From assembly GCA_002189035.1 (NCBI GenBank), contig CM007992.1, forward strand, positions 3,348,001 through 3,412,000: DNA of 64,000 nucleotides, in the 5' to 3' direction. A program made the position numbers and the translations under genes. Under the pieces are notes generated by a model that was given only the letters and a program-made list of their open reading frames with translations, was not told the DNA's origin and did not search any database. Origin of the DNA: Utricularia gibba (taxonomy: Eukaryota; Streptophyta; Magnoliopsida; Lamiales; Lentibulariaceae). Below, one piece after another: positions 1-64,000 of the stretch. Each line of letters begins with the position of its first letter. Positions within the stretch are counted from its first letter, which is position 1.

Positions 1-910
1 TCCGAGGTATGCACAAATATCTCTATCCATGTCTGCCTTTCAAAAAAACAAAAAAACAAAAAAGAAAACCCTTTTTTGGTAACTATTTAATTATCCATGG
101 CTCCATGCAAATGATTGCTCAGCCCTAAATCCAATCCCCACCACACGCTGCAAACACACATGGTCGTCGCCTTCCTTCACCACAGACCGAAGCTCCCTCC
201 TCCTCCTCCGTCTCCTCCGGTGGTATGTTGTAGGATTGGTGATGGCGAGAGAAGGGTCGCCGCCATTGGATGAGATTCTGATGATGGTGAACCATCTGAT
301 TCTTTGTGTGTGTGTTTGGTTCTGATTCTTGTGTTTCTCTATATCGTGTGTGTTCCTTGTTTGTGTTTGTCTCGCATCGCATCGGGTCGGGTCGGATCGG
401 ATTGATTCATTTACGGGTTTTCGAGAGGTGCCCTTTTTTGTTGTTGAATGGATGAATAGGGTTTGAGCCTCGAATGTGTGTTTTCGGGGTGGAATGGATG
501 GAATGTACGAGCATGTGAATCACGTTTTTTTTTCTTGAAGTATATGATATGATACACGTGAGAATAATGCGGTATTTATGTCATTGTAGTAAGGGGTGGG
601 GGCATTTATGTCATTATGCAATTTAATTTTTAATAAAATGAATTATGCGTATTCATTTTAATATACGTAACATGTGTTCATTGTGCGACAATTGCCGGAT
701 TTAGATGGATAGCATGCTGTAAATGGAGTGGGGTTAGAATGTGTTTTTACAATTCTACCCATGAGTCAACTGGGTGCGTGCATGTAATTAATTATTATTA
801 AGCATGCTGTAAATGGAACATGTGTTCCGTACTCCCCGGCAAAATAGGAGCACGTGAGGTTTGGCATTCCGTACATCCCTGAAGTTTGGTTCACTTGTCC
901 CTAGAACGAG
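1..910. other. Upstream/leader region of the CCT gene
   Basis: No supportable coding region. The part to about 400 is rich in GT and CT and contains pyrimidine-rich tracts that would fit a promoter or leader of the downstream gene. The rest is AT-rich. A minus-strand open frame at 125-382 has low-complexity composition (His, Glu, Thr) and no recognisable domain, so it was not called. Confidence 0.4.
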
Positions 911-2244
911 ATGATGAGCTCGACGGGAGGTGCGGAACAGGATGGAATCTTTGATTTCTGCTGCGATCCGGAGTTGTTCGGTGAAAATATTCACAACTCG
1001 GAGGTCGCATCAAGCTCGAATTGTTGCCAAGAGGACGAAAGCGCCGCCGCAGCCCCGGTTTCCGCCGCCGCCGTCAACGATGAAATAAAGCAGCCGGAGA
1101 GACTGGTATTCAACGAAGATCAGGTCGACAACGAGGTCTTGGGGTCGATCCACTTCACGGCGCCGCCGTATTTAGAAAATGCGGCTGCTTCTTCCGAAAT
1201 CTGTTTAGAGAATCAGAACATGACGGGGGTGGTTCTGGGTGGTGCTCTAGTTTCGCAGCTCAATTTCCAGCGATGGCTTCCCAGCTTGCTCCGCCGCCTC
1301 TAGAAGAAGAATGCCTGCCACCCTACTTCCGGATCAGAAATTCACAGGAAGCTTGCACCTTAATGGACCCAATGATGGGGCAATATCTGACCGCTCCTCC
1401 ATTTTCTTCATCTGAAACAGCAGGAATTTTCCCCTGCGGGATCCTGGGAAATGACTTTTCAAATCAAGAGCTTGACTTTCAAGGAGATAATGGTGGATTT
1501 TTCCTATCTGATACACTTCCAAGAGTCTTCAACTGCTCAAATGAACTCCAGGTACTATTTTTCAGCAACTAGAACCACAAAAAAAGTTGAATCTTGTTTA
1601 CATTTATCCTCCCATGTTAAATGGTCTCTTTCTTGGATCAAGGCACTTAATTGTGATGGGCAACTTCCTGCCCATGGCGGAGCAGGCACTAATCCTCTTG
1701 CATCAGACATTTCTAGTCTTGAAGATCCCACCTTCAAGGTTGGAAAGTTATCAGCAGAAGAGAGGAAAAGAAAGATTCAAAGATACCTCAAGAAGCGGAA
1801 CGAGAGAAATTTCAGCAAGAAAATCAAGGTGCTAACATTCATTCACTCATTCATTCTACGTATCAACATAAGAGACTTCAAAACATACAGTATGCTTGCC
1901 GAAAAACGCTAGCAGACAGCAGGCCAAGAGTGAGGGGACGGTTCGCAAAGAATGATGAACTGGGAGAGCTTGCTAGAACGACAGGGAGCAACCAGGAAGA
2001 TGACACAGACGATGACATTAGCCTGCTTTCGAACTCGACGCCGGATCAGCAAACAAAGGTGTAACCCATCTAAACTCAAACGTAGTTTCCATCCATTCTC
2101 AGCTAAACTCAGAAAGTTCTGGTTCTTGTGTAGGATGCTTTGAAAGAAGAGGAAGATTTGGATTCAGCATCAGAGATCTTTGCACGCTTGAATGGAACGA
2201 CTGGGTTTAACTGCAGCAACTACCCAATAAAGTCATGGATATGA
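911..2244 (+). CDS. CCT-domain transcription regulator (CMF family), one frameshift in exon 1
   Basis: Likely nuclear transcription regulator. Exons 911-1551, 1643-1828, 1891-2058 and 2134-2244, all with GT/AG borders. The CCT domain starts in exon 2 (EERKRKIQRYLKKRNERNF) and ends in exon 3 (YACRKTLADSRPRVRGRF), and carries the basic residues typical of the family. Conserved upstream blocks include ISSLEDPTFKVGKLS and a motif ending in CGILGNDF. The N-terminus (DFCCDPELFGENIHN) also resembles this CMF subgroup (At5g41380, At1g63820 type). Exon 1 is open in one frame to about 1220 and the family-like sequence continues in another frame. One extra G in the G5 run at 1225-1229 would join them and give a 368-residue protein with exact exon phases. 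It ends with an acidic tail, stop at 2242-2244. The family is certain; the exact paralog is not. Confidence 0.85.
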
Positions 2245-5200
2245 TCATCAGTTTGGCATCAGGAATTGGACTTGAGGAGGCACCTGTCTGAATAACAGAA
2301 GAGGAGAACAATAATAATGCATGCAGTGTGGCATGAAAACTCGGCCAATTTTTCAAATTAACACTGTAGCTTATGTATATAGTAACACCCCATCTCAAGG
2401 GGTGACAAAAAACTGAGAATCCATAGTAGAGAATGTGTTAAACTTGAAACTTGCAAACATTTCAGTTATCTGAACGATAATACTTAAATGGCGGAGGAAC
2501 TCCAAATGGCAGAATTAGAGTCTCTGATCGCCGACCCATCTGAGAAATTTGAAATAACAGCAGAATTCCACATCATCTCCGTTCCGATCATGAGAACCGA
2601 AATGTTTAACAGCGTACTTCGCCGATGAGAACCATCTGAGTTGCCCATTGTCGCTCTTCTCCGTGATCCGCCAAGGTCAATTTCAAACCTAGGGCTCTCT
2701 TGACCCGGCTAGGTCACCTCCATCCCCACCCCAGGAGGCTTCACCGGTGACAACGACACGACGCGGCATCCCTGGTAGGAATACCCATGATAACGGATCG
2801 GTCCCCTGCCACCAAACCCAGGCCACGCAGTGAAAATCACCTCGTACTTCGCCTCTCGGAAGTCTCCGATGAGCAAGGCCTTGGATCTTGGTCCATTGGT
2901 TCCCCTCGCGAGAGGAAAACTGAACTTCAGGCGCCTGACGAGGAATTCTTCTCGCGACTGTCGACAGCACCGAGAGGCCGAACTGCTCCTCCCAAAAAAA
3001 ATGAAAAAAAAAACACTTACGGGCCCACATGGGCTTTGTTTACTTAGGTGGGCCGACATCCGGCTATTCCTGCCCAAATCGTTCTATTATATGAAAAGAC
3101 GTATTTACCCTCAACCACTCACCAACTTGCTTGCTTGCTCCTACTTGGCCAGCAAAATGGAATCTTGTGATGAAGCAATGCAACTAATTACCCAAAGAGA
3201 TGGAAAAGTGCTTGACATATCTGGTGAGTTGCATCATGTGCATCACCCTTTTCTTCCCAATATTTCTACGAATATGTCATCTCCAAAACATATCGAATGG
3301 ATTTACAATATCAGAGTTTTTCGCTATCAATTCAAAAGCCCGACAAGTAAGCCCATTATCTAATGAAAACAATTTCTATCATATATAATGAGTGTATATG
3401 ATAAGCTTGTGAGACATACATTTAGCATATACTTAGCGTATATATGTAATCTTTTAGATATGGTTATCTTTCAAAATATTAACATTATATCTAGTAATGT
3501 ATCTATTTTAAAAAATTAGGAGAATTCGTCTATTTATAGCGTCTAATGTGTGTTTTATATGCCTTTCCAGAGGCTTTTGGAAGAAACATTTTTGAATGAA
3601 AGAGAACCTTGTTATTATGTATCTACATGGTTTGGGTCCATAGAATCATACTTGATAATGATATTATGTTTTTTTCAATTGTTATATTGGTTCATTCAAT
3701 TTTAATGAAACTATTTTAGGACAAGCAGTTATTACAATTTAACAACTTGAGATGTCTACAAAAATGGGTCATGCTCAACAACTTTCACCAACACCATGAT
3801 GCAACCCCCACTTGGTTCAATAATTACATCAATGTGATAGCAAACTTTGGGTTGGATTCGATTCAATCCGAATCAATGATTTTTTTAGATTCGATTCGAT
3901 ATTTTTTGTTAAAAAAAATAAAAAAAATCCTAAAATTTAAAAAATATTTACATTTTTCATAACATTTTACAATTATGAGAATTCAATCACGAGTCGATTT
4001 AAAATGCTTGTAGTAACAAACAACTGCCAAGGATTAGTGACTCAAGATTAGGTTCACTTTTACGGAAAGAAGGGCTTCTTGTAAGGGGATCCAAAGGGAA
4101 TTATTCCATGTTCTTGAAACCTAGGGACACCCCATTTCTTGCCCTAGACACCGACATTATCAAAAACTCCAATTTTCTATGGCTTTTTTTTTGTAAAAAA
4201 AAATAATGATAAGCAATGTGAATTTCCTTTATTAATAGGTTATGTTTGGTTAGAATTCAGTTGAAGTGATGGGTTTTGGGGGTAATATTGTAAAATGATC
4301 ATCCCGTTTTTAAGCGTGTGAAAAATAATCATCCTTAATATTAATGCATTGGCTAATCTAAAACAACACACTTGCTTTATACAAAACATTTGAAGTTTGC
4401 AAGGAAGTGGTTAGATGCTTCAAATGGTTTCCTCCAAAAAAAGATTAACATCTTTTCGGAGATCGTTAGAAGTCGATGACTTCAACGTTGACTTTTGGTC
4501 CAATCGGAGTAAACCCTAACCCGATCCATGCCCACCAAGGTGGATGATCGATTGGGTGAGATTATTGCAACAAAGGGCTCCTTTTTTCTGTCACGTGTCT
4601 CGCATTTATTGCATGTCGATGGTTTGTGCCCTAATTCGCTCCTTTGCTCCAAATGTTTGTCCACACAACTACAACTATGGCGATGGTATCCTTTTCTAGC
4701 AATTGCTGAGCCATACGGCACCGTTTCATGGAATTAAAAAGAGGCACGTAAATAAAGAACCCTGATGCTTTATGACGATGAAGGCATTATAAGCCATTTT
4801 AGTTGGTGGTAAAAGCTTTTTAACCATATTCCTCTACGAATCATGGGTTTCAATAAGCTCATACCATGAGGAGGATTCGTAATTTGTTGACGTAACGAAA
4901 GTTCGATTACTCAATCTTTACGTTTGTTTTTTTCGATTATTTCTACCCATTTGTTGTGTTCTTTCGACAAGGAAGAAGAAAAAAAAAAGGGTTGGATGCA
5001 AAATTTAGTTTACATACACAAAGATAAAAAAAAAAAAAAACTAATATTAAAGATGTTTATTTTTATCATATACATAATCACAACCTTGGTCATTTTTCCA
5101 TGAAAAATATTTTACATTTTCCAATTCAACCATCAACTTTTAATTTCGGAGTTCTGAGAAAACCCTCATAGCCAAAATTCAGAATCAACGGTATCATTTG

Positions 5201-5710
5201 CATTTCTATGCTAAAATTTTTATTTTTTTAGTGTGTTAAATTATCAATATTAATCTGAATTTTTTTGTAGTACTCGCCTCCATGTGGCTCAGGCTCTGGT
5301 TAGACAGAAACATGGCTCTGGTTAGACAGAAACATTTCTACGCTAAAGAATTATATGTTATATACAAATAAAAACATTCATATATAACAAAAAAAAGTAA
5401 CTGAAAAATAAAATAATTCGTTATTTTCCTGGGAACAAGAAACCCAGTAGGGTTGAAAGACAGAAACAGCAAAAGCGGGAAGATAAGTGAGAAAGAGGGC
5501 CAATGGAATGAGGGATTAGAGGTCCATCACGTCCTCCATTACTGGTATCGTCAATCAGTTCAGTGCACGTCGTGGTTATGCTTATGCTTGGGGTGCTTCT
5601 GTAACTCCACTCCAGTACGGCTACGTCTACATCAGTCAGTCATCTATTGAAATACCCGACCTTTTTCTACCGGCATCTGGTACTCCGATGCTTGAGTCAA
5701 CCTCTCAACC
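2245..5710. other. Gene-poor region, mostly AT-rich
   Basis: The part to about 2480 probably holds the 3' UTR of the CCT gene. From 2590 to 3060 base composition is GC-richer, with overlapping minus-strand open frames (2689-3077) in which I recognise no domain. GGGCCCA and TGGGCC elements lie at about 3021-3055. From 3240 onward the sequence is AT-rich without supported genes. A short direct repeat, with unit TCTGGTTAGACAGAAACAT, occurs twice near 5292-5335. Confidence 0.4.
3157..3223 (+). other. Possible orphan first exon (unrecognised)
   Basis: An ATG opens a short frame (MESCDEAMQLITQRDGKVLD, then ISG) that ends exactly at a good donor, G/GTGAGT. About 100 bases upstream are GGGCCCA and TGGGCC (site II-like) elements and a TATA-like stretch. 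No following exon could be found before the AT-rich DNA. It may be a gene fragment left by a rearrangement, or chance. I do not recognise the peptide. Confidence 0.2.
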
Positions 5711-5856
5711 GGGTTAATTGGGTATCTAGCCCACTGCAAAAAAACTCTTAGCTAATTTATGTAGGTATGAGGTCAATAGCCCTATTTTTATCATAAATAA
5801 AAAAATTAAAACAATTATTATTTACGAAAAATAATAAAATTAAATTAAATATACAT

Positions 5857-5888
<32 letters not shown>

Positions 5889-6792
5889 TTTTCACTTTAT
5901 ATTTTTATTTCTACTAAAATTAGATATATTTAATCAGTTAATTTTAAAAATATAACATAGATATCAATATGACTGTTTCGTAATTATCTTTAAAATGTTT
6001 TCATAGTCTAATGAAACTTTTTCATGATGTTCTCTTGATTTTTGTTGTAATTCGCTGATTAATTTGTATAACTATCATGGAAATTTTTTTTTGTATTTTA
6101 AGTACTTTCATGATAATATTGGTTTTCTCAGTATTCGTAGTTCTATCAAAAAAGTGAAAATATTTATACAAAGTCATTATATAAAATGCTTTCAACTCAA
6201 TTTATTTAATCGTTTTGGTACATTGCCTAATGATATAATTAATACATAATAATATTTCAATTTTTTTAAAAAAAAATTAAATGTGAAAATGTACTAGCCA
6301 AATAACTTAATAAATTAGGTATAAGATAGAAGATTATTCTAAATAGATAAAAATGTTGACGAATAGATTTTTTCATTTAGTTTTTTAAAAAAACATTGAG
6401 AAATATTATTGTGTATTAATTATATAATTAGGCAATGTACCAAAACATATTTTTGAGTTAAATAAATTAAGTTAAAAGCATTTACTATAATAATTCAGTA
6501 TAAATATTTTCATGTCTTTTTTATATTAATTTTCATATTTATATTTCTGTTATATTTTTAAAATTAAATAATTAAATATATCTAATTTTAGTAAAAAAAG
6601 AATATAAAATCAAAATGTTAATTAATATAAAGTATATTATATATATATATATATATATGTATTGTATTTTCGTAAATAATAATTATTTTATTTTTTATTT
6701 ATGATAAAAGTAAGAATATTGACCTAATACCTACATAAAATAGTACCATTTAGCTAAGAGTTTTTGCAGTGGGCTACATACCCAATTAACCC
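5711..6792. mobile_element. Foldback/MITE-like element with inverted repeats over almost its full length
   Basis: The left end (GGGTTAATTGGGTAT, then TAGCCCACTGC) is matched in reverse complement by the right end, 6721-6792. The match continues inward through most of the 1,082 bp: blocks near 5760-5840 pair with 6650-6745, 5915-5960 with 6540-6595, and 6145-6250 with 6410-6525. The centre is near 6320. The hexamer TCAACC lies directly outside both ends (5705-5710 and 6793-6798) and is a candidate target duplication. No coding capacity is seen, and the interior is very AT-rich with CATA and AT microsatellites. The class is unassigned: the target duplication is not the 9 bp of MULE elements. 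Confidence 0.75.
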
Positions 6793-7076
6793 TCAACCTA
6801 CTTGTGTCTGTAGATGAGGGTGATGAAATGGATTCATGGAATGTTGTGCAGCAAATCTGTCTGGCACTCCAATACAGAGGCATTTTGGACTGAGAAATGA
6901 TGTTATTTGGCTTATTAACCTGAAAAAAGTGCAAAAGGAGATGGTGCGCCGTCTGATGACATCATTGTTTTAGTTGAATGAGCACGTAAGTGATTGCAAA
7001 AGAAACTCTATATAAACCATCCATCTTCTTCTGTAGGTGGAAGTTGCAGGATTTCTCTCTCGGGCCGGGTCGGGAA

Positions 7077-10000
7077 ATGGTGAAATTCTCTAAGGAGCTC
7101 GAGGCTGGGGTGATTCCTGAGTGGAAAGAAGCCTTTGTTAACTATCGCCAGCTGAAGAAGCAGGTGAAGGGCATCAAGCTTTCATGCAGACAAAAGCTTC
7201 TTTCCCCGGAGTCCGGCGGCTGCTCGATCGGAGCCGTGCTCCGCCGCATGTGGGGAGGCGAGCGTGAGCTGCAGATGATTAAGGTACGCTTTTAGGAGGG
7301 GAGATGCAGCATATACTTGGGGTTCTTTACTTTTCCCTTTCTGAGTCACTCGCAGAAAGGTGGCACGGAATGCGTAAGAAGCCATAGTGGCTTTCGTAAA
7401 CTCTTCTAACATTGTCTACTGTAATGGCACACATGCCATTCCATGTTGTTGCCTTTTTGCTCGTCATCACTAAAGTTGCAACTAACGAGCAGAATTCGGG
7501 TCTCGGGTCCGCATGCTAGTCTCAGATTTTGTAGAAGGTAAAGCTCTGAATGTGAACTGCAGGACAAGGTTCAGAACAAGATGAATCTCAAGGAAGAAGA
7601 AGATGATGAGGAAGAGGGGAAGGTGAAGAAGATGAACCATGTCAACAAAGTGAACTCTCTCAGCTATTCTCTCTAGAAGATGAGGTGCGTATCTGTGTGT
7701 GTTCTATGAAAAGCATGGAACCGGCGGGAACTTAATCGACAGAACTCACAGGTGAGAACATTTCTGGAGATGCTGAACGTCGAGCTCACCAAAGTGAACC
7801 AATTCCACGCCGCCAGAGAAGAGGAGTTCTTGGAAAGAGGGGACTTGCTGAAGAAGCAGCTGCAAATTCTGCTCGATGTGAAAAGGGTTTTGTCTGATCG
7901 GCGAAGGGCCGGTGTTTCCCCCGATCAACCTCCTTGTCTCTTGGGAAGTCGGGTCGTTTCTCAAGTGATCAGGGTTCGGTCATTTCGTCGGACAGCTTCC
8001 GTGCAGAGGGAAACGACTCCGGAACCGATGACGTGATCGCGGCTCTGGAGAAAAACGGGATCAATTTCGTCAACTCAGCCAACGCAAAGAAAGGGGATAC
8101 GAAAGCGCCGTTCAGAATCGATATTCCGGCGACGGGGAGGATTGCGGCGGCGACGGCGATTATATGGGAGGACTTCGTGAACAATCCCAAGAAGGGAGGG
8201 GACGGTGGTGTCATCACCAGGAGGCAGGTGCACTGCGCCGAGAAGTTGATACGCAATGGATTCGTCGAACTCTACCGTGGACTCGCCTTACTCCAAACCT
8301 ACAGGTGCAAAACTGTCTTTTCACTTACTTATGGACCCCACCACTTGAAATTACCCCCATTTCCTAATAAATTGGAATGCCGTGTAGGATAGGAATACTA
8401 CTACAACAATAATTTACAATATATGCCTACTAAAATGTATATTTATAAAAGTAGTCCTTGTGTGCAAAAATAAAAATAATTTTCTGAAAAATTAAAAATA
8501 AAAATAATTTTATTCCAAAATACTATCAATTGTAAAAGTAATTCTATCAAAATAATTTTAAAATTATACTATAAATTTTTTTTTTGATTTGAAAATTAAT
8601 TCTGTATCTATTTTTATAGTTTTTTTAGAACATTTACAATCTTTTTCTATTTTTATCAATTTATTTTTATTTTTTAAAATTAAATTTGAAAAAATAGAAA
8701 TAAATTTTAAAAAATTTTCAATTATTTGAATAAATAATCAGTTGCCGCTATCTTTTGATTTTCTAAAACCCCCCCCCACAAGAAAAACATAAATTCACTT
8801 TTTTGCCGCTGTCCCTCTTTCTTGTGCAGTGGCTTGAACATGTTGGCCTTCAGTAAAATCCTCAAGAAATTCAGCAAGGTGATGACCCTAGAAACATCTC
8901 TCTTGATGGAAACATCTTTTTCTTTTTTCTGTATGTGTTGCTTGAAACATGTTTGAGCAGCAGGTATCCAGCATGGATGACATAGCAAATGATCGTCTGC
9001 TAAGCATCAAGGAGTCGAACTTCATCACCTCAGATAAGGTAACAGCAGCTTTTACTGTTTAGTTTTACCTTTCAACTGGTAGTAGATGCAGATCCATGTC
9101 ATAAGTGGTTGTTGTGAAGTTGCAAGAGTTATTATTCTGCTCAGGTGCAGATGGTTTCTGGTGCTTTGTTTGATTGTTTGGGAATGTGAATGATGGGATG
9201 TTGTGTGGTTTGTGAAGGTGGTGAAGCTAATGGACGAGGTGGAGTCGCTTTTTACGCAGCATTTCGCCTGTAACGACCGGCGAAAGACAGTGAAGTTCTT
9301 GAGACCTCAGCAGAACAAGGGCTCATCTCACATGGTTACCTTCTTCGTTGGTAAGTATGTGTGTGAAACTGCTGTAAAACATCTCCTGTTTTTTTCAGCA
9401 ATTTGTGGGAGTTTCGATTTGAATTCGCAGGTTTGTTCACCGGTAGCTTCTTCATGTTGTTCTTGGCATATGTGATCTTGTCACATGCAAACGGTGTGTT
9501 TTCATCTAGAGCTGAAACGGCATACATGGAGATAGTTTATCCTGTCTTCAGGTACAATACACAACTGCTGTCTAAAGAATTTTGATGAACTGCAAAATCT
9601 GATCAAATCAATTTCGTGAGCAGCATATTCGCCCTGTTTAGCTTACACTTGTTCATGTATGGCTGCAACCTAATGGTGTGGAAACGGAGTAGAATCAACT
9701 ACAACTTCATCTTTGATTTCAAGGCAAACACAGCTCTCAAGTACAGAGATGCCTTCTTGATGTGCACCTGTATCATGACTGTTGTTGTAGGAGCCATGGT
9801 CCTGCATCTTTTCTTGATCTATAAAGACCGCCTCCCGCGTGGCCAAGCCGACTTAATTCCGGCAATACTCTTACTGGTAAGCACTGAATATTCTCAACAA
9901 GTAGCCCAGCAGATATATATGTGACAAGGTATTCACCAAGATCCTTCATCTTCAAGGTCTCTGCAGTGGTAATGGTATGTCCTTTTAACATTCTCTACCG

Positions 10001-11134
10001 CTCAACGAGATACTGCTTCCTGCGAGTCATTGGCCGCATCATATGTGCCCCATTTTACAAGGTTCGTGTCTTCATGGAGATAACACCAGTCTTCATGTAA
10101 TAAGCTGATACTTGGAAACTGTGGCAGGTGGTGATGGTGGACTTCTTCATGGCTGATCAGCTTACAAGTCAGGTGAGCCTCTTACTGCCTCCTTCAATGG
10201 ATAACTCGATGCTGCAACACTACTAAGATTTCTCTGTAAAGATACCAATGCTTAGGCATATGGAATCAGCAGCCTGCTATTTTCTAGCCAAGGGATTCAG
10301 GAATCCAAGTACTAATGTCTGCAAGTCTGGAAGGATGTTCACAGAGCTGGCTTACGTTATTTCCTTTCTTCCATACTTCTGGAGGGCAATGCAGGTAGTT
10401 GACTAACCTTGCAGGATACTTATCTCTGCTAATGAATCCTGATCATGGATGTCTTGCAGTGCGCAAGGAGGTGGCACGATGAATCCCATGTCGACCATCT
10501 TGCTAACTTGGGCAAGTATCTTTCAGCCATGGTAGCAGCCGGGGCACGCCTGTCATATTCTAGACAACCAACTGTGCAATGGAAGGCCACAGTTGTAGGG
10601 ACTTCATTGATCGCCACAGTTTATCAGTTGTACTGGGATTTTGTCAAGGATTGGGGATTTCTGAACCCAAAATCAAGGAATCCTTGGCTTAGAGATGAGC
10701 TGGTTTTCAAGCACAGAGGAATCTACTATGCATCAATTGTTAGTTTCACCTTCTTCTCCTGAATGAGCTTCCATTCTCTCAAATCTAATGTTGTTTCTTT
10801 CCTTTGATGTCAGGCATTCAACTTCATTCTGAGAGTGGCCTGGATTCAAACCATAGTGAGATTCAATGTGGGAATCTTTGAGTCACAACTGATCGACTTC
10901 TTGTTTGCTTCTTTGGAGGTCATTCGTCGTGGACACTGGAATTACTACAGGTAAGCGTCTGAGAAGACTCCCTTTATTCTATTTCCTTCTACTCAATCTA
11001 CAGAAAATCTGAAAACTCATCAGATGCTCCTTAAATGGTGCAGGCTTGAAAATGAACACTTGAACAATGCCGGGAAATTCAGAGTCCTGAAACCTGTTCC
11101 ATTGCCATTTCAAGAGGGTGATTATGATGTGTAA
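7077..11134 (+). CDS. PHO1: PHO1-type phosphate exporter (SPX-EXS protein), two apparent frameshifts
   Basis: PHO1 proteins export phosphate, in Arabidopsis loading root xylem from Golgi/endosomal and plasma membranes. Exons: 7077-7283, 7563-7684, 7752-8304, 8830-8878, 8964-9038, 9218-9350, 9431-9551, 9624-9876, 9957-10061, 10128-10172, 10242-10394, 10460-10738, 10814-10950 and 11044-11134. The SPX domain starts at [20 protein letters not shown]. Hydrophobic segments lie in exons 7 to 9, and the EXS domain covers exons 9 to 14 ([44 protein letters not shown]). The frame breaks twice in the SPX region. One extra G in the run 7616-7619 and one extra C in 7918-7922 restore it and give 774 residues, close to the 782 of Arabidopsis PHO1. 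Without them the raw frame stops in exon 2. The end EGDYDV is short. Best fit is the PHO1/PHO1;H1 clade. Confidence 0.9.
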
Positions 11135-11862
11135 AAAGCAGGACTTTCAGTCACATTGCTAGGGGCCCTATCTAATCCAAGGAATTTAACCTTAGGACAT
11201 TTGTAAATATGAATCAATACTATGAGGTCTCTAGATATTAGCTTGCAGTTCAGAACCATAGCATTCATTTGCAAACTTAGAGCAGTACTCGCTGCTCATT
11301 CCTTTTCAAATAAACCGAAGAATATGATGTTCAATAAATTGGACAATACTTGGATTTTTTCTGGTGAATACCTGTCTGCTTTTGTTGTCCTTGCTCTGTC
11401 CGGCTAGAATAATGGAGTGTAAAGTAACAACAGCAGAGTAAAGTTAGCGAAGAAGGCGATGAACTATCTCTTTATGAAGCCTTCATCCTGTCCAATACAG
11501 CACCATGCTGAACGCAGTGAATCGTGTGATTGAACATCAAAAAATTATTCATGCTGAATTTCACCAGGAACTCGTGAATCTTTTTTTGTAGGAAAGGTGC
11601 ACAACTAATGCGTGCTTTCAACAAACATCATTTAACTTTAGATGAAGTGGATGATTACACCAATATGATATGAAAAGAAGGCATCACACAAACATATCCA
11701 TTACATATTGAATGAACTAACAGAGAAACCACATTGTTTCAGGCAAGAACACTACATCAATCAGGCGATTCCTAAAATCCAACCATAAAAAACGTTCCAT
11801 ATTTAAATTGATGCATGCAGCAAACTCTGCAGTTCTCCTTTCTCCCTCGTCCTCCAGTTGCT
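11135..11862. other. Intergenic, convergent 3' ends of PHO1-like and SF3B5 genes
   Basis: The two flanking genes converge here, so the stretch should hold both 3' UTRs. No conserved coding motif, repeat or RNA gene is evident. Confidence 0.4.
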
Positions 11863-12303
11863 TCACTCGTCCTCCCTCTCAGGAGGAAGCCCACATGGTA
11901 AGAGCATTTTCTGCAGTAAAATGATGACGCCAACTTTTTTAGCAGCCGCATCAAACGAACAATACGCCAAAAAAAGCACAACTCTTTTTACAAAAAACCT
12001 ACTTGCATAAAGTTGTAGCGTTCTCTTCCGATAGATTCATTCTCCGCGACCGCAAAATAAGCGAGCATCGGATAATGCCCAATGTATGAAGCATGACTAT
12101 CTCGATGGATATTCACCGCCCATTCGCTGCAAACACCACATCCACAACTCACCACAAACAGCGAGAAGCATGGAAAAACAGCAACCATAAGCCAACAAAC
12201 CGCAAGCTCACAATCTCGTCAAGTCGGCGTGGCCCGTCCCCACATACTTAGCCTGCAAGTGCTCGAGCTGGGAGTTGATGTTGAATCTGTCACTCGCCTG
12301 CAT
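11863..12303 (-). CDS. SF3B5: Splicing factor 3B subunit 5 (SF3b10)
   Basis: Small core subunit of the SF3b complex of U2 snRNP, acting in the nucleus in branch-site recognition. Exons on the minus strand: 12303-12212, 12126-12003 and 11910-11863, with donors GTGAGC and GTAGGT. Together they encode 87 residues, the usual plant length (86 in human). Nearly every residue fits the very conserved family: start MQASDRFNINSQLEHLQAKY, middle SYIGHYPMLAYFAVAENES, end LLPCGLPPEREDE. One visible change is His for a usually conserved Tyr just before ASYIGHYP. The poly-A/T tract upstream (about 12354-12374) lies in the leader or promoter. Confidence 0.95.
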
Positions 12304-13348
12304 CTCCCAAATCCCAAATTCCCAAATTGGAGATCCGCTAGGGCTTTTCTAGTTTTTTTTTTTTTTTTTTTTTCCACCGAGCCCAGGATTTTTATAGTTG
12401 GGTAAACAGGTCGGATTCTGAAACCGGGTCCACGAACCCTATATTTAGAATGCATTTTCAAGATAATTTACCTTTAAAATATCATTTAATTGTGTTTTCC
12501 CAAATCATCACAATCATTTGATTTGGGACGAAAACAAATGAGAAATTTGTCCCTAACGAATGATTTTGACAAAAATCATCAATTAACCGCAAACAAAAAT
12601 TTTCCTTAATTAGTTCCTATTGTTTTAAATATTTGACGTACTTAGTCTCTATTGTTTTAATATTTGACGTAATTAATTTCTATTATTTTAAATATTTGGT
12701 GTAATTAGTTCCTATTATTTGAAAATAATAACCTCGATCCTTTTTTGTTTCTTACCATCATCTACTCCTTTTGTCCATCGCACTGTGCCATCCCCCTTCT
12801 CGACGGTCGCCTGCCGCCCACACGCCGGCCGACCGGCCGCCGCCCACTCCCTCCGCCCCATCACCCACCGCGTCGTTGTTACTGAATTTGATCAAATCGA
12901 CTAAACCCGAAGGTTGGTTGGTTCGATCCAAAACCACCCTAAAAACAAGGATCACGCCGTACGACTAGAACGGGTGGAAGAATCAACCAACAAACAACAG
13001 TGTTTGGATACACAAATCTTACAAACAACCGGCTTCAACCTCAGCTAAACACAGTACGTCTAAACAACACTTACAACAGCAAGCTCTGATCCCGTGATTC
13101 CCAGGCCACAGTATAAAAACGATGATATGAATGCCAGAATTAGAATGGGTGAGTAGAAAGCTATGTACAGCCAATGACTATCTACACAAGCCATAGCCAG
13201 TCGATCATTAGAGGGGGGAAGAAGAACTGCATTCCGACCGGGTGAAAAAACGACTAGAAACGGATGTTACTTTGCCCAAGATGAAAAATCGAGCATTATT
13301 ACCGACAGTCTCGAATCTCTGTCAGCATATCTGTGGGTGGTGTCAGGA
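12304..13348. other. Intergenic, between SF3B5 promoter and 3' side of the NDR kinase gene
   Basis: Contains a T-tract near 12354, a short tandem repeat (listed separately) and a GC-richer stretch (12770-12960) with overlapping open frames on both strands that show no domain. Stretch 12990-13348 is likely the 3' UTR of the kinase gene. Confidence 0.4.
12609..12722. repeat. Imperfect tandem repeat, period about 32 bp
   Basis: Three to four diverged copies of a unit like TTAGTTCCTATTGTTTTAAA followed by TATTTGACGTA, starting near 12609, 12641, 12672 and 12704. No coding capacity. Confidence 0.6.
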
Positions 13349-16851
<3,503 letters not shown>

Positions 16852-19041
16852 CAGTATAGCCCCTTGATGTAGCTATACTATGGAACAACTCCTCAAGCTA
16901 CAGTCCCTGTTAAATATCTCCCGTCCTCAGCAGCTGGTTGTAAATGGAACACAGAGAGTCGCTTCAGTAACCTAATATCCTAATCCTGCATAGTATCAGC
17001 AAGAGGAGATGATCACTCCAAACGACCATCAATCTTTTCGAGCAAAAAAGATAACTTTTCCCTTCAATTTAATCTCTTGTTCAAGCGGAGGAAGCATAAC
17101 CCCTTACCTTACCCGAATGTGCCAAGTTTATTTACCCCAACTCGAAGGAAGAACTAAGCAACACAGAAAAAAAAAAAAAATCTACTCTCACTCGAAACAA
17201 GCAAAACACAGCATGTGAAACCCATACCAAGAACAGCAATTGATGGGCCAAACAAAGCATAGGAATTTCAGATCACCCGGATCCGATACTCACAATTCTG
17301 CTCAGGCCGAATCCCCAATTCACGTGTGAATCCAGAGCATCACCCAGTCAGCCGAATCGAATGCCGTAAAACAGCATCCACACGTACAAGTTGAAAAAGA
17401 GGAAACTTCACCCCCAACCCAACCCTAACTCGCTGAAGAGAGAAGGGGAGAACTTCCCAGTAGAGCCGAGTTGCGGTACAAAACATTAAGCACTCGCATC
17501 CTCATTCATTCATTCCCCATTAAAAAGAGAGAGAGACATTTTTTTTTAAACCCAAACTCTCCTTTTATTTTGGAATTTTAGTTGATTGAACCACGTCACA
17601 TTGTCAAAATAGTCACCCAATTCTATATTAATTTTACAATTTTACATTTTTCTTTAACAAAAAATTTCATACAAGATTTAATATCATCTTTTTTTAGATT
17701 GATATGAAAATACTATTCATTTTTTATCTATTCAACTTATAGAATTAGACGGTACTCGAATCGTCTCGTTTTCAATTCATCGAATCATATTCTAAAGTTT
17801 TAGAACTATTTGAAGGTGCACTTTGTTCTAATACACATACAAAAGAGAATCTAACTATACAAGTTATTGACTATGGATCGGGTCGCATTATCAACACCCG
17901 ATTCCAAAAAAAAGCAAAAATATAATATAATAATCAAAACGCGTTTACTCTTTCTCTCTCTTCCAGCGTATCAAACCTTTGATTATTTAAATTATTATTT
18001 ATATGAGTTTTTCAATTGTGGGTTGGTTACCCACGACGACCGGCATCGATCGCTTTCAAACCCTACTTCGCTAATTAAAAAAAAAAACCGGTTGCCGGTC
18101 AAGGTGCTCTTCTATTTTGTGTTTTAAAAACCGGTTCAATGAATTATTCGAATTATTCTTGATTTTGGGTAGAACCATTGTTATAATGGGTTTAATTGGA
18201 TTGAATTGAATATGAACAATTATAAAAATATACAAATAATTATTTAAATTTAAGGATTTTTTAATTTTTTATAAAAAAATATTGGATCCGAATCCATAAA
18301 ATTATGGGATCGGGTTGAATCGAATCCTAGATTCAATCCATGATTTTAAAATATGGTATGTTGCATTAAAAACATTTCATAATATAAATACACGTATATT
18401 TTGCATAAAAATTAAAAAAATAAAAAGCAGTGAGAAAATAGAAAGTAAGATTTATGGCTTCGTAATAACTCTAAAGTTACGTTTGGTCGATCAATTCGGA
18501 TTAATTTGAATAAATAAATATAAATTTAAAATTTTGGTACAAATGTTTTTTAAATTCATGAAAAAACATTAATATGAGATTTTTGGATAAAATTTATCGA
18601 AAATAGGTAGGTAAAAATTTTTCCGTTCAAATAAACCCATAAATAATCCTTAATTTTCATTACTTTTCATTCAACTAAACTTGGCTTATGATGCTAAATT
18701 TTTTATTTTTAAGAAATAAAAATCAATTGTATTTAATAACAAATTCATTTATGAAATGTTTTTATTGTTTCAGACAAACTAGAATAAAAATTGTTAATAT
18801 ATAGAAAAGGTGTATATTTTCATCCATATAATTTTATATTAGTAATAATTTCTATGCATGGAAAGAGGACAAGGACCCAACCAGCTGACAATTTTATTTA
18901 AAAAAAATAAGTAGAAAATAGTAAATGTGTCAAGACACCATAATTGTACAGCCAAGATAACTACCACATGCAAGAATATCATACCAAAAAAGGAAAAAAA
19001 TTAATAATAATAATAATCATTGAAGGGGTTGTTCTTCCCTT
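16852..19041. other. NDR gene leader plus AT-rich intergenic DNA
   Basis: The part 16852 to about 17500 is GC-normal with CT/GA-rich tracts on the minus strand, fitting a leader (possibly with a UTR intron) and promoter of the kinase gene. From 17530 the sequence is AT-rich with long A and T tracts. No gene or well-bounded repeat is supported. The 3' UTR of the PMT8-like gene should lie in about 18900-19041. Confidence 0.4.
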
Positions 19042-21502
19042 CTACTCGGTGTCTCTGAGGCTTTCAGGTGCCACCCACAGTTTCTTCTTAAGGATGAGCA
19101 CAGCTTCATCGCCTCCATCTTGGCCGGCGGCAGCTTCTGCGGCTGAATCAGATGTCGCGACTGCTTCCCAGTGCAATGCCGACAGATATTTCTTCACAAA
19201 GTCGATGACGCCGGGGCGATCCCTGACGATTACGAACCCGGATGGTCTGAGGATGCGGTCGATCTCCAGGAGGAGGTCCTCCCGGCTGCAGCCCTTCTTT
19301 TCGATGTCTGAGAAGATGGTCCAGGCGTGGAGCATGTCGTATGTTCTTGGGTACGTGGAGAAAGCTTCGCACCTGGGAATGGCGGAGGGGGTTTACCATA
19401 CGGGGTTCCGGCTGTGGAAAAGGGTACACAGGAAGAAGGACGTACCAGTTATGAATGCTGCCGATCAAGCCCCGGTCGTAAACAATCTTGAGAGTGTTGG
19501 GTCCATCTTCGGGGACTACGTTCATCACCCATACATTTTTGTCCTTCAGAGCTGCAGCAAAGGATCCTAGATTTGCCTTCATGTCCATCACGTTCCTCAC
19601 TGTATCTGGGCCGATTTTCGTGCCGAGGAGATTCCAGTAACTATCAACCCTCTGCCTCCAAAGTTCCTGGAAAGGAAGAGGACATGAGCAGTTTTTGGTT
19701 TAGAGGGAATGCATGTGAAGAATAGAGAATGTCATGGGTGGGGTGGGGTGCTGTGTTCAATACCATGTCCTTGTCAAAGATTTCGCCTGAGTAGCCGAGA
19801 TCAGCGAGACGAGGAGGAGGGGAAGTTAGACGGTCAGGCCAAGGCGCCAGCCCACTTCCTCCGGTTTTGTGATCATCTGATGATGGGAGAGGAAATATCA
19901 GATGAGATATAATTCACAATTCCTATCATATAATCTTTAGAGTTGCCATAAAAAGTTTGCAGACCAGGTGCAAGGTTGAAACTCAGAAATGGATGCAAGA
20001 TAGTTTTGATAGAGAAGATGCTTACGCTCAGAGTAAGGGGTGATGCATGTCTCCATTGCTACATTCCACACAGCGTCAGGGTCATCTTCAGATCGACAAA
20101 GAGGAGGCTGGGTGCCGGGCGCTCTCTCTAAATAGCAGTCATTAGTCAAAGGCTTTTGCCAAATCACTGTCTGGTTCTTTTTGGCTGCAATCCTCCAACA
20201 CATACGCTCCACAAGTTCACTCATCTGCTTCCAGATCCGAAGATCTTCTTCATCCTGGGCATAAGCTTCAGGTGAAGAGTAGGCAAAATAACCTCCAGGT
20301 CTGAGCAGCCTATCCAATTCAAGGAGGAGAATCCCATCCCTTTGCAACCAATCAATTCTACAGCGGGAACAGTGTGCAAGCTCAAATGATCGGCTTGGAT
20401 AGGGAAGTCGCTTAGTCCCAAGAACACCAAGGTATGCGGGAATTCCCCTTTCCAGAGCAAACTGGATCTGATTTTGGTGCACATCATTCGGAGCTAATGA
20501 CATGGCAATTATATTTGATGAGAGAAGGTAACCACCAAAACTTGCAACCCCACACCCCACATCAAAAACTGTACGTAAATTTCCTTCATTGTTCAAGATA
20601 TTGTCTGAAAAGTTGAGCATCTACAAATGAAAAAATGATCAAATTAGAAAGGAGGGTTCTATAAATATCTGCTAATGGTGTAAAAAGGAACTTACATTTG
20701 CGATGTGAGCAATGTACTTGTCTGCTCCATAGTGAAAGTGGGTGCCACCTCCAGGAAAATTAATCTTATCTCCCTTGACAACCATCCAATTTTGGTCAGA
20801 TTTCTCCTGTGCAAGGTGCGTGTGCGGGATGTTTGCTTTCCAAACTTCATCTCTACTTGCTGGCCACTTGATTGGAACCTACAGTGGCACCAAACCATGA
20901 CAACGCAAAAATGGAAAAAATTCTGAAAAAAAAATGCACAATGCAGATATGTAAAACACCTTATATCCAGGTGGCGGAGGAATTAAGCAATTGAACCGCC
21001 TCTCTGGCAGTGGGCAGTGCCTTTCATAGTGCTCCATCAAAGATAAATCCAACTTTAATCGCATCTGAGAATGAATATTTCTGTCCAGACAGGGGATCAA
21101 CTCCGAATGCCGATCATCACAAACCTTGGTGAAAAGAAAAATAACTTCTCAACCATATTAAAAACAACAAAGGGATCATTCATAAACAGTTACTACATTC
21201 AAATGGGCCTTAAGGACAGGAGAACATACTGGAAAGCTCTTTGGTGTGATACTGTTATCCAACTCATCTGATTCTTGCTTGTTTGAAGGATCTTCTTGCC
21301 TATGGCCAATGTCAGAATCTTCATCCCCACCCACGTAAGATGAGCCTAGCCTTCTCAAAGATCGACTTCCATATTCTAAAGCAGACTCCCCAGAGCTACT
21401 GGAGCCATAGTAGAAATACAGAAAAACAAGAAATACGGCCACGAGGCCCACTGAGAGAAAGAGGCGCTTCTTTTGCGCACCATCTGACCTTGCCCTCGTC
21501 AT
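19042..21502 (-). CDS. Probable methyltransferase PMT8-like (QUASIMODO2 family)
   Basis: Type II Golgi membrane protein of the DUF248/PMT family, proposed to methylate pectin (homogalacturonan) with S-adenosyl methionine. Exons: 21502-21230, 21124-20960, 20878-20696, 20620-20026, 19876-19764, 19666-19446 and 19372-19042. They sum to 626 residues with correct phases throughout. The N-terminus MTRARSDGAQKKRL is followed by one membrane segment (about residues 14-31). Conserved blocks: CDDRHSELIPCLDRN, HYERHCP, RFNCLIPPPPGYKVPIKWP, FPGGGTHFHYGADKYI, the SAM-binding VFDVGCGVASFGGYL, MSLAPNDVHQNQIQFALERG, PCPWP-like LAPWP, and RNVMDMKANLGSFAAAL. The start and overall sequence resemble Arabidopsis At1g04430 (PMT8) most, from memory. 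Confidence 0.93.
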
Positions 21503-24500
21503 TATCTATCTCAGACTTTCGATTTGACAATCAGAGTTTACACGGTCAAAATTGCAGGAAGTCTTCAATGCGACATAAAGCAACACGCGAAGACTGATCA
21601 CTGTATGGGCACTTGAGTCAAAAGTAGTCTACAACGCTACCTGTTTAAATACGCAACCGATTAGTAAACTTCCCTTGGTAACAAAAGGTTCACAGTTTCT
21701 GCATGAAATACTAAGGCTATAAAGCATACTTTTTTTGTTATGCATTTCAAAAACTACCAGGTAAAACCAGATCACTTGAGTGTTAAAGCTGTTGTCTTTA
21801 CTCGTCACAATGATCATAAGCATACGAAAGGGTAGGATTCCACTAGAAAGCAGAGAGTGATATCTGAACTAGGTACTACAGAAGCCAACATACCTACAAA
21901 CCAGACCCCCCTACAGTATGGGGTTGGCTACGAGAATCAATTAAGAATTAACAATAGTGCTCAAGCCTAGTTTTAAGGGTAAAAAAAAAACAGAATCCCA
22001 TGAAAAAGGAAGAATTTTCTCAGAATGGCCCGTGGGAAAACAACACAAAAATGCTTCAAATCGTAACGATTTTCCCAAAAAGAGTTGCTCACATACGATC
22101 TAGCTTTCCCACTCAATTTTCCCAAAACATGACTCCGCATTAAATAGATCAAAGAAAACAACAATCTCCACCATTAATTCCCCCTCCAACCCAGATAACA
22201 ACAACGAACGGGATCCGGGAACAAAATTCGACACTTTCAAATCCCAACACTGCAAAACAAGAAACAATCACCAAGAAAGCTTCCACAAACTAACCATCGA
22301 TCCAGATCTGGAACACACGGTAGACCGCAATATGCTCTAGAAAATGAAAATGCAGATCGGGAATAAACAAAGGGAGCTCTGCAGGGACCGTGAAAGTGAC
22401 GGCGAGGTGGGATACTCCCAAAACCGGTAAAATTTACAGCCAAGTAGATCTGCTTTGCGATCGATCGGCCATTTTTAACTTTCTGGCAAAGGTGAGTTTC
22501 TTCAGTCGGGTATGAACCCGCACCACGATTGGATCCGTCGGCCGCAATCAATATGATCACCTTTTTTCCAAGAGGAAAGGAGATCGCGACCCGCTTCGGC
22601 GTCGGTTCCGGATCCGGGTTCATTGAAAGGATCCAAATAGTAAAGCCCGACCCTGCTTGATAAGGCCTGGCCCGTATCCCAAATCCAACAAGCCCATTAC
22701 CGATTTTTTGAAAAAAACAGTAATTCTTTTGAAAAAAATATTTTTTAAAATTTTTCAAAAATTATTTTTTAGTGTAGTGTGGTTTTAGAGACATATTATA
22801 TAAATTGATTGTATGGAAACGTTTTTATTTAAAAATATATTTAATTTTAAATCGATTTTAGATATTGTCAATAAAAAATATAATTTTGAATCCTAATGGA
22901 CTAATAATAAAAGTATTATAAATCATGGGGTTTCTAAAGATGAGAAAAGTATTTTAAAATTATGAAAATTTGGCATATGAAAATAATTGCTAAAAACAAG
23001 TGTTAATAATTCATATAATGTTAGAGGAAAAAAAACAAATATAGCATAATTTGTAAATCTTTATAACATGAATGAAGTTTTTATTTATACTTGATGTCTA
23101 AACATAAAAATTTGTTATTCATACAACTTGTTTCATGTTTTTTGAATTCAATATAAATTTTGTTGAAATTAAAGATACAATAAATCAGACAAACTTATAT
23201 AAATTTCAAATATATAAGAAATATAAATTACATTAAAAAAAATTAAATATAATTATTATTAGTTATCTACAATTTTTTAATATACTTCATTATATCATTT
23301 AACTTCCCAATAATGCTATTATTTGCTCTAATACTCACTCTCAAATCTAATTGATCTTTGATTCAATTAAAACTTGTTTTTTTATTTTTTTAATTGTAGG
23401 TAATATTTAGATTGTAAGTTAATCTAATTTCGTTGTCGTAAATTACATCATTTTTTAATCAAAACTCAAATTAGCACAAACTCATCTTTATTATCAAATT
23501 AAGACAAATGCTTTAATACATATTGAAATTATGAATTTAATGGGTTGGATGAACACACATGTAAAGTCCATATAAATAAGAAACTTGGATAACATTTATA
23601 AAGATTAGTCTCAACCAAATAATAGTAATTCAAAAATTTTTATATATTTGATTATATAATATTAATTTCTTGATGTAGTATTATTTGCTCCAATAAACTT
23701 ATTATAAAGATATATATTGTTGTGGTTAAAAATTGGTATTGGAAAGGAATCCGATTTCAGGTAGTGAGTTTGGGTTTTATATTCGTTTTTTGTTGATTTA
23801 GGTTTGGTTCTCAACTAGAGTAAAAAGGGATAAATGAGGTAAAGAATTTTAACGTGAACAACAAAAAAACCATAAAGCTGGAGGAAAGAAGGATTTCACT
23901 AAAGAGAATAAAAGAAAGATTTACAAGGATTGGTGTGGGATGCCCCATCTCTTCTTAGCTCGTTTTTCTATTTATATGGGAGATCAGGCCGACTGATTTT
24001 TGAGGGTGTTAATTACTTTCTATGTTTTGTGGTTATGTTGCACAAGTGGTACTATAACATACAATCATCGCATGTTCTGAAACTTCTGCAAATCGAACAT
24101 TTTTCAAATTCTATTGAAATTGTTGACTTTGTCATGTTACATCATTTATCAGCACTAATGTCTGTCATATGTTGTAAGAAGTCACCTCCCCCCAAGATCA
24201 ATTTCATCTAGTGAGTATCAATTTGATGTTTAATACCTCCGCCGATTTAAGTATTTTTCTTATAATCGTTCTATATGACATATACAGATTTATGACTATA
24301 TATAATAATATTATTATTACCTAAAAATAATAAAATTATTCAAAAAAGGCTCGAATGCACAATAATCATTCATGCTTTTCTTTTTCATACATACGATTAA
24401 AATAATATTAGGGATGATGTTCACTTTTAACATGAACAAATGTGAGGATCATTCTTCAAAATATCTCATTGAAATGGCGAGGGAAGACAAAAACATGTGA

Positions 24501-24962
24501 TGGCAAGAATATGAAGACAGTCTTGCCCCATCGGATGCCTTGAAGATTTATTTATTGTAATAAATAAATAATGTGAATAAAAAATAAAATAAAAATTTCC
24601 CCTCGAACAGAGCACAAAAAAAAAAAAGAAAAAGCGAATGTCACACCATAAATAGAAAATTTGACGCTAACGACAAAACTGGGCGGTGTACGTTTGCAAA
24701 CCATGAATCTTTCCCGAAATACCCTGCCGACGTCACTATTCATGATAATTCATTAATAATAATAATAATTTAATTACACAGTAATAGTAGTGTCTGAATC
24801 ACAAGAGAATAGGGTCAAAGGGGAAAGCGTTTTGATTCGATGGCAAACACACAGTGACAACAGTACCTCCCATTCTGCTTCCTTCAAGATCCGATCCAGT
24901 AGAAGGCGAGTCTCCGGTGGGGATCGGAGTTGAGGGAAGCTGGGTTGATGGCTGGCTTCTTG
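21503..24962. other. PMT8-like leader, then AT-rich intergenic DNA
   Basis: Stretch 21503 to about 22650 is the upstream side of the minus-strand PMT8-like gene and probably includes a leader with a UTR intron. Open frames there (for example 22237-22758, minus) show no domain. From 22690 to 24800 the DNA is strongly AT-rich with no supported gene. The last part should hold the original 3' UTR of the ALOG gene. Confidence 0.4.
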
Positions 24963-25276
24963 CTATGTGGGTTGGTGGTGGAGGGGTGGTGGTGCTGGTG
25001 GTTTCTTGCGCTTTCTCTTCTCGTAGCTGATCCCTCTTGCTTTGGCTTGGGAATCACGGACCTCGCGGAGGAAGATGCGTACTGCCCTAGCGCCGAAGGG
25101 ATTGGTTTCTGGGTTGCCTCCGTTTTCCTCGTAAGCTGCGCGAAGGCGGCCGATGAGGGCGTCCAGGCTCCCCCAGGCTTGCCGGAGGGGGCACGGACAG
25201 GGCGCAGGTGGATTTGGTTGTCCGAAGAAAGGGCACCCTTGGGTGTGAACCTTCGTCTTCCCAAACTGGTCGAGGT

Positions 25277-25668
25277 TGATAGCAGTTTATATCGATGTGT
25301 GAGGGTTGTAGAACAGATATTTTATTTAATGTTATGCAAGAGTACACATATTTATAGTTCTTTAGCAACGGTCGCCTACTTCTAGGGATTAGCCGTTGCT
25401 CACTACGACTTCCAACAATATTGACTTCAGCACGTTGGGCCATATCATCATGTTGGGCCATTTTCTTGAAGTGGATGAGTAGCAAGATCTTTGTTGGTGG
25501 CCCATCTTCTGATCTTGCTGTCCAGTATAATCAGTCCGAGTTGCTGACAGACCTTCTTCTTCTTCCTCCCGTTATCTCTCAACACATTCGTATTTTCCTG
25601 TTCTGGGTCCTCCACATTTCTCACAGTTTGCTGCTGGTTTATCTCATATTCGTCCTCACTCGACATCA
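25277..25668 (-). repeat. 3' LTR of the Copia element
   Basis: 392 bp with TG...CA ends. The polyprotein frame runs into it and stops at 25448. By eye the same sequence as the other LTR. Confidence 0.97.
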
Positions 25669-28600
25669 TTCCTCCTTGAGGAAGAACATGAGATGAGGCA
25701 GCAGTAATCAAGGGATTTCTGCGCAGCCCTAATAGCTCACGGATTTGAGAGAAATGACTTGGAAAGAGGGCTTTGGTGAGAATGTCTGCGGCTTGTCTTT
25801 CTGATGGTAAATACTCCAATTTTATGCTTCCTTCTTTGATGTATTCCCTAAGAACATGGTATTTGATTTTGATATGCTTCGTCTTCCCAAACATGACCGG
25901 ATTTTGAGCAATACTTATGGCTGATTTGCTGTCAATTTTCAGAATGAGTGGCTTGTTAATCTTGATCTGTAAATCTTCACATAATTTCAGGAGCCATTGA
26001 GCGTGATTTGCAGCACAAGCTCCAGCCATGTATTCTGCTTCGGCTGAGGATTGAGCTACTAAGGTCTGTTTTCTGCTGTTCCAAGCAAATGCAGCAGAGC
26101 CCAGAGTAAACAAATAACCAGTGGTGGATTTAAGATCAGATTCGTCACCTGCGAAATCAGAGTCTACGAACCCTTGAAGAGATAGGTCAGTATGCCTTTT
26201 GAAGTATAAACCCATAGTTTTTGTAGCATTCAGATATTTGAATATTTGTTTAGCTATTCTAAGGTGTAAAGCAAGAGGGTGATGCATAAACCTGGATAGA
26301 AACGTTACAGCGAATGTAATGTCCGGTCGAGTTGAGGTGAGGTATAGTAGGGCACCAACAGTCTTCTGATATTCTCGTATGTTCACTGAATTTTCTTGAG
26401 GATCTTGTGGCCCTGAATCGGCAGAATTTAATTCTTTCAGATAGTTGTTTGCCTTGTTCTTCAGGTATGGAGTGAAAGGCGTAGTTGCTTCTTTTGCATT
26501 GTCCATCCCAAATTTTTTTAGTAAGTCTTCAGTGTATTTTTGCTGGCTGAGAAATATAAAATTGGGATCTTGTATTATCTCTAGTCCAAGAATATATCTT
26601 GCTGGCCCTAGATCAGTCAATTCGAACCGTTGTTTGAGCCTTGATTTTTGATCTGCTATCAATGTCTCGTTATTTCCTGTTAGTAAGATGTCATCAACGT
26701 ATAAAGATATGATGACCTTTCCAGTTTGATTGTTGAGGGTGTATAGAGTAGGGTCGTTCTTGCTTCTGATATAACCCATTTGACCAAAGTATGAATCTAT
26801 GGTTGAATACCATTCCTTGGGCGCTTGTTTAAGCCCGTAGAGAGCCTTTTGGAGTTTTAACACCTTATTTGAGCCATCCTTTAGTGTAAAACCGGGAGGA
26901 TTTTCAACATATATGTCTTCTTTCAAGTCTCCATTCAGAAACGCATTCTTTATGTCTAAATGGTGCAGGATCCAACCTTGACTGGCGGCTAATGCGATAA
27001 TCAATTTTATTGTATCCAGACGAGCTACCGGTGCGAAAGTCTCCCAGTAGTCTATACCTTCCTTTTGAAGATATCCTTTTGCAACCAGCCTAGACTTTAA
27101 CTTATTTACTGAGCCGTCTGGATTTAGCTTTGTGCGATAAATCCATTTTAATCCCAACGGTTTAATATTGAGAGGTTTATCCACCGCTGTCCACACTTGA
27201 TGCTCTGCTATGGCCTGTAACTCATTATCCATTGAGGTTTTCCATGCAGGATCATTGAGAGCTTCGAAGGGAGAGGTAGGTTCACAAATCATAAGCGATC
27301 TGTCATAGACTTCAGTAAGAGGACAGTAACCTCTAGCAGGCTCTTCATCTATGAGATGATCGGCTGACTGCAGCATAAAGTGATGTGTATAGGAATTGTA
27401 GTTGTTTGCTGAATCTTCTGAGATATTTTCTGTGTTATCATGTCTTTCAGATATAATTTGCTCAGAGTTTTGGAAGTGAGATGTATTTTCCTCCTGTTCT
27501 TGTAATGAAGAGAATTGATATTCTGATTCTCTGCTTTCTCCATGTTGAGGCTGTTGCGACGAAGTAGGATATGGCATATGATCATTACTTTGCATGTCTT
27601 GATTCCTTTCTGAGTGATGTCTGAAATAATTGTTGTCCTCTGTTTCTGCACCAACAAGATTGGAATTATTCGTAATAGTGGTATTAGTTTCAGGAAGTTC
27701 ATTGACAAGATTCTCTTCGTGCATTTCAGTAAGATTTTCAGATGCATTGATAGGAAATAGGAGTTGCATGTCTCTGGAATATTCAGCTTCGTTTTCAGGA
27801 GTAGAAGAGATATTATGCCAGTCATAGGTCAGACTTTCTTCAACCACAACATCAGCACATCTTTGAACTTCTATACATTGTTTGGATGGAATAAATATTC
27901 TGTAAATTTGAGAGGAGTCCGAATATCCCATAAAGACCCCCATTTGAGCATGATTCTCTAACTTTCTGCGTTTTTCTTTAGATATATGGACATAGCAGAG
28001 GGATCCGAAGATTTTCAGATTCTGTAGATCTGGGACTTTTCCATACCACAGTTCATGTGGAGTTTTTCCTTCAGGTATTCCTTTGGTGGGAAGTCGATTT
28101 AATAGGAATACCGCTGTGTTAACAGCTTCTCCCCAAAAGCGCAATGGTAAGTTGTGTTCCAATAACAAGCAACGAGCCATATTCATAATCGTTTGATTTT
28201 TCCTTTCACAAACACCATTTTGTTGAGGGGTATATGGAACGGTAAACCGATGAACTATACCACTTGCATTGCAGATGTCTCGGAGTTCGGATGATTTGTA
28301 TTCCCCGCCATTGTCTGAATGCAAAGTAAGTATTCTACAATTGCTTTGTAATTCTGCCATCATCTTGAACTGCTTGAAGTATTTAGTCACTTCAGACTTT
28401 TGCTTAAGAAAATATACCCACATATGCTTGGTGTAGTCATCAATAAATAGGACATAGAATTTCTTTCCACCAGGTGTCTCAACATGCATAGGTCCGCATA
28501 CGTCAGAGACTACTAGCTGTAGTTTAGAGTCGGATACTTCAGTACGATTCTTGAATGGCTTCTTGTGCATTTTCCCAAATAGACAGGTGCTGCACGGGAA

Positions 28601-30103
28601 ATTCCAGTCCTTTAATTGAGGTACGCCATGTATAACTCCTTGGGTTTGCGCTGTTCTGAGTTGGCTTGCATGATAGTGACCTAATCTTTTGTGCCATAGG
28701 AAAGAGGTATTTACAGCTGCAAGACAGAAATTACTATTAGTTGTCATGCAGTTAACTGGAAAGAGGCGATTTACCATGGGCACTTTTAGTACAATATTGT
28801 GAGCATAATCCTTCAACAAGCACATATTGTTCTCTATATTCAACTCATATCCACATTCTGCTAGTTGTCCTGCACTCAGTAAGTTGTGAGAAGCCTTTGG
28901 TACATAGAATACATTAGTAATCTTGATGAGTTTTTGTTCAGTTTCCAGACAGATTGATCCAACACCTTCAACTGCAATGAGCGTTCCATCAGCAATGGTG
29001 AGAGTTTTTCCTGATATTGGGGTATATGTTGTGAATATAGACTTGTTGTTGGTCAAGTGATTACTGCAGGCGCAATCAATGAACCAGATTGTGTTGTGTC
29101 GTAGATCAGTGAAATCAGAGAGAGTAGTCTTGCTGCACAAGATATAAACTGAAGACTTCACTTTCATATTTGAATCATCAGGAGATACATGAATTGATTT
29201 GTTTTTTGAATGTTCAGAAGATGCAGCAACAATATAAGTAGAGGCATATGATTTCTTGGTGGGACACACACGCTCCACATGGCCTTTGGTTGAACAGATT
29301 GCGCAATGAGCCTCAGGATGCCAAAAACAGTTCGTTGGAATGTGGTTTTTCTGTGCGCAATATGGGCAAGGAGGATGTGGCCCCTTTTTCTCTTTCTTGA
29401 CAGGTAGGAAACTTGGTGCAGAATATTGTTGTGTCCCATTTTCTCCTTTAGGACCTGCTATAGTAAGTGATGCTTTGAAGGCAGCTTCTAATAGATTTTC
29501 TTCATTGCGAGATTTACGTCTGCTGTCCACATTTTTGAAGTGTTGGAGCAGTTGCTGCAGACTCAGAGTTTCTAGAAATCCGGTTGCTTCCAAGGATTCA
29601 ACGACAGCATCATAATCTGCCGGAGCACTATGAATGATCCTGGCCTTAAGCTTGCGCTCTTCACGGGAGTCAACTTCTTCTCCAAGGCGCTTTAGTTTTT
29701 CCAGGTTTTTGAGAAGTTGTTCTGCATTGGTGGCTACCTCGCCATCTCTAATTTTGAAGTTGTAAACTTCATTCCATAGTTTCTGTATCTCCCTGTGCTT
29801 GTCTTCCTTTGTTTCTTCAAAGGTTTTCTCGAGCATAAGCCACGCCTCTCTTGGAGACCTTCGAGTTATACACCTGTAAGCATCTCCAACCACTGCTGTG
29901 GCTAGCACAGCTGCAGCCTGAATTTCTTTGTCTCTATAAGCTTTTTCAGCTGCAGTTTTTTCTTCAGGTGTTCCTTCAAAAACTGGATCAGTGGCTATTA
30001 TTTTCCAGAGCCCATGAAGTTGGAGATATATCTCCATTTTTGGCGCCCAAATATCGTATTCCTTTCCGTCAAAAATGGGAGGTAATATGTTTGTTACAGA
30101 CAT
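25448..30103 (-). CDS. Copia Gag-Pol polyprotein, intact
   Basis: Encodes the retrotransposon particle and enzymes. The frame is open from further upstream; the ATG at 30103-30101 (MSVTNILPPIFDGKEYDIW) is chosen because it starts the conserved Gag region, giving 1,551 residues. Order: Gag (UBN2-like), two CX2CX4HX4C zinc knuckles (CPYCAQKNHIPTNC and CAICSTKGHVERVC), protease region (WFIDCACSNHLT), integrase HHCC and DDE core (HKRLGHYH, CSTCLFGK, FIDDYTKHMWVYF, LHSDNGGEY, PYTPQQNGVCERKN), reverse transcriptase (ALYGLKQAPKEWY, LYVDDILLTG) and RNase H (SAEAEYMAGACA). The protease Asp is followed by Cys-Ala instead of the usual Ser/Thr-Gly. The last 74 or so codons lie in the 3' LTR. Confidence 0.95.
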   Translation of the reverse strand: MSVTNILPPIFDGKEYDIWAPKMEIYLQLHGLWKIIATDPVFEGTPEEKTAAEKAYRDKEIQAAAVLATAVVGDAYRCITRRSPREAWLMLEKTFEETKEDKHREIQKLWNEVYNFKIRDGEVATNAEQLLKNLEKLKRLGEEVDSREERKLKARIIHSAPADYDAVVESLEATGFLETLSLQQLLQHFKNVDSRRKSRNEENLLEAAFKASLTIAGPKGENGTQQYSAPSFLPVKKEKKGPHPPCPYCAQKNHIPTNCFWHPEAHCAICSTKGHVERVCPTKKSYASTYIVAASSEHSKNKSIHVSPDDSNMKVKSSVYILCSKTTLSDFTDLRHNTIWFIDCACSNHLTNNKSIFTTYTPISGKTLTIADGTLIAVEGVGSICLETEQKLIKITNVFYVPKASHNLLSAGQLAECGYELNIENNMCLLKDYAHNIVLKVPMVNRLFPVNCMTTNSNFCLAAVNTSFLWHKRLGHYHASQLRTAQTQGVIHGVPQLKDWNFPCSTCLFGKMHKKPFKNRTEVSDSKLQLVVSDVCGPMHVETPGGKKFYVLFIDDYTKHMWVYFLKQKSEVTKYFKQFKMMAELQSNCRILTLHSDNGGEYKSSELRDICNASGIVHRFTVPYTPQQNGVCERKNQTIMNMARCLLLEHNLPLRFWGEAVNTAVFLLNRLPTKGIPEGKTPHELWYGKVPDLQNLKIFGSLCYVHISKEKRRKLENHAQMGVFMGYSDSSQIYRIFIPSKQCIEVQRCADVVVEESLTYDWHNISSTPENEAEYSRDMQLLFPINASENLTEMHEENLVNELPETNTTITNNSNLVGAETEDNNYFRHHSERNQDMQSNDHMPYPTSSQQPQHGESRESEYQFSSLQEQEENTSHFQNSEQIISERHDNTENISEDSANNYNSYTHHFMLQSADHLIDEEPARGYCPLTEVYDRSLMICEPTSPFEALNDPAWKTSMDNELQAIAEHQVWTAVDKPLNIKPLGLKWIYRTKLNPDGSVNKLKSRLVAKGYLQKEGIDYWETFAPVARLDTIKLIIALAASQGWILHHLDIKNAFLNGDLKEDIYVENPPGFTLKDGSNKVLKLQKALYGLKQAPKEWYSTIDSYFGQMGYIRSKNDPTLYTLNNQTGKVIISLYVDDILLTGNNETLIADQKSRLKQRFELTDLGPARYILGLEIIQDPNFIFLSQQKYTEDLLKKFGMDNAKEATTPFTPYLKNKANNYLKELNSADSGPQDPQENSVNIREYQKTVGALLYLTSTRPDITFAVTFLSRFMHHPLALHLRIAKQIFKYLNATKTMGLYFKRHTDLSLQGFVDSDFAGDESDLKSTTGYLFTLGSAAFAWNSRKQTLVAQSSAEAEYMAGACAANHAQWLLKLCEDLQIKINKPLILKIDSKSAISIAQNPVMFGKTKHIKIKYHVLREYIKEGSIKLEYLPSERQAADILTKALFPSHFSQIRELLGLRRNPLITAASSHVLPQGGMMSSEDEYEINQQQTVRNVEDPEQENTNVLRDNGRKKKKVCQQLGLIILDSKIRRWATNKDLATHPLQENGPT

Positions 30104-30235
30104 GATGACACTCTTTTGAGAACCTGCGATAGAATATAGAGTAAGGTAAGAAGCCTTTAGATGTAGTGTTTGAGTGGCAAACCGTGTTTGGAAGGATAGC
30201 AATGTTGAGCTGCTTGTTTCACGTCGGGTTCACCA

Positions 30236-30627
30236 TGATAGCAGTTTATATCGATGTGTGAGGGTTGTAGAACAGATATTTTATTTAATGTTATGCAAGA
30301 GTACACATATTTATAGTTCTTTAGCAACGGTCGCCTACTTCTAGGGATTAGCCGTTGCTCACTACGACTTCCAACAATATTGACTTCAGCACGTTGGGCC
30401 ATATCATCATGTTGGGCCATTTTCTTGAAGTGGATGAGTAGCAAGATCTTTGTTGGTGGCCCATCTTCTGATCTTGCTGTCCAGTATAATCAGTCCGAGT
30501 TGCTGACAGACCTTCTTCTTCTTCCTCCCGTTATCTCTCAACACATTCGTATTTTCCTGTTCTGGGTCCTCCACATTTCTCACAGTTTGCTGCTGGTTTA
30601 TCTCATATTCGTCCTCACTCGACATCA
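30236..30627 (-). repeat. 5' LTR of the Copia element
   Basis: 392 bp. It holds the presumed element promoter, directed through the element towards lower coordinates and so in the sense direction of the interrupted ALOG gene. No mismatch to the 3' LTR was found by eye. Confidence 0.97.
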
Positions 30628-31037
30628 GAGGTACCTGTGGGAAACAAAAACGACGTTGTTTCGAAACGGCATTAAGTGTAGGGTGCACACAAATCGAGTA
30701 CCAGTAATTTCCTCCTGGTGTGGCACGACATGTACCTTAGGAACTCAAGGACATGGGCGCCGCTGCAGTGGGCGAGCGACAGTGGGGGGCGGTGGTTGCG
30801 GAGGTACTGTCCGAAGCTGATCCAGTCCCGGCGCTTCTGGTTCTCGTAGCGGCTGAGCGTAGTGGGCGAGGAGGACAAGGGAGGAGGAGGAGGAGAAGTC
30901 AGGCTGGAAGATCCGGAGGGCGATCCCAACAAGGGCAGCGACATAGTGGGCGGCGGAGCGACGGCGATGTTGAGATCTCGAATCATGGGATTTGCACCCC
31001 TAACTTCCCCAGAGGATATTCCCGTACGGTGGTCCAT

Positions 31038-32602
31038 GGATCACCCCTCTCGATATATGATTAGGGTTTATGATGAGAAGGCAAGAAAAAGAGAGCAAGA
31101 AGAAGTGGGCTGTCTGAATGAGCCGTCGCTTTCGTTCTTTTCAGAGACAGGAGGATCCATGTCCGATATGCGGGCTTCACGAATGAGTTTGGAGGCTACT
31201 GCTTTTATCCCCAACACTCACTCACATTCGTAACAGAGCGTGTGTCTGTGTGTTTTTGCTTTGCTGCAGTAGGGCGGCAGCAAAGCAGACACCTCTCTCT
31301 CTCCCATGACTAGTCTTGTGCTTATGACTGGATGCCCAACATGATTCACAGGCTTGACTTTGACCCTCTCCTCCCCTCCCATCGAGTTTGGGCACATTCC
31401 AGTCTCCTTCTTCTTCACCTTATCTTATCTCTCTCTTTCATGGGTTCATCAGTCTGGGTTTTTGTGCTTCTCTGCGGCCTTTCTTTTCATCTGATGAATG
31501 AGAAACACCTTGTGACGCTTCAAATACAACCCGCACGCTCTCTTTTCTCTGAAACAGTGTCAAAACAGACAACCAAACCAGGGGAAGAAGATCAGTGTTG
31601 TTGTTTCCATAGAACCTGATCGGGGGGGGGGGGGGGGGGGGGAAGCTACTAGTTTCAACTGCATTTTCCCTTGATCCAACCAATGTGATGCCCTAATTTC
31701 AGCAAGCCAGGGAGTGGGCTCTATTCTAATGTTTTGTATAAGAGGATGTTATAAGTGGAATACTTAGTCACCATAAAATTGTATAGGATAACTTAAATTT
31801 GTAATCGGTTGGAACTAGAATGATTCATGATTCTGAATTTATGTACAATTCCGATTTTGAATTGGTTCAATATTTTTGGAATTGGGAAGCTACCATTCCA
31901 GCCCATTTGAAATCAATGTAATTGATGGTTCAAAACTAATGAAACATCGATTTTAATTTTAAAAATTTAAAATTTGGTGACACTCATAATAACTATTATG
32001 GAAACCTGATAAAAAATGTATTTTATAGATAGTTACAACGGTTCATGTGGATGACTAAGACAAATTATCTTTTTTGTATGATTGTTTTAAATACTCAGAA
32101 CAATTGTCCGGTTTAATTCCGGTTTCAGTTTAATTCAATGTTTTCAGTTTCGGTTTTGAATTGAAACCATACAGCTAGACTTCAATTTAAGTTCGATTCA
32201 AGGTTTACAATTCCAAACCAAATTTGATATTTAACTGTGGTTTATGATAATGTCACTTAAATTCTGTATTTAGTTATTTTATTTTAAAATAAAAAATATA
32301 AAAAAATTGGGATGGGCTCTATCCATTTGATTACGGGCCCATTTGCCGCGTGTAGGCCCATACTTGGTATCCATCGTGCGGTCCATTTGGAAAAGTAAGT
32401 GTCGCCGTTGCTCCGGCGTGACGTCTCTGAAATCCAAGGTGCGAAGAGCTTTGCTGGGGTTCTTCGCTCCGAGGTGTTATGTGCTTTGATTTGCTTGGGA
32501 TGAGGACGTGTTGGATTCGTTTTGTGTCCATTTCTTGATCCTGGTAGTGCAATTCCGGTGCGTTGCCGGTTTTTCGCTTTTGCTGGAACGTATATACTAA
32601 CG
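31038..32602. other. ALOG gene upstream region and divergent promoter space
   Basis: The part to about 31690 has normal GC with CT-rich stretches and should be the promoter/leader of the minus-strand ALOG gene. It contains a G21 homopolymer. From 31700 to 32300 the DNA is AT-rich with degenerate low-complexity repeats of the type AATTCCGGTTT. The leader of the armadillo gene begins around 32340-32600. Open frames here have no recognisable domain. Confidence 0.4.
31622..31642 (+). repeat. G21 homopolymer
   Basis: Uninterrupted run of 21 G upstream of the ALOG gene. Its true length is uncertain given the run-length problems elsewhere in the window. Confidence 0.9.
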
Positions 32603-34254
32603 ATGGTAAGATGAATTTTTGAGCCACTCGCTCCATGGTGTTGGATATGTGAATGTGGAAACTAGATCGCAATTTCCGGCAAGCTAGTGATTTATGCGCC
32701 GGGATGAAGTTTGTATTCGTTTTTATTGTATGTTGAATTTGTATATATTGGCTTCCTTCCTGGCGTTTGATGACTATCTTCTACGATTATCACTTGAGGG
32801 AATTTGCTGATTTTATTTATGTGATAGATTCTTGCAAGACGATGCGGTCGTCTGCCAGCTTGCGACGCGGGAAAAGGGCTGTGCTATAGAATATGTAAGT
32901 GACGCTGAATACTTTAAAAATGAGCATGCTTCATCGTGCAAAATGTGCAGAATTGGATTGCTGCGTAGTTTTTGTGCTTATGTTGTTAAGCAGATTGCAG
33001 TATCATTGCCAAAGAACCTCAGGCTCGGCAACATTTTACATCTTCTGCTATATTTAATCCTTCCGGATTGCCCAGAACTGAGCCTACAAATGTAAGAATG
33101 CTTAGTTGAAGTTGCTACATATGATTATGACCACCCAACTCTCTATCTGACGGTGCTTGAATATTGCATAGACAACTTGAAGTTGCATTTTGTCTTTTTT
33201 GAGAATTCTTTTGATACAAAGGTGTGTTATGTGTGGGAGTGAATGAGGTATACATCCTTCATTCATTCTCCCAAGTCTGTTACACTGGATTTAAACAGTG
33301 ATATGGTGGAATTTCTCCGTGGAGTATTTTTAGTATTTGAACTTGTTTTGTTTGTGTAAATTTTCTCTTCATTTGACTGGTGTAGTTTCTATGCAAAACA
33401 AATCCGGTAAACGTGCAGTATCGATGCTTGTCATCTTCGACATTTAACCAAGGTAAGATAATACATTTTTTGTTTCTTCATCTTGTCATATATTCTTGGA
33501 CAGTAGTTCTTTGCTTAGACTGATTTTCACTTTTTATTTATCTGTAGTGGATCAGGAATCACTGCAGAAGGATGCTGAAAAGAAAATTGGCTGGGTGTTG
33601 AAGACATTATTTTTGGGGACTGCATCATTCGTTGCCTACAATTTATTTCCATACATGGGTTGGTTTTTTTATACATAATCAACTGAAATCCAACATATGG
33701 AATACAATTTCTTACGCCTTCTTTTTCACCTGTGTAGGTGAGAATGTGATACAGCAGTCTGTGTCACTCTTGAAAACCAAGGACCCTCTCTTCAAAAGAA
33801 TGGGAGCTTCTAGAGTAGCTCGTATTGCAATCGACGGTAATGCATATTTTCCAAACTGGCTATTGCCTGTCATCTTGGCATGGATGCTCTGCATTTTAGT
33901 AATCTCCTGTCACACACTTTTCCAGATGAAAGGCGGATGAAGATAGTTGAATTAGGTGGGGTTCAGCACCTTCTCAATATGCTGGCCTTTGCAAAAGATG
34001 ATCGAACCCGACTGGAAGCACTGAAAGCTCTCGTAGCCATCTGCAAATCAGGTTTCCCTTGCTATGCTGATAGCATCCACGCCACTGCTACAGACTACTA
34101 ACTGATGTGTTATGGTGCAGATGCTGCTGCAGCCGCTGTGCAAGAAGCTGGAGGTGCAGAGGTGATCGATTCGACTCCGGATTCGGAGTCAGATTCCGAG
34201 ATCGGAGTATGCAAGTCCACTTTGGCAAGCAGATTCCGGGAACTCAGACATTGA
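32603..34254 (+). CDS. Armadillo-repeat family protein, probably organelle-targeted
   Basis: Function unknown; plant ARM-repeat superfamily protein. Exons: 32603-32605 (just the ATG), 32828-32894, 32994-33091, 33386-33452, 33548-33658, 33738-33836, 33926-34051 and 34121-34254. Lengths sum to 234 residues with every junction in phase, which supports the micro-exon start. The N-terminus is rich in Arg, Ser and Cys with almost no acidic residues, like a mitochondrial or plastid presequence (RQHFTSSAIFNPSGL). A hydrophobic segment follows (TLFLGTASFVAYNLFPYMG), then ARM-like helices (QQSVSLLKTKDPLFKRMGAS, IVELGGVQHLLNMLAFAKDD, ALKALVAIC, AVQEAGGAEVI) and an acidic-then-basic tail ending RFRELRH. 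The start codon is the weakest part: no other ATG precedes it in the open frame. Confidence 0.75.
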
Positions 34255-35177
34255 CAATAAGGTATGACACCAGACATGTTTTTAGGCATGCTATCAAGAG
34301 ACATAACCTGATTTCAGTTGTTTTAGAGAAGCCGTTTTGCTGGGCAGTAAAAGAAGAGAAGTGAAGTAGAGTTGCTGGATAGCATGTCTGAAATGATTTT
34401 AATAAATTTTTTAATTTTAATAATTTCTCTTTTATAATGTTGTTTTATTATAAATCAAAAATAAAATTTAAATAAAGGTAAGAGATTGAGTGGTTTTCTT
34501 TAAATGTGTATATTGTATTTTTTTTAGTTTTTTTTCAATGATAAATGTGTTTTTTTTGTTGTAAAATTAAAATTAATTTATTATAGTATATCAATGATAT
34601 TTTTACTATTTTATATATTTAAATAAAAATGAATTTTAATCAATTAAGTCTCGATCTAATAAAGGATGCATGTATTTTAAATGAATTTTACATTGATTAA
34701 GAATGTAATAATAAAATAGTTTGTATAAAAATATCTTCTTTAATTTTATATGATTTTTTTTTTCACAAGAGAAGAATGTAACTATATGAAAATTGAGTGT
34801 TTAAAGCAAATAATATTGTACAATACAAGATGAAGATTAAATTTAAATGAAATTATAAAATACATATCTAATAATATAAACATAAATCATAAAGTAATAC
34901 ATGCTAATGACTAATTATGGATCGAGAAGTGTATATGTAAACTCAAGAAGCCCATTGGGTCCGGAAATGGATGTTTGGGCCTACGATGGGCCTTTGGGCA
35001 GATAGAGAATTGATTGTCGTTTTCTGCTACTAGGCTTTGCTTCATCGAAAGAACTTGATGCTGCTTCGCTGCTTTCATCGGTTTATCTTCTCAGTTTCTT
35101 CTTCTAATTGTCATCTCATCACCGCCATTATTTATCTCATCTGAACTTCCGTTTTCTGCTTGCTGCCTTCGATCGTA
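34255..35177. other. AT-rich intergenic DNA and ADF leader
   Basis: From about 34380 to 34920 AT-rich without genes. GGGCC-containing elements near 34955-34995 and CT-rich DNA after 35040 fit the promoter and leader of the ADF gene. Confidence 0.45.
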
Positions 35178-36188
35178 ATGTCTTTTCGCTGGGGAGTGGT
35201 CGGTTATCGATCCCTTTTTTGTTGATTTTGATATTCTGCAGTTTGTTATTTTGTTTGTTCGTTTGTGCTGTGTTTCCGATCCGTTTGTTTTTATGAAGGG
35301 TTTGATGGCGAGCGCCTGAATATGGGTTCGTAACATCCGTTTGCATATTCGAGTTTATGGTTTTCGCTGCTTATGTGTTCCTTGAATGATCGATTGATTA
35401 ATCTGTTTATTGTTTTGAAGAACTCGTTTATGTGTTTATGCCGCCAATTTTTTGATATGCTATCCATTTCGCTAGTTCACCATGTCCCATGAAGGGCGAT
35501 TGGAGGAAGGGTTTTTGCTGTGTTTGACTGTAGTTGGACTTTGACTCTTGAATTTGGGAATACTGTTAATGGGGAATTAAGGATGCGACGGAAGACAATG
35601 TTGTGTGTTGTTTTAGATTTTGATTTTGCATTACGAGCTTGGTCAGTGGGGTGAGATTCTGTTGCTTCACCTCTGGTTTGAACTATCTGTTCCAGAGAAA
35701 TGCAATATCAGGGATGGGTGTGGCAGATGACACCAAAACAACTTACATGGAATTGCAGAGGAAAAAAGTGTACCGCTATGTGATATTCAAGATTGATGAG
35801 AAGAAAAAGGAGGTTGTGGTTGAAAAAACTGGCAACCCTGCTGAGAACTACGAAGATTTCACTGCATCTCTGCCAGAGAGTGACTGTCGTTATGCGGTTT
35901 ATGATTTCGATTTCGTAACTTCTGATAAATGCCAAAAGAGCAAGATCTTCTTCATTGCATGGTCTGTAGCACAATACACAGTAGTCTAAACACATGTTTT
36001 TACAGGGGCACTGATCAATCAAAGTATTCTTTCTCAGGTCACCCTCAGTCTCCCGCATCCGTTCAAAGATGCTTTATGCGACTTCCAAGGAAAGGTTCAG
36101 GAGGGAATTGGAGGGCGTTCACTACGAGATTCAGGCGACCGATCCAACCGAGATGGACATGGACGTGATCAAGGAGCGTGCCAACTGA
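35178..36188 (+). CDS. ADF6: Actin depolymerizing factor, ADF6-like
   Basis: Small actin-binding protein that severs and depolymerizes filaments in cytosol and nucleus. Three exons: 35178-35198 (or ending 35195), 35696-35961 and 36038-36188. Exon 1 is a short start exon coding MSFRWG(V), recognised because Arabidopsis ADF6 also starts MSFR and its exon 2 continues [10 protein letters not shown] as here. Core blocks: [97 protein letters not shown]. This is the whole ADF-H domain, including the actin-binding long helix ([13 protein letters not shown]). About 145 residues, the family length. Two adjacent donors for exon 1 are both in phase, so Val7 is uncertain. Confidence 0.92.
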
Positions 36189-37978
36189 TCCCATCACCAT
36201 CATCACCTATAAAGAAGTATACTTGTCCATGGTGTCTTTCCCTCATAGTTTTATTAACTTTTAACCTTGAATAAGCTGGCTTAGGGGAAATGCTGATTGG
36301 GAGCTCTCTCACCTGCAACATGCTTCTCCCCCAAGTGATGCGTTTTCCGGTTATGTTATCATGTAATGAAGCTGTATTCGAAACTGTGGTGCTGCTATGG
36401 TCTTTTGCTTCCTTTTGTACCTTCCCAATTGCTGCAACTGGCATAAGCCACAGGGTTGTTCGTTGCAGACTCAGATTCCAATGACAGGGAAAATGATGCA
36501 GGGTGCTGGTCTATCTGTATATTTGTGACCATGAAACATTGCTTCTTTGTTATCTTCCTCATTCTGCTGACAAGGAAGTTCCGGCCCAACTCCCCGGTAG
36601 CCTATTCGCAGAATCTGTTTTCCGATGACTCTTCCCGGTCCAAGGATCTTTCCGGTCATTCTTGATAGCAACGCAGGGGTTTGATTCTACACCAAAAAAC
36701 AAATACCAAATGTCTGGTCCAAACCAGACAAACAAAAAAGAATGAAAAGCTCTCCTCCACTTAGATGGCAATACTGTGTTTCGGTCTGGTGTTTTTTTTA
36801 TTTATTTATGTAGGTGGCTCTTATGAAAAAAACCATTTTAATAAAATAAAAATATAATAGAACGAGAATTGATGTATTATTTAAGTACACAAAAAATGAT
36901 AATTAATTATTATAATAAATGATATATTTATTAAGAATTATTTTTTTCAAATCGATAAATTTCAAAAATATATTTTATAAATCATTTATATTACGAATAT
37001 ACTCTATAAATGTATAAGGTATTTTTAATATTTCTATAAAACAGATTTGTACCAAGATTATATAATTTAAAATAATTTATTTGAAGATGGGTAATAGTTA
37101 TAATTTTTATAAAAAACATGAATTTAATTGTTAATTTATATCTGATAATTGATTCTAAAAAATCAATCATAAGCAAATTTATAATTCATTCTCAAAAATA
37201 ATTCTTGAATTCGATAGATGTTTAAAACTTAAAATTTATTATTGAAATAAGATTTAATTGTATTATTGATTTTCCACATGTAGAGGATGCCTCTCCTACT
37301 ATTCTAACATATGATAAATAGACGAGAATTTTTCAATATTTTGATATCTAGTGTTGACACCTCAGTTTTGATTTGTTCGTCTTTTAAAAGAGGGAGGTGC
37401 TCTTGTAAATGAGAGGGATTGAACTAAGGATGAGAACTTAGTGTTTGAATGATGAAAATAGGATGCAATAATCTCACACTACCACACAAACACAATGAAT
37501 TTGCACAAGAAGCTGCATGGTTGCTTTGGGAGGACAAGATGAAAAAACTTTTCAGTTACAAAATACTCTCTTTCTTTTTTTTATCATCAATACATGAAAA
37601 AAAAAAGAAAAAAATACAACATATATAAACTATACTCTCATGAAAATTGTGAAACATAAATCATAATAGATAACATATCGATATAACCATACATGAAATT
37701 CAAGTAAACGAAAAATATACTCACATTAATAAAGATTATGTACATGATTTGTAATTTATTATGTACTTAACTTGTCGCGGTGAAATGACCAATGGCAAGT
37801 GTGAAGTAGGAAGAACATGTTTATTTGAATAGAATACACTAGAAACAACATCAATCACGGGTAGCATTCTGCAAACCCCAATTCCTAACACCATACAACG
37901 TTAACGTAAGAACAGGCCCCGACGTTTCGAGCACACTTATTAAGGATGTCTAGAAGTAGAGCAACAAGGAGATGAGCC
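36189..37978. other. Intergenic, mostly AT-rich
   Basis: The ADF 3' UTR probably reaches about 36600-36800. From 36780 to 37880 the DNA is AT-rich with no supported gene. The ERF 3' UTR lies in the last 100-200 bases. Confidence 0.4.
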
Positions 37979-38344
37979 TCAACCATGGCGCATCTGGTAT
38001 TGATTCGTATAAGGGGAGAGAAGATCCTCGAGCAGGTTTTCCTGGTACTCGATCTCGAAAACTTCTCGCCGTGGCGCTGAGGTGGAGCCTGTTGATGATA
38101 TCTGGGGCGCCGGCGGCTGCCTCGGCATGTTGTACTCTTCCGGGAAGTTGAGGATGGCGTAGCGGCCTCTCGTCTCGTACGCCTTCCTGTCGACCGCTCT
38201 GGCCGCCTCCTCCGGAGTGTCGTACGACCCCAGCCAGTCCTTCTTCCCCCGCGGCGCCGACTCGCTCAAGTCGCGTAACTCTGCGATCCACTTCCCCTTG
38301 CGCCGCCGCACCCCGTAGAACCTGGTATTCCCGGTATCCGCCAT
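37979..38344 (-). CDS. Small AP2/ERF transcription factor, group IX type with EDLL-like motif
   Basis: Nuclear regulator of ethylene/jasmonate or stress responses in its family. Single exon, 121 residues. One AP2 domain starts near residue 9 (FYGVRRRKGKWIAELRD) and ends AILNFPEEYNM, with WLGSYDTPEEAARAVDRKAY in the middle. The C-terminal EVFEIEYQENLLEDLLS matches the EDLL activation motif known from small ERF98-like proteins. Oddities: the usual Pro-Trp-Gly before Lys-Trp is shortened to Lys-Gly, Ala is Ile in the strand WxAEIR, and the loop SESAPRGKKD is longer than usual, so DNA contact may differ. Closest by length and tail to Arabidopsis ERF095-ERF098. Confidence 0.9.
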   Translation of the reverse strand: MADTGNTRFYGVRRRKGKWIAELRDLSESAPRGKKDWLGSYDTPEEAARAVDRKAYETRGRYAILNFPEEYNMPRQPPAPQISSTGSTSAPRREVFEIEYQENLLEDLLSPYTNQYQMRHG

Positions 38345-39587
38345 GAATGCGCGAGTTTAGGGTTTTGTTGGGTGTGTGTCTGTGTGCGATCATGGGGTGT
38401 GTTATATAAGGTGGGGTGGGAGGAAGGAGAAGAGGACACGTGGAAGGATGACTGGTCAACCTGGTTTCTTTGAAGCCCTTGCTGCTTTTTTGAACAGCTG
38501 GGACGATGATTCCTGCCTCCATTTGTGTGTTGAATAAATACTCTGTGGACGGCCACGACGGAGCTACCTTGCCACCTCACTCACTTCACACACTGGTAAC
38601 TGCTCTCTAACTGGTATCAATTCATTTTATTTGAAATTAAAGATTGTTAAAAAAAATATAAATCACATTCCAAAAAAATAGATCTAATCAATAACGAAAT
38701 ATAGAGTAATCAAAAGGGAAGACTTTATTTTTTGGTTTATATATATAATTTCTTAGGAGCCTAGATTACAAATTGAATTTTTTTGATTCAGTGAAGATTT
38801 GTTTTTTTTTTTGTGTGTAACTATAGGTATTACTTAAATTATAAATTGATTTAAGTTTTGTCGCATAAATTTGATATATCTTACTGTTTTTCTTGTTTTT
38901 TTAATCAAAACTCAGATTAATATGAAGCTTATCTTGGGTGCACTAGTCTTGTTACAAAACAAATGTTGTGATACCTTTTTAAAGTTAATGATTCAATAAA
39001 TTAGATATATGTATAAATTATAAATATACAATAAATATGAACTATATTCGAATAGAATAATATCTAATGAATTACTAATGATTATTTCAAACTAATATAT
39101 CATTTTAATTTTATAATACATGCTTAGTATTAGAATACACAATATCACATCAAAAAATAAAAATGATATAATCAAGTATATAAAAAATTATAAATTATAA
39201 ATAAATAATTAAATTTAATTTTTTCTATTGTAATTAACGTTTATTATGTACTTGGATTTCACGTGTTTACTCAACTCACCCCATGTGATTCTCAATTTCA
39301 ACACTTAATACTACCCATGAGGAAGACAACAGATCCCTCAGAAATATCCATTCCCATGTACCAATAACAACAGCAACTGATAGTCAGCTAACCAGAGAGA
39401 CTGTGCCACAGTGACTCCTCCAGTCCAGTCCTCCGTGTTACTGCTGCATATTCTGTTTTTGTGAAAGCATAATCTTGAATTTTCAACCATTTCGAGCCAC
39501 CCAAATGCAGGATAAAGGAGAAAATAACTCGGACAGAAGTATGATCCAAGGAATATTGAGACCAGAAAGTTTTCTTCCCGGGCTCAC

Positions 39588-39929
39588 GTGCAGGGACTTG
39601 TTGGTCAAAAGTTAGTCATTCCTCTTCAAAACCATCTCCTCTCCTTTCTCTTAGGACTGTTATCTTTCAAGAATTCTGAGATCCGATTTCCAGATTCGAT
39701 CCTGGATGGGAGAAGATTCGCCTATTGTTTTGAGAAAAAAACAATGGGAAACAGTCGAAGGAAAACCCTCGCTGCATCGGTTAAACTACGCTGGCCAAGG
39801 AGCTTGGAGCAACTGTTATTAGCTTCGTCTGTGTATTTCAGTTTCTGGGATCCCGAGGAAGAAGACGTTGTGCCCAAACCCCACGCCGACTTCAAAACAT
39901 GGAAAAATAATCACATGCTGAATTTTTGA
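39588..39929 (+). other. Conserved block with unrecognised open frame, copy A
   Basis: An open frame of 113 codons (ends ADFKTWKNNHMLNF) lies in the best-preserved part of the duplication. Copy B has the same ending, but an extra A in copy B (near 45320) shifts the frame upstream of it, so the complete frame is not shared. I do not recognise the peptide; it may be part of a transcript or non-coding. Confidence 0.25.
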
Positions 39930-40403
39930 TTGAATATATGTGTTTGGCAACAAGAATATTTTAATATCTTATGGTTTATCTCCTTTTTTTCATATACCAA
40001 ATATTGAAATTTCTAAAATAAACATGTTAAATATTTTAATAGTGCATTCCTTTGTATTACTAGCTTTTCAACCAAGCGTGATGACCAATTATGCGAATCA
40101 ACGATTCCTTTCATACACGTAGAAATAAAGCTAACCTGTCTAATCTAAAGATGAGATTTGTTTTAATTGGTTTTATTTTATATCGATTTGTTTGAATATA
40201 TATAAAAAGGAGTAAGATTATATTTATATATATATTGATAAAAAATACATACACATTCTCATGTGGATTTAAAACCATATACACACAATTATTCTCATTT
40301 AGATTTGAAAGACCAAAAACTTGACATGTGATTATATGTACAAAAGTGTAATTTTATGATAAAAAAATGAAAGGTATAATAGTTTCAAAGTGTATTATAA
40401 AAA

Positions 40404-40763
40404 GAGAAAAATCAATTTTCTTAATCATAATGTTTGTTTCATTTTTATTTTACAATTGAATATTTTGACTTGTATAAAATACAGTCAAAACTTTTATCAA
40501 TAAACTCATTTTATGACATTACATTCAAAAACTCGTTGTAACTAACTAAACATTGTATCATTCACTTTCATTTCTTTTTTGATTAAATAATTATATATTT
40601 TTTTCAAATAAATCATAAAAAATTTTAAATTATATTTTCTGAATTATATTACAAGTGTGAAAATTTATTGATAAACTTTTTAACTGAATTTTACATAAGT
40701 TAAAATATTCAACTGTAAAATGAAAATGAACCAAATATTATGATTTAAAAAACGATTTATCTC
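40404..40763. mobile_element. MITE, 360 bp, Mutator-like
   Basis: Imperfect terminal inverted repeats of about 110 bp start GAGAAAAATC on the left, with reverse complement GAGATAAATC at the right. The 9-bp direct repeat TTATAAAAA flanks it (40395-40403 and 40764-40772). The matching place in unit B (near 45936-45944) has a single TTATAAAAA and no element, so the insertion came after the duplication or was lost precisely from B. A 9-bp target site suggests the MULE superfamily. No coding capacity. Confidence 0.9.
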
Positions 40764-41187
40764 TTATAAAAATACATATGTTTTGATAATTATGTATGTT
40801 TGGTAAAAGTATTATTATACATTTAATTTGTAAAAAAAAATTATATAAATTATATAATTATGTTTTTTAAAATTTTATTGCTATCTGAGTTTTCCTAATT
40901 ATCCAAGAGTTGATTTTTTTTGATTTTATTTATATAAATATACGTCATGTGATTAAAATTAAAATAATATTTTATATATTTTCAATAATTCAATTATTCA
41001 GATAAAATATTTATATGAGTTAAATTCATATCCGGATCTGGCTTGTTTCCATATTAAGTAAGCATGATATGGAAATTCTGATACCGTATCTCCTATATTT
41101 AGATTTTTAATAAATAATCTAAAATCCTGCAAAATTTCTCCTTGATGGAAAGAACACGATGGATACAACGAAGGTAAAACCATGGAG

Positions 41188-41871
41188 TCAGGCGTCGGTG
41201 GGGAGCTCCAGCCGGCAACAGGGGCAGCTATGGCCGACGCTGAGCCACTTTGTGATGCATTCTTTGTGGAAGAAATGTCGGCACGGCATCTCGAAGCCCT
41301 CAGCGTCATCAGCATACTCCTCCAGGCAGATGGGGCAGGAATCCATGATCGAAGACGCCGCCGTCGTGCTCTTCAGCGCCGCCGCAATGGCCGACTCCTC
41401 CGCCCTCACCGTCACCACGGCATCGTCGTCCATGGACTGCAGCACGGTCTCCGTCTCGGAATCCACGTTGAGATCAACGCCGATGCGGTAGTTGAGCCAG
41501 AAGCGGTTACAGTTGGGGTGCAAGTTCCGTATTGCGCCGGAGCATGAGTAGCAGATATGACAAATTAGGAATTCCTGGACGTACAGGGGTACATGGGCAT
41601 CCCACGCCTCCCATTCTTCTATGCGGCGCCTGATGGCGGGTCCGATGGCCGCGGTTGTTGGGTCGCTGCGCTTCACGATGATGGATAACTCCAGCGGCGC
41701 CAGACGGACGGAACTGAGGATGGTGCCCATGCTCCGCACGGAGGATCGGATGATGATGCCGAGGCTGACCTCCACGTCATCAGAGCTCTCTCCGGTACGG
41801 CGGAAGGCGAAGCTTTCTTGCGCGGAGAAGGAGACCGAGTCTTCGCCGTTGGAGAAGAGGATCTCGTTCAT
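41188..41871 (-). CDS. RING-H2 E3 ubiquitin ligase, unit A copy
   Basis: Single exon, 227 residues. The C-terminal RING-H2 finger (C3H2C3) reads CPICLEEY, then CRHFFHKECITKWL, then CPCC, at about residues 173-220. It should recruit an E2 enzyme for substrate ubiquitination. The N-terminal 170 residues (MNEILFSNGEDSVSFSAQES and following) show no domain I know; an acidic stretch TETVLQSMDDDAVV precedes the finger. No signal peptide or membrane segment is seen. The unit B copy is closely related, and this one is the intact frame. Confidence 0.88.
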   Translation of the reverse strand: MNEILFSNGEDSVSFSAQESFAFRRTGESSDDVEVSLGIIIRSSVRSMGTILSSVRLAPLELSIIVKRSDPTTAAIGPAIRRRIEEWEAWDAHVPLYVQEFLICHICYSCSGAIRNLHPNCNRFWLNYRIGVDLNVDSETETVLQSMDDDAVVTVRAEESAIAAALKSTTAASSIMDSCPICLEEYADDAEGFEMPCRHFFHKECITKWLSVGHSCPCCRLELPTDA

Positions 41872-42682
41872 GCTTCTTATCTTCTTCTGTTCACAGTATG
41901 CATAATGCGGGAGACTTGAGCGCTTTTATAACAACAAGAAGAAGAAGATATGGAAACAAATCAAGTATTATGGAAACAATTAGTTATAAGATTGTGATTA
42001 CACCTTTTTAATCTAAGTAAATCTAGTTTTGTTGAGATTAATAAATAAAAAAATATTTTTAGATAAAAAAGTATATCCTTGCATTATAATAATGGAAATT
42101 AAAACTGTTTATATCAAAAAATAGTGAGAATTGAATGTACAATTTTCATTTAATATAGGAGGTGTTTTGTTTGTTGAGGTAATTTTGTTTAATTTTATAA
42201 ATTTTTAATTTTTAGATGTTTTATAGTAATATTAGAAATTCATATTCCGTAATTAATTTCAACGATTATTAATTTTTTTGAATTTTTGTTTCAAAAATTA
42301 AATAAAACATTAATTAAAAAATTATATTATTAACTTGTTATTTATTCTAAAAATATATGTATATTATAACATTAAATTTTATAATATTATTTTTTATTAA
42401 AATTTATTATATAATTTTATATTATATTATAAAACAATTTTACAATTTTAAATTGATTACGTTTACATAATTTTTATTATGATAAATAGTTCGAAATTCT
42501 AAAATAATGCGGCTGGAGCGAAAGGGAAGCCGAGCCGAGTCAAACCGCTCAGCTTGACTAACTTGCCTGTTTAATCCACGTGGCTTCAATTTATCCAATC
42601 ATAAAATTCTCTCTCACGCAGATCACACGCACCAAAAATTAAAATCTCAAGAACAAGAAAGTTGATTTGGAATGATCTGGAA

Positions 42683-42928
42683 ATGGCGGAGGAGAGGAAT
42701 ACGAAGGCATCGGCGGGGCTTGAGCCGAGCAGGTTGCAGCGGAGAGCTCCAGCGTCGATTCAGATCGCTCCGGCGAAGGAATGGAATGTTGCGATCCCCC
42801 TTTTGACGCCGTTGATCCATCGCCGACATCAGAGATTCCGACTATGGGGGACATGGTCAACGGAAGAAACGAAGCCACGGTTGCCGAGACGGATAAGTCG
42901 CCGCCTCCTTCGTCATCTCTGGCCATAA
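42683..42928 (+). pseudogene. Truncated At4g14450-like copy at the duplication breakpoint
   Basis: Shares its start (MAEERNTKASAG, RLQRRAPASIQIAPAKEWNV) with the intact gene at 47834-48151. After TPLI the frame shifts; one extra C at 42817-42818 would restore PSPTSEIPTMGDMVNG. Homology stops at 42923, so the conserved C-terminal part (KWQHPAAPF) is missing altogether. It reads into unit B sequence and ends at a chance stop. Confidence 0.8.
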
Positions 42929-43550
42929 GGTTTAAATACTTACATAAGGTTTAAATATATGTAAAAATATGAATCACATTCTAAAAAATTAGTTTAATCA
43001 ATAACAAAATATAGAATAATAGAAAGGTAAGCCGTTATTTTTTTGGTTTATATATATATAATTTCTTAGTAAGATAGATTATATCATTAGATGGAATTAA
43101 TTACTAATAATTTATAATATATATATATTTTTTATTTATTTATATTATTTTAATTTCTTGTTTGATATAATATTCAAACTTGAGTCAAATTGGATTTTTT
43201 TGATTCAGTGAATATTTTTTTTTTTATGAGTGTAACTATAGTTATGACTTAAATTATAAATTGATTTAAGTTTTGTTGCATAAATTTGATATATCTCATT
43301 GTTTTTCTTGTTTTTTTAATCAAAACTCAAATTAATATGAAGCTTATCTTGGATGCACTAGTCCTAATACAAAACAAATGTTCTGATACCTTGTTGAAGT
43401 TAATGATACGATAAATTAGATATATGTAAAAATCACAAACAAACAATAAATGTGAAATATATTGGAAAAGAATAAAATCCAACCAATTACTGATGATTCA
43501 TCCAAACTAACATATCGTTTTAATTTTGTAATACATGCTACCAATTACTA

Positions 43551-44836
43551 ATGAAGTTCTTCTGGAACGGATCTAACATCACGACCCAGAAGATCACCTG
43601 GGTGGCATGGGGACAAATCACTAATTCCTATGAGATAGGGGGTCTGAACATTACACCGTTGCAAGTGTCGAATATTTCACTGCTAGTCAAGTGGTGGCGG
43701 CGGCTTATGGAGACGGGTGGTACTATCCATCTATGGTCGAGGAGGTGGACTCAATTGCAAATTGGGTTCTAGAGTACGTACTACTACATGGGGGAGGATA
43801 GTATCTATTTCGGCAACTATAAAAAAAGATTGGCCAACCATTGACATTAATAGGTGGTTCAAACACACATGGGGGGACGGATCACAGGTCCGTGTGTGGG
43901 AAGACTCCTGGGTTGATCTAGAGGGGACACTTAGAGATCGTTTTCCAGAACTCTATAGGATAGTTTTGCATAGACAAGCTACACTAAGTGAAGCTTGAGA
44001 ATGGGAGGCAGGGAATATTATGGAACATTGATATCATAAGAGTTCCCTCCAACAGTCATGGAGGAAAGACTAGAATTTTTAGCAATGATTAGAGACTCAA
44101 AAAACGAGCGAGAAAACAACTCTTTGTTGCTGGACGATCACTGATCAGGAGCAAGATTTGTCCACTTTAGTGAGGAGTGCACAACCCACAATATCAAGGA
44201 GCTTCTTAGACCTCCAAGAGCACACACGTCTCCCTCCATCCCACCCTTTTTTGGTAAGGAGTGGAACATGTATCCTATTAAAGTGAGGATTTTTGTGTGG
44301 CTATTAGCTCAAGAACAGTTGCCAACGAAACTGAACTTGATGGCAAGAGGGGTAGCATTGAGTGATGTTATGTGTAGTAAATGTCACAGGACAGAGGAGA
44401 CTGGTCTACACATCGAGTTCCACTGCGGCGAAGCTCAAACATTATGGACTGATATATTCCACTGGCTGCAGTGTGATGTTCAAAATTGGGATGCTTCTAG
44501 ATGGCATTCAAATATCCCAGCTCCATATCACTCTACAGGTTTAAGGAGCGTCTGGAAGGTGGTGCTCGCTTCTACTCTATGGCTACAATAGAAGGCTCGG
44601 AATTATAATGTATTTAGTGAACATCAAGATGCGCATCTTCGATTGCAGGGGGTAAATTTGAGAGATGTACAAGTAATGGCATTATCATGGCTACAAGGGA
44701 GAACACGAAGGAAGCACATCCCAGCTTTCTTATGGCTTTGTAACCCCTTATTAGTGGGAGGCAGCGCCTAAAATATGTAATTTGTTCTCTCGTTTAAAAA
44801 AAAAAAATCAATTTAACAGTAAAAAAAAAAAAAAAA
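43551..44836 (+). mobile_element. 5'-truncated LINE (non-LTR retrotransposon) remnant
   Basis: Coding remnants in different frames: the end of reverse transcriptase (FFWNGSNITTQKITWVAWGQ, GGLNITPLQVSN) at 43551-43770, then the RT-associated zinc-binding domain (VRIFVWLLAQEQLPTKLNLM, CSKCHRTEETGLHIEFHC) at 44268-44590. The 3' end has two A-tracts (44796-44807 and 44821-44836). GCTACC occurs just left of the element (43537-43542) and right after the poly(A) (44837-44842), the likely remains of a target duplication. Stops and shifts make it inactive. Confidence 0.85.
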
Positions 44837-45126
44837 GCTACCTAGTACTACTACCCGTGAGGAAGACAACAGATCCCTCAGAAACATCCATTCCGATGAA
44901 CCCATAACAACAGCAACTGATAGTCGGATAACCTGAGAGACAGTGCCAAAGTGACTCCTCCAGTCTAGTCCTTAGTGTTACTGCTGCTTATTCTGTTTTT
45001 GTGAAAGTGTAATCTTGAATTTTCAACCATTTCGAGCCACCCAAATGCAGGATAAAGGAGAAAACAACTCGGACACAAGTATGATCCAAGGAATATTGAG
45101 ACCAGAAAGTTTTCTTCAGGGCTCAC

Positions 45127-45469
45127 GTGCAGGAACTTGTTGGTCAAAAGTTAGTCATTCCTCTTCAAAACCATCTCCTCTCCTTTCTCTTAGGACTGTT
45201 ATCTTTCAAGAATTCTGAGATCCGATTTCCAGATTCGATCCTGGATGGGAGAAGATTCGCCTATTGTTTTGAGAAAAAAACAATGGGAAACAGTCGAAGG
45301 AAAACCCTCGCTGCATCGGATTAAACTACGCTGGCCAAGGAGCTTGGAGCAACTGTTATTAGCTTCGTCTGTGTATTTCAGTTTCTGGGATCCCGAGGAA
45401 GAAGACGTTGTGCCCAAACCCCACGCCGACTTCAAAACATGGAAAAATAATCACATGCTGAATTTTTGA
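45127..45469 (+). other. Conserved block with unrecognised open frame, copy B
   Basis: Near-identical to 39588-39929. The open frame here is split by one extra A relative to copy A; the downstream part ends in the same ADFKTWKNNHMLNF. Coding status uncertain. Confidence 0.25.
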
Positions 45470-46281
45470 TTGAATATATGTGTTTGGCAACAAGAATATT
45501 TTAATATCTTATGGTTTATCTCCTTTTTTTCATATACCAAATATTGAGAATTTCTAAAATAAACATGTTAAATATTTTAATAGTGCATTCCTTTGTATTA
45601 CTAGCTTTTCAACCAAGCGTGATGACCAATTATGCGAATCAACGATTCCTTTCATACACGTAGAAATAAAGCTAACCTGTCTAATCTAAAGATGAGATTT
45701 GTTTTAATTGGTTTTATTTTATATCGATTTGTTTGAATATATATAAAAAGGAGTAAGATTATATTTATATATATATTGATAAGAAAATACATACACATTC
45801 TCATGTGGATTTAAAACCATATACACACAATTATTCTCATTTAGATTTGAAAGACCAAAAACTTGACATGTGATTATATGTACAAAAGTGTAATTTTATG
45901 ATAAAAAAATGAAAGGTATAATAGTTTCAAAGTGTATTATAAAAATAAATATGTTTTGATAATTATGTATGTTCGGTAAAAGTATTATCAAATATACATT
46001 TAATTTGTAAAAAAATTCCAAGATTTTATTTATATAAATATACGTCATGTGATTAAAATTAAAATCGTATTTTATATATTTTCAATTATTCAGATAAAAT
46101 AGTTTATCTGAGTTAACTTCATATCCGGATCTGGCTTGTTTCCATATTAAGTAAGCATGATATGGAAATTCTGATACCTTATCTCCTATATTTAGATTTT
46201 TTAATAAATAATCTAAAATCTTGCAAAATTTCTCCTTCAGGGAAAGAACACGATGGATACAACGAAGGTAAAACCATGGAG

Positions 46282-46964
46282 TCAGGTGTCGGTGGGGAGC
46301 TCCAGGCGGCAACAGGGGCAGCTATGGCCAACGCTGAGCCACTTTGTGATGCATTCTTTGTGGAAGAAATGTCGGCACGGCATCTCGAAGCCCTCGGCGT
46401 CATCAGCATACTCCTCCAAGCAGATGGGGCAGGAATCCATGATCGAAGACGCCGCCGTCGTGCTCTTCAGCGCCGCCGCAATGGCCGACTCCTCCGCCCT
46501 CACCATCACCACGGCATCGTCGTCCATGGACTGCAGCACGGTCTCCGTCTCGAAATCCACGTTGAGATCAATGCCGATGCAGTAGTTGAGACGGACGCGG
46601 TTACAGTTGGGGCGCACGCTGCCTATTGCGCCGGAACATGAGTACCGGATCTGAGAGATTAGGAATTCCCGGACGGGCAGGGGATATGGACATCCCACGC
46701 CTCCCATTCTTCTAGGCGGCGCCTGATGACGGGTCCGATGACCGCGGTTGTTGGGTCGCTGCGCTTCACGGTGAAGGATAACTCCAGCGGCGCCGGATGG
46801 ATGTTACTGTGGATGGTGCCCATTTGCCACAGCGAGGATCGGATGAGGAATCCGAGCTTGACCACGACGTGATCGGAGCTCTCTCCGCTACGGCTGAAGG
46901 CGAAGCTTTGTTGCGTGGAGAAGGTGAGCGAGTCTTCGCCGTTGGACAAGAGGATCTCGTTCAT
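46282..46964 (-). CDS. RING-H2 E3 ubiquitin ligase, unit B copy, one frameshift
   Basis: Paralog of the gene at 41188-41871. The RING-H2 finger is unchanged (CPICLEEY, CRHFFHKECITKWL, CPCC). The first part is open from MNEILLSNGEDS to DVHIPCP and the second from PVREFLI onward in another frame. Compared with copy A, one base is missing here; adding one G to the run 46680-46683 restores DVHIPLPVREFLI against DAHVPLYVQEFLI and a full 227 residues. It is either a broken duplicate or, more likely, a consensus error. Confidence 0.82.
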
Positions 46965-47833
46965 GCTTCTTCTCTTCGTCTGTTCACAGTATGCACAACG
47001 CGGGAGACTTGAGGGCTTTTATAACAAGAAGAAGAAGAAGATATGGAAACAAATCAAGTATTATGGAAACAATTAGTTATAAGATTGTGATTATACCTTT
47101 TTAATCTAATTATTTTATTTTATTCAGTTATGTAATATTTTATATAGTATAAATGTTATTCAAATTTTATATTCAAAATTATGTATATCTAGTCTTTTCA
47201 AGAATAATAAATAAAAATATTTGTTGATAAAAAAATATATCTTACATTATAGTAATGGAGATTAAAAATGTTTGATATAAAAAATAGTGGGAATTGAATG
47301 CACAATTTTCGTTTATCCTATTCTATATTATTAATTTTTTGAAATAATTATGTTTAATTTTTAATTATTCTATAATAAAATAAGACATTCAGATTCTATT
47401 ATTAACTTTATAAATTATTGAATTTTTTTCAAAGATAACATAACAGAATAATTATTAAAATTATATTTCTTATTTTTTATTTATTCTAAAAATATATTTA
47501 TATGATAATATAATTTAATATTTCAAAATGTATATTGTATATTTTATTAAACTTTATTATAATATGTTATACGAAAAATCAGTTTTAGAATTTCAAGTTG
47601 ATTTTATTCATATAGTTTTAGCTAATATAATGATACGTAGTTGGAAATTCTAAAATAATGTGGCTGGAGCGAAAGGGAAGCCGAGCCGAGTCAAACGGCT
47701 CAGTTTGACTGACTTGCCTGTTTAATCCACGTGGCTTCAATTTGTCCAATCATAAAATTCTCTCTCAAGCAGATCACATGCACCAAACATCAAAATCTCA
47801 AGAACAAGAAAGTTGATTTGGAATGATCTGGAA

Positions 47834-48151
47834 ATGGCGGAGGAGAGGAATACGAAGGCATCGGCGGGGCGTGAGCCGAGCAGGTTGCAGCGGAGAGCTC
47901 CAGCGTCGATTCAGATCGCTCCGGCTAAGGAATGGAATGTTGCGATCCCCCTTTTGACGCCGTTGATCCCGATTATGGGGGACATAGTCAACGGAGGAAA
48001 AGAAGTCGCGGTTACCGAGACGAATAAGCCGCCGCCGCCCTCTTCGTCTCTGGCGATCAACAAGTGGCAGCACCCGGCTGCGCCGTTCGGGTTTGATCCG
48101 CCTGAGATGCCGTTTGTGCCTTTTTTTTGTACCGGGAACCTCGGCCGATAA
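47834..48151 (+). CDS. At4g14450-like small plant protein, intact copy
   Basis: Single exon, 105 residues, function unknown. Shows the two blocks I associate with the plant family around At4g14450: LQRRAPASIQI with EWNVAIPLLTPLI near the start, and KWQHPAAPFGFDPP near the end, joined by a Pro/Ser-rich linker. No membrane segment or signal peptide. It is the source of the truncated copy at 42683-42928, and the duplication breakpoint lies inside it. Confidence 0.75.
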   Translation: MAEERNTKASAGREPSRLQRRAPASIQIAPAKEWNVAIPLLTPLIPIMGDIVNGGKEVAVTETNKPPPPSSSLAINKWQHPAAPFGFDPPEMPFVPFFCTGNLGR

Positions 48152-48373
48152 GTATTCTTTTTCTTTTCTAATGTTCATATGTTTCAAAACTTTTAAAATC
48201 AACGAAGTCGCTAGCCTTTCTGGATCCCTCTTGCTTATACTCACATTGCTTGCCACTTGCATCTCCGAGGAGGTGGACGTTGAGGTTGAGGGTTGGAATC
48301 ATACCCTGTGGCTGGCGTGATTTGAGAAAAAACAAGCAATAACCTGCAATGATGCTGATTAAAGAATGCATGT

Positions 48374-50332
48374 TTATCGCAGTGCCATTTCTTTTTGAAT
48401 AGCCGATTCCGGCTGCACTTGTAACCGCAGTTCAAGAGCCATGGTGTGGACTAAGCCCTCTGGATTGGAGGTAACCCACAGGTCACCATGCATTAGCTGT
48501 TCATTGCAATAAAATGCAATGGTTATTGCATAGAAAGTGCATGTAGAGGCAGCACTACTTGTGAAAAAAGAATTTGATAGTAGAAGCTGAACCTGAACAA
48601 GCTTTCTGTTAGCACCAAACCTCATGCTTTTCCTGAAATCCAACCGACTGAACGATGGTACATCTTTTTGTCGATGAGGACCAGAGTGGCAGATAGCCAT
48701 GTCGAACCGGACGAATGTGAAAGCATTGGATGGACTTTTTCCTTCATGGCAACATTCTTGTATGTTCTTTTTGCAACTGTGGCATGCTGGATAGACATGT
48801 AGAATATGGTAACTCCCTATTTTGCTTGCATTTATGAAGTTTCCAACGTTGTGCAGAATGACTTGAAACACTCTCTTTTCATCTCCGATTGCAGGATTTT
48901 GCAAGGAGTTGTCGACTCTGATTTCGAATTCACACCCTCTGCAAGCAGAGATGCACTTGAAGATGCAGGCTGCTTCTTTAATGGTGGAATGTAGCTGAAA
49001 AGGCTTGATATCCAATGATAATTTTCCACTTTTTTTTGCTGAAGTAGCATCCATTGCATCTCTTATCGAAGTTGAAATAGCATTACAAGCTTTAAACATC
49101 GCATCAACAACCAGCCGTTGACTGTTTGTGAACTTGAAATCCTGCAATGAGGATGAAAGACCAAGAACAGAGTCCACTGATTTTTTTAAACACTTAGTCA
49201 GTGCCATTTGACATGCCTTCTTTACTTGAGTAGCCTTCACTGCATCCTCTTTTTCTTCCTGCAGGGCGCTGTTTTGTGCAATGAGCTTTTCCTGTATGTT
49301 TTTCAGCTCTTCTAAGATCCAGGCATGGGAAAGAGCTACCGCCACTTGATCTGCAATTGCCTTCACAATGTCGAGCTCCTCTTCGCTCCATGATCGGCTC
49401 CGCCCATTTTTATGCACCAAAGTGATGATGGCGGTGCAATCAGGAACCATCTCATGAGTCCCACCATTGAAATCAGACACCCTTAACAGTGGCACTCCTA
49501 CAGCAGCTACACACCCCACCTCACCTCTCCCTCTCCCTCTGCTTCTATCAACACCAAGAGGTGATTCTGGATTCAGAATCTTGACTCCATTGATCCCCTC
49601 GATCGCTCTAACATCCGGATCATCGATAGGGATGCGCAACTTATGCCATATTGACTTGCCTCCTCCACTCAACTCATGAATCAGCTCCATTTCAGTTTTT
49701 GCTGCATTGGGCATCCACACTGCGCAGGTCTCCACTTCCAGGGCCTTGGGTAGCTCAACCAGTGTGGTCTGCAATATAGTATGCCGATCAAGGGACTTGC
49801 GAATCTCTCTTGTCAAAATTCTGAATTGCAACGAAGCTTCTGTCTGCTTCTTTATAACTGTGATCTCTCTCTGAAGCTCCCTGGTTTTCTTTCTCAGCAT
49901 AAACTCCCTGACGGTGACCTTAAGCAGCATGGGGATGAAGGACAGAAGGGATACAACCGTGGCGGAGGAAACCAGAGCAGTGAGGCACTTGAAAATGGTG
50001 ACAGCAACCATGAGCTGAAAAGAGTGTGATCGATAGCTCCAGAAGCTGAGGAAATTGTTCATTCCACATAAGACAATGAATGCAATGAACTGCACCAGCG
50101 CCAACTTAAACTTCATAGCAGAACAGCTAACAAAGAATATCAGCTCAATGAGAATCGCAAAGTAAGCTACAGCAATCAGCAAATCACTGACTCTTCTGAC
50201 CTCCATGATAATGTCAATGAACAAGAATCGCTCCTCATCGCAGTTACAGTGAGAACCATCCTCATCAGATGCCATTCCTTCACCAAATAAAGACAAAAGC
50301 AACACCACCCAAGATGCCAGTGCTTTCCCCAT
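48374..50332 (-). CDS. Divergent subfamily II ethylene receptor without receiver domain
   Basis: ETR2/EIN4/ERS2-type protein, in its family an ER-membrane negative regulator of ethylene signalling with CTR1. Start MGKALASWVV chosen (50332), since ETR2-type proteins begin there; nine upstream codons are also open. An in-frame intron (about 48594-48499) separates RKLVQ from LMHGDLWV. After a leader segment and CNC (disulfide cysteines) come three membrane helices, then a GAF domain (SLDRHTILQTTLVEL) and a degenerate kinase region. Differences: L36 for ETR1 Pro36 (AYFAILIELIFF), Asn for the copper ligand His69 (LCGMNNFL), Asp where kinases have the H-box His (VDSVLG), and an end at QKEMALR with no receiver domain. 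About 620 residues after splicing. The long frame without stops argues it is or was recently functional. Confidence 0.87.
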   Translation of the reverse strand: MGKALASWVVLLLSLFGEGMASDEDGSHCNCDEERFLFIDIIMEVRRVSDLLIAVAYFAILIELIFFVSCSAMKFKLALVQFIAFIVLCGMNNFLSFWSYRSHSFQLMVAVTIFKCLTALVSSATVVSLLSFIPMLLKVTVREFMLRKKTRELQREITVIKKQTEASLQFRILTREIRKSLDRHTILQTTLVELPKALEVETCAVWMPNAAKTEMELIHELSGGGKSIWHKLRIPIDDPDVRAIEGINGVKILNPESPLGVDRSRGRGRGEVGCVAAVGVPLLRVSDFNGGTHEMVPDCTAIITLVHKNGRSRSWSEEELDIVKAIADQVAVALSHAWILEELKNIQEKLIAQNSALQEEKEDAVKATQVKKACQMALTKCLKKSVDSVLGLSSSLQDFKFTNSQRLVVDAMFKACNAISTSIRDAMDATSAKKSGKLSLDIKPFQLHSTIKEAACIFKCISACRGCEFEIRVDNSLQNPAIGDEKRVFQVILHNVGNFINASKIGSYHILHVYPACHSCKKNIQECCHEGKSPSNAFTFVRFDMAICHSGPHRQKDVPSFSRLDFRKSMRFGANRKLVQVQLLLSNSFFTSSAASTCTFYAITIAFYCNEQLMHGDLWVTSNPEGLVHTMALELRLQVQPESAIQKEMALR

Positions 50333-50359
50333 TGGTCTCACATCCAACACTTCATCCAA

Positions 50360-51774
50360 TCACCACTCACTACTGATGACAAGAAGTAGTACAGAGTGTG
50401 CCTGAGCTCATGGATACAAACCCTGTGCATCTCAACATGCCAATCCCATAATACATTTCTCAACAAGGAGTCACCCCTCTTGCTCCTATAGTGCTATTAC
50501 GAGATTGAAAGGCAAATTGCAAGAACCAAAAACAACATTTCTGGACAAAAGAACTGTGCCTAAGCCAAAGTAGACCGCACCTGGTTCCTGCCGTTTCCAA
50601 TGAGGAAAAAGCTTCAACCTTGTTTCTTGTTTTAGGTGAGAAGAAACGTTCAAAACCAGGTAGCAATGAGTGACAGCAGCTGACAAAAAATTAATTCATA
50701 CTGAAGAGGGAGCCCCCACTGCGCTCTCGTGAAGAGAACTTGGACGCTTTATCTTTGTCAAGATATAATAAAAAATCTCTTTTTTCAAATATCTATTGGA
50801 TATTTATTTCTAGTCACCTGTATGTTCGTGGCCACACTTATGAGATATAATGTAATTACGTCATTTTAATAAAATATGACGTCAGTACTATTTTAGGTTA
50901 AATTATTATATTATTATTTTGATAGTGGGTTGTGATCTCATCTTAATTGAGATAATATTTATATCCAGGAACATAACAAGATGGGCTTTTCGTATTGGGC
51001 TTTCTACATGGACCCAATCCACTATTTTAGAGATCCAACCCTAAAAGCCCATCCTGAGCGATGGATTATGAAGGTCGAAAATCAACATAATATATCATGA
51101 TTTAAAAAACAAATAACTCATTTTTAATTATCTGTATAATATATAATTAAAAAATTGGAAAAACCATTATTAAAATTCATATTATTGAACATATTCATTA
51201 TTTTATTCATAATATAATAACATTTAATTTAAATCAAATTTATAAAATAATATATCATTAGATTTTTGGGTTGTTTGCTAAGATGGTATAAAAGTTCTAT
51301 ATCTAAATTTACACATATATCGTTGTTTGATTCATTAATAAACGTAAACTAACATTATATGATTATATCAATCATATATACAAATGAAAGAAGAAGTTAG
51401 TTATATGTATATCATTCACACATTCATATTTCTATTTTCGAATATTAATTCAATGTTATAAATATAGTAAATATGTCATTTATTAGAAAATTTATTTATT
51501 GATTTTTTTAAAAAAATAAACATTTTTTTATTATTTAAAAAATAGTCGGTTTTTTCCAAATATTGCCATAAACACATATAGCTATGCAAGATGCGCCGAC
51601 ATACATATGTTCCAATAATTACACATGCCATGTATGGCCATGCTCATCGGGAATAATCACTCCACATGCCATGCCCCATGCACATGGCCATGTTCCCTTC
51701 CATCTCGACACACCCTTTTTTTTATAAATTTATTTTTCAAAAAATAAAATTCTTGGAGAAAATGAAACGCCAAA
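50360..51774. other. Receptor gene leader, then AT-rich intergenic DNA
   Basis: The part 50360 to about 50760 is the leader/promoter side of the minus-strand receptor gene. From 50760 to 51700 the DNA is AT-rich without supported features; the Aux/IAA 3' UTR should end here. Confidence 0.4.
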
Positions 51775-52777
51775 TCAGACAGATCTCCTTGTGCAAATTC
51801 CTTCCTTTCCCATCACCGGCTGCTTCTGCGTTCCTGCGCACGAATGAACAAAAGTTAGAAACTGTTGCCCATGTAAAAAATTAAAAGAAAAGAAAAGATT
51901 TACCGAGCCCAGTGGCCTCGGAACCCTTGACGATACGGAGACGCTTGCATGAGCCCACGAACATCCTGAAATTAGCATGTAGTGAATGTGGGCTCTGTAA
52001 TTTTTTACTGTGGGAGGTGATCGGAAAGTGTACGGAACGGGTAAAAGAGGAGGGCTGGTTGGTGCTTACTCCCATGGTACATCCCCCACGAGCATCCAGT
52101 CGCCATCCCTATCCTGGTAAATGGCTGCAGACTCTGTGGTGTTGTCTTCGTTCATGAAGTCTATCAGTCCTTCTTTCTGGTTCGCATCCTTCCCGACGAG
52201 GTTGTATCCTGTACAAGGGGAGACGTTGTATCAGGTCTTCTGTAGAAATCTTGAAAATGAAGAAGGCATTCATTTACCCATGTTGAAAGAGGTGAATATT
52301 TTGGCTAGGGCGTCCCAGAGTTCTTGGTAGCTCCGGTAACTTTTCAGGTCAACTTTACGGAGGAATGGTGCGCCGTCGATTGACACTTTCACAAACGTCG
52401 TCTCCTCCGGCTCTCCGCCATTGCCGGTTCTCAGATTAGCCAAGGCGATCTTCCTGAAGGACCGAACCGGCGGCCACCCCACCACCAAAGCCCTAGATTT
52501 ACACACAAAGAAAGTTTTAAAAAACAACATCCGACCGCACTAAAACTGAAAGTGCATACTTGGCTGCCGGCGGATCATTTGGGGGGAGGATGTTTTTCTC
52601 CAAGGCGGGGCTCTTGAGGTCGGAATCCTCCGATCGGAGCTTGGAGATGAGATCGACGGTCTCGGAAAGAGCACGTTTCCCGGTGACTTTCGTTTCTCCG
52701 GGGAGGGCGAGGCAGAGCTCGGTTGCTTTGTGGACGTGGTTCCCAAACATCGCCGACATGTTCCGGCCAACTTCCAT
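51775..52777 (-). CDS. Aux/IAA auxin-response repressor
   Basis: Short-lived nuclear repressor that binds ARF factors and is degraded through TIR1/AFB. Exons: 52777-52560, 52492-52278, 52208-52070, 51965-51904 and 51833-51775, giving 230 residues with all phases correct. Domain I is TELCLALPG (LxLxL). Domain II degron is [12 protein letters not shown], with the VGWPPV core intact. Domains III/IV (PB1) run from [20 protein letters not shown] through [20 protein letters not shown] to [15 protein letters not shown]. An alternative upstream TTG is not needed. The last exon ([18 protein letters not shown]) differs from the usual APRAMEKCKNRS type tail. Overall closest to the IAA7/14/16/17 or IAA3/4 size class; exact member not assigned. 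Confidence 0.92.
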
Positions 52778-54168
52778 CGGAGTAAGCAATTATTGGACAA
52801 ACAAATGAGTTGTCTTGCTTCTCTTGTTCTTGCATCATGATCATGCAATACATATATTATCCCCATCCACCAATCTCAGTACTAGGGTTTGTAATTTTTT
52901 TTTCTTTTTTAGAAAAAAATTGAAATCCTTTGTTGACATAGTCATGCTGTTTGGCTGTAGAACTTTTCTTTTAAATAATTCATTAAAATTCCAAATAAAG
53001 AGTTTTCCTAGATTTTGGAACACCAAACAAATCTTTGCTATATGCCCTTTTGAGCAATGCTGGAATGCTTATGAACCAGAAAAACCCAGTTTCAGCTTGA
53101 GGGATATTGAGAAGTATATTGGCACACACTGATTGTGTTGATTCAAATAAAGAAAACCCAATTCAATTTTCCTTGTTTTGATAGTCTGATACCCACCACA
53201 GCTCTTTCTTGTGAACGGGGAATGATGCCATCAAGCTACACAGATGAATGCCGACCGGTTTGATGATCATGCTGTAAGTTGTCTGTGGGGTAGCTCCCGT
53301 TTATTGAGAAGGGGGGGTGGGGGGATGATGAGTATTGATTGTTTTGATGATGACCTTCTAACATCCTTGTTTCTGTTAGAAAAGGTGGGCCAAACAAAGC
53401 TGAAGCAGACCTGAGCCTGAGGTTCAAGCCATGGGTTGCCACCACATTCCAAAACCCAAAGCTGCAACAGAAGCTCCCGTGACTCCCTCTGATCATCAGT
53501 GTTGAAAATTCTCAAAGCTGGCTTGTAAGGGATAGATAGATACTCTGGTAGGAGTATCTGCGTGAACAGATTTCTTGAGCAACTTTCAAAAGGCTATTTG
53601 CATTAGTTGGGCATGGTAAAGCTTCTTTGCAGTTACAAAAGATTTTTCCTTTTTATCAGGGAGGGAATCGTTTCAGTTCATCAGGTAGACAAGGGGTTGG
53701 TTATGCCTGGCCATACTTCTCCAGTTGTCTAGTGTTATCTGCACACTGTCTGCTCTTGTCTTCCTTCATATAATACCATTTTTTTTCTTGGTTTTGTTCT
53801 TCAGGTGACGCGGATGGCTACATTAGGGCTATAGATCTCCTCTGTTTTTGAGATGGGTGTTCCCAGATCTGATAAGGGTGTACAACAAAACGAGATATTA
53901 CCAAAGCAGAGCACCATCAAAAGGATGTCTGGATTTTAGTACTCATTGGGTAAAAGTATTGCTGTACCAGAATGCAGATTTAAATGTGGTCAGTAGAAGA
54001 AAATTGAGTTACAGAATACAGTAGGGACGAGCAAAACTCAACCACCACTATGATACAAGTTACCGTGCATGGAAAAAGAATGTAATTCTTCTGTCAATTG
54101 TGAACCACTTCCAATCCTTGGAAGTTCTGGACACGGAGTCTTCATTTACCTGATGAGTTTGGTTCTTG
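52778..54168. other. Aux/IAA upstream region and mannosidase 3' side
   Basis: The GA- and CT-rich stretch 53200-53530 probably belongs to the Aux/IAA promoter or leader. Open frames there (minus, 53236-53515) have no domain. The last 150 bases are likely mannosidase 3' UTR. Confidence 0.4.
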
Positions 54169-57100
54169 TTATTCTGGTGTTTGTGTCCCATCATCCTGAT
54201 TTTCACCTTTTCCAGTTTCTGAATATGGAAGTCCCCTGTCTTCCTGGATTTCCTGATGGTCGCCAATAGTCTCACCAATGCTTGATGGATTCTGGTGATA
54301 CGTTATATGCTCATCATCAGAGCTGTGGGATGGATTTTTGACAGAGGCATGGTTGGAGACGAGTGATATGGATGAACTCTGAAGATCAGCAGCCTCGCTT
54401 TGGTTTGGTGGGACGGTTCCAAGGTTATCATCTCCATGTTCGATGAATGAAATGCCGTATCTCTGGCTGTATGTCAGTCCTGGACAGAATCCCTGTCAAA
54501 GAGAAGCGAGCTTAACGGTTAGCATATGAGGATATAGAGCAATCATCCCTACCATCTAATGCTGCTATGGTGCTTGAAGCTGCACCCAGACAGAAACCAA
54601 CAACACAGAGACTACTACTACACTGATGAATCTTGCATGCTGACCTTGATCATTCCGGACGGAGGCAATCCTGAAAACGAGTGTGATGAAAGACTATTTC
54701 CATCTGTATCTTCTAAGTACTCAGACTGATTTTTCTCCATCGTGTGCTTGTGCCTTGGGTTATCTGAGGTGTGGTTAATGCTCCTGCAGTATGCTCCAAG
54801 GTATGAACAATGCTCGTTTACTAAAGATATTTGGGGACTCAGGGGAAGTAAGTGGCCTTCAGTGCTGAAGATGTACCTAGAGATTAATGGATAACGATTT
54901 AGTACGCCGAACAGAGTGGACAGAGAAGGGAATCACGTACTTGTATGGGCCATTCTCAACCAAATTATCAGGGCCAGCGGCCAGATCAAATAGAAGCCAG
55001 AGATATTTCACCTGGCATGATGATCACGGAAAAGTTAGATCAGGTAAAAATGAAACATAATTGTTGATATAGTAAACAACAAAAAGCATGACATCCAACT
55101 CGCAAAAGAAGTATGAATGCGTAGAGAGACTCACCGTCTCAGCCAAAAAGAAGCTCTCCATGTGATCATCTTGTTGGTGAAATTCTACGTCTGATATATG
55201 GCAATATCCACATGTGCATCGAGCTCCATATTGAAGACTAGTAAGCATGTCTCGTCCAGCATCGAGATATCTACAAAACATTTCAATAAACTTATACCGT
55301 AAAGATGAACTCTGTTAAAGATGTAGTGCTGGATAAACCTGGGGTTCCGAGTAGCTTTGTACAGCCAATACGTGCTTTCTATTAATTCAGGACGTAGTGG
55401 ATAGCTTTTTTGACCTTGCTGTGAGATGTGATCGACAAAAAAAAGGTGGACATTTTATCATAACACAGAAAGTTGCCGCAAACATAGAGGACCAAGAAAT
55501 GAACGAAAGGGCTGTGGGTGTGAGAAAACTACCTGAATGTTGAATGTGGCCAGATTGAAACCCTCCGGAGTGAAACCATACCGTTTCCAGACACTGAAGA
55601 AAGCAGCATGAGTTTTAATAGCAGGTTCAAGGTCCCCAGCAAGAACCTTTCACAGGCATATATCGTGTGTTAGCACTAACTCTTAGAAAGCTAAAGCTTC
55701 AAAATTTTCAACACATTGACATTCCACCTGAAGACCTGGCCAGAATGCCTGCAAGCTATTGAACAGCGGCCAGACAAGGGCAGCAGAATTCATATTCACC
55801 TCCACGTACCTATAGATCATAAAATTCTTTTCTTATTCTAAAATTCATAAATGCTGATCCCTTTATTTATCTTAAAAATCACTTAAATAAGGCTAAAGTT
55901 CAAATGGAGACAAGAGGAAGTTGGTGGGCTTCCTCACCAGGGATCATTATACAAATAGTGCATCGCCGCCTTATAAGCCTCTTGGAAGATGAAGAGATAT
56001 TCTTCATCACCAAACAATAGATATGCCTAAAGCCAAAAAAAAAAAAAAAAAGATTGTCTCAGAAAATGAAAGAACAAGCTTCTATCCAATATAGATATAG
56101 GTACCTAGTTTCACGGTAAAAAAGAAAAAAGCTAGAAATATATTCTCTCGAAACTGATGCAGCAGTCATGGATCCTTCCTTTGAAGAATCAAAATACATA
56201 ATGTTCTAAAAGATAAAAAGACCCACACGGAAGAAACTTACCTTCAAAAGATACTCATAGAAGGAATCTATACTGGTCCCAATTCCAGCATCCTGGTCAG
56301 CAGAAATGTCAATTTGATTGAATTTAATGAATGAAGGTCATAATTTTTTTTATTGGCAACAAAGGACATTATGTGTTCGATACATATGCTACATAGTTTA
56401 TAGAATGCAGTAAAACCCTTAGAAGTTGTCAGCTGAAAAAAAATTACCAGGCTGAGAAATAACCTTTTGTGTCCACTCGCCAGAGAAAACATCTATATGA
56501 GCCCCAACAAGGTTGATCCTTGAACGGCGAGCCCATAATCCTAGAACTGCATTCTTTGTGACTTGCTCATAGACTGAATTATCAACAAAGTAATACACAT
56601 AGAAAAACCAGAAATATAAGTGAACAACTAGCTAATTAATAACATCAAAGTGGAAGTGAAAAACAGAAAAGGATTATTAGACTGAAGGATTAACTGGGAT
56701 TATTGGTCAAGCGGCTAAGCACACCAAACTCCAATGTCAAAGTACCACCTCCCGCTGTGGACGTTATCTAGAAGGGAAAGACAAAAGTCCTGATTAAGAA
56801 CTTAAACAGATTTTTTTAAAAAAAAAAAGTCATCACACATTCACTCTAGAAAAATTTCATTTTGCAGGGCTGATAAAAAAAAATCATTTTGCAGGATCGA
56901 AAGAATTTGGCAAAAAGATTGAGACAGTTTCTTTAAATATAATTCGCTGCTAAAACAAAAGCCAACGTGGAGAGAAGCAAGAATACGGAGAAGCTATACC
57001 TTGCTTTCGTCTTCATCCACTCCATGTAACAGATTTACTGACCCAAAAGGGATTCCTGCAATGCAGATGTCTAATCAGTCAACTATCACCAGAATAAATG

Positions 57101-58628
57101 CCAGCAATTGAAGCAAAATCATGTACTAAAATACCTGTTGGGGTATCAAAAGCAGGTAACATCCTACGGGCTAAATCTTCAGCGAGGTGAAGTAACTCAT
57201 CATCATATGAAGGTATCCTCATGCCCTACAGATGGACAAAACCAATTAAAGCATTCAAAAAATTCATATAGAACACAGAGGTCAATGATAGGAACGAGCA
57301 GTAAGTTTTAATGTCGATAGAAATCCAAAAGACAAAAAAATAATTAATTATGCAATACAAAATAACAAAGAGAAATGGATGGCGCAATCCAAAGTTGTAC
57401 CGTGTTATAATCATTTGCAATCAAATGAGCAGAGAGAAGACCTCCAAGCACCCTTATTGTAGTTTCAAAAACAGATACAGTTTTATTCTGCAAAATAAGA
57501 ACCCCAAATTCAGTAGATTTCAGTTCAAAATGATAACTTTGCGATTATGCATCATCGAATTAACCTTGTAAAAGTTAGAATAATGTTTACTAAAATGGAA
57601 AAAGGCCCAGACACACATAGGGAATTCCATAACATAATAAAAACCAGAATGAGTGGCCAACACATTGGATAAAAGATCTGACTCTTAAAGATATAAAGGA
57701 ACTAATGAGTTCATCAATCCAAACAAATTGAGGTTACAAACACATTACCCTGGGCTGAAAAAACAGGTAAAATGACTAAATATGATGCAAGCAGCTGTTG
57801 GAGCAAGGAGATTATCATCGTAAATTTCATGCAAGCAAGCACAGAAATTAATACTCACAATATCAAATTGAAGATTTTTACCAATCCAGTCAACAGAAGA
57901 GGTGAAGCGCTCTTTGTCACCAAGCAAAGCTAGTGTGTCCAATGAATCAATCTGACAACAAGTATTGCAACAAAAGATCATCTACACAAATAAGATAAGA
58001 ATATTCGAACTAAGAGGACAAATGTGTTATTTTTACCAATGTTAATGCATATCCTCCCAGGGTATCTTCTCCTCCACATGATAAAGGTCTCAGCTCATCT
58101 CGGGAAATGCATGCGTCATGTACCCATCAAATGCATGATAAAACATTTCCCGAACCTAATATCAGAGATTCAGAATTGTGATTGAAAATGCAATAATCAA
58201 CTCAATTTCGTTCAGGTGATATCATTAGCATCTCCAAGTTCAATCCTCAGTTTCCCAAGGAGACACACTTTAAAAGATACATTCACAGTGAATAAAAATG
58301 ATGAAGCCCAGCTCGATAGTTCATCCAAATCACAACGACCCCTTGCAAGTATGGGTTTATATGAATTCACCAAATAACTCAACCGACCAAAATCACCACA
58401 AAAACAGCAGCATCTCAGCATCAGTGAGCTCACATTGAACAACAAAAAAAAAACAGATATATTCTTCAGCCTAGAGGAATCAGAAAAACCACACGAAACA
58501 AGTTTACAAAATAACACCTCATCTCTAAGTTGCTCGGCTTCCTCCTTGGAAACGCCTTCAGCATGAATTGCAGATGACAAACAACCCGCTATCAAAATTA
58601 GCAGCACACACTTCTCTACAGCGCTCAT
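54169..58628 (-). CDS. EDEM-type alpha-mannosidase (GH47), MNS4/MNS5-like, one frameshift
   Basis: ER enzyme that trims mannose from misfolded glycoproteins and marks them for ERAD. Seventeen exons from 58628-58518 to 54492-54169. Signal peptide MSAVEKCVLLILIAGCLSSA, then the GH47 domain: REMFYHAFDGYMTHAFP, GYALTLIDSLDTLALLGD, FETTIRVLGGLLSAH, GIPFGSVNLLHGVDEDES, AGGGTLTLEFGVLSRLTN, GAHIDVFSGEWTQKDAGIG, SFYEYLLKAYLLFGDEEY, LRPELIESTYWLYKATR, DHMESFFLAETVKYLWLLFD, STEGHLLPLSPQ. An acidic, Ser-rich tail of about 110 residues has no KDEL-type signal. In exon 2 the frame breaks after AFP; one more G in the plus-strand run 58102-58104 restores RDELRPLSCGGEDTL and a 639-residue protein with every junction in phase. 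Length is nearer MNS4 (about 624) as I recall it. Confidence 0.92.
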
Positions 58629-60297
58629 GGATCTTCAGTTCTTCCAAAGGGAGCGATGAGAATGATGACGATAATTAATAATTATATATATCTTGCATAT
58701 AATTCATAATTCTTTAGGGGTCACTGCAAATAATGGGAAAATACATGGGACAATTGGTGATAATTCAATAGCCAGAGGACAAAAGTATAATTAGTGAATC
58801 ATTGACGGGCTCCGTTTTGTCAACTGGCTGCTTCGGCCCGGCCCACTATTGAAAAGCTTACATGTAATCATAATCATATGTAATCGGGGTTAAACCCGAC
58901 CCTAACCGAAAATTTGACAAGAACCCTTTGAATTAGTGTCGGACCGGATCGATCCGACCCAACTTTCATCCCTATTACATCAATATTTTTCTTCAACCAT
59001 TGTTTTTATTTAGAAAATATTTTATTAGAATATATTTTGATAATTTTTGTATATAAATTTTTCTTATAAATATATAATAATTATTTATTTATTTACCAAC
59101 TACCAAACACAACAAGCTTTATCAAATATTTCATTGACATGCAAATAAATTAAATATTCCAACGAACTATTTAATTAGTTAAATGGTTTTTTTTTTCAAA
59201 AAATAATCTTCTAACCAACTTTTCTTATTCCCGCGCATGAAGGTAACTAACTTTATTAATTAATGAATTAAATATTAATAAATAAAATAAAATATTAATT
59301 GCTTGAATATAAAAACGGCTGGAATATTCATGAGAGTGGCTGTCAGCCCTCTACTAAACCCACTCTATTAGTTAATTAATTAATTAAGTTATTGGTTAAT
59401 TAATCCAGAATTAATTCGCTGACCTACGTCCCATCCTGTCGACCGCTTCATGGGCGGTCCAACCCGGTTCAGAACCTGCGAGCCTGGAGAAGGCCTGCGG
59501 TTTATAAGTACAAGAGCTGGTGGACGAAAATGGGAAGGGAAAGCGATACGCAGCGAGATCTTGGTCGCGGGAGTTGTTTGAAGGGAAATCGGGACACGTT
59601 GCAGGTTGACGGAGGAGGAGGTGACGAGGAGCAAAAAAGTTCATTCATTTGCATCCATTCTATATTTGTCGCGTTCTAACTGGGTCCATTTTCATGCACT
59701 TCCGTCCGCACAATTCAGGATATATTGCGATCCCCTCGCCCCCAACTCTTGTAAGGAAGGAGAAAGTGTGTGATCATCGCACCCCGGAAGTACCGAGATT
59801 TGTGCTCGACACTGAGCTCTGCAGTTTTCCAGGTGCAAAATCTTGGGTTTGCTGTCTTGCCGCGATTCATCCTGTCCCCTGAGTGGGTTTTTTGGATTTG
59901 ACTTGTGGGGGTTTTCATGGTAGCGTTTCATTTTCCTTCAACTCTATGTTGCGTTCGGGGTGATTGAACTTGTGTTGGCTGTGACTAGTAGAAAGGTGTC
60001 CTGTTTAGATGTACACCGATTGAAGGTTTATCCCTCTAAGATAAGTGGATGCACCAATAGGGTAGCCTACGTGTTCTCCGATCTCCACAAATCCGAGTCC
60101 TATCAGTCGTTTGTAGACATTGGAGTGGACAAGGCATCAGCTTGTGAAGAAAAGAGTCATTAGGAGTGGCTGGTTTTCACTTTATATGTTGTTTTGATTA
60201 TCTAGAACTATTCCTTCATCTTCCAGCTTTTATATGCATACAATTGTGTCCGGTTTGGAGTTACTCACAGTTCTGCACCTTATTGTCTCCCAGAAAC
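58629..60297. other. Divergent promoter region between mannosidase and GME genes
   Basis: Stretch 58660-59400 is AT-rich. At 59389-59634 (minus) lies an open frame of 81 codons whose start resembles a plastid presequence; listed as a finding only. Stretch 59650-60297 is the GME leader and probably holds a 5' UTR intron ending at the CAG just before AAAC-ATG. Short open frames in it are candidate upstream ORFs without further support. Confidence 0.4.
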
Positions 60298-61798
60298 ATG
60301 GGAAGCAATGGAGGAACTAACTATGGATCATACACATATGAAGATCTCGAGAGGGAGCCCTACTGGCCTTCAGAAAAGCTCCGGATTTCCATAACAGGGG
60401 CTGGTGGATTCATTGCTTCTCACATCGCAAGGCGACTGAAGAGTGAAGGCCATTACATCATCGCATCCGACTGGAAGAAGAACGAGCATATGACAGAGGA
60501 CATGTTTTGCCATGAATTCCATCTTGTGGATCTGAGGGTGATGGATAATTGTCTGAAAGTTACCCTGGGAGCCGACCATGTCTTCAACCTTGCGGCCGAC
60601 ATGGGAGGCATGGGCTTCATCCAGTCCAACCACTCCGTCATCATGTACAACAATACCATGATCAGCTTCAACATGATAGAGGCTGCAAGGATCAATGGAG
60701 TGAAGAGGTATTTCTGTCATCTTACTGTGCCGCTTGCCTTCCTGAATTCATCATAAGATGGAGAGCTGAAATCAGTTTATTTGGCTTTAGGTTCTTTTAT
60801 GCTTCTAGTGCCTGTATTTACCCTGAGTTTAAGCAGCTGGATACAAATGTGAGCTTGAAAGAGTCTGATGCCTGGCCTGCTGAGGTTCTGCTTTTTTTCT
60901 AAGAACTTAACCCCCTGAATTCCCTCCTTCCCTGGCTTATCTTCATTCTCCCCCATGGCGTAGCCTCAAGATGCATATGGGCTGGAGAAACTGGCAAGTG
61001 AGGAAATCTGCAAACACTACAACAAGGACTTCGGAATTGAGTGCAGGATTGGCAGGTTTCATAACATCTATGGCCCCTTCGGTACATGGAAAGGTGCTCT
61101 ATCCACTTCGTCCCATTTCCTTACTCACAAAGCCATCGAATAATACTCGGATGTGTGTTCCAGGTGGGCGGGAGAAGGCCCCAGCTGCGTTCTGCAGGAA
61201 GGCCATTACATCTGCTGATAAGTTTGAAATGTGGGGAGATGGCCTGCAAACACGATCCTTTACCTTCATAGACGAATGCGTTGAAGGAGTCTTGAGGTAC
61301 GAGCCCTTCCTGTCAGATCCCACCCCCATCTTCACCAGTCTTCTGAACCGCCAATTCTTTCCAGATTAACGAGATCGGACTTCCGAGAGCCGGTGAACAT
61401 CGGAAGCGACGAAATGGTGAGCATGAACGAAATGGCTGAAATCGTTCTGGGGTTTGAGAACAAGCATGTCACGATTCAGCACATCCCCGGACCGGAGGGC
61501 GTGCGTGGTCGGAACTCCGACAACACCCTCATCAAGGAAAAGCTCGGGTGGGCTCCGTCTATGAAGCTCAAGGTACAGACTTTGCATTCAAAAGGCTACC
61601 CGTTACCTGCATTACAGCTCATGGGCGGCGCGTGTTGGTGCAGGATGGGCTGAGGATCACCTACTTTTGGATCAAGGAGCAGATAGAGAAGGAGAAAGCG
61701 AAGGGCCTGGACTTGTCCGCGTACGCCTCCTCCAAAGTCGTGGGTACGCAAGCCCGGTCCAACTCGGCTCTCTGCGCGCCGCCGATGGCAAGGAATGA
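60298..61798 (+). CDS. GME: GDP-D-mannose 3',5'-epimerase
   Basis: Converts GDP-D-mannose to GDP-L-galactose (and GDP-L-gulose) in the cytosol, a step of plant vitamin C and cell-wall sugar synthesis. Exons: 60298-60707, 60791-60884, 60964-61093, 61164-61296, 61365-61572 and 61644-61798. Extended SDR fold: NAD-binding GAGGFIASHIARRL near residue 35, NLAADMGGMGFIQSNHS, the active-site region SSACIYPEFKQ and catalytic YGLEK (YxxxK), RFHNIYGPFGTWKGGREKAP, RSFTFIDECVEGVLRL and EGVRGRNSDNTLI. At the end, one more C in the run 61753-61755 gives the family ending GTQAPVQLGSLRAADGKE and stop at 61796-61798, 376 residues (377 in Arabidopsis). As written, the frame instead runs on to 61871. Confidence 0.95.
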
Positions 61799-64000
61799 AC
61801 GAAGGAACAACACCGCAACACGCTTGTCGATTCCATTCCATGTTGTGATTTTGGATGAAATAACGAGCTGAATTTAATATTATAAACACTAAAACTAATT
61901 ATTAATATTTTCAATTTTTTAAAAAATTATTAAATCGAATTTAGTAAATCATGATTTTAGTGCTTTTTATTTCCTATGAAAAAAGGTATTATTTCACTGT
62001 AAAAAGGAGGAGAAAAAAGCTAAATAACTGTAGGAATATGGAAGATAACTCAGATGGCGAGAGTCCATCGTAGGGAAGATAGGGTGAAGATCACCGTATC
62101 AAATCCCCCGCCTCCCATCACCACCGTCCACGTGTGCGTCTGTTGGTGTGAGAGAAACTTTGCAAGGATTTAAACCTTCGTAGGTTAAAATTAATTACAT
62201 TTAGCCTCTCTTTAAAATAAATTATTTTATTAAAATAAATTCAAAAGTTCTAAAGTGGTTTTATTTTTAAAAATTAATTTCAATTATAATTACATAATAT
62301 ATAATTATTTAGATATAAATAATTCAAATTTTTGGTCGCCACAACAAAACTAATTTCCCTCTCTTTGTTATGGTTTGAGAACATGATACATAGATTTAAT
62401 ATTTTTTAGAAAAAAGGTAATTTAAAAATTATATTTCGGTGCTTTAAGATAAAGACGAAAAGGGGCCCACGCGTGGCTCTGGGCAATTCATGTGGGTCCC
62501 ACCGACCCCCTCAGGACACAGTCCTCGTCAGCTTTTTATAATCATTGGGAGGAGGGAGGAAGGAATATGATGCTCGCCGGCCCACCAAAAGCTGACTGAG
62601 CCTCTCAACTGTAAAGACTAAAGTGAGATTAGGCTTCCTCTAATTCCTCCCTAATCTTAATTACGTGCACGTTTTCACACCAGATTCGGACCACTAATTA
62701 CCAACCGCTAATCATAATTAAATCACACCCCTTCACATTTTAGTAAAATAGAATCATTCACAATTTACCTAAAAAATTAATACTAAAATAGATCCTTTAT
62801 TTTCATAAATATAATATACCTATCGAATTTTCTAATCACTTCAAAACTTAGAGAATTGGATGCCCCGCAAAAGCCTGGTGTGATTCCATGGTATTGTTTG
62901 CGATACCAAATTAGAGGTGTGGGTTATGAAATAACGCAAATGTCTTATCAAAGAATTAGAATCAAAATCATCTAATTTGCGTATTTGGGTAGCGAAACAA
63001 TCCATTCATGGGAATCGAAATTTAGGGGGGCTCAAGTGGGTTCATGGGAACTCAAAGGTGTGAGGGCATGTATACAAATTTTAATTCAATATATGAAATA
63101 GATTGTACTAATGATTAAATCATCTTTATACTGTTAATTAAGTGAAGGTAATATCACAAAATAATTTTTCAATCATTATTTTAAATCATAAAAAAAATTA
63201 AATCACTTGTACAAACAGTTAGTAGTGTTGACTCTTCGATAATGATTGAATTATTTTTTAATGATATTTATTAAATAATGAATGGAGGATTATTTTTTAT
63301 ATTCTAGTTAAATTAAAAACGACTAAATCAAGATGGTTAGGAGGATGGGTGACGTAAGATGCGTATAGTGGTAAAAATGTAAATTGATGTTCTGCAGTGC
63401 AGTGGAATTATTGAGAGAGAGAGAGAACAAGGACATATCCGTCCATGGAAAAATTCCAACCTTTACCGCTTTTTTTTGTTCTTTTCTTTGTTTGGAATGA
63501 CCGGAATTAATTAAATTTTATATAAAAAAAAGCAAGAAAAAAATCAAGCAGACTCTTGATTAAAAGGAAAATTCTCTATATTTTATTTGAAAATTAATTA
63601 TTATGTTCATTTTCTAGTAGATTTTATTTTTTCGTGTTTTCCATTTTAGTATTTTACCTCATTTTTTTAAAAAAATCAAATTATTATAAAAATAATAATT
63701 CACGCCGTACGAGGTGGCACGAGTCCTGGCCCCACTTGCGTATTTATAATTTTCTGCGCCCTTTTCAGTGTGCCCGGAAACCCAGAAAACTTCAAGGATA
63801 CGACGTCGCAGGGCCTCGTGTAACGTTTCCTCGCGTGGATAAAAGAGTATTTTTTTTAATAAAAATAATTACGTCCCTTTCCCGAAGGTGTGTAATTCCT
63901 TTTCTAACCTCCACTTTTGACTTTCGGATAAAGAAGCTGAGAAGAAAGGGAAACTTAGCTTTCTTTCGAACACAAGTGCTGCTAATCATGGTCCAAATCG
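61799..64000. other. Gene-free AT-rich end of the window
   Basis: GME 3' UTR first, then AT-rich DNA. A GC-richer stretch at 62460-62640 holds GGGCCCAC and GTGGGTCCCACC, and a GA tract lies at 63414-63427. No gene, RNA or repeat with clear borders is seen; the last 250 bases could be promoter of a gene beyond the edge. Confidence 0.4.

Follow-up and report, generated by a model that had tools for sequence, protein, structure and literature searches.

Within a 64,000 nt window of the Utricularia gibba genome (contig CM007992.1, positions 3,348,001 to 3,412,000) lies a minus-strand gene, hereafter W, that has the architecture of an ethylene receptor and departs from the family at residues of the ethylene-binding site. 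Such a locus raises the question of whether it is a decaying copy or a maintained receptor that no longer senses its ligand, and, if the latter, what it might do.

Gene structure and relatives of W

A sequence-only reading of this region had described a long, clean frame, and this is borne out by a minus-strand open frame at 50359–48374 (661 codons, stop to stop) with Pfam matches to ETR1_N (E = 2e-20) and GAF (E = 9e-11). That single frame ran straight through an intron, as the intron is 96 nt long and contains no in-frame stop. Comparison with paralogs places it at 48497–48592, correcting the earlier boundaries of 48499–48594, and W (50332–48374) is thus an intact gene of two exons with a spliced product of 620 residues. 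Its features are as follows:

48593–50332, minus strand: exon 1, 580 codons, supported by the frame, Pfam matches and paralog alignment; encodes a signal-like hydrophobic segment, a three-helix ethylene-binding domain, a GAF domain and a degenerate histidine-kinase region
48497–48592, minus strand: intron, 96 nt, GT..AG, with position and boundary bases as in paralogs A and B
48374–48496, minus strand: exon 2, 40 codons and a stop codon; completes the kinase-like region, receiver absent
49913–50191, minus strand: ethylene-binding domain, residues 48–140 (Pfam ETR1_N, 72.9 bits)
49331–49789, minus strand: GAF domain, residues 182–334 (Pfam GAF, 42.6 bits)
50150–50152, minus strand: Leu61 at ETR1 Pro36, codon CTC
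50066–50068, minus strand: Cys89, the retained copper ligand ETR1 Cys65, codon TGT
50057–50059, minus strand: Asn92 at ETR1 Thr68, codon AAC
50054–50056, minus strand: Asn93 at copper ligand ETR1 His69, codon AAT
49193–49195, minus strand: Lys380 at the phospho-accepting H-box His
49172–49174, minus strand: Asp387 at the second His of the H-box ('PMH' motif)

A search of the whole genome (100.09 Mb, 516 contigs) identified four genes that encode an ETR1_N membrane domain: W itself on contig C4, A (C4:456 kb), B (C413:4.48 Mb) and an ETR1-type gene on C98 (852–860 kb, L023), which carries a receiver and is the sole subfamily I receptor found. No ERS1-type gene was recovered by this search. The closest relatives of W within the genome are A and B, at 56–57 % protein identity, which aligns it, as compared amongst U. 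gibba genes only, with subfamily II (the ETR2/EIN4/ERS2 group). W resembles this subfamily in domain order, in the CNC motif of its N-terminal disulfide cysteines, GAF domain and degenerate kinase motifs, and in an extra N-terminal hydrophobic segment (ALASWVVLLLSLFGEGMAS, mean hydropathy 1.57) that is also present in A and B and is missing from the ETR1-type gene. The single intron has the same place and boundaries in all three, with the splice junction (KLVQ/LMHGD) and start region matching as well. Beyond the dimer cysteines, W retains the three membrane helices (PF25487, 72.9–76.7 bits against a cut-off of 27), the coiled coil, a GAF domain and, C-terminal to it, a histidine-kinase-like region, the last recognized by alignment and structural model, with the HisKA Pfam profile leaving the W protein unmatched. 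An AlphaFold2 model of moderate confidence (mean pLDDT 76, pTM 0.45) contains the helices, coiled coil and GAF domain that would be expected, with histidine kinases and phytochromes as the top Foldseek matches in the PDB; it adds little beyond making the fold plausible. Differences from A and B comprise the loss of Pro36, Thr68, His69 and the receiver. The receiver, already reported missing by the sequence-only reading, sits on the second exon in A and B, whilst W has no receiver homology past its C-terminus, and inspection of the sequence 3′ of the stop revealed no homologous frame that might be a remnant.

With regard to genomic setting, the A and B regions are collinear with each other, as expected from genome duplication, whilst the W region shows no collinearity with either over 20 kb each side, except for the receptor itself. 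An Aux/IAA gene lies approximately 2 kb upstream of W (window 51.9–52.5 kb, minus strand). As Arabidopsis ETR2 and EIN4 are also situated near IAA genes, this neighbourhood may be ancestral. Elsewhere in the window is a Copia LTR element (25451–30229, minus strand) with one apparently unbroken 1593-aa frame containing gag, integrase and reverse-transcriptase domains. A pair of similar RING-H2 finger genes (41191–41925 and 46285–47018, both minus strand), separated by about 5 kb and facing the same way, seems to be a tandem duplicate; the second gene is covered by two overlapping frames and may contain an intron or frameshift. The genome additionally encodes EIN3-, RTE1- and CTR1/EDR1-type genes, with CTR1 not separated from EDR1.

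The kinase-like region calls for separate comment. The H-box His had been read as Asp; the residue aligned with the phospho-accepting His is in fact Lys380, and it is the second His at which Asp387 stands. Ser and Asn occupy the phospho-accepting position in A and B, respectively, so its loss in W is not special. The VGN of the N-box is kept in W, and its Asn is lost in both A and B (L005, L006), themselves intact genes. A kinase-dead state is common amongst subfamily II receptors, and there is nothing unusual in a receptor without a receiver, ERS1 and ERS2 being examples. Activation of CTR1 is moreover thought not to depend on phosphorelay (PMC3485614). The missing H-box His and receiver were consequently rejected as marks of new function, a matter on which they are silent.

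Losses at the ethylene-binding site

In the alignment of the species' receptors, the three key assignments made for the membrane domain all hold: Leu at Pro36, Asn at His69 and a retained Cys65. At position 36, W has CTC in place of CCC or CCA, and at positions 68–69 it has AAC AAT for ACT CAT. Further changes at conserved sites (ETR1 numbering) are Ser34Ala, Pro50Lys, Trp53Leu and Ala102Val. By comparison, Pro36, Cys65, His69, Thr68, Ser34 and Ala102 are kept by all three other U. gibba receptors. Not everything has been altered, as Tyr32, Ile35 and Ile62, named in the literature as pocket residues, are unchanged, and Lys91, Ser98 and Thr101 are likewise retained.

The depth of conservation at these sites was gauged using bacterial homologs, for which a scan seeded with the plant alignment returned nothing and a hand-made guide alignment returned 80 sequences. 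His69, Cys65 and Ala102 are present in 80/80 and Thr68 in 76/80, with His69 and Thr68 lying outside the search patterns. Pro36 occurs in 79/80, a figure raised by the search itself, since the patterns contain [SL]IP and FGAF and so bias the conservation of both Ser34 and Pro36 upward. Across the 26 membrane columns conserved in at least 95 % of these homologs, W is changed at seven, A at one and B at two. Within W, changes at these deep columns (7/26) are not clearly rarer than at the other membrane columns where A and B agree (23/63), indicating that the special protection of deeply conserved sites is gone.

Published work on other receptors gives these losses their meaning. Copper is held by Cys65 and His69 (PMC12744750; PMC6586836), and of this pair W keeps the Cys and has Asn for the His. 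H69A lowers the binding of ethylene by ETR1, an effect on binding as distinct from signalling (cited in PMC8879215). Pro36Leu is the tomato Never-ripe change, which renders the plant insensitive to ethylene (PMC6727826), and it occurs in squash CpETR1A as well (PMC8012379). By analogy with this mutagenesis, W should not bind ethylene, as had been predicted, and on its residues it is classed as a homolog and variant of the receptor family and not as an ethylene-binding receptor.

Constraint along the W branch

Selection was assessed with our own implementation of a codon model on a three-branch tree of W, A and B. The W branch has an omega of 0.38, modestly above the 0.25 of A/B (P = 0.03 for the difference), and an omega of 1 is rejected for W overall (P = 2e-12); this branch also spans time before the A/B split, its average cannot date the losses, and constraint after the last site loss is beyond what it can prove. 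By region, and again relative to an omega of 1, values are 0.23 for the membrane helices (P = 2e-6), 0.30 for the coil and GAF (residues 149–345; P = 1e-6) and 0.52 for the kinase-like part (P = 0.003). The deep columns are without extra protection, yet the protein as a whole is still constrained. At sites common to the other three receptors, W carries 49 changes, compared with 28 and 36 on the paralog paths of A and B, respectively.

The 620 codons of W are free of stops and its splice sites are conserved. Under a neutral-decay calculation, in which 3.2 % of neutral changes produce a stop and frameshifts are ignored, the probability of an open frame has fallen to 0.05 once 0.15 neutral changes have accumulated per codon, or approximately 7 % of the branch. 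Over the same 0.15 changes, 24 deep columns collect five or more hits with a probability of 0.13. However long the neutral decay is taken to last, the joint probability of an open frame and five deep-site losses never exceeds 0.007, and with so low a peak the losses most likely built up whilst the gene was still kept. Neither a broken frame nor a dN/dS near 1, the marks of a pseudogene, was found, and the alternative of a decaying copy with neutral dN/dS is rejected by the intact frame together with the branch omega. The sequence of W, then, is not what one would expect of a copy in neutral decay.

Candidate roles for a receptor probably released from ethylene

The anatomy of W, its lost sites and the constraint along its branch can be read directly from the genome. 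The explanation that accommodates them best, to which we give about an even chance, is that W is a maintained subfamily II-type receptor freed from ethylene and copper binding that works as a constitutive brake or as a complex partner. Ethylene-free receptors keep CTR1 active, and ethylene switches receptors off. A receptor unable to bind ethylene and yet signalling would hence stay on. If W cannot bind ethylene, as mutants of other plants imply, and if it is expressed and CTR1-competent, it would keep CTR1 active with or without ethylene, signalling either alone or inside mixed receptor clusters. It could in this manner set ethylene sensitivity by braking the pathway in part and at all times, with the other three receptors sensing the hormone. 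Such a role would require a working output half, which is predicted for W. Pro50Lys, Trp53Leu, Thr68Asn and Ala102Val could leave the membrane domain signalling-inactive, and the loss of the receiver, along with the fast-evolving kinase-like region, could weaken contact with CTR1. A strongly active gene of the Never-ripe type should, furthermore, confer dominant insensitivity, which would be a burden on the plant if the gene were neither weakly expressed nor of use.

The main rival is a decoy: a non-binding, non-signalling subunit, acting as a scaffold without output of its own, that tunes receptor clusters or CTR1 pools via its GAF domain and coiled coil. Higher-order receptor complexes are mediated by GAF domains (PMC3485614), and in W the coil and GAF are constrained whilst the deep membrane columns have lost their protection, the receiver is absent and HisKA is unmatched. 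Set against this, the membrane helices are constrained as much as any part, and the signalling portion of helices 2 and 3 is largely retained (Lys91, Ser98, Thr101); we regard this account as possible but rather unlikely. Ranked just after it, and similarly improbable, is a gene on its way out, which was long constrained, is now relaxed or silent and has lost its copper site recently. The elevated omega of W relative to its paralogs, its excess of changes at commonly held sites and its missing receiver are in keeping with such a history, and the open frame, sound splice sites and low joint neutral probability speak against it. Relative to the paralog codons, moreover, Pro50Lys involves three base changes, and Thr68Asn and Ser34Ala two each, which favours an older loss.

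That a ligand is still sensed, with Asn69, Asn68 and Cys65 making up a modified metal site that differs in affinity or in the ligand it prefers, would draw on the retained pocket neighbours (Cys65, Tyr32, Ile35 and Ile62) and on the replacement of Thr-His by two adjacent Asn. We deem this highly improbable: Asn is a poor ligand for Cu(I), and both Pro36Leu, which by itself makes tomato insensitive (PMC6727826), and H69A, which weakens binding in ETR1 (PMC8879215), tell against it. Least credible of all, to the point of being negligible, is a sequencing or assembly error. A single assembly is the source of the W sequence; nonetheless, the substitutions are several and separate within an open frame, W is a single distinct locus with 57 % protein identity to its paralogs, and long-read mistakes are mostly indels that would break the frame. 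W is a real and unusual gene, better regarded as such than as a decaying copy, with its brake function a prediction from sequence.

The preferred reading of a maintained receptor released from ethylene can be set beside known systems. W has the identical position-36 change to tomato Never-ripe (SlETR3 Pro36Leu), from which loss of ethylene sensing is expected, and Arabidopsis etr2-1 is the equivalent Pro-to-Leu change. Those are single mutations in wild-type receptors, whereas W is natural, long diverged, altered at several pocket positions and known from sequence. A looser likeness is to the RetS-type pseudo-sensor kinases of Pseudomonas, as Foldseek places the kinase-like part of W on RetS/GacS kinase regions. 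RetS is a brake working by direct partnering; the two share no kinship beyond the histidine-kinase fold, with sensor and pathway differing, and the parallel is one of analogy.

A bolder version of the brake reading, in which a selected, non-binding receptor has become fixed in an aquatic carnivore and holds CTR1 active, making baseline insensitivity (the Never-ripe state) a normal part of the plant, is put forward tentatively, and we think it more doubtful than the general proposal. A literature search found nothing on ethylene receptors in Utricularia. The Utricularia vulgaris transcriptome contains a duplicated EIN2 (PMC4358910), which hints, circumstantially, at a reworking of the ethylene pathway within Utricularia. 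Given the submerged habit of U. gibba, gas-phase ethylene sensing may have been reset. Dominant insensitive receptors are familiar as mutants from the laboratory or from breeding. If the reading is correct, a natural receptor with the Never-ripe residue and without the copper His, under purifying selection, would mean that a receptor can serve a normal function without sensing, and W would offer a ready test of whether evolution can uncouple ethylene binding, receptor output and the formation of clusters from one another.
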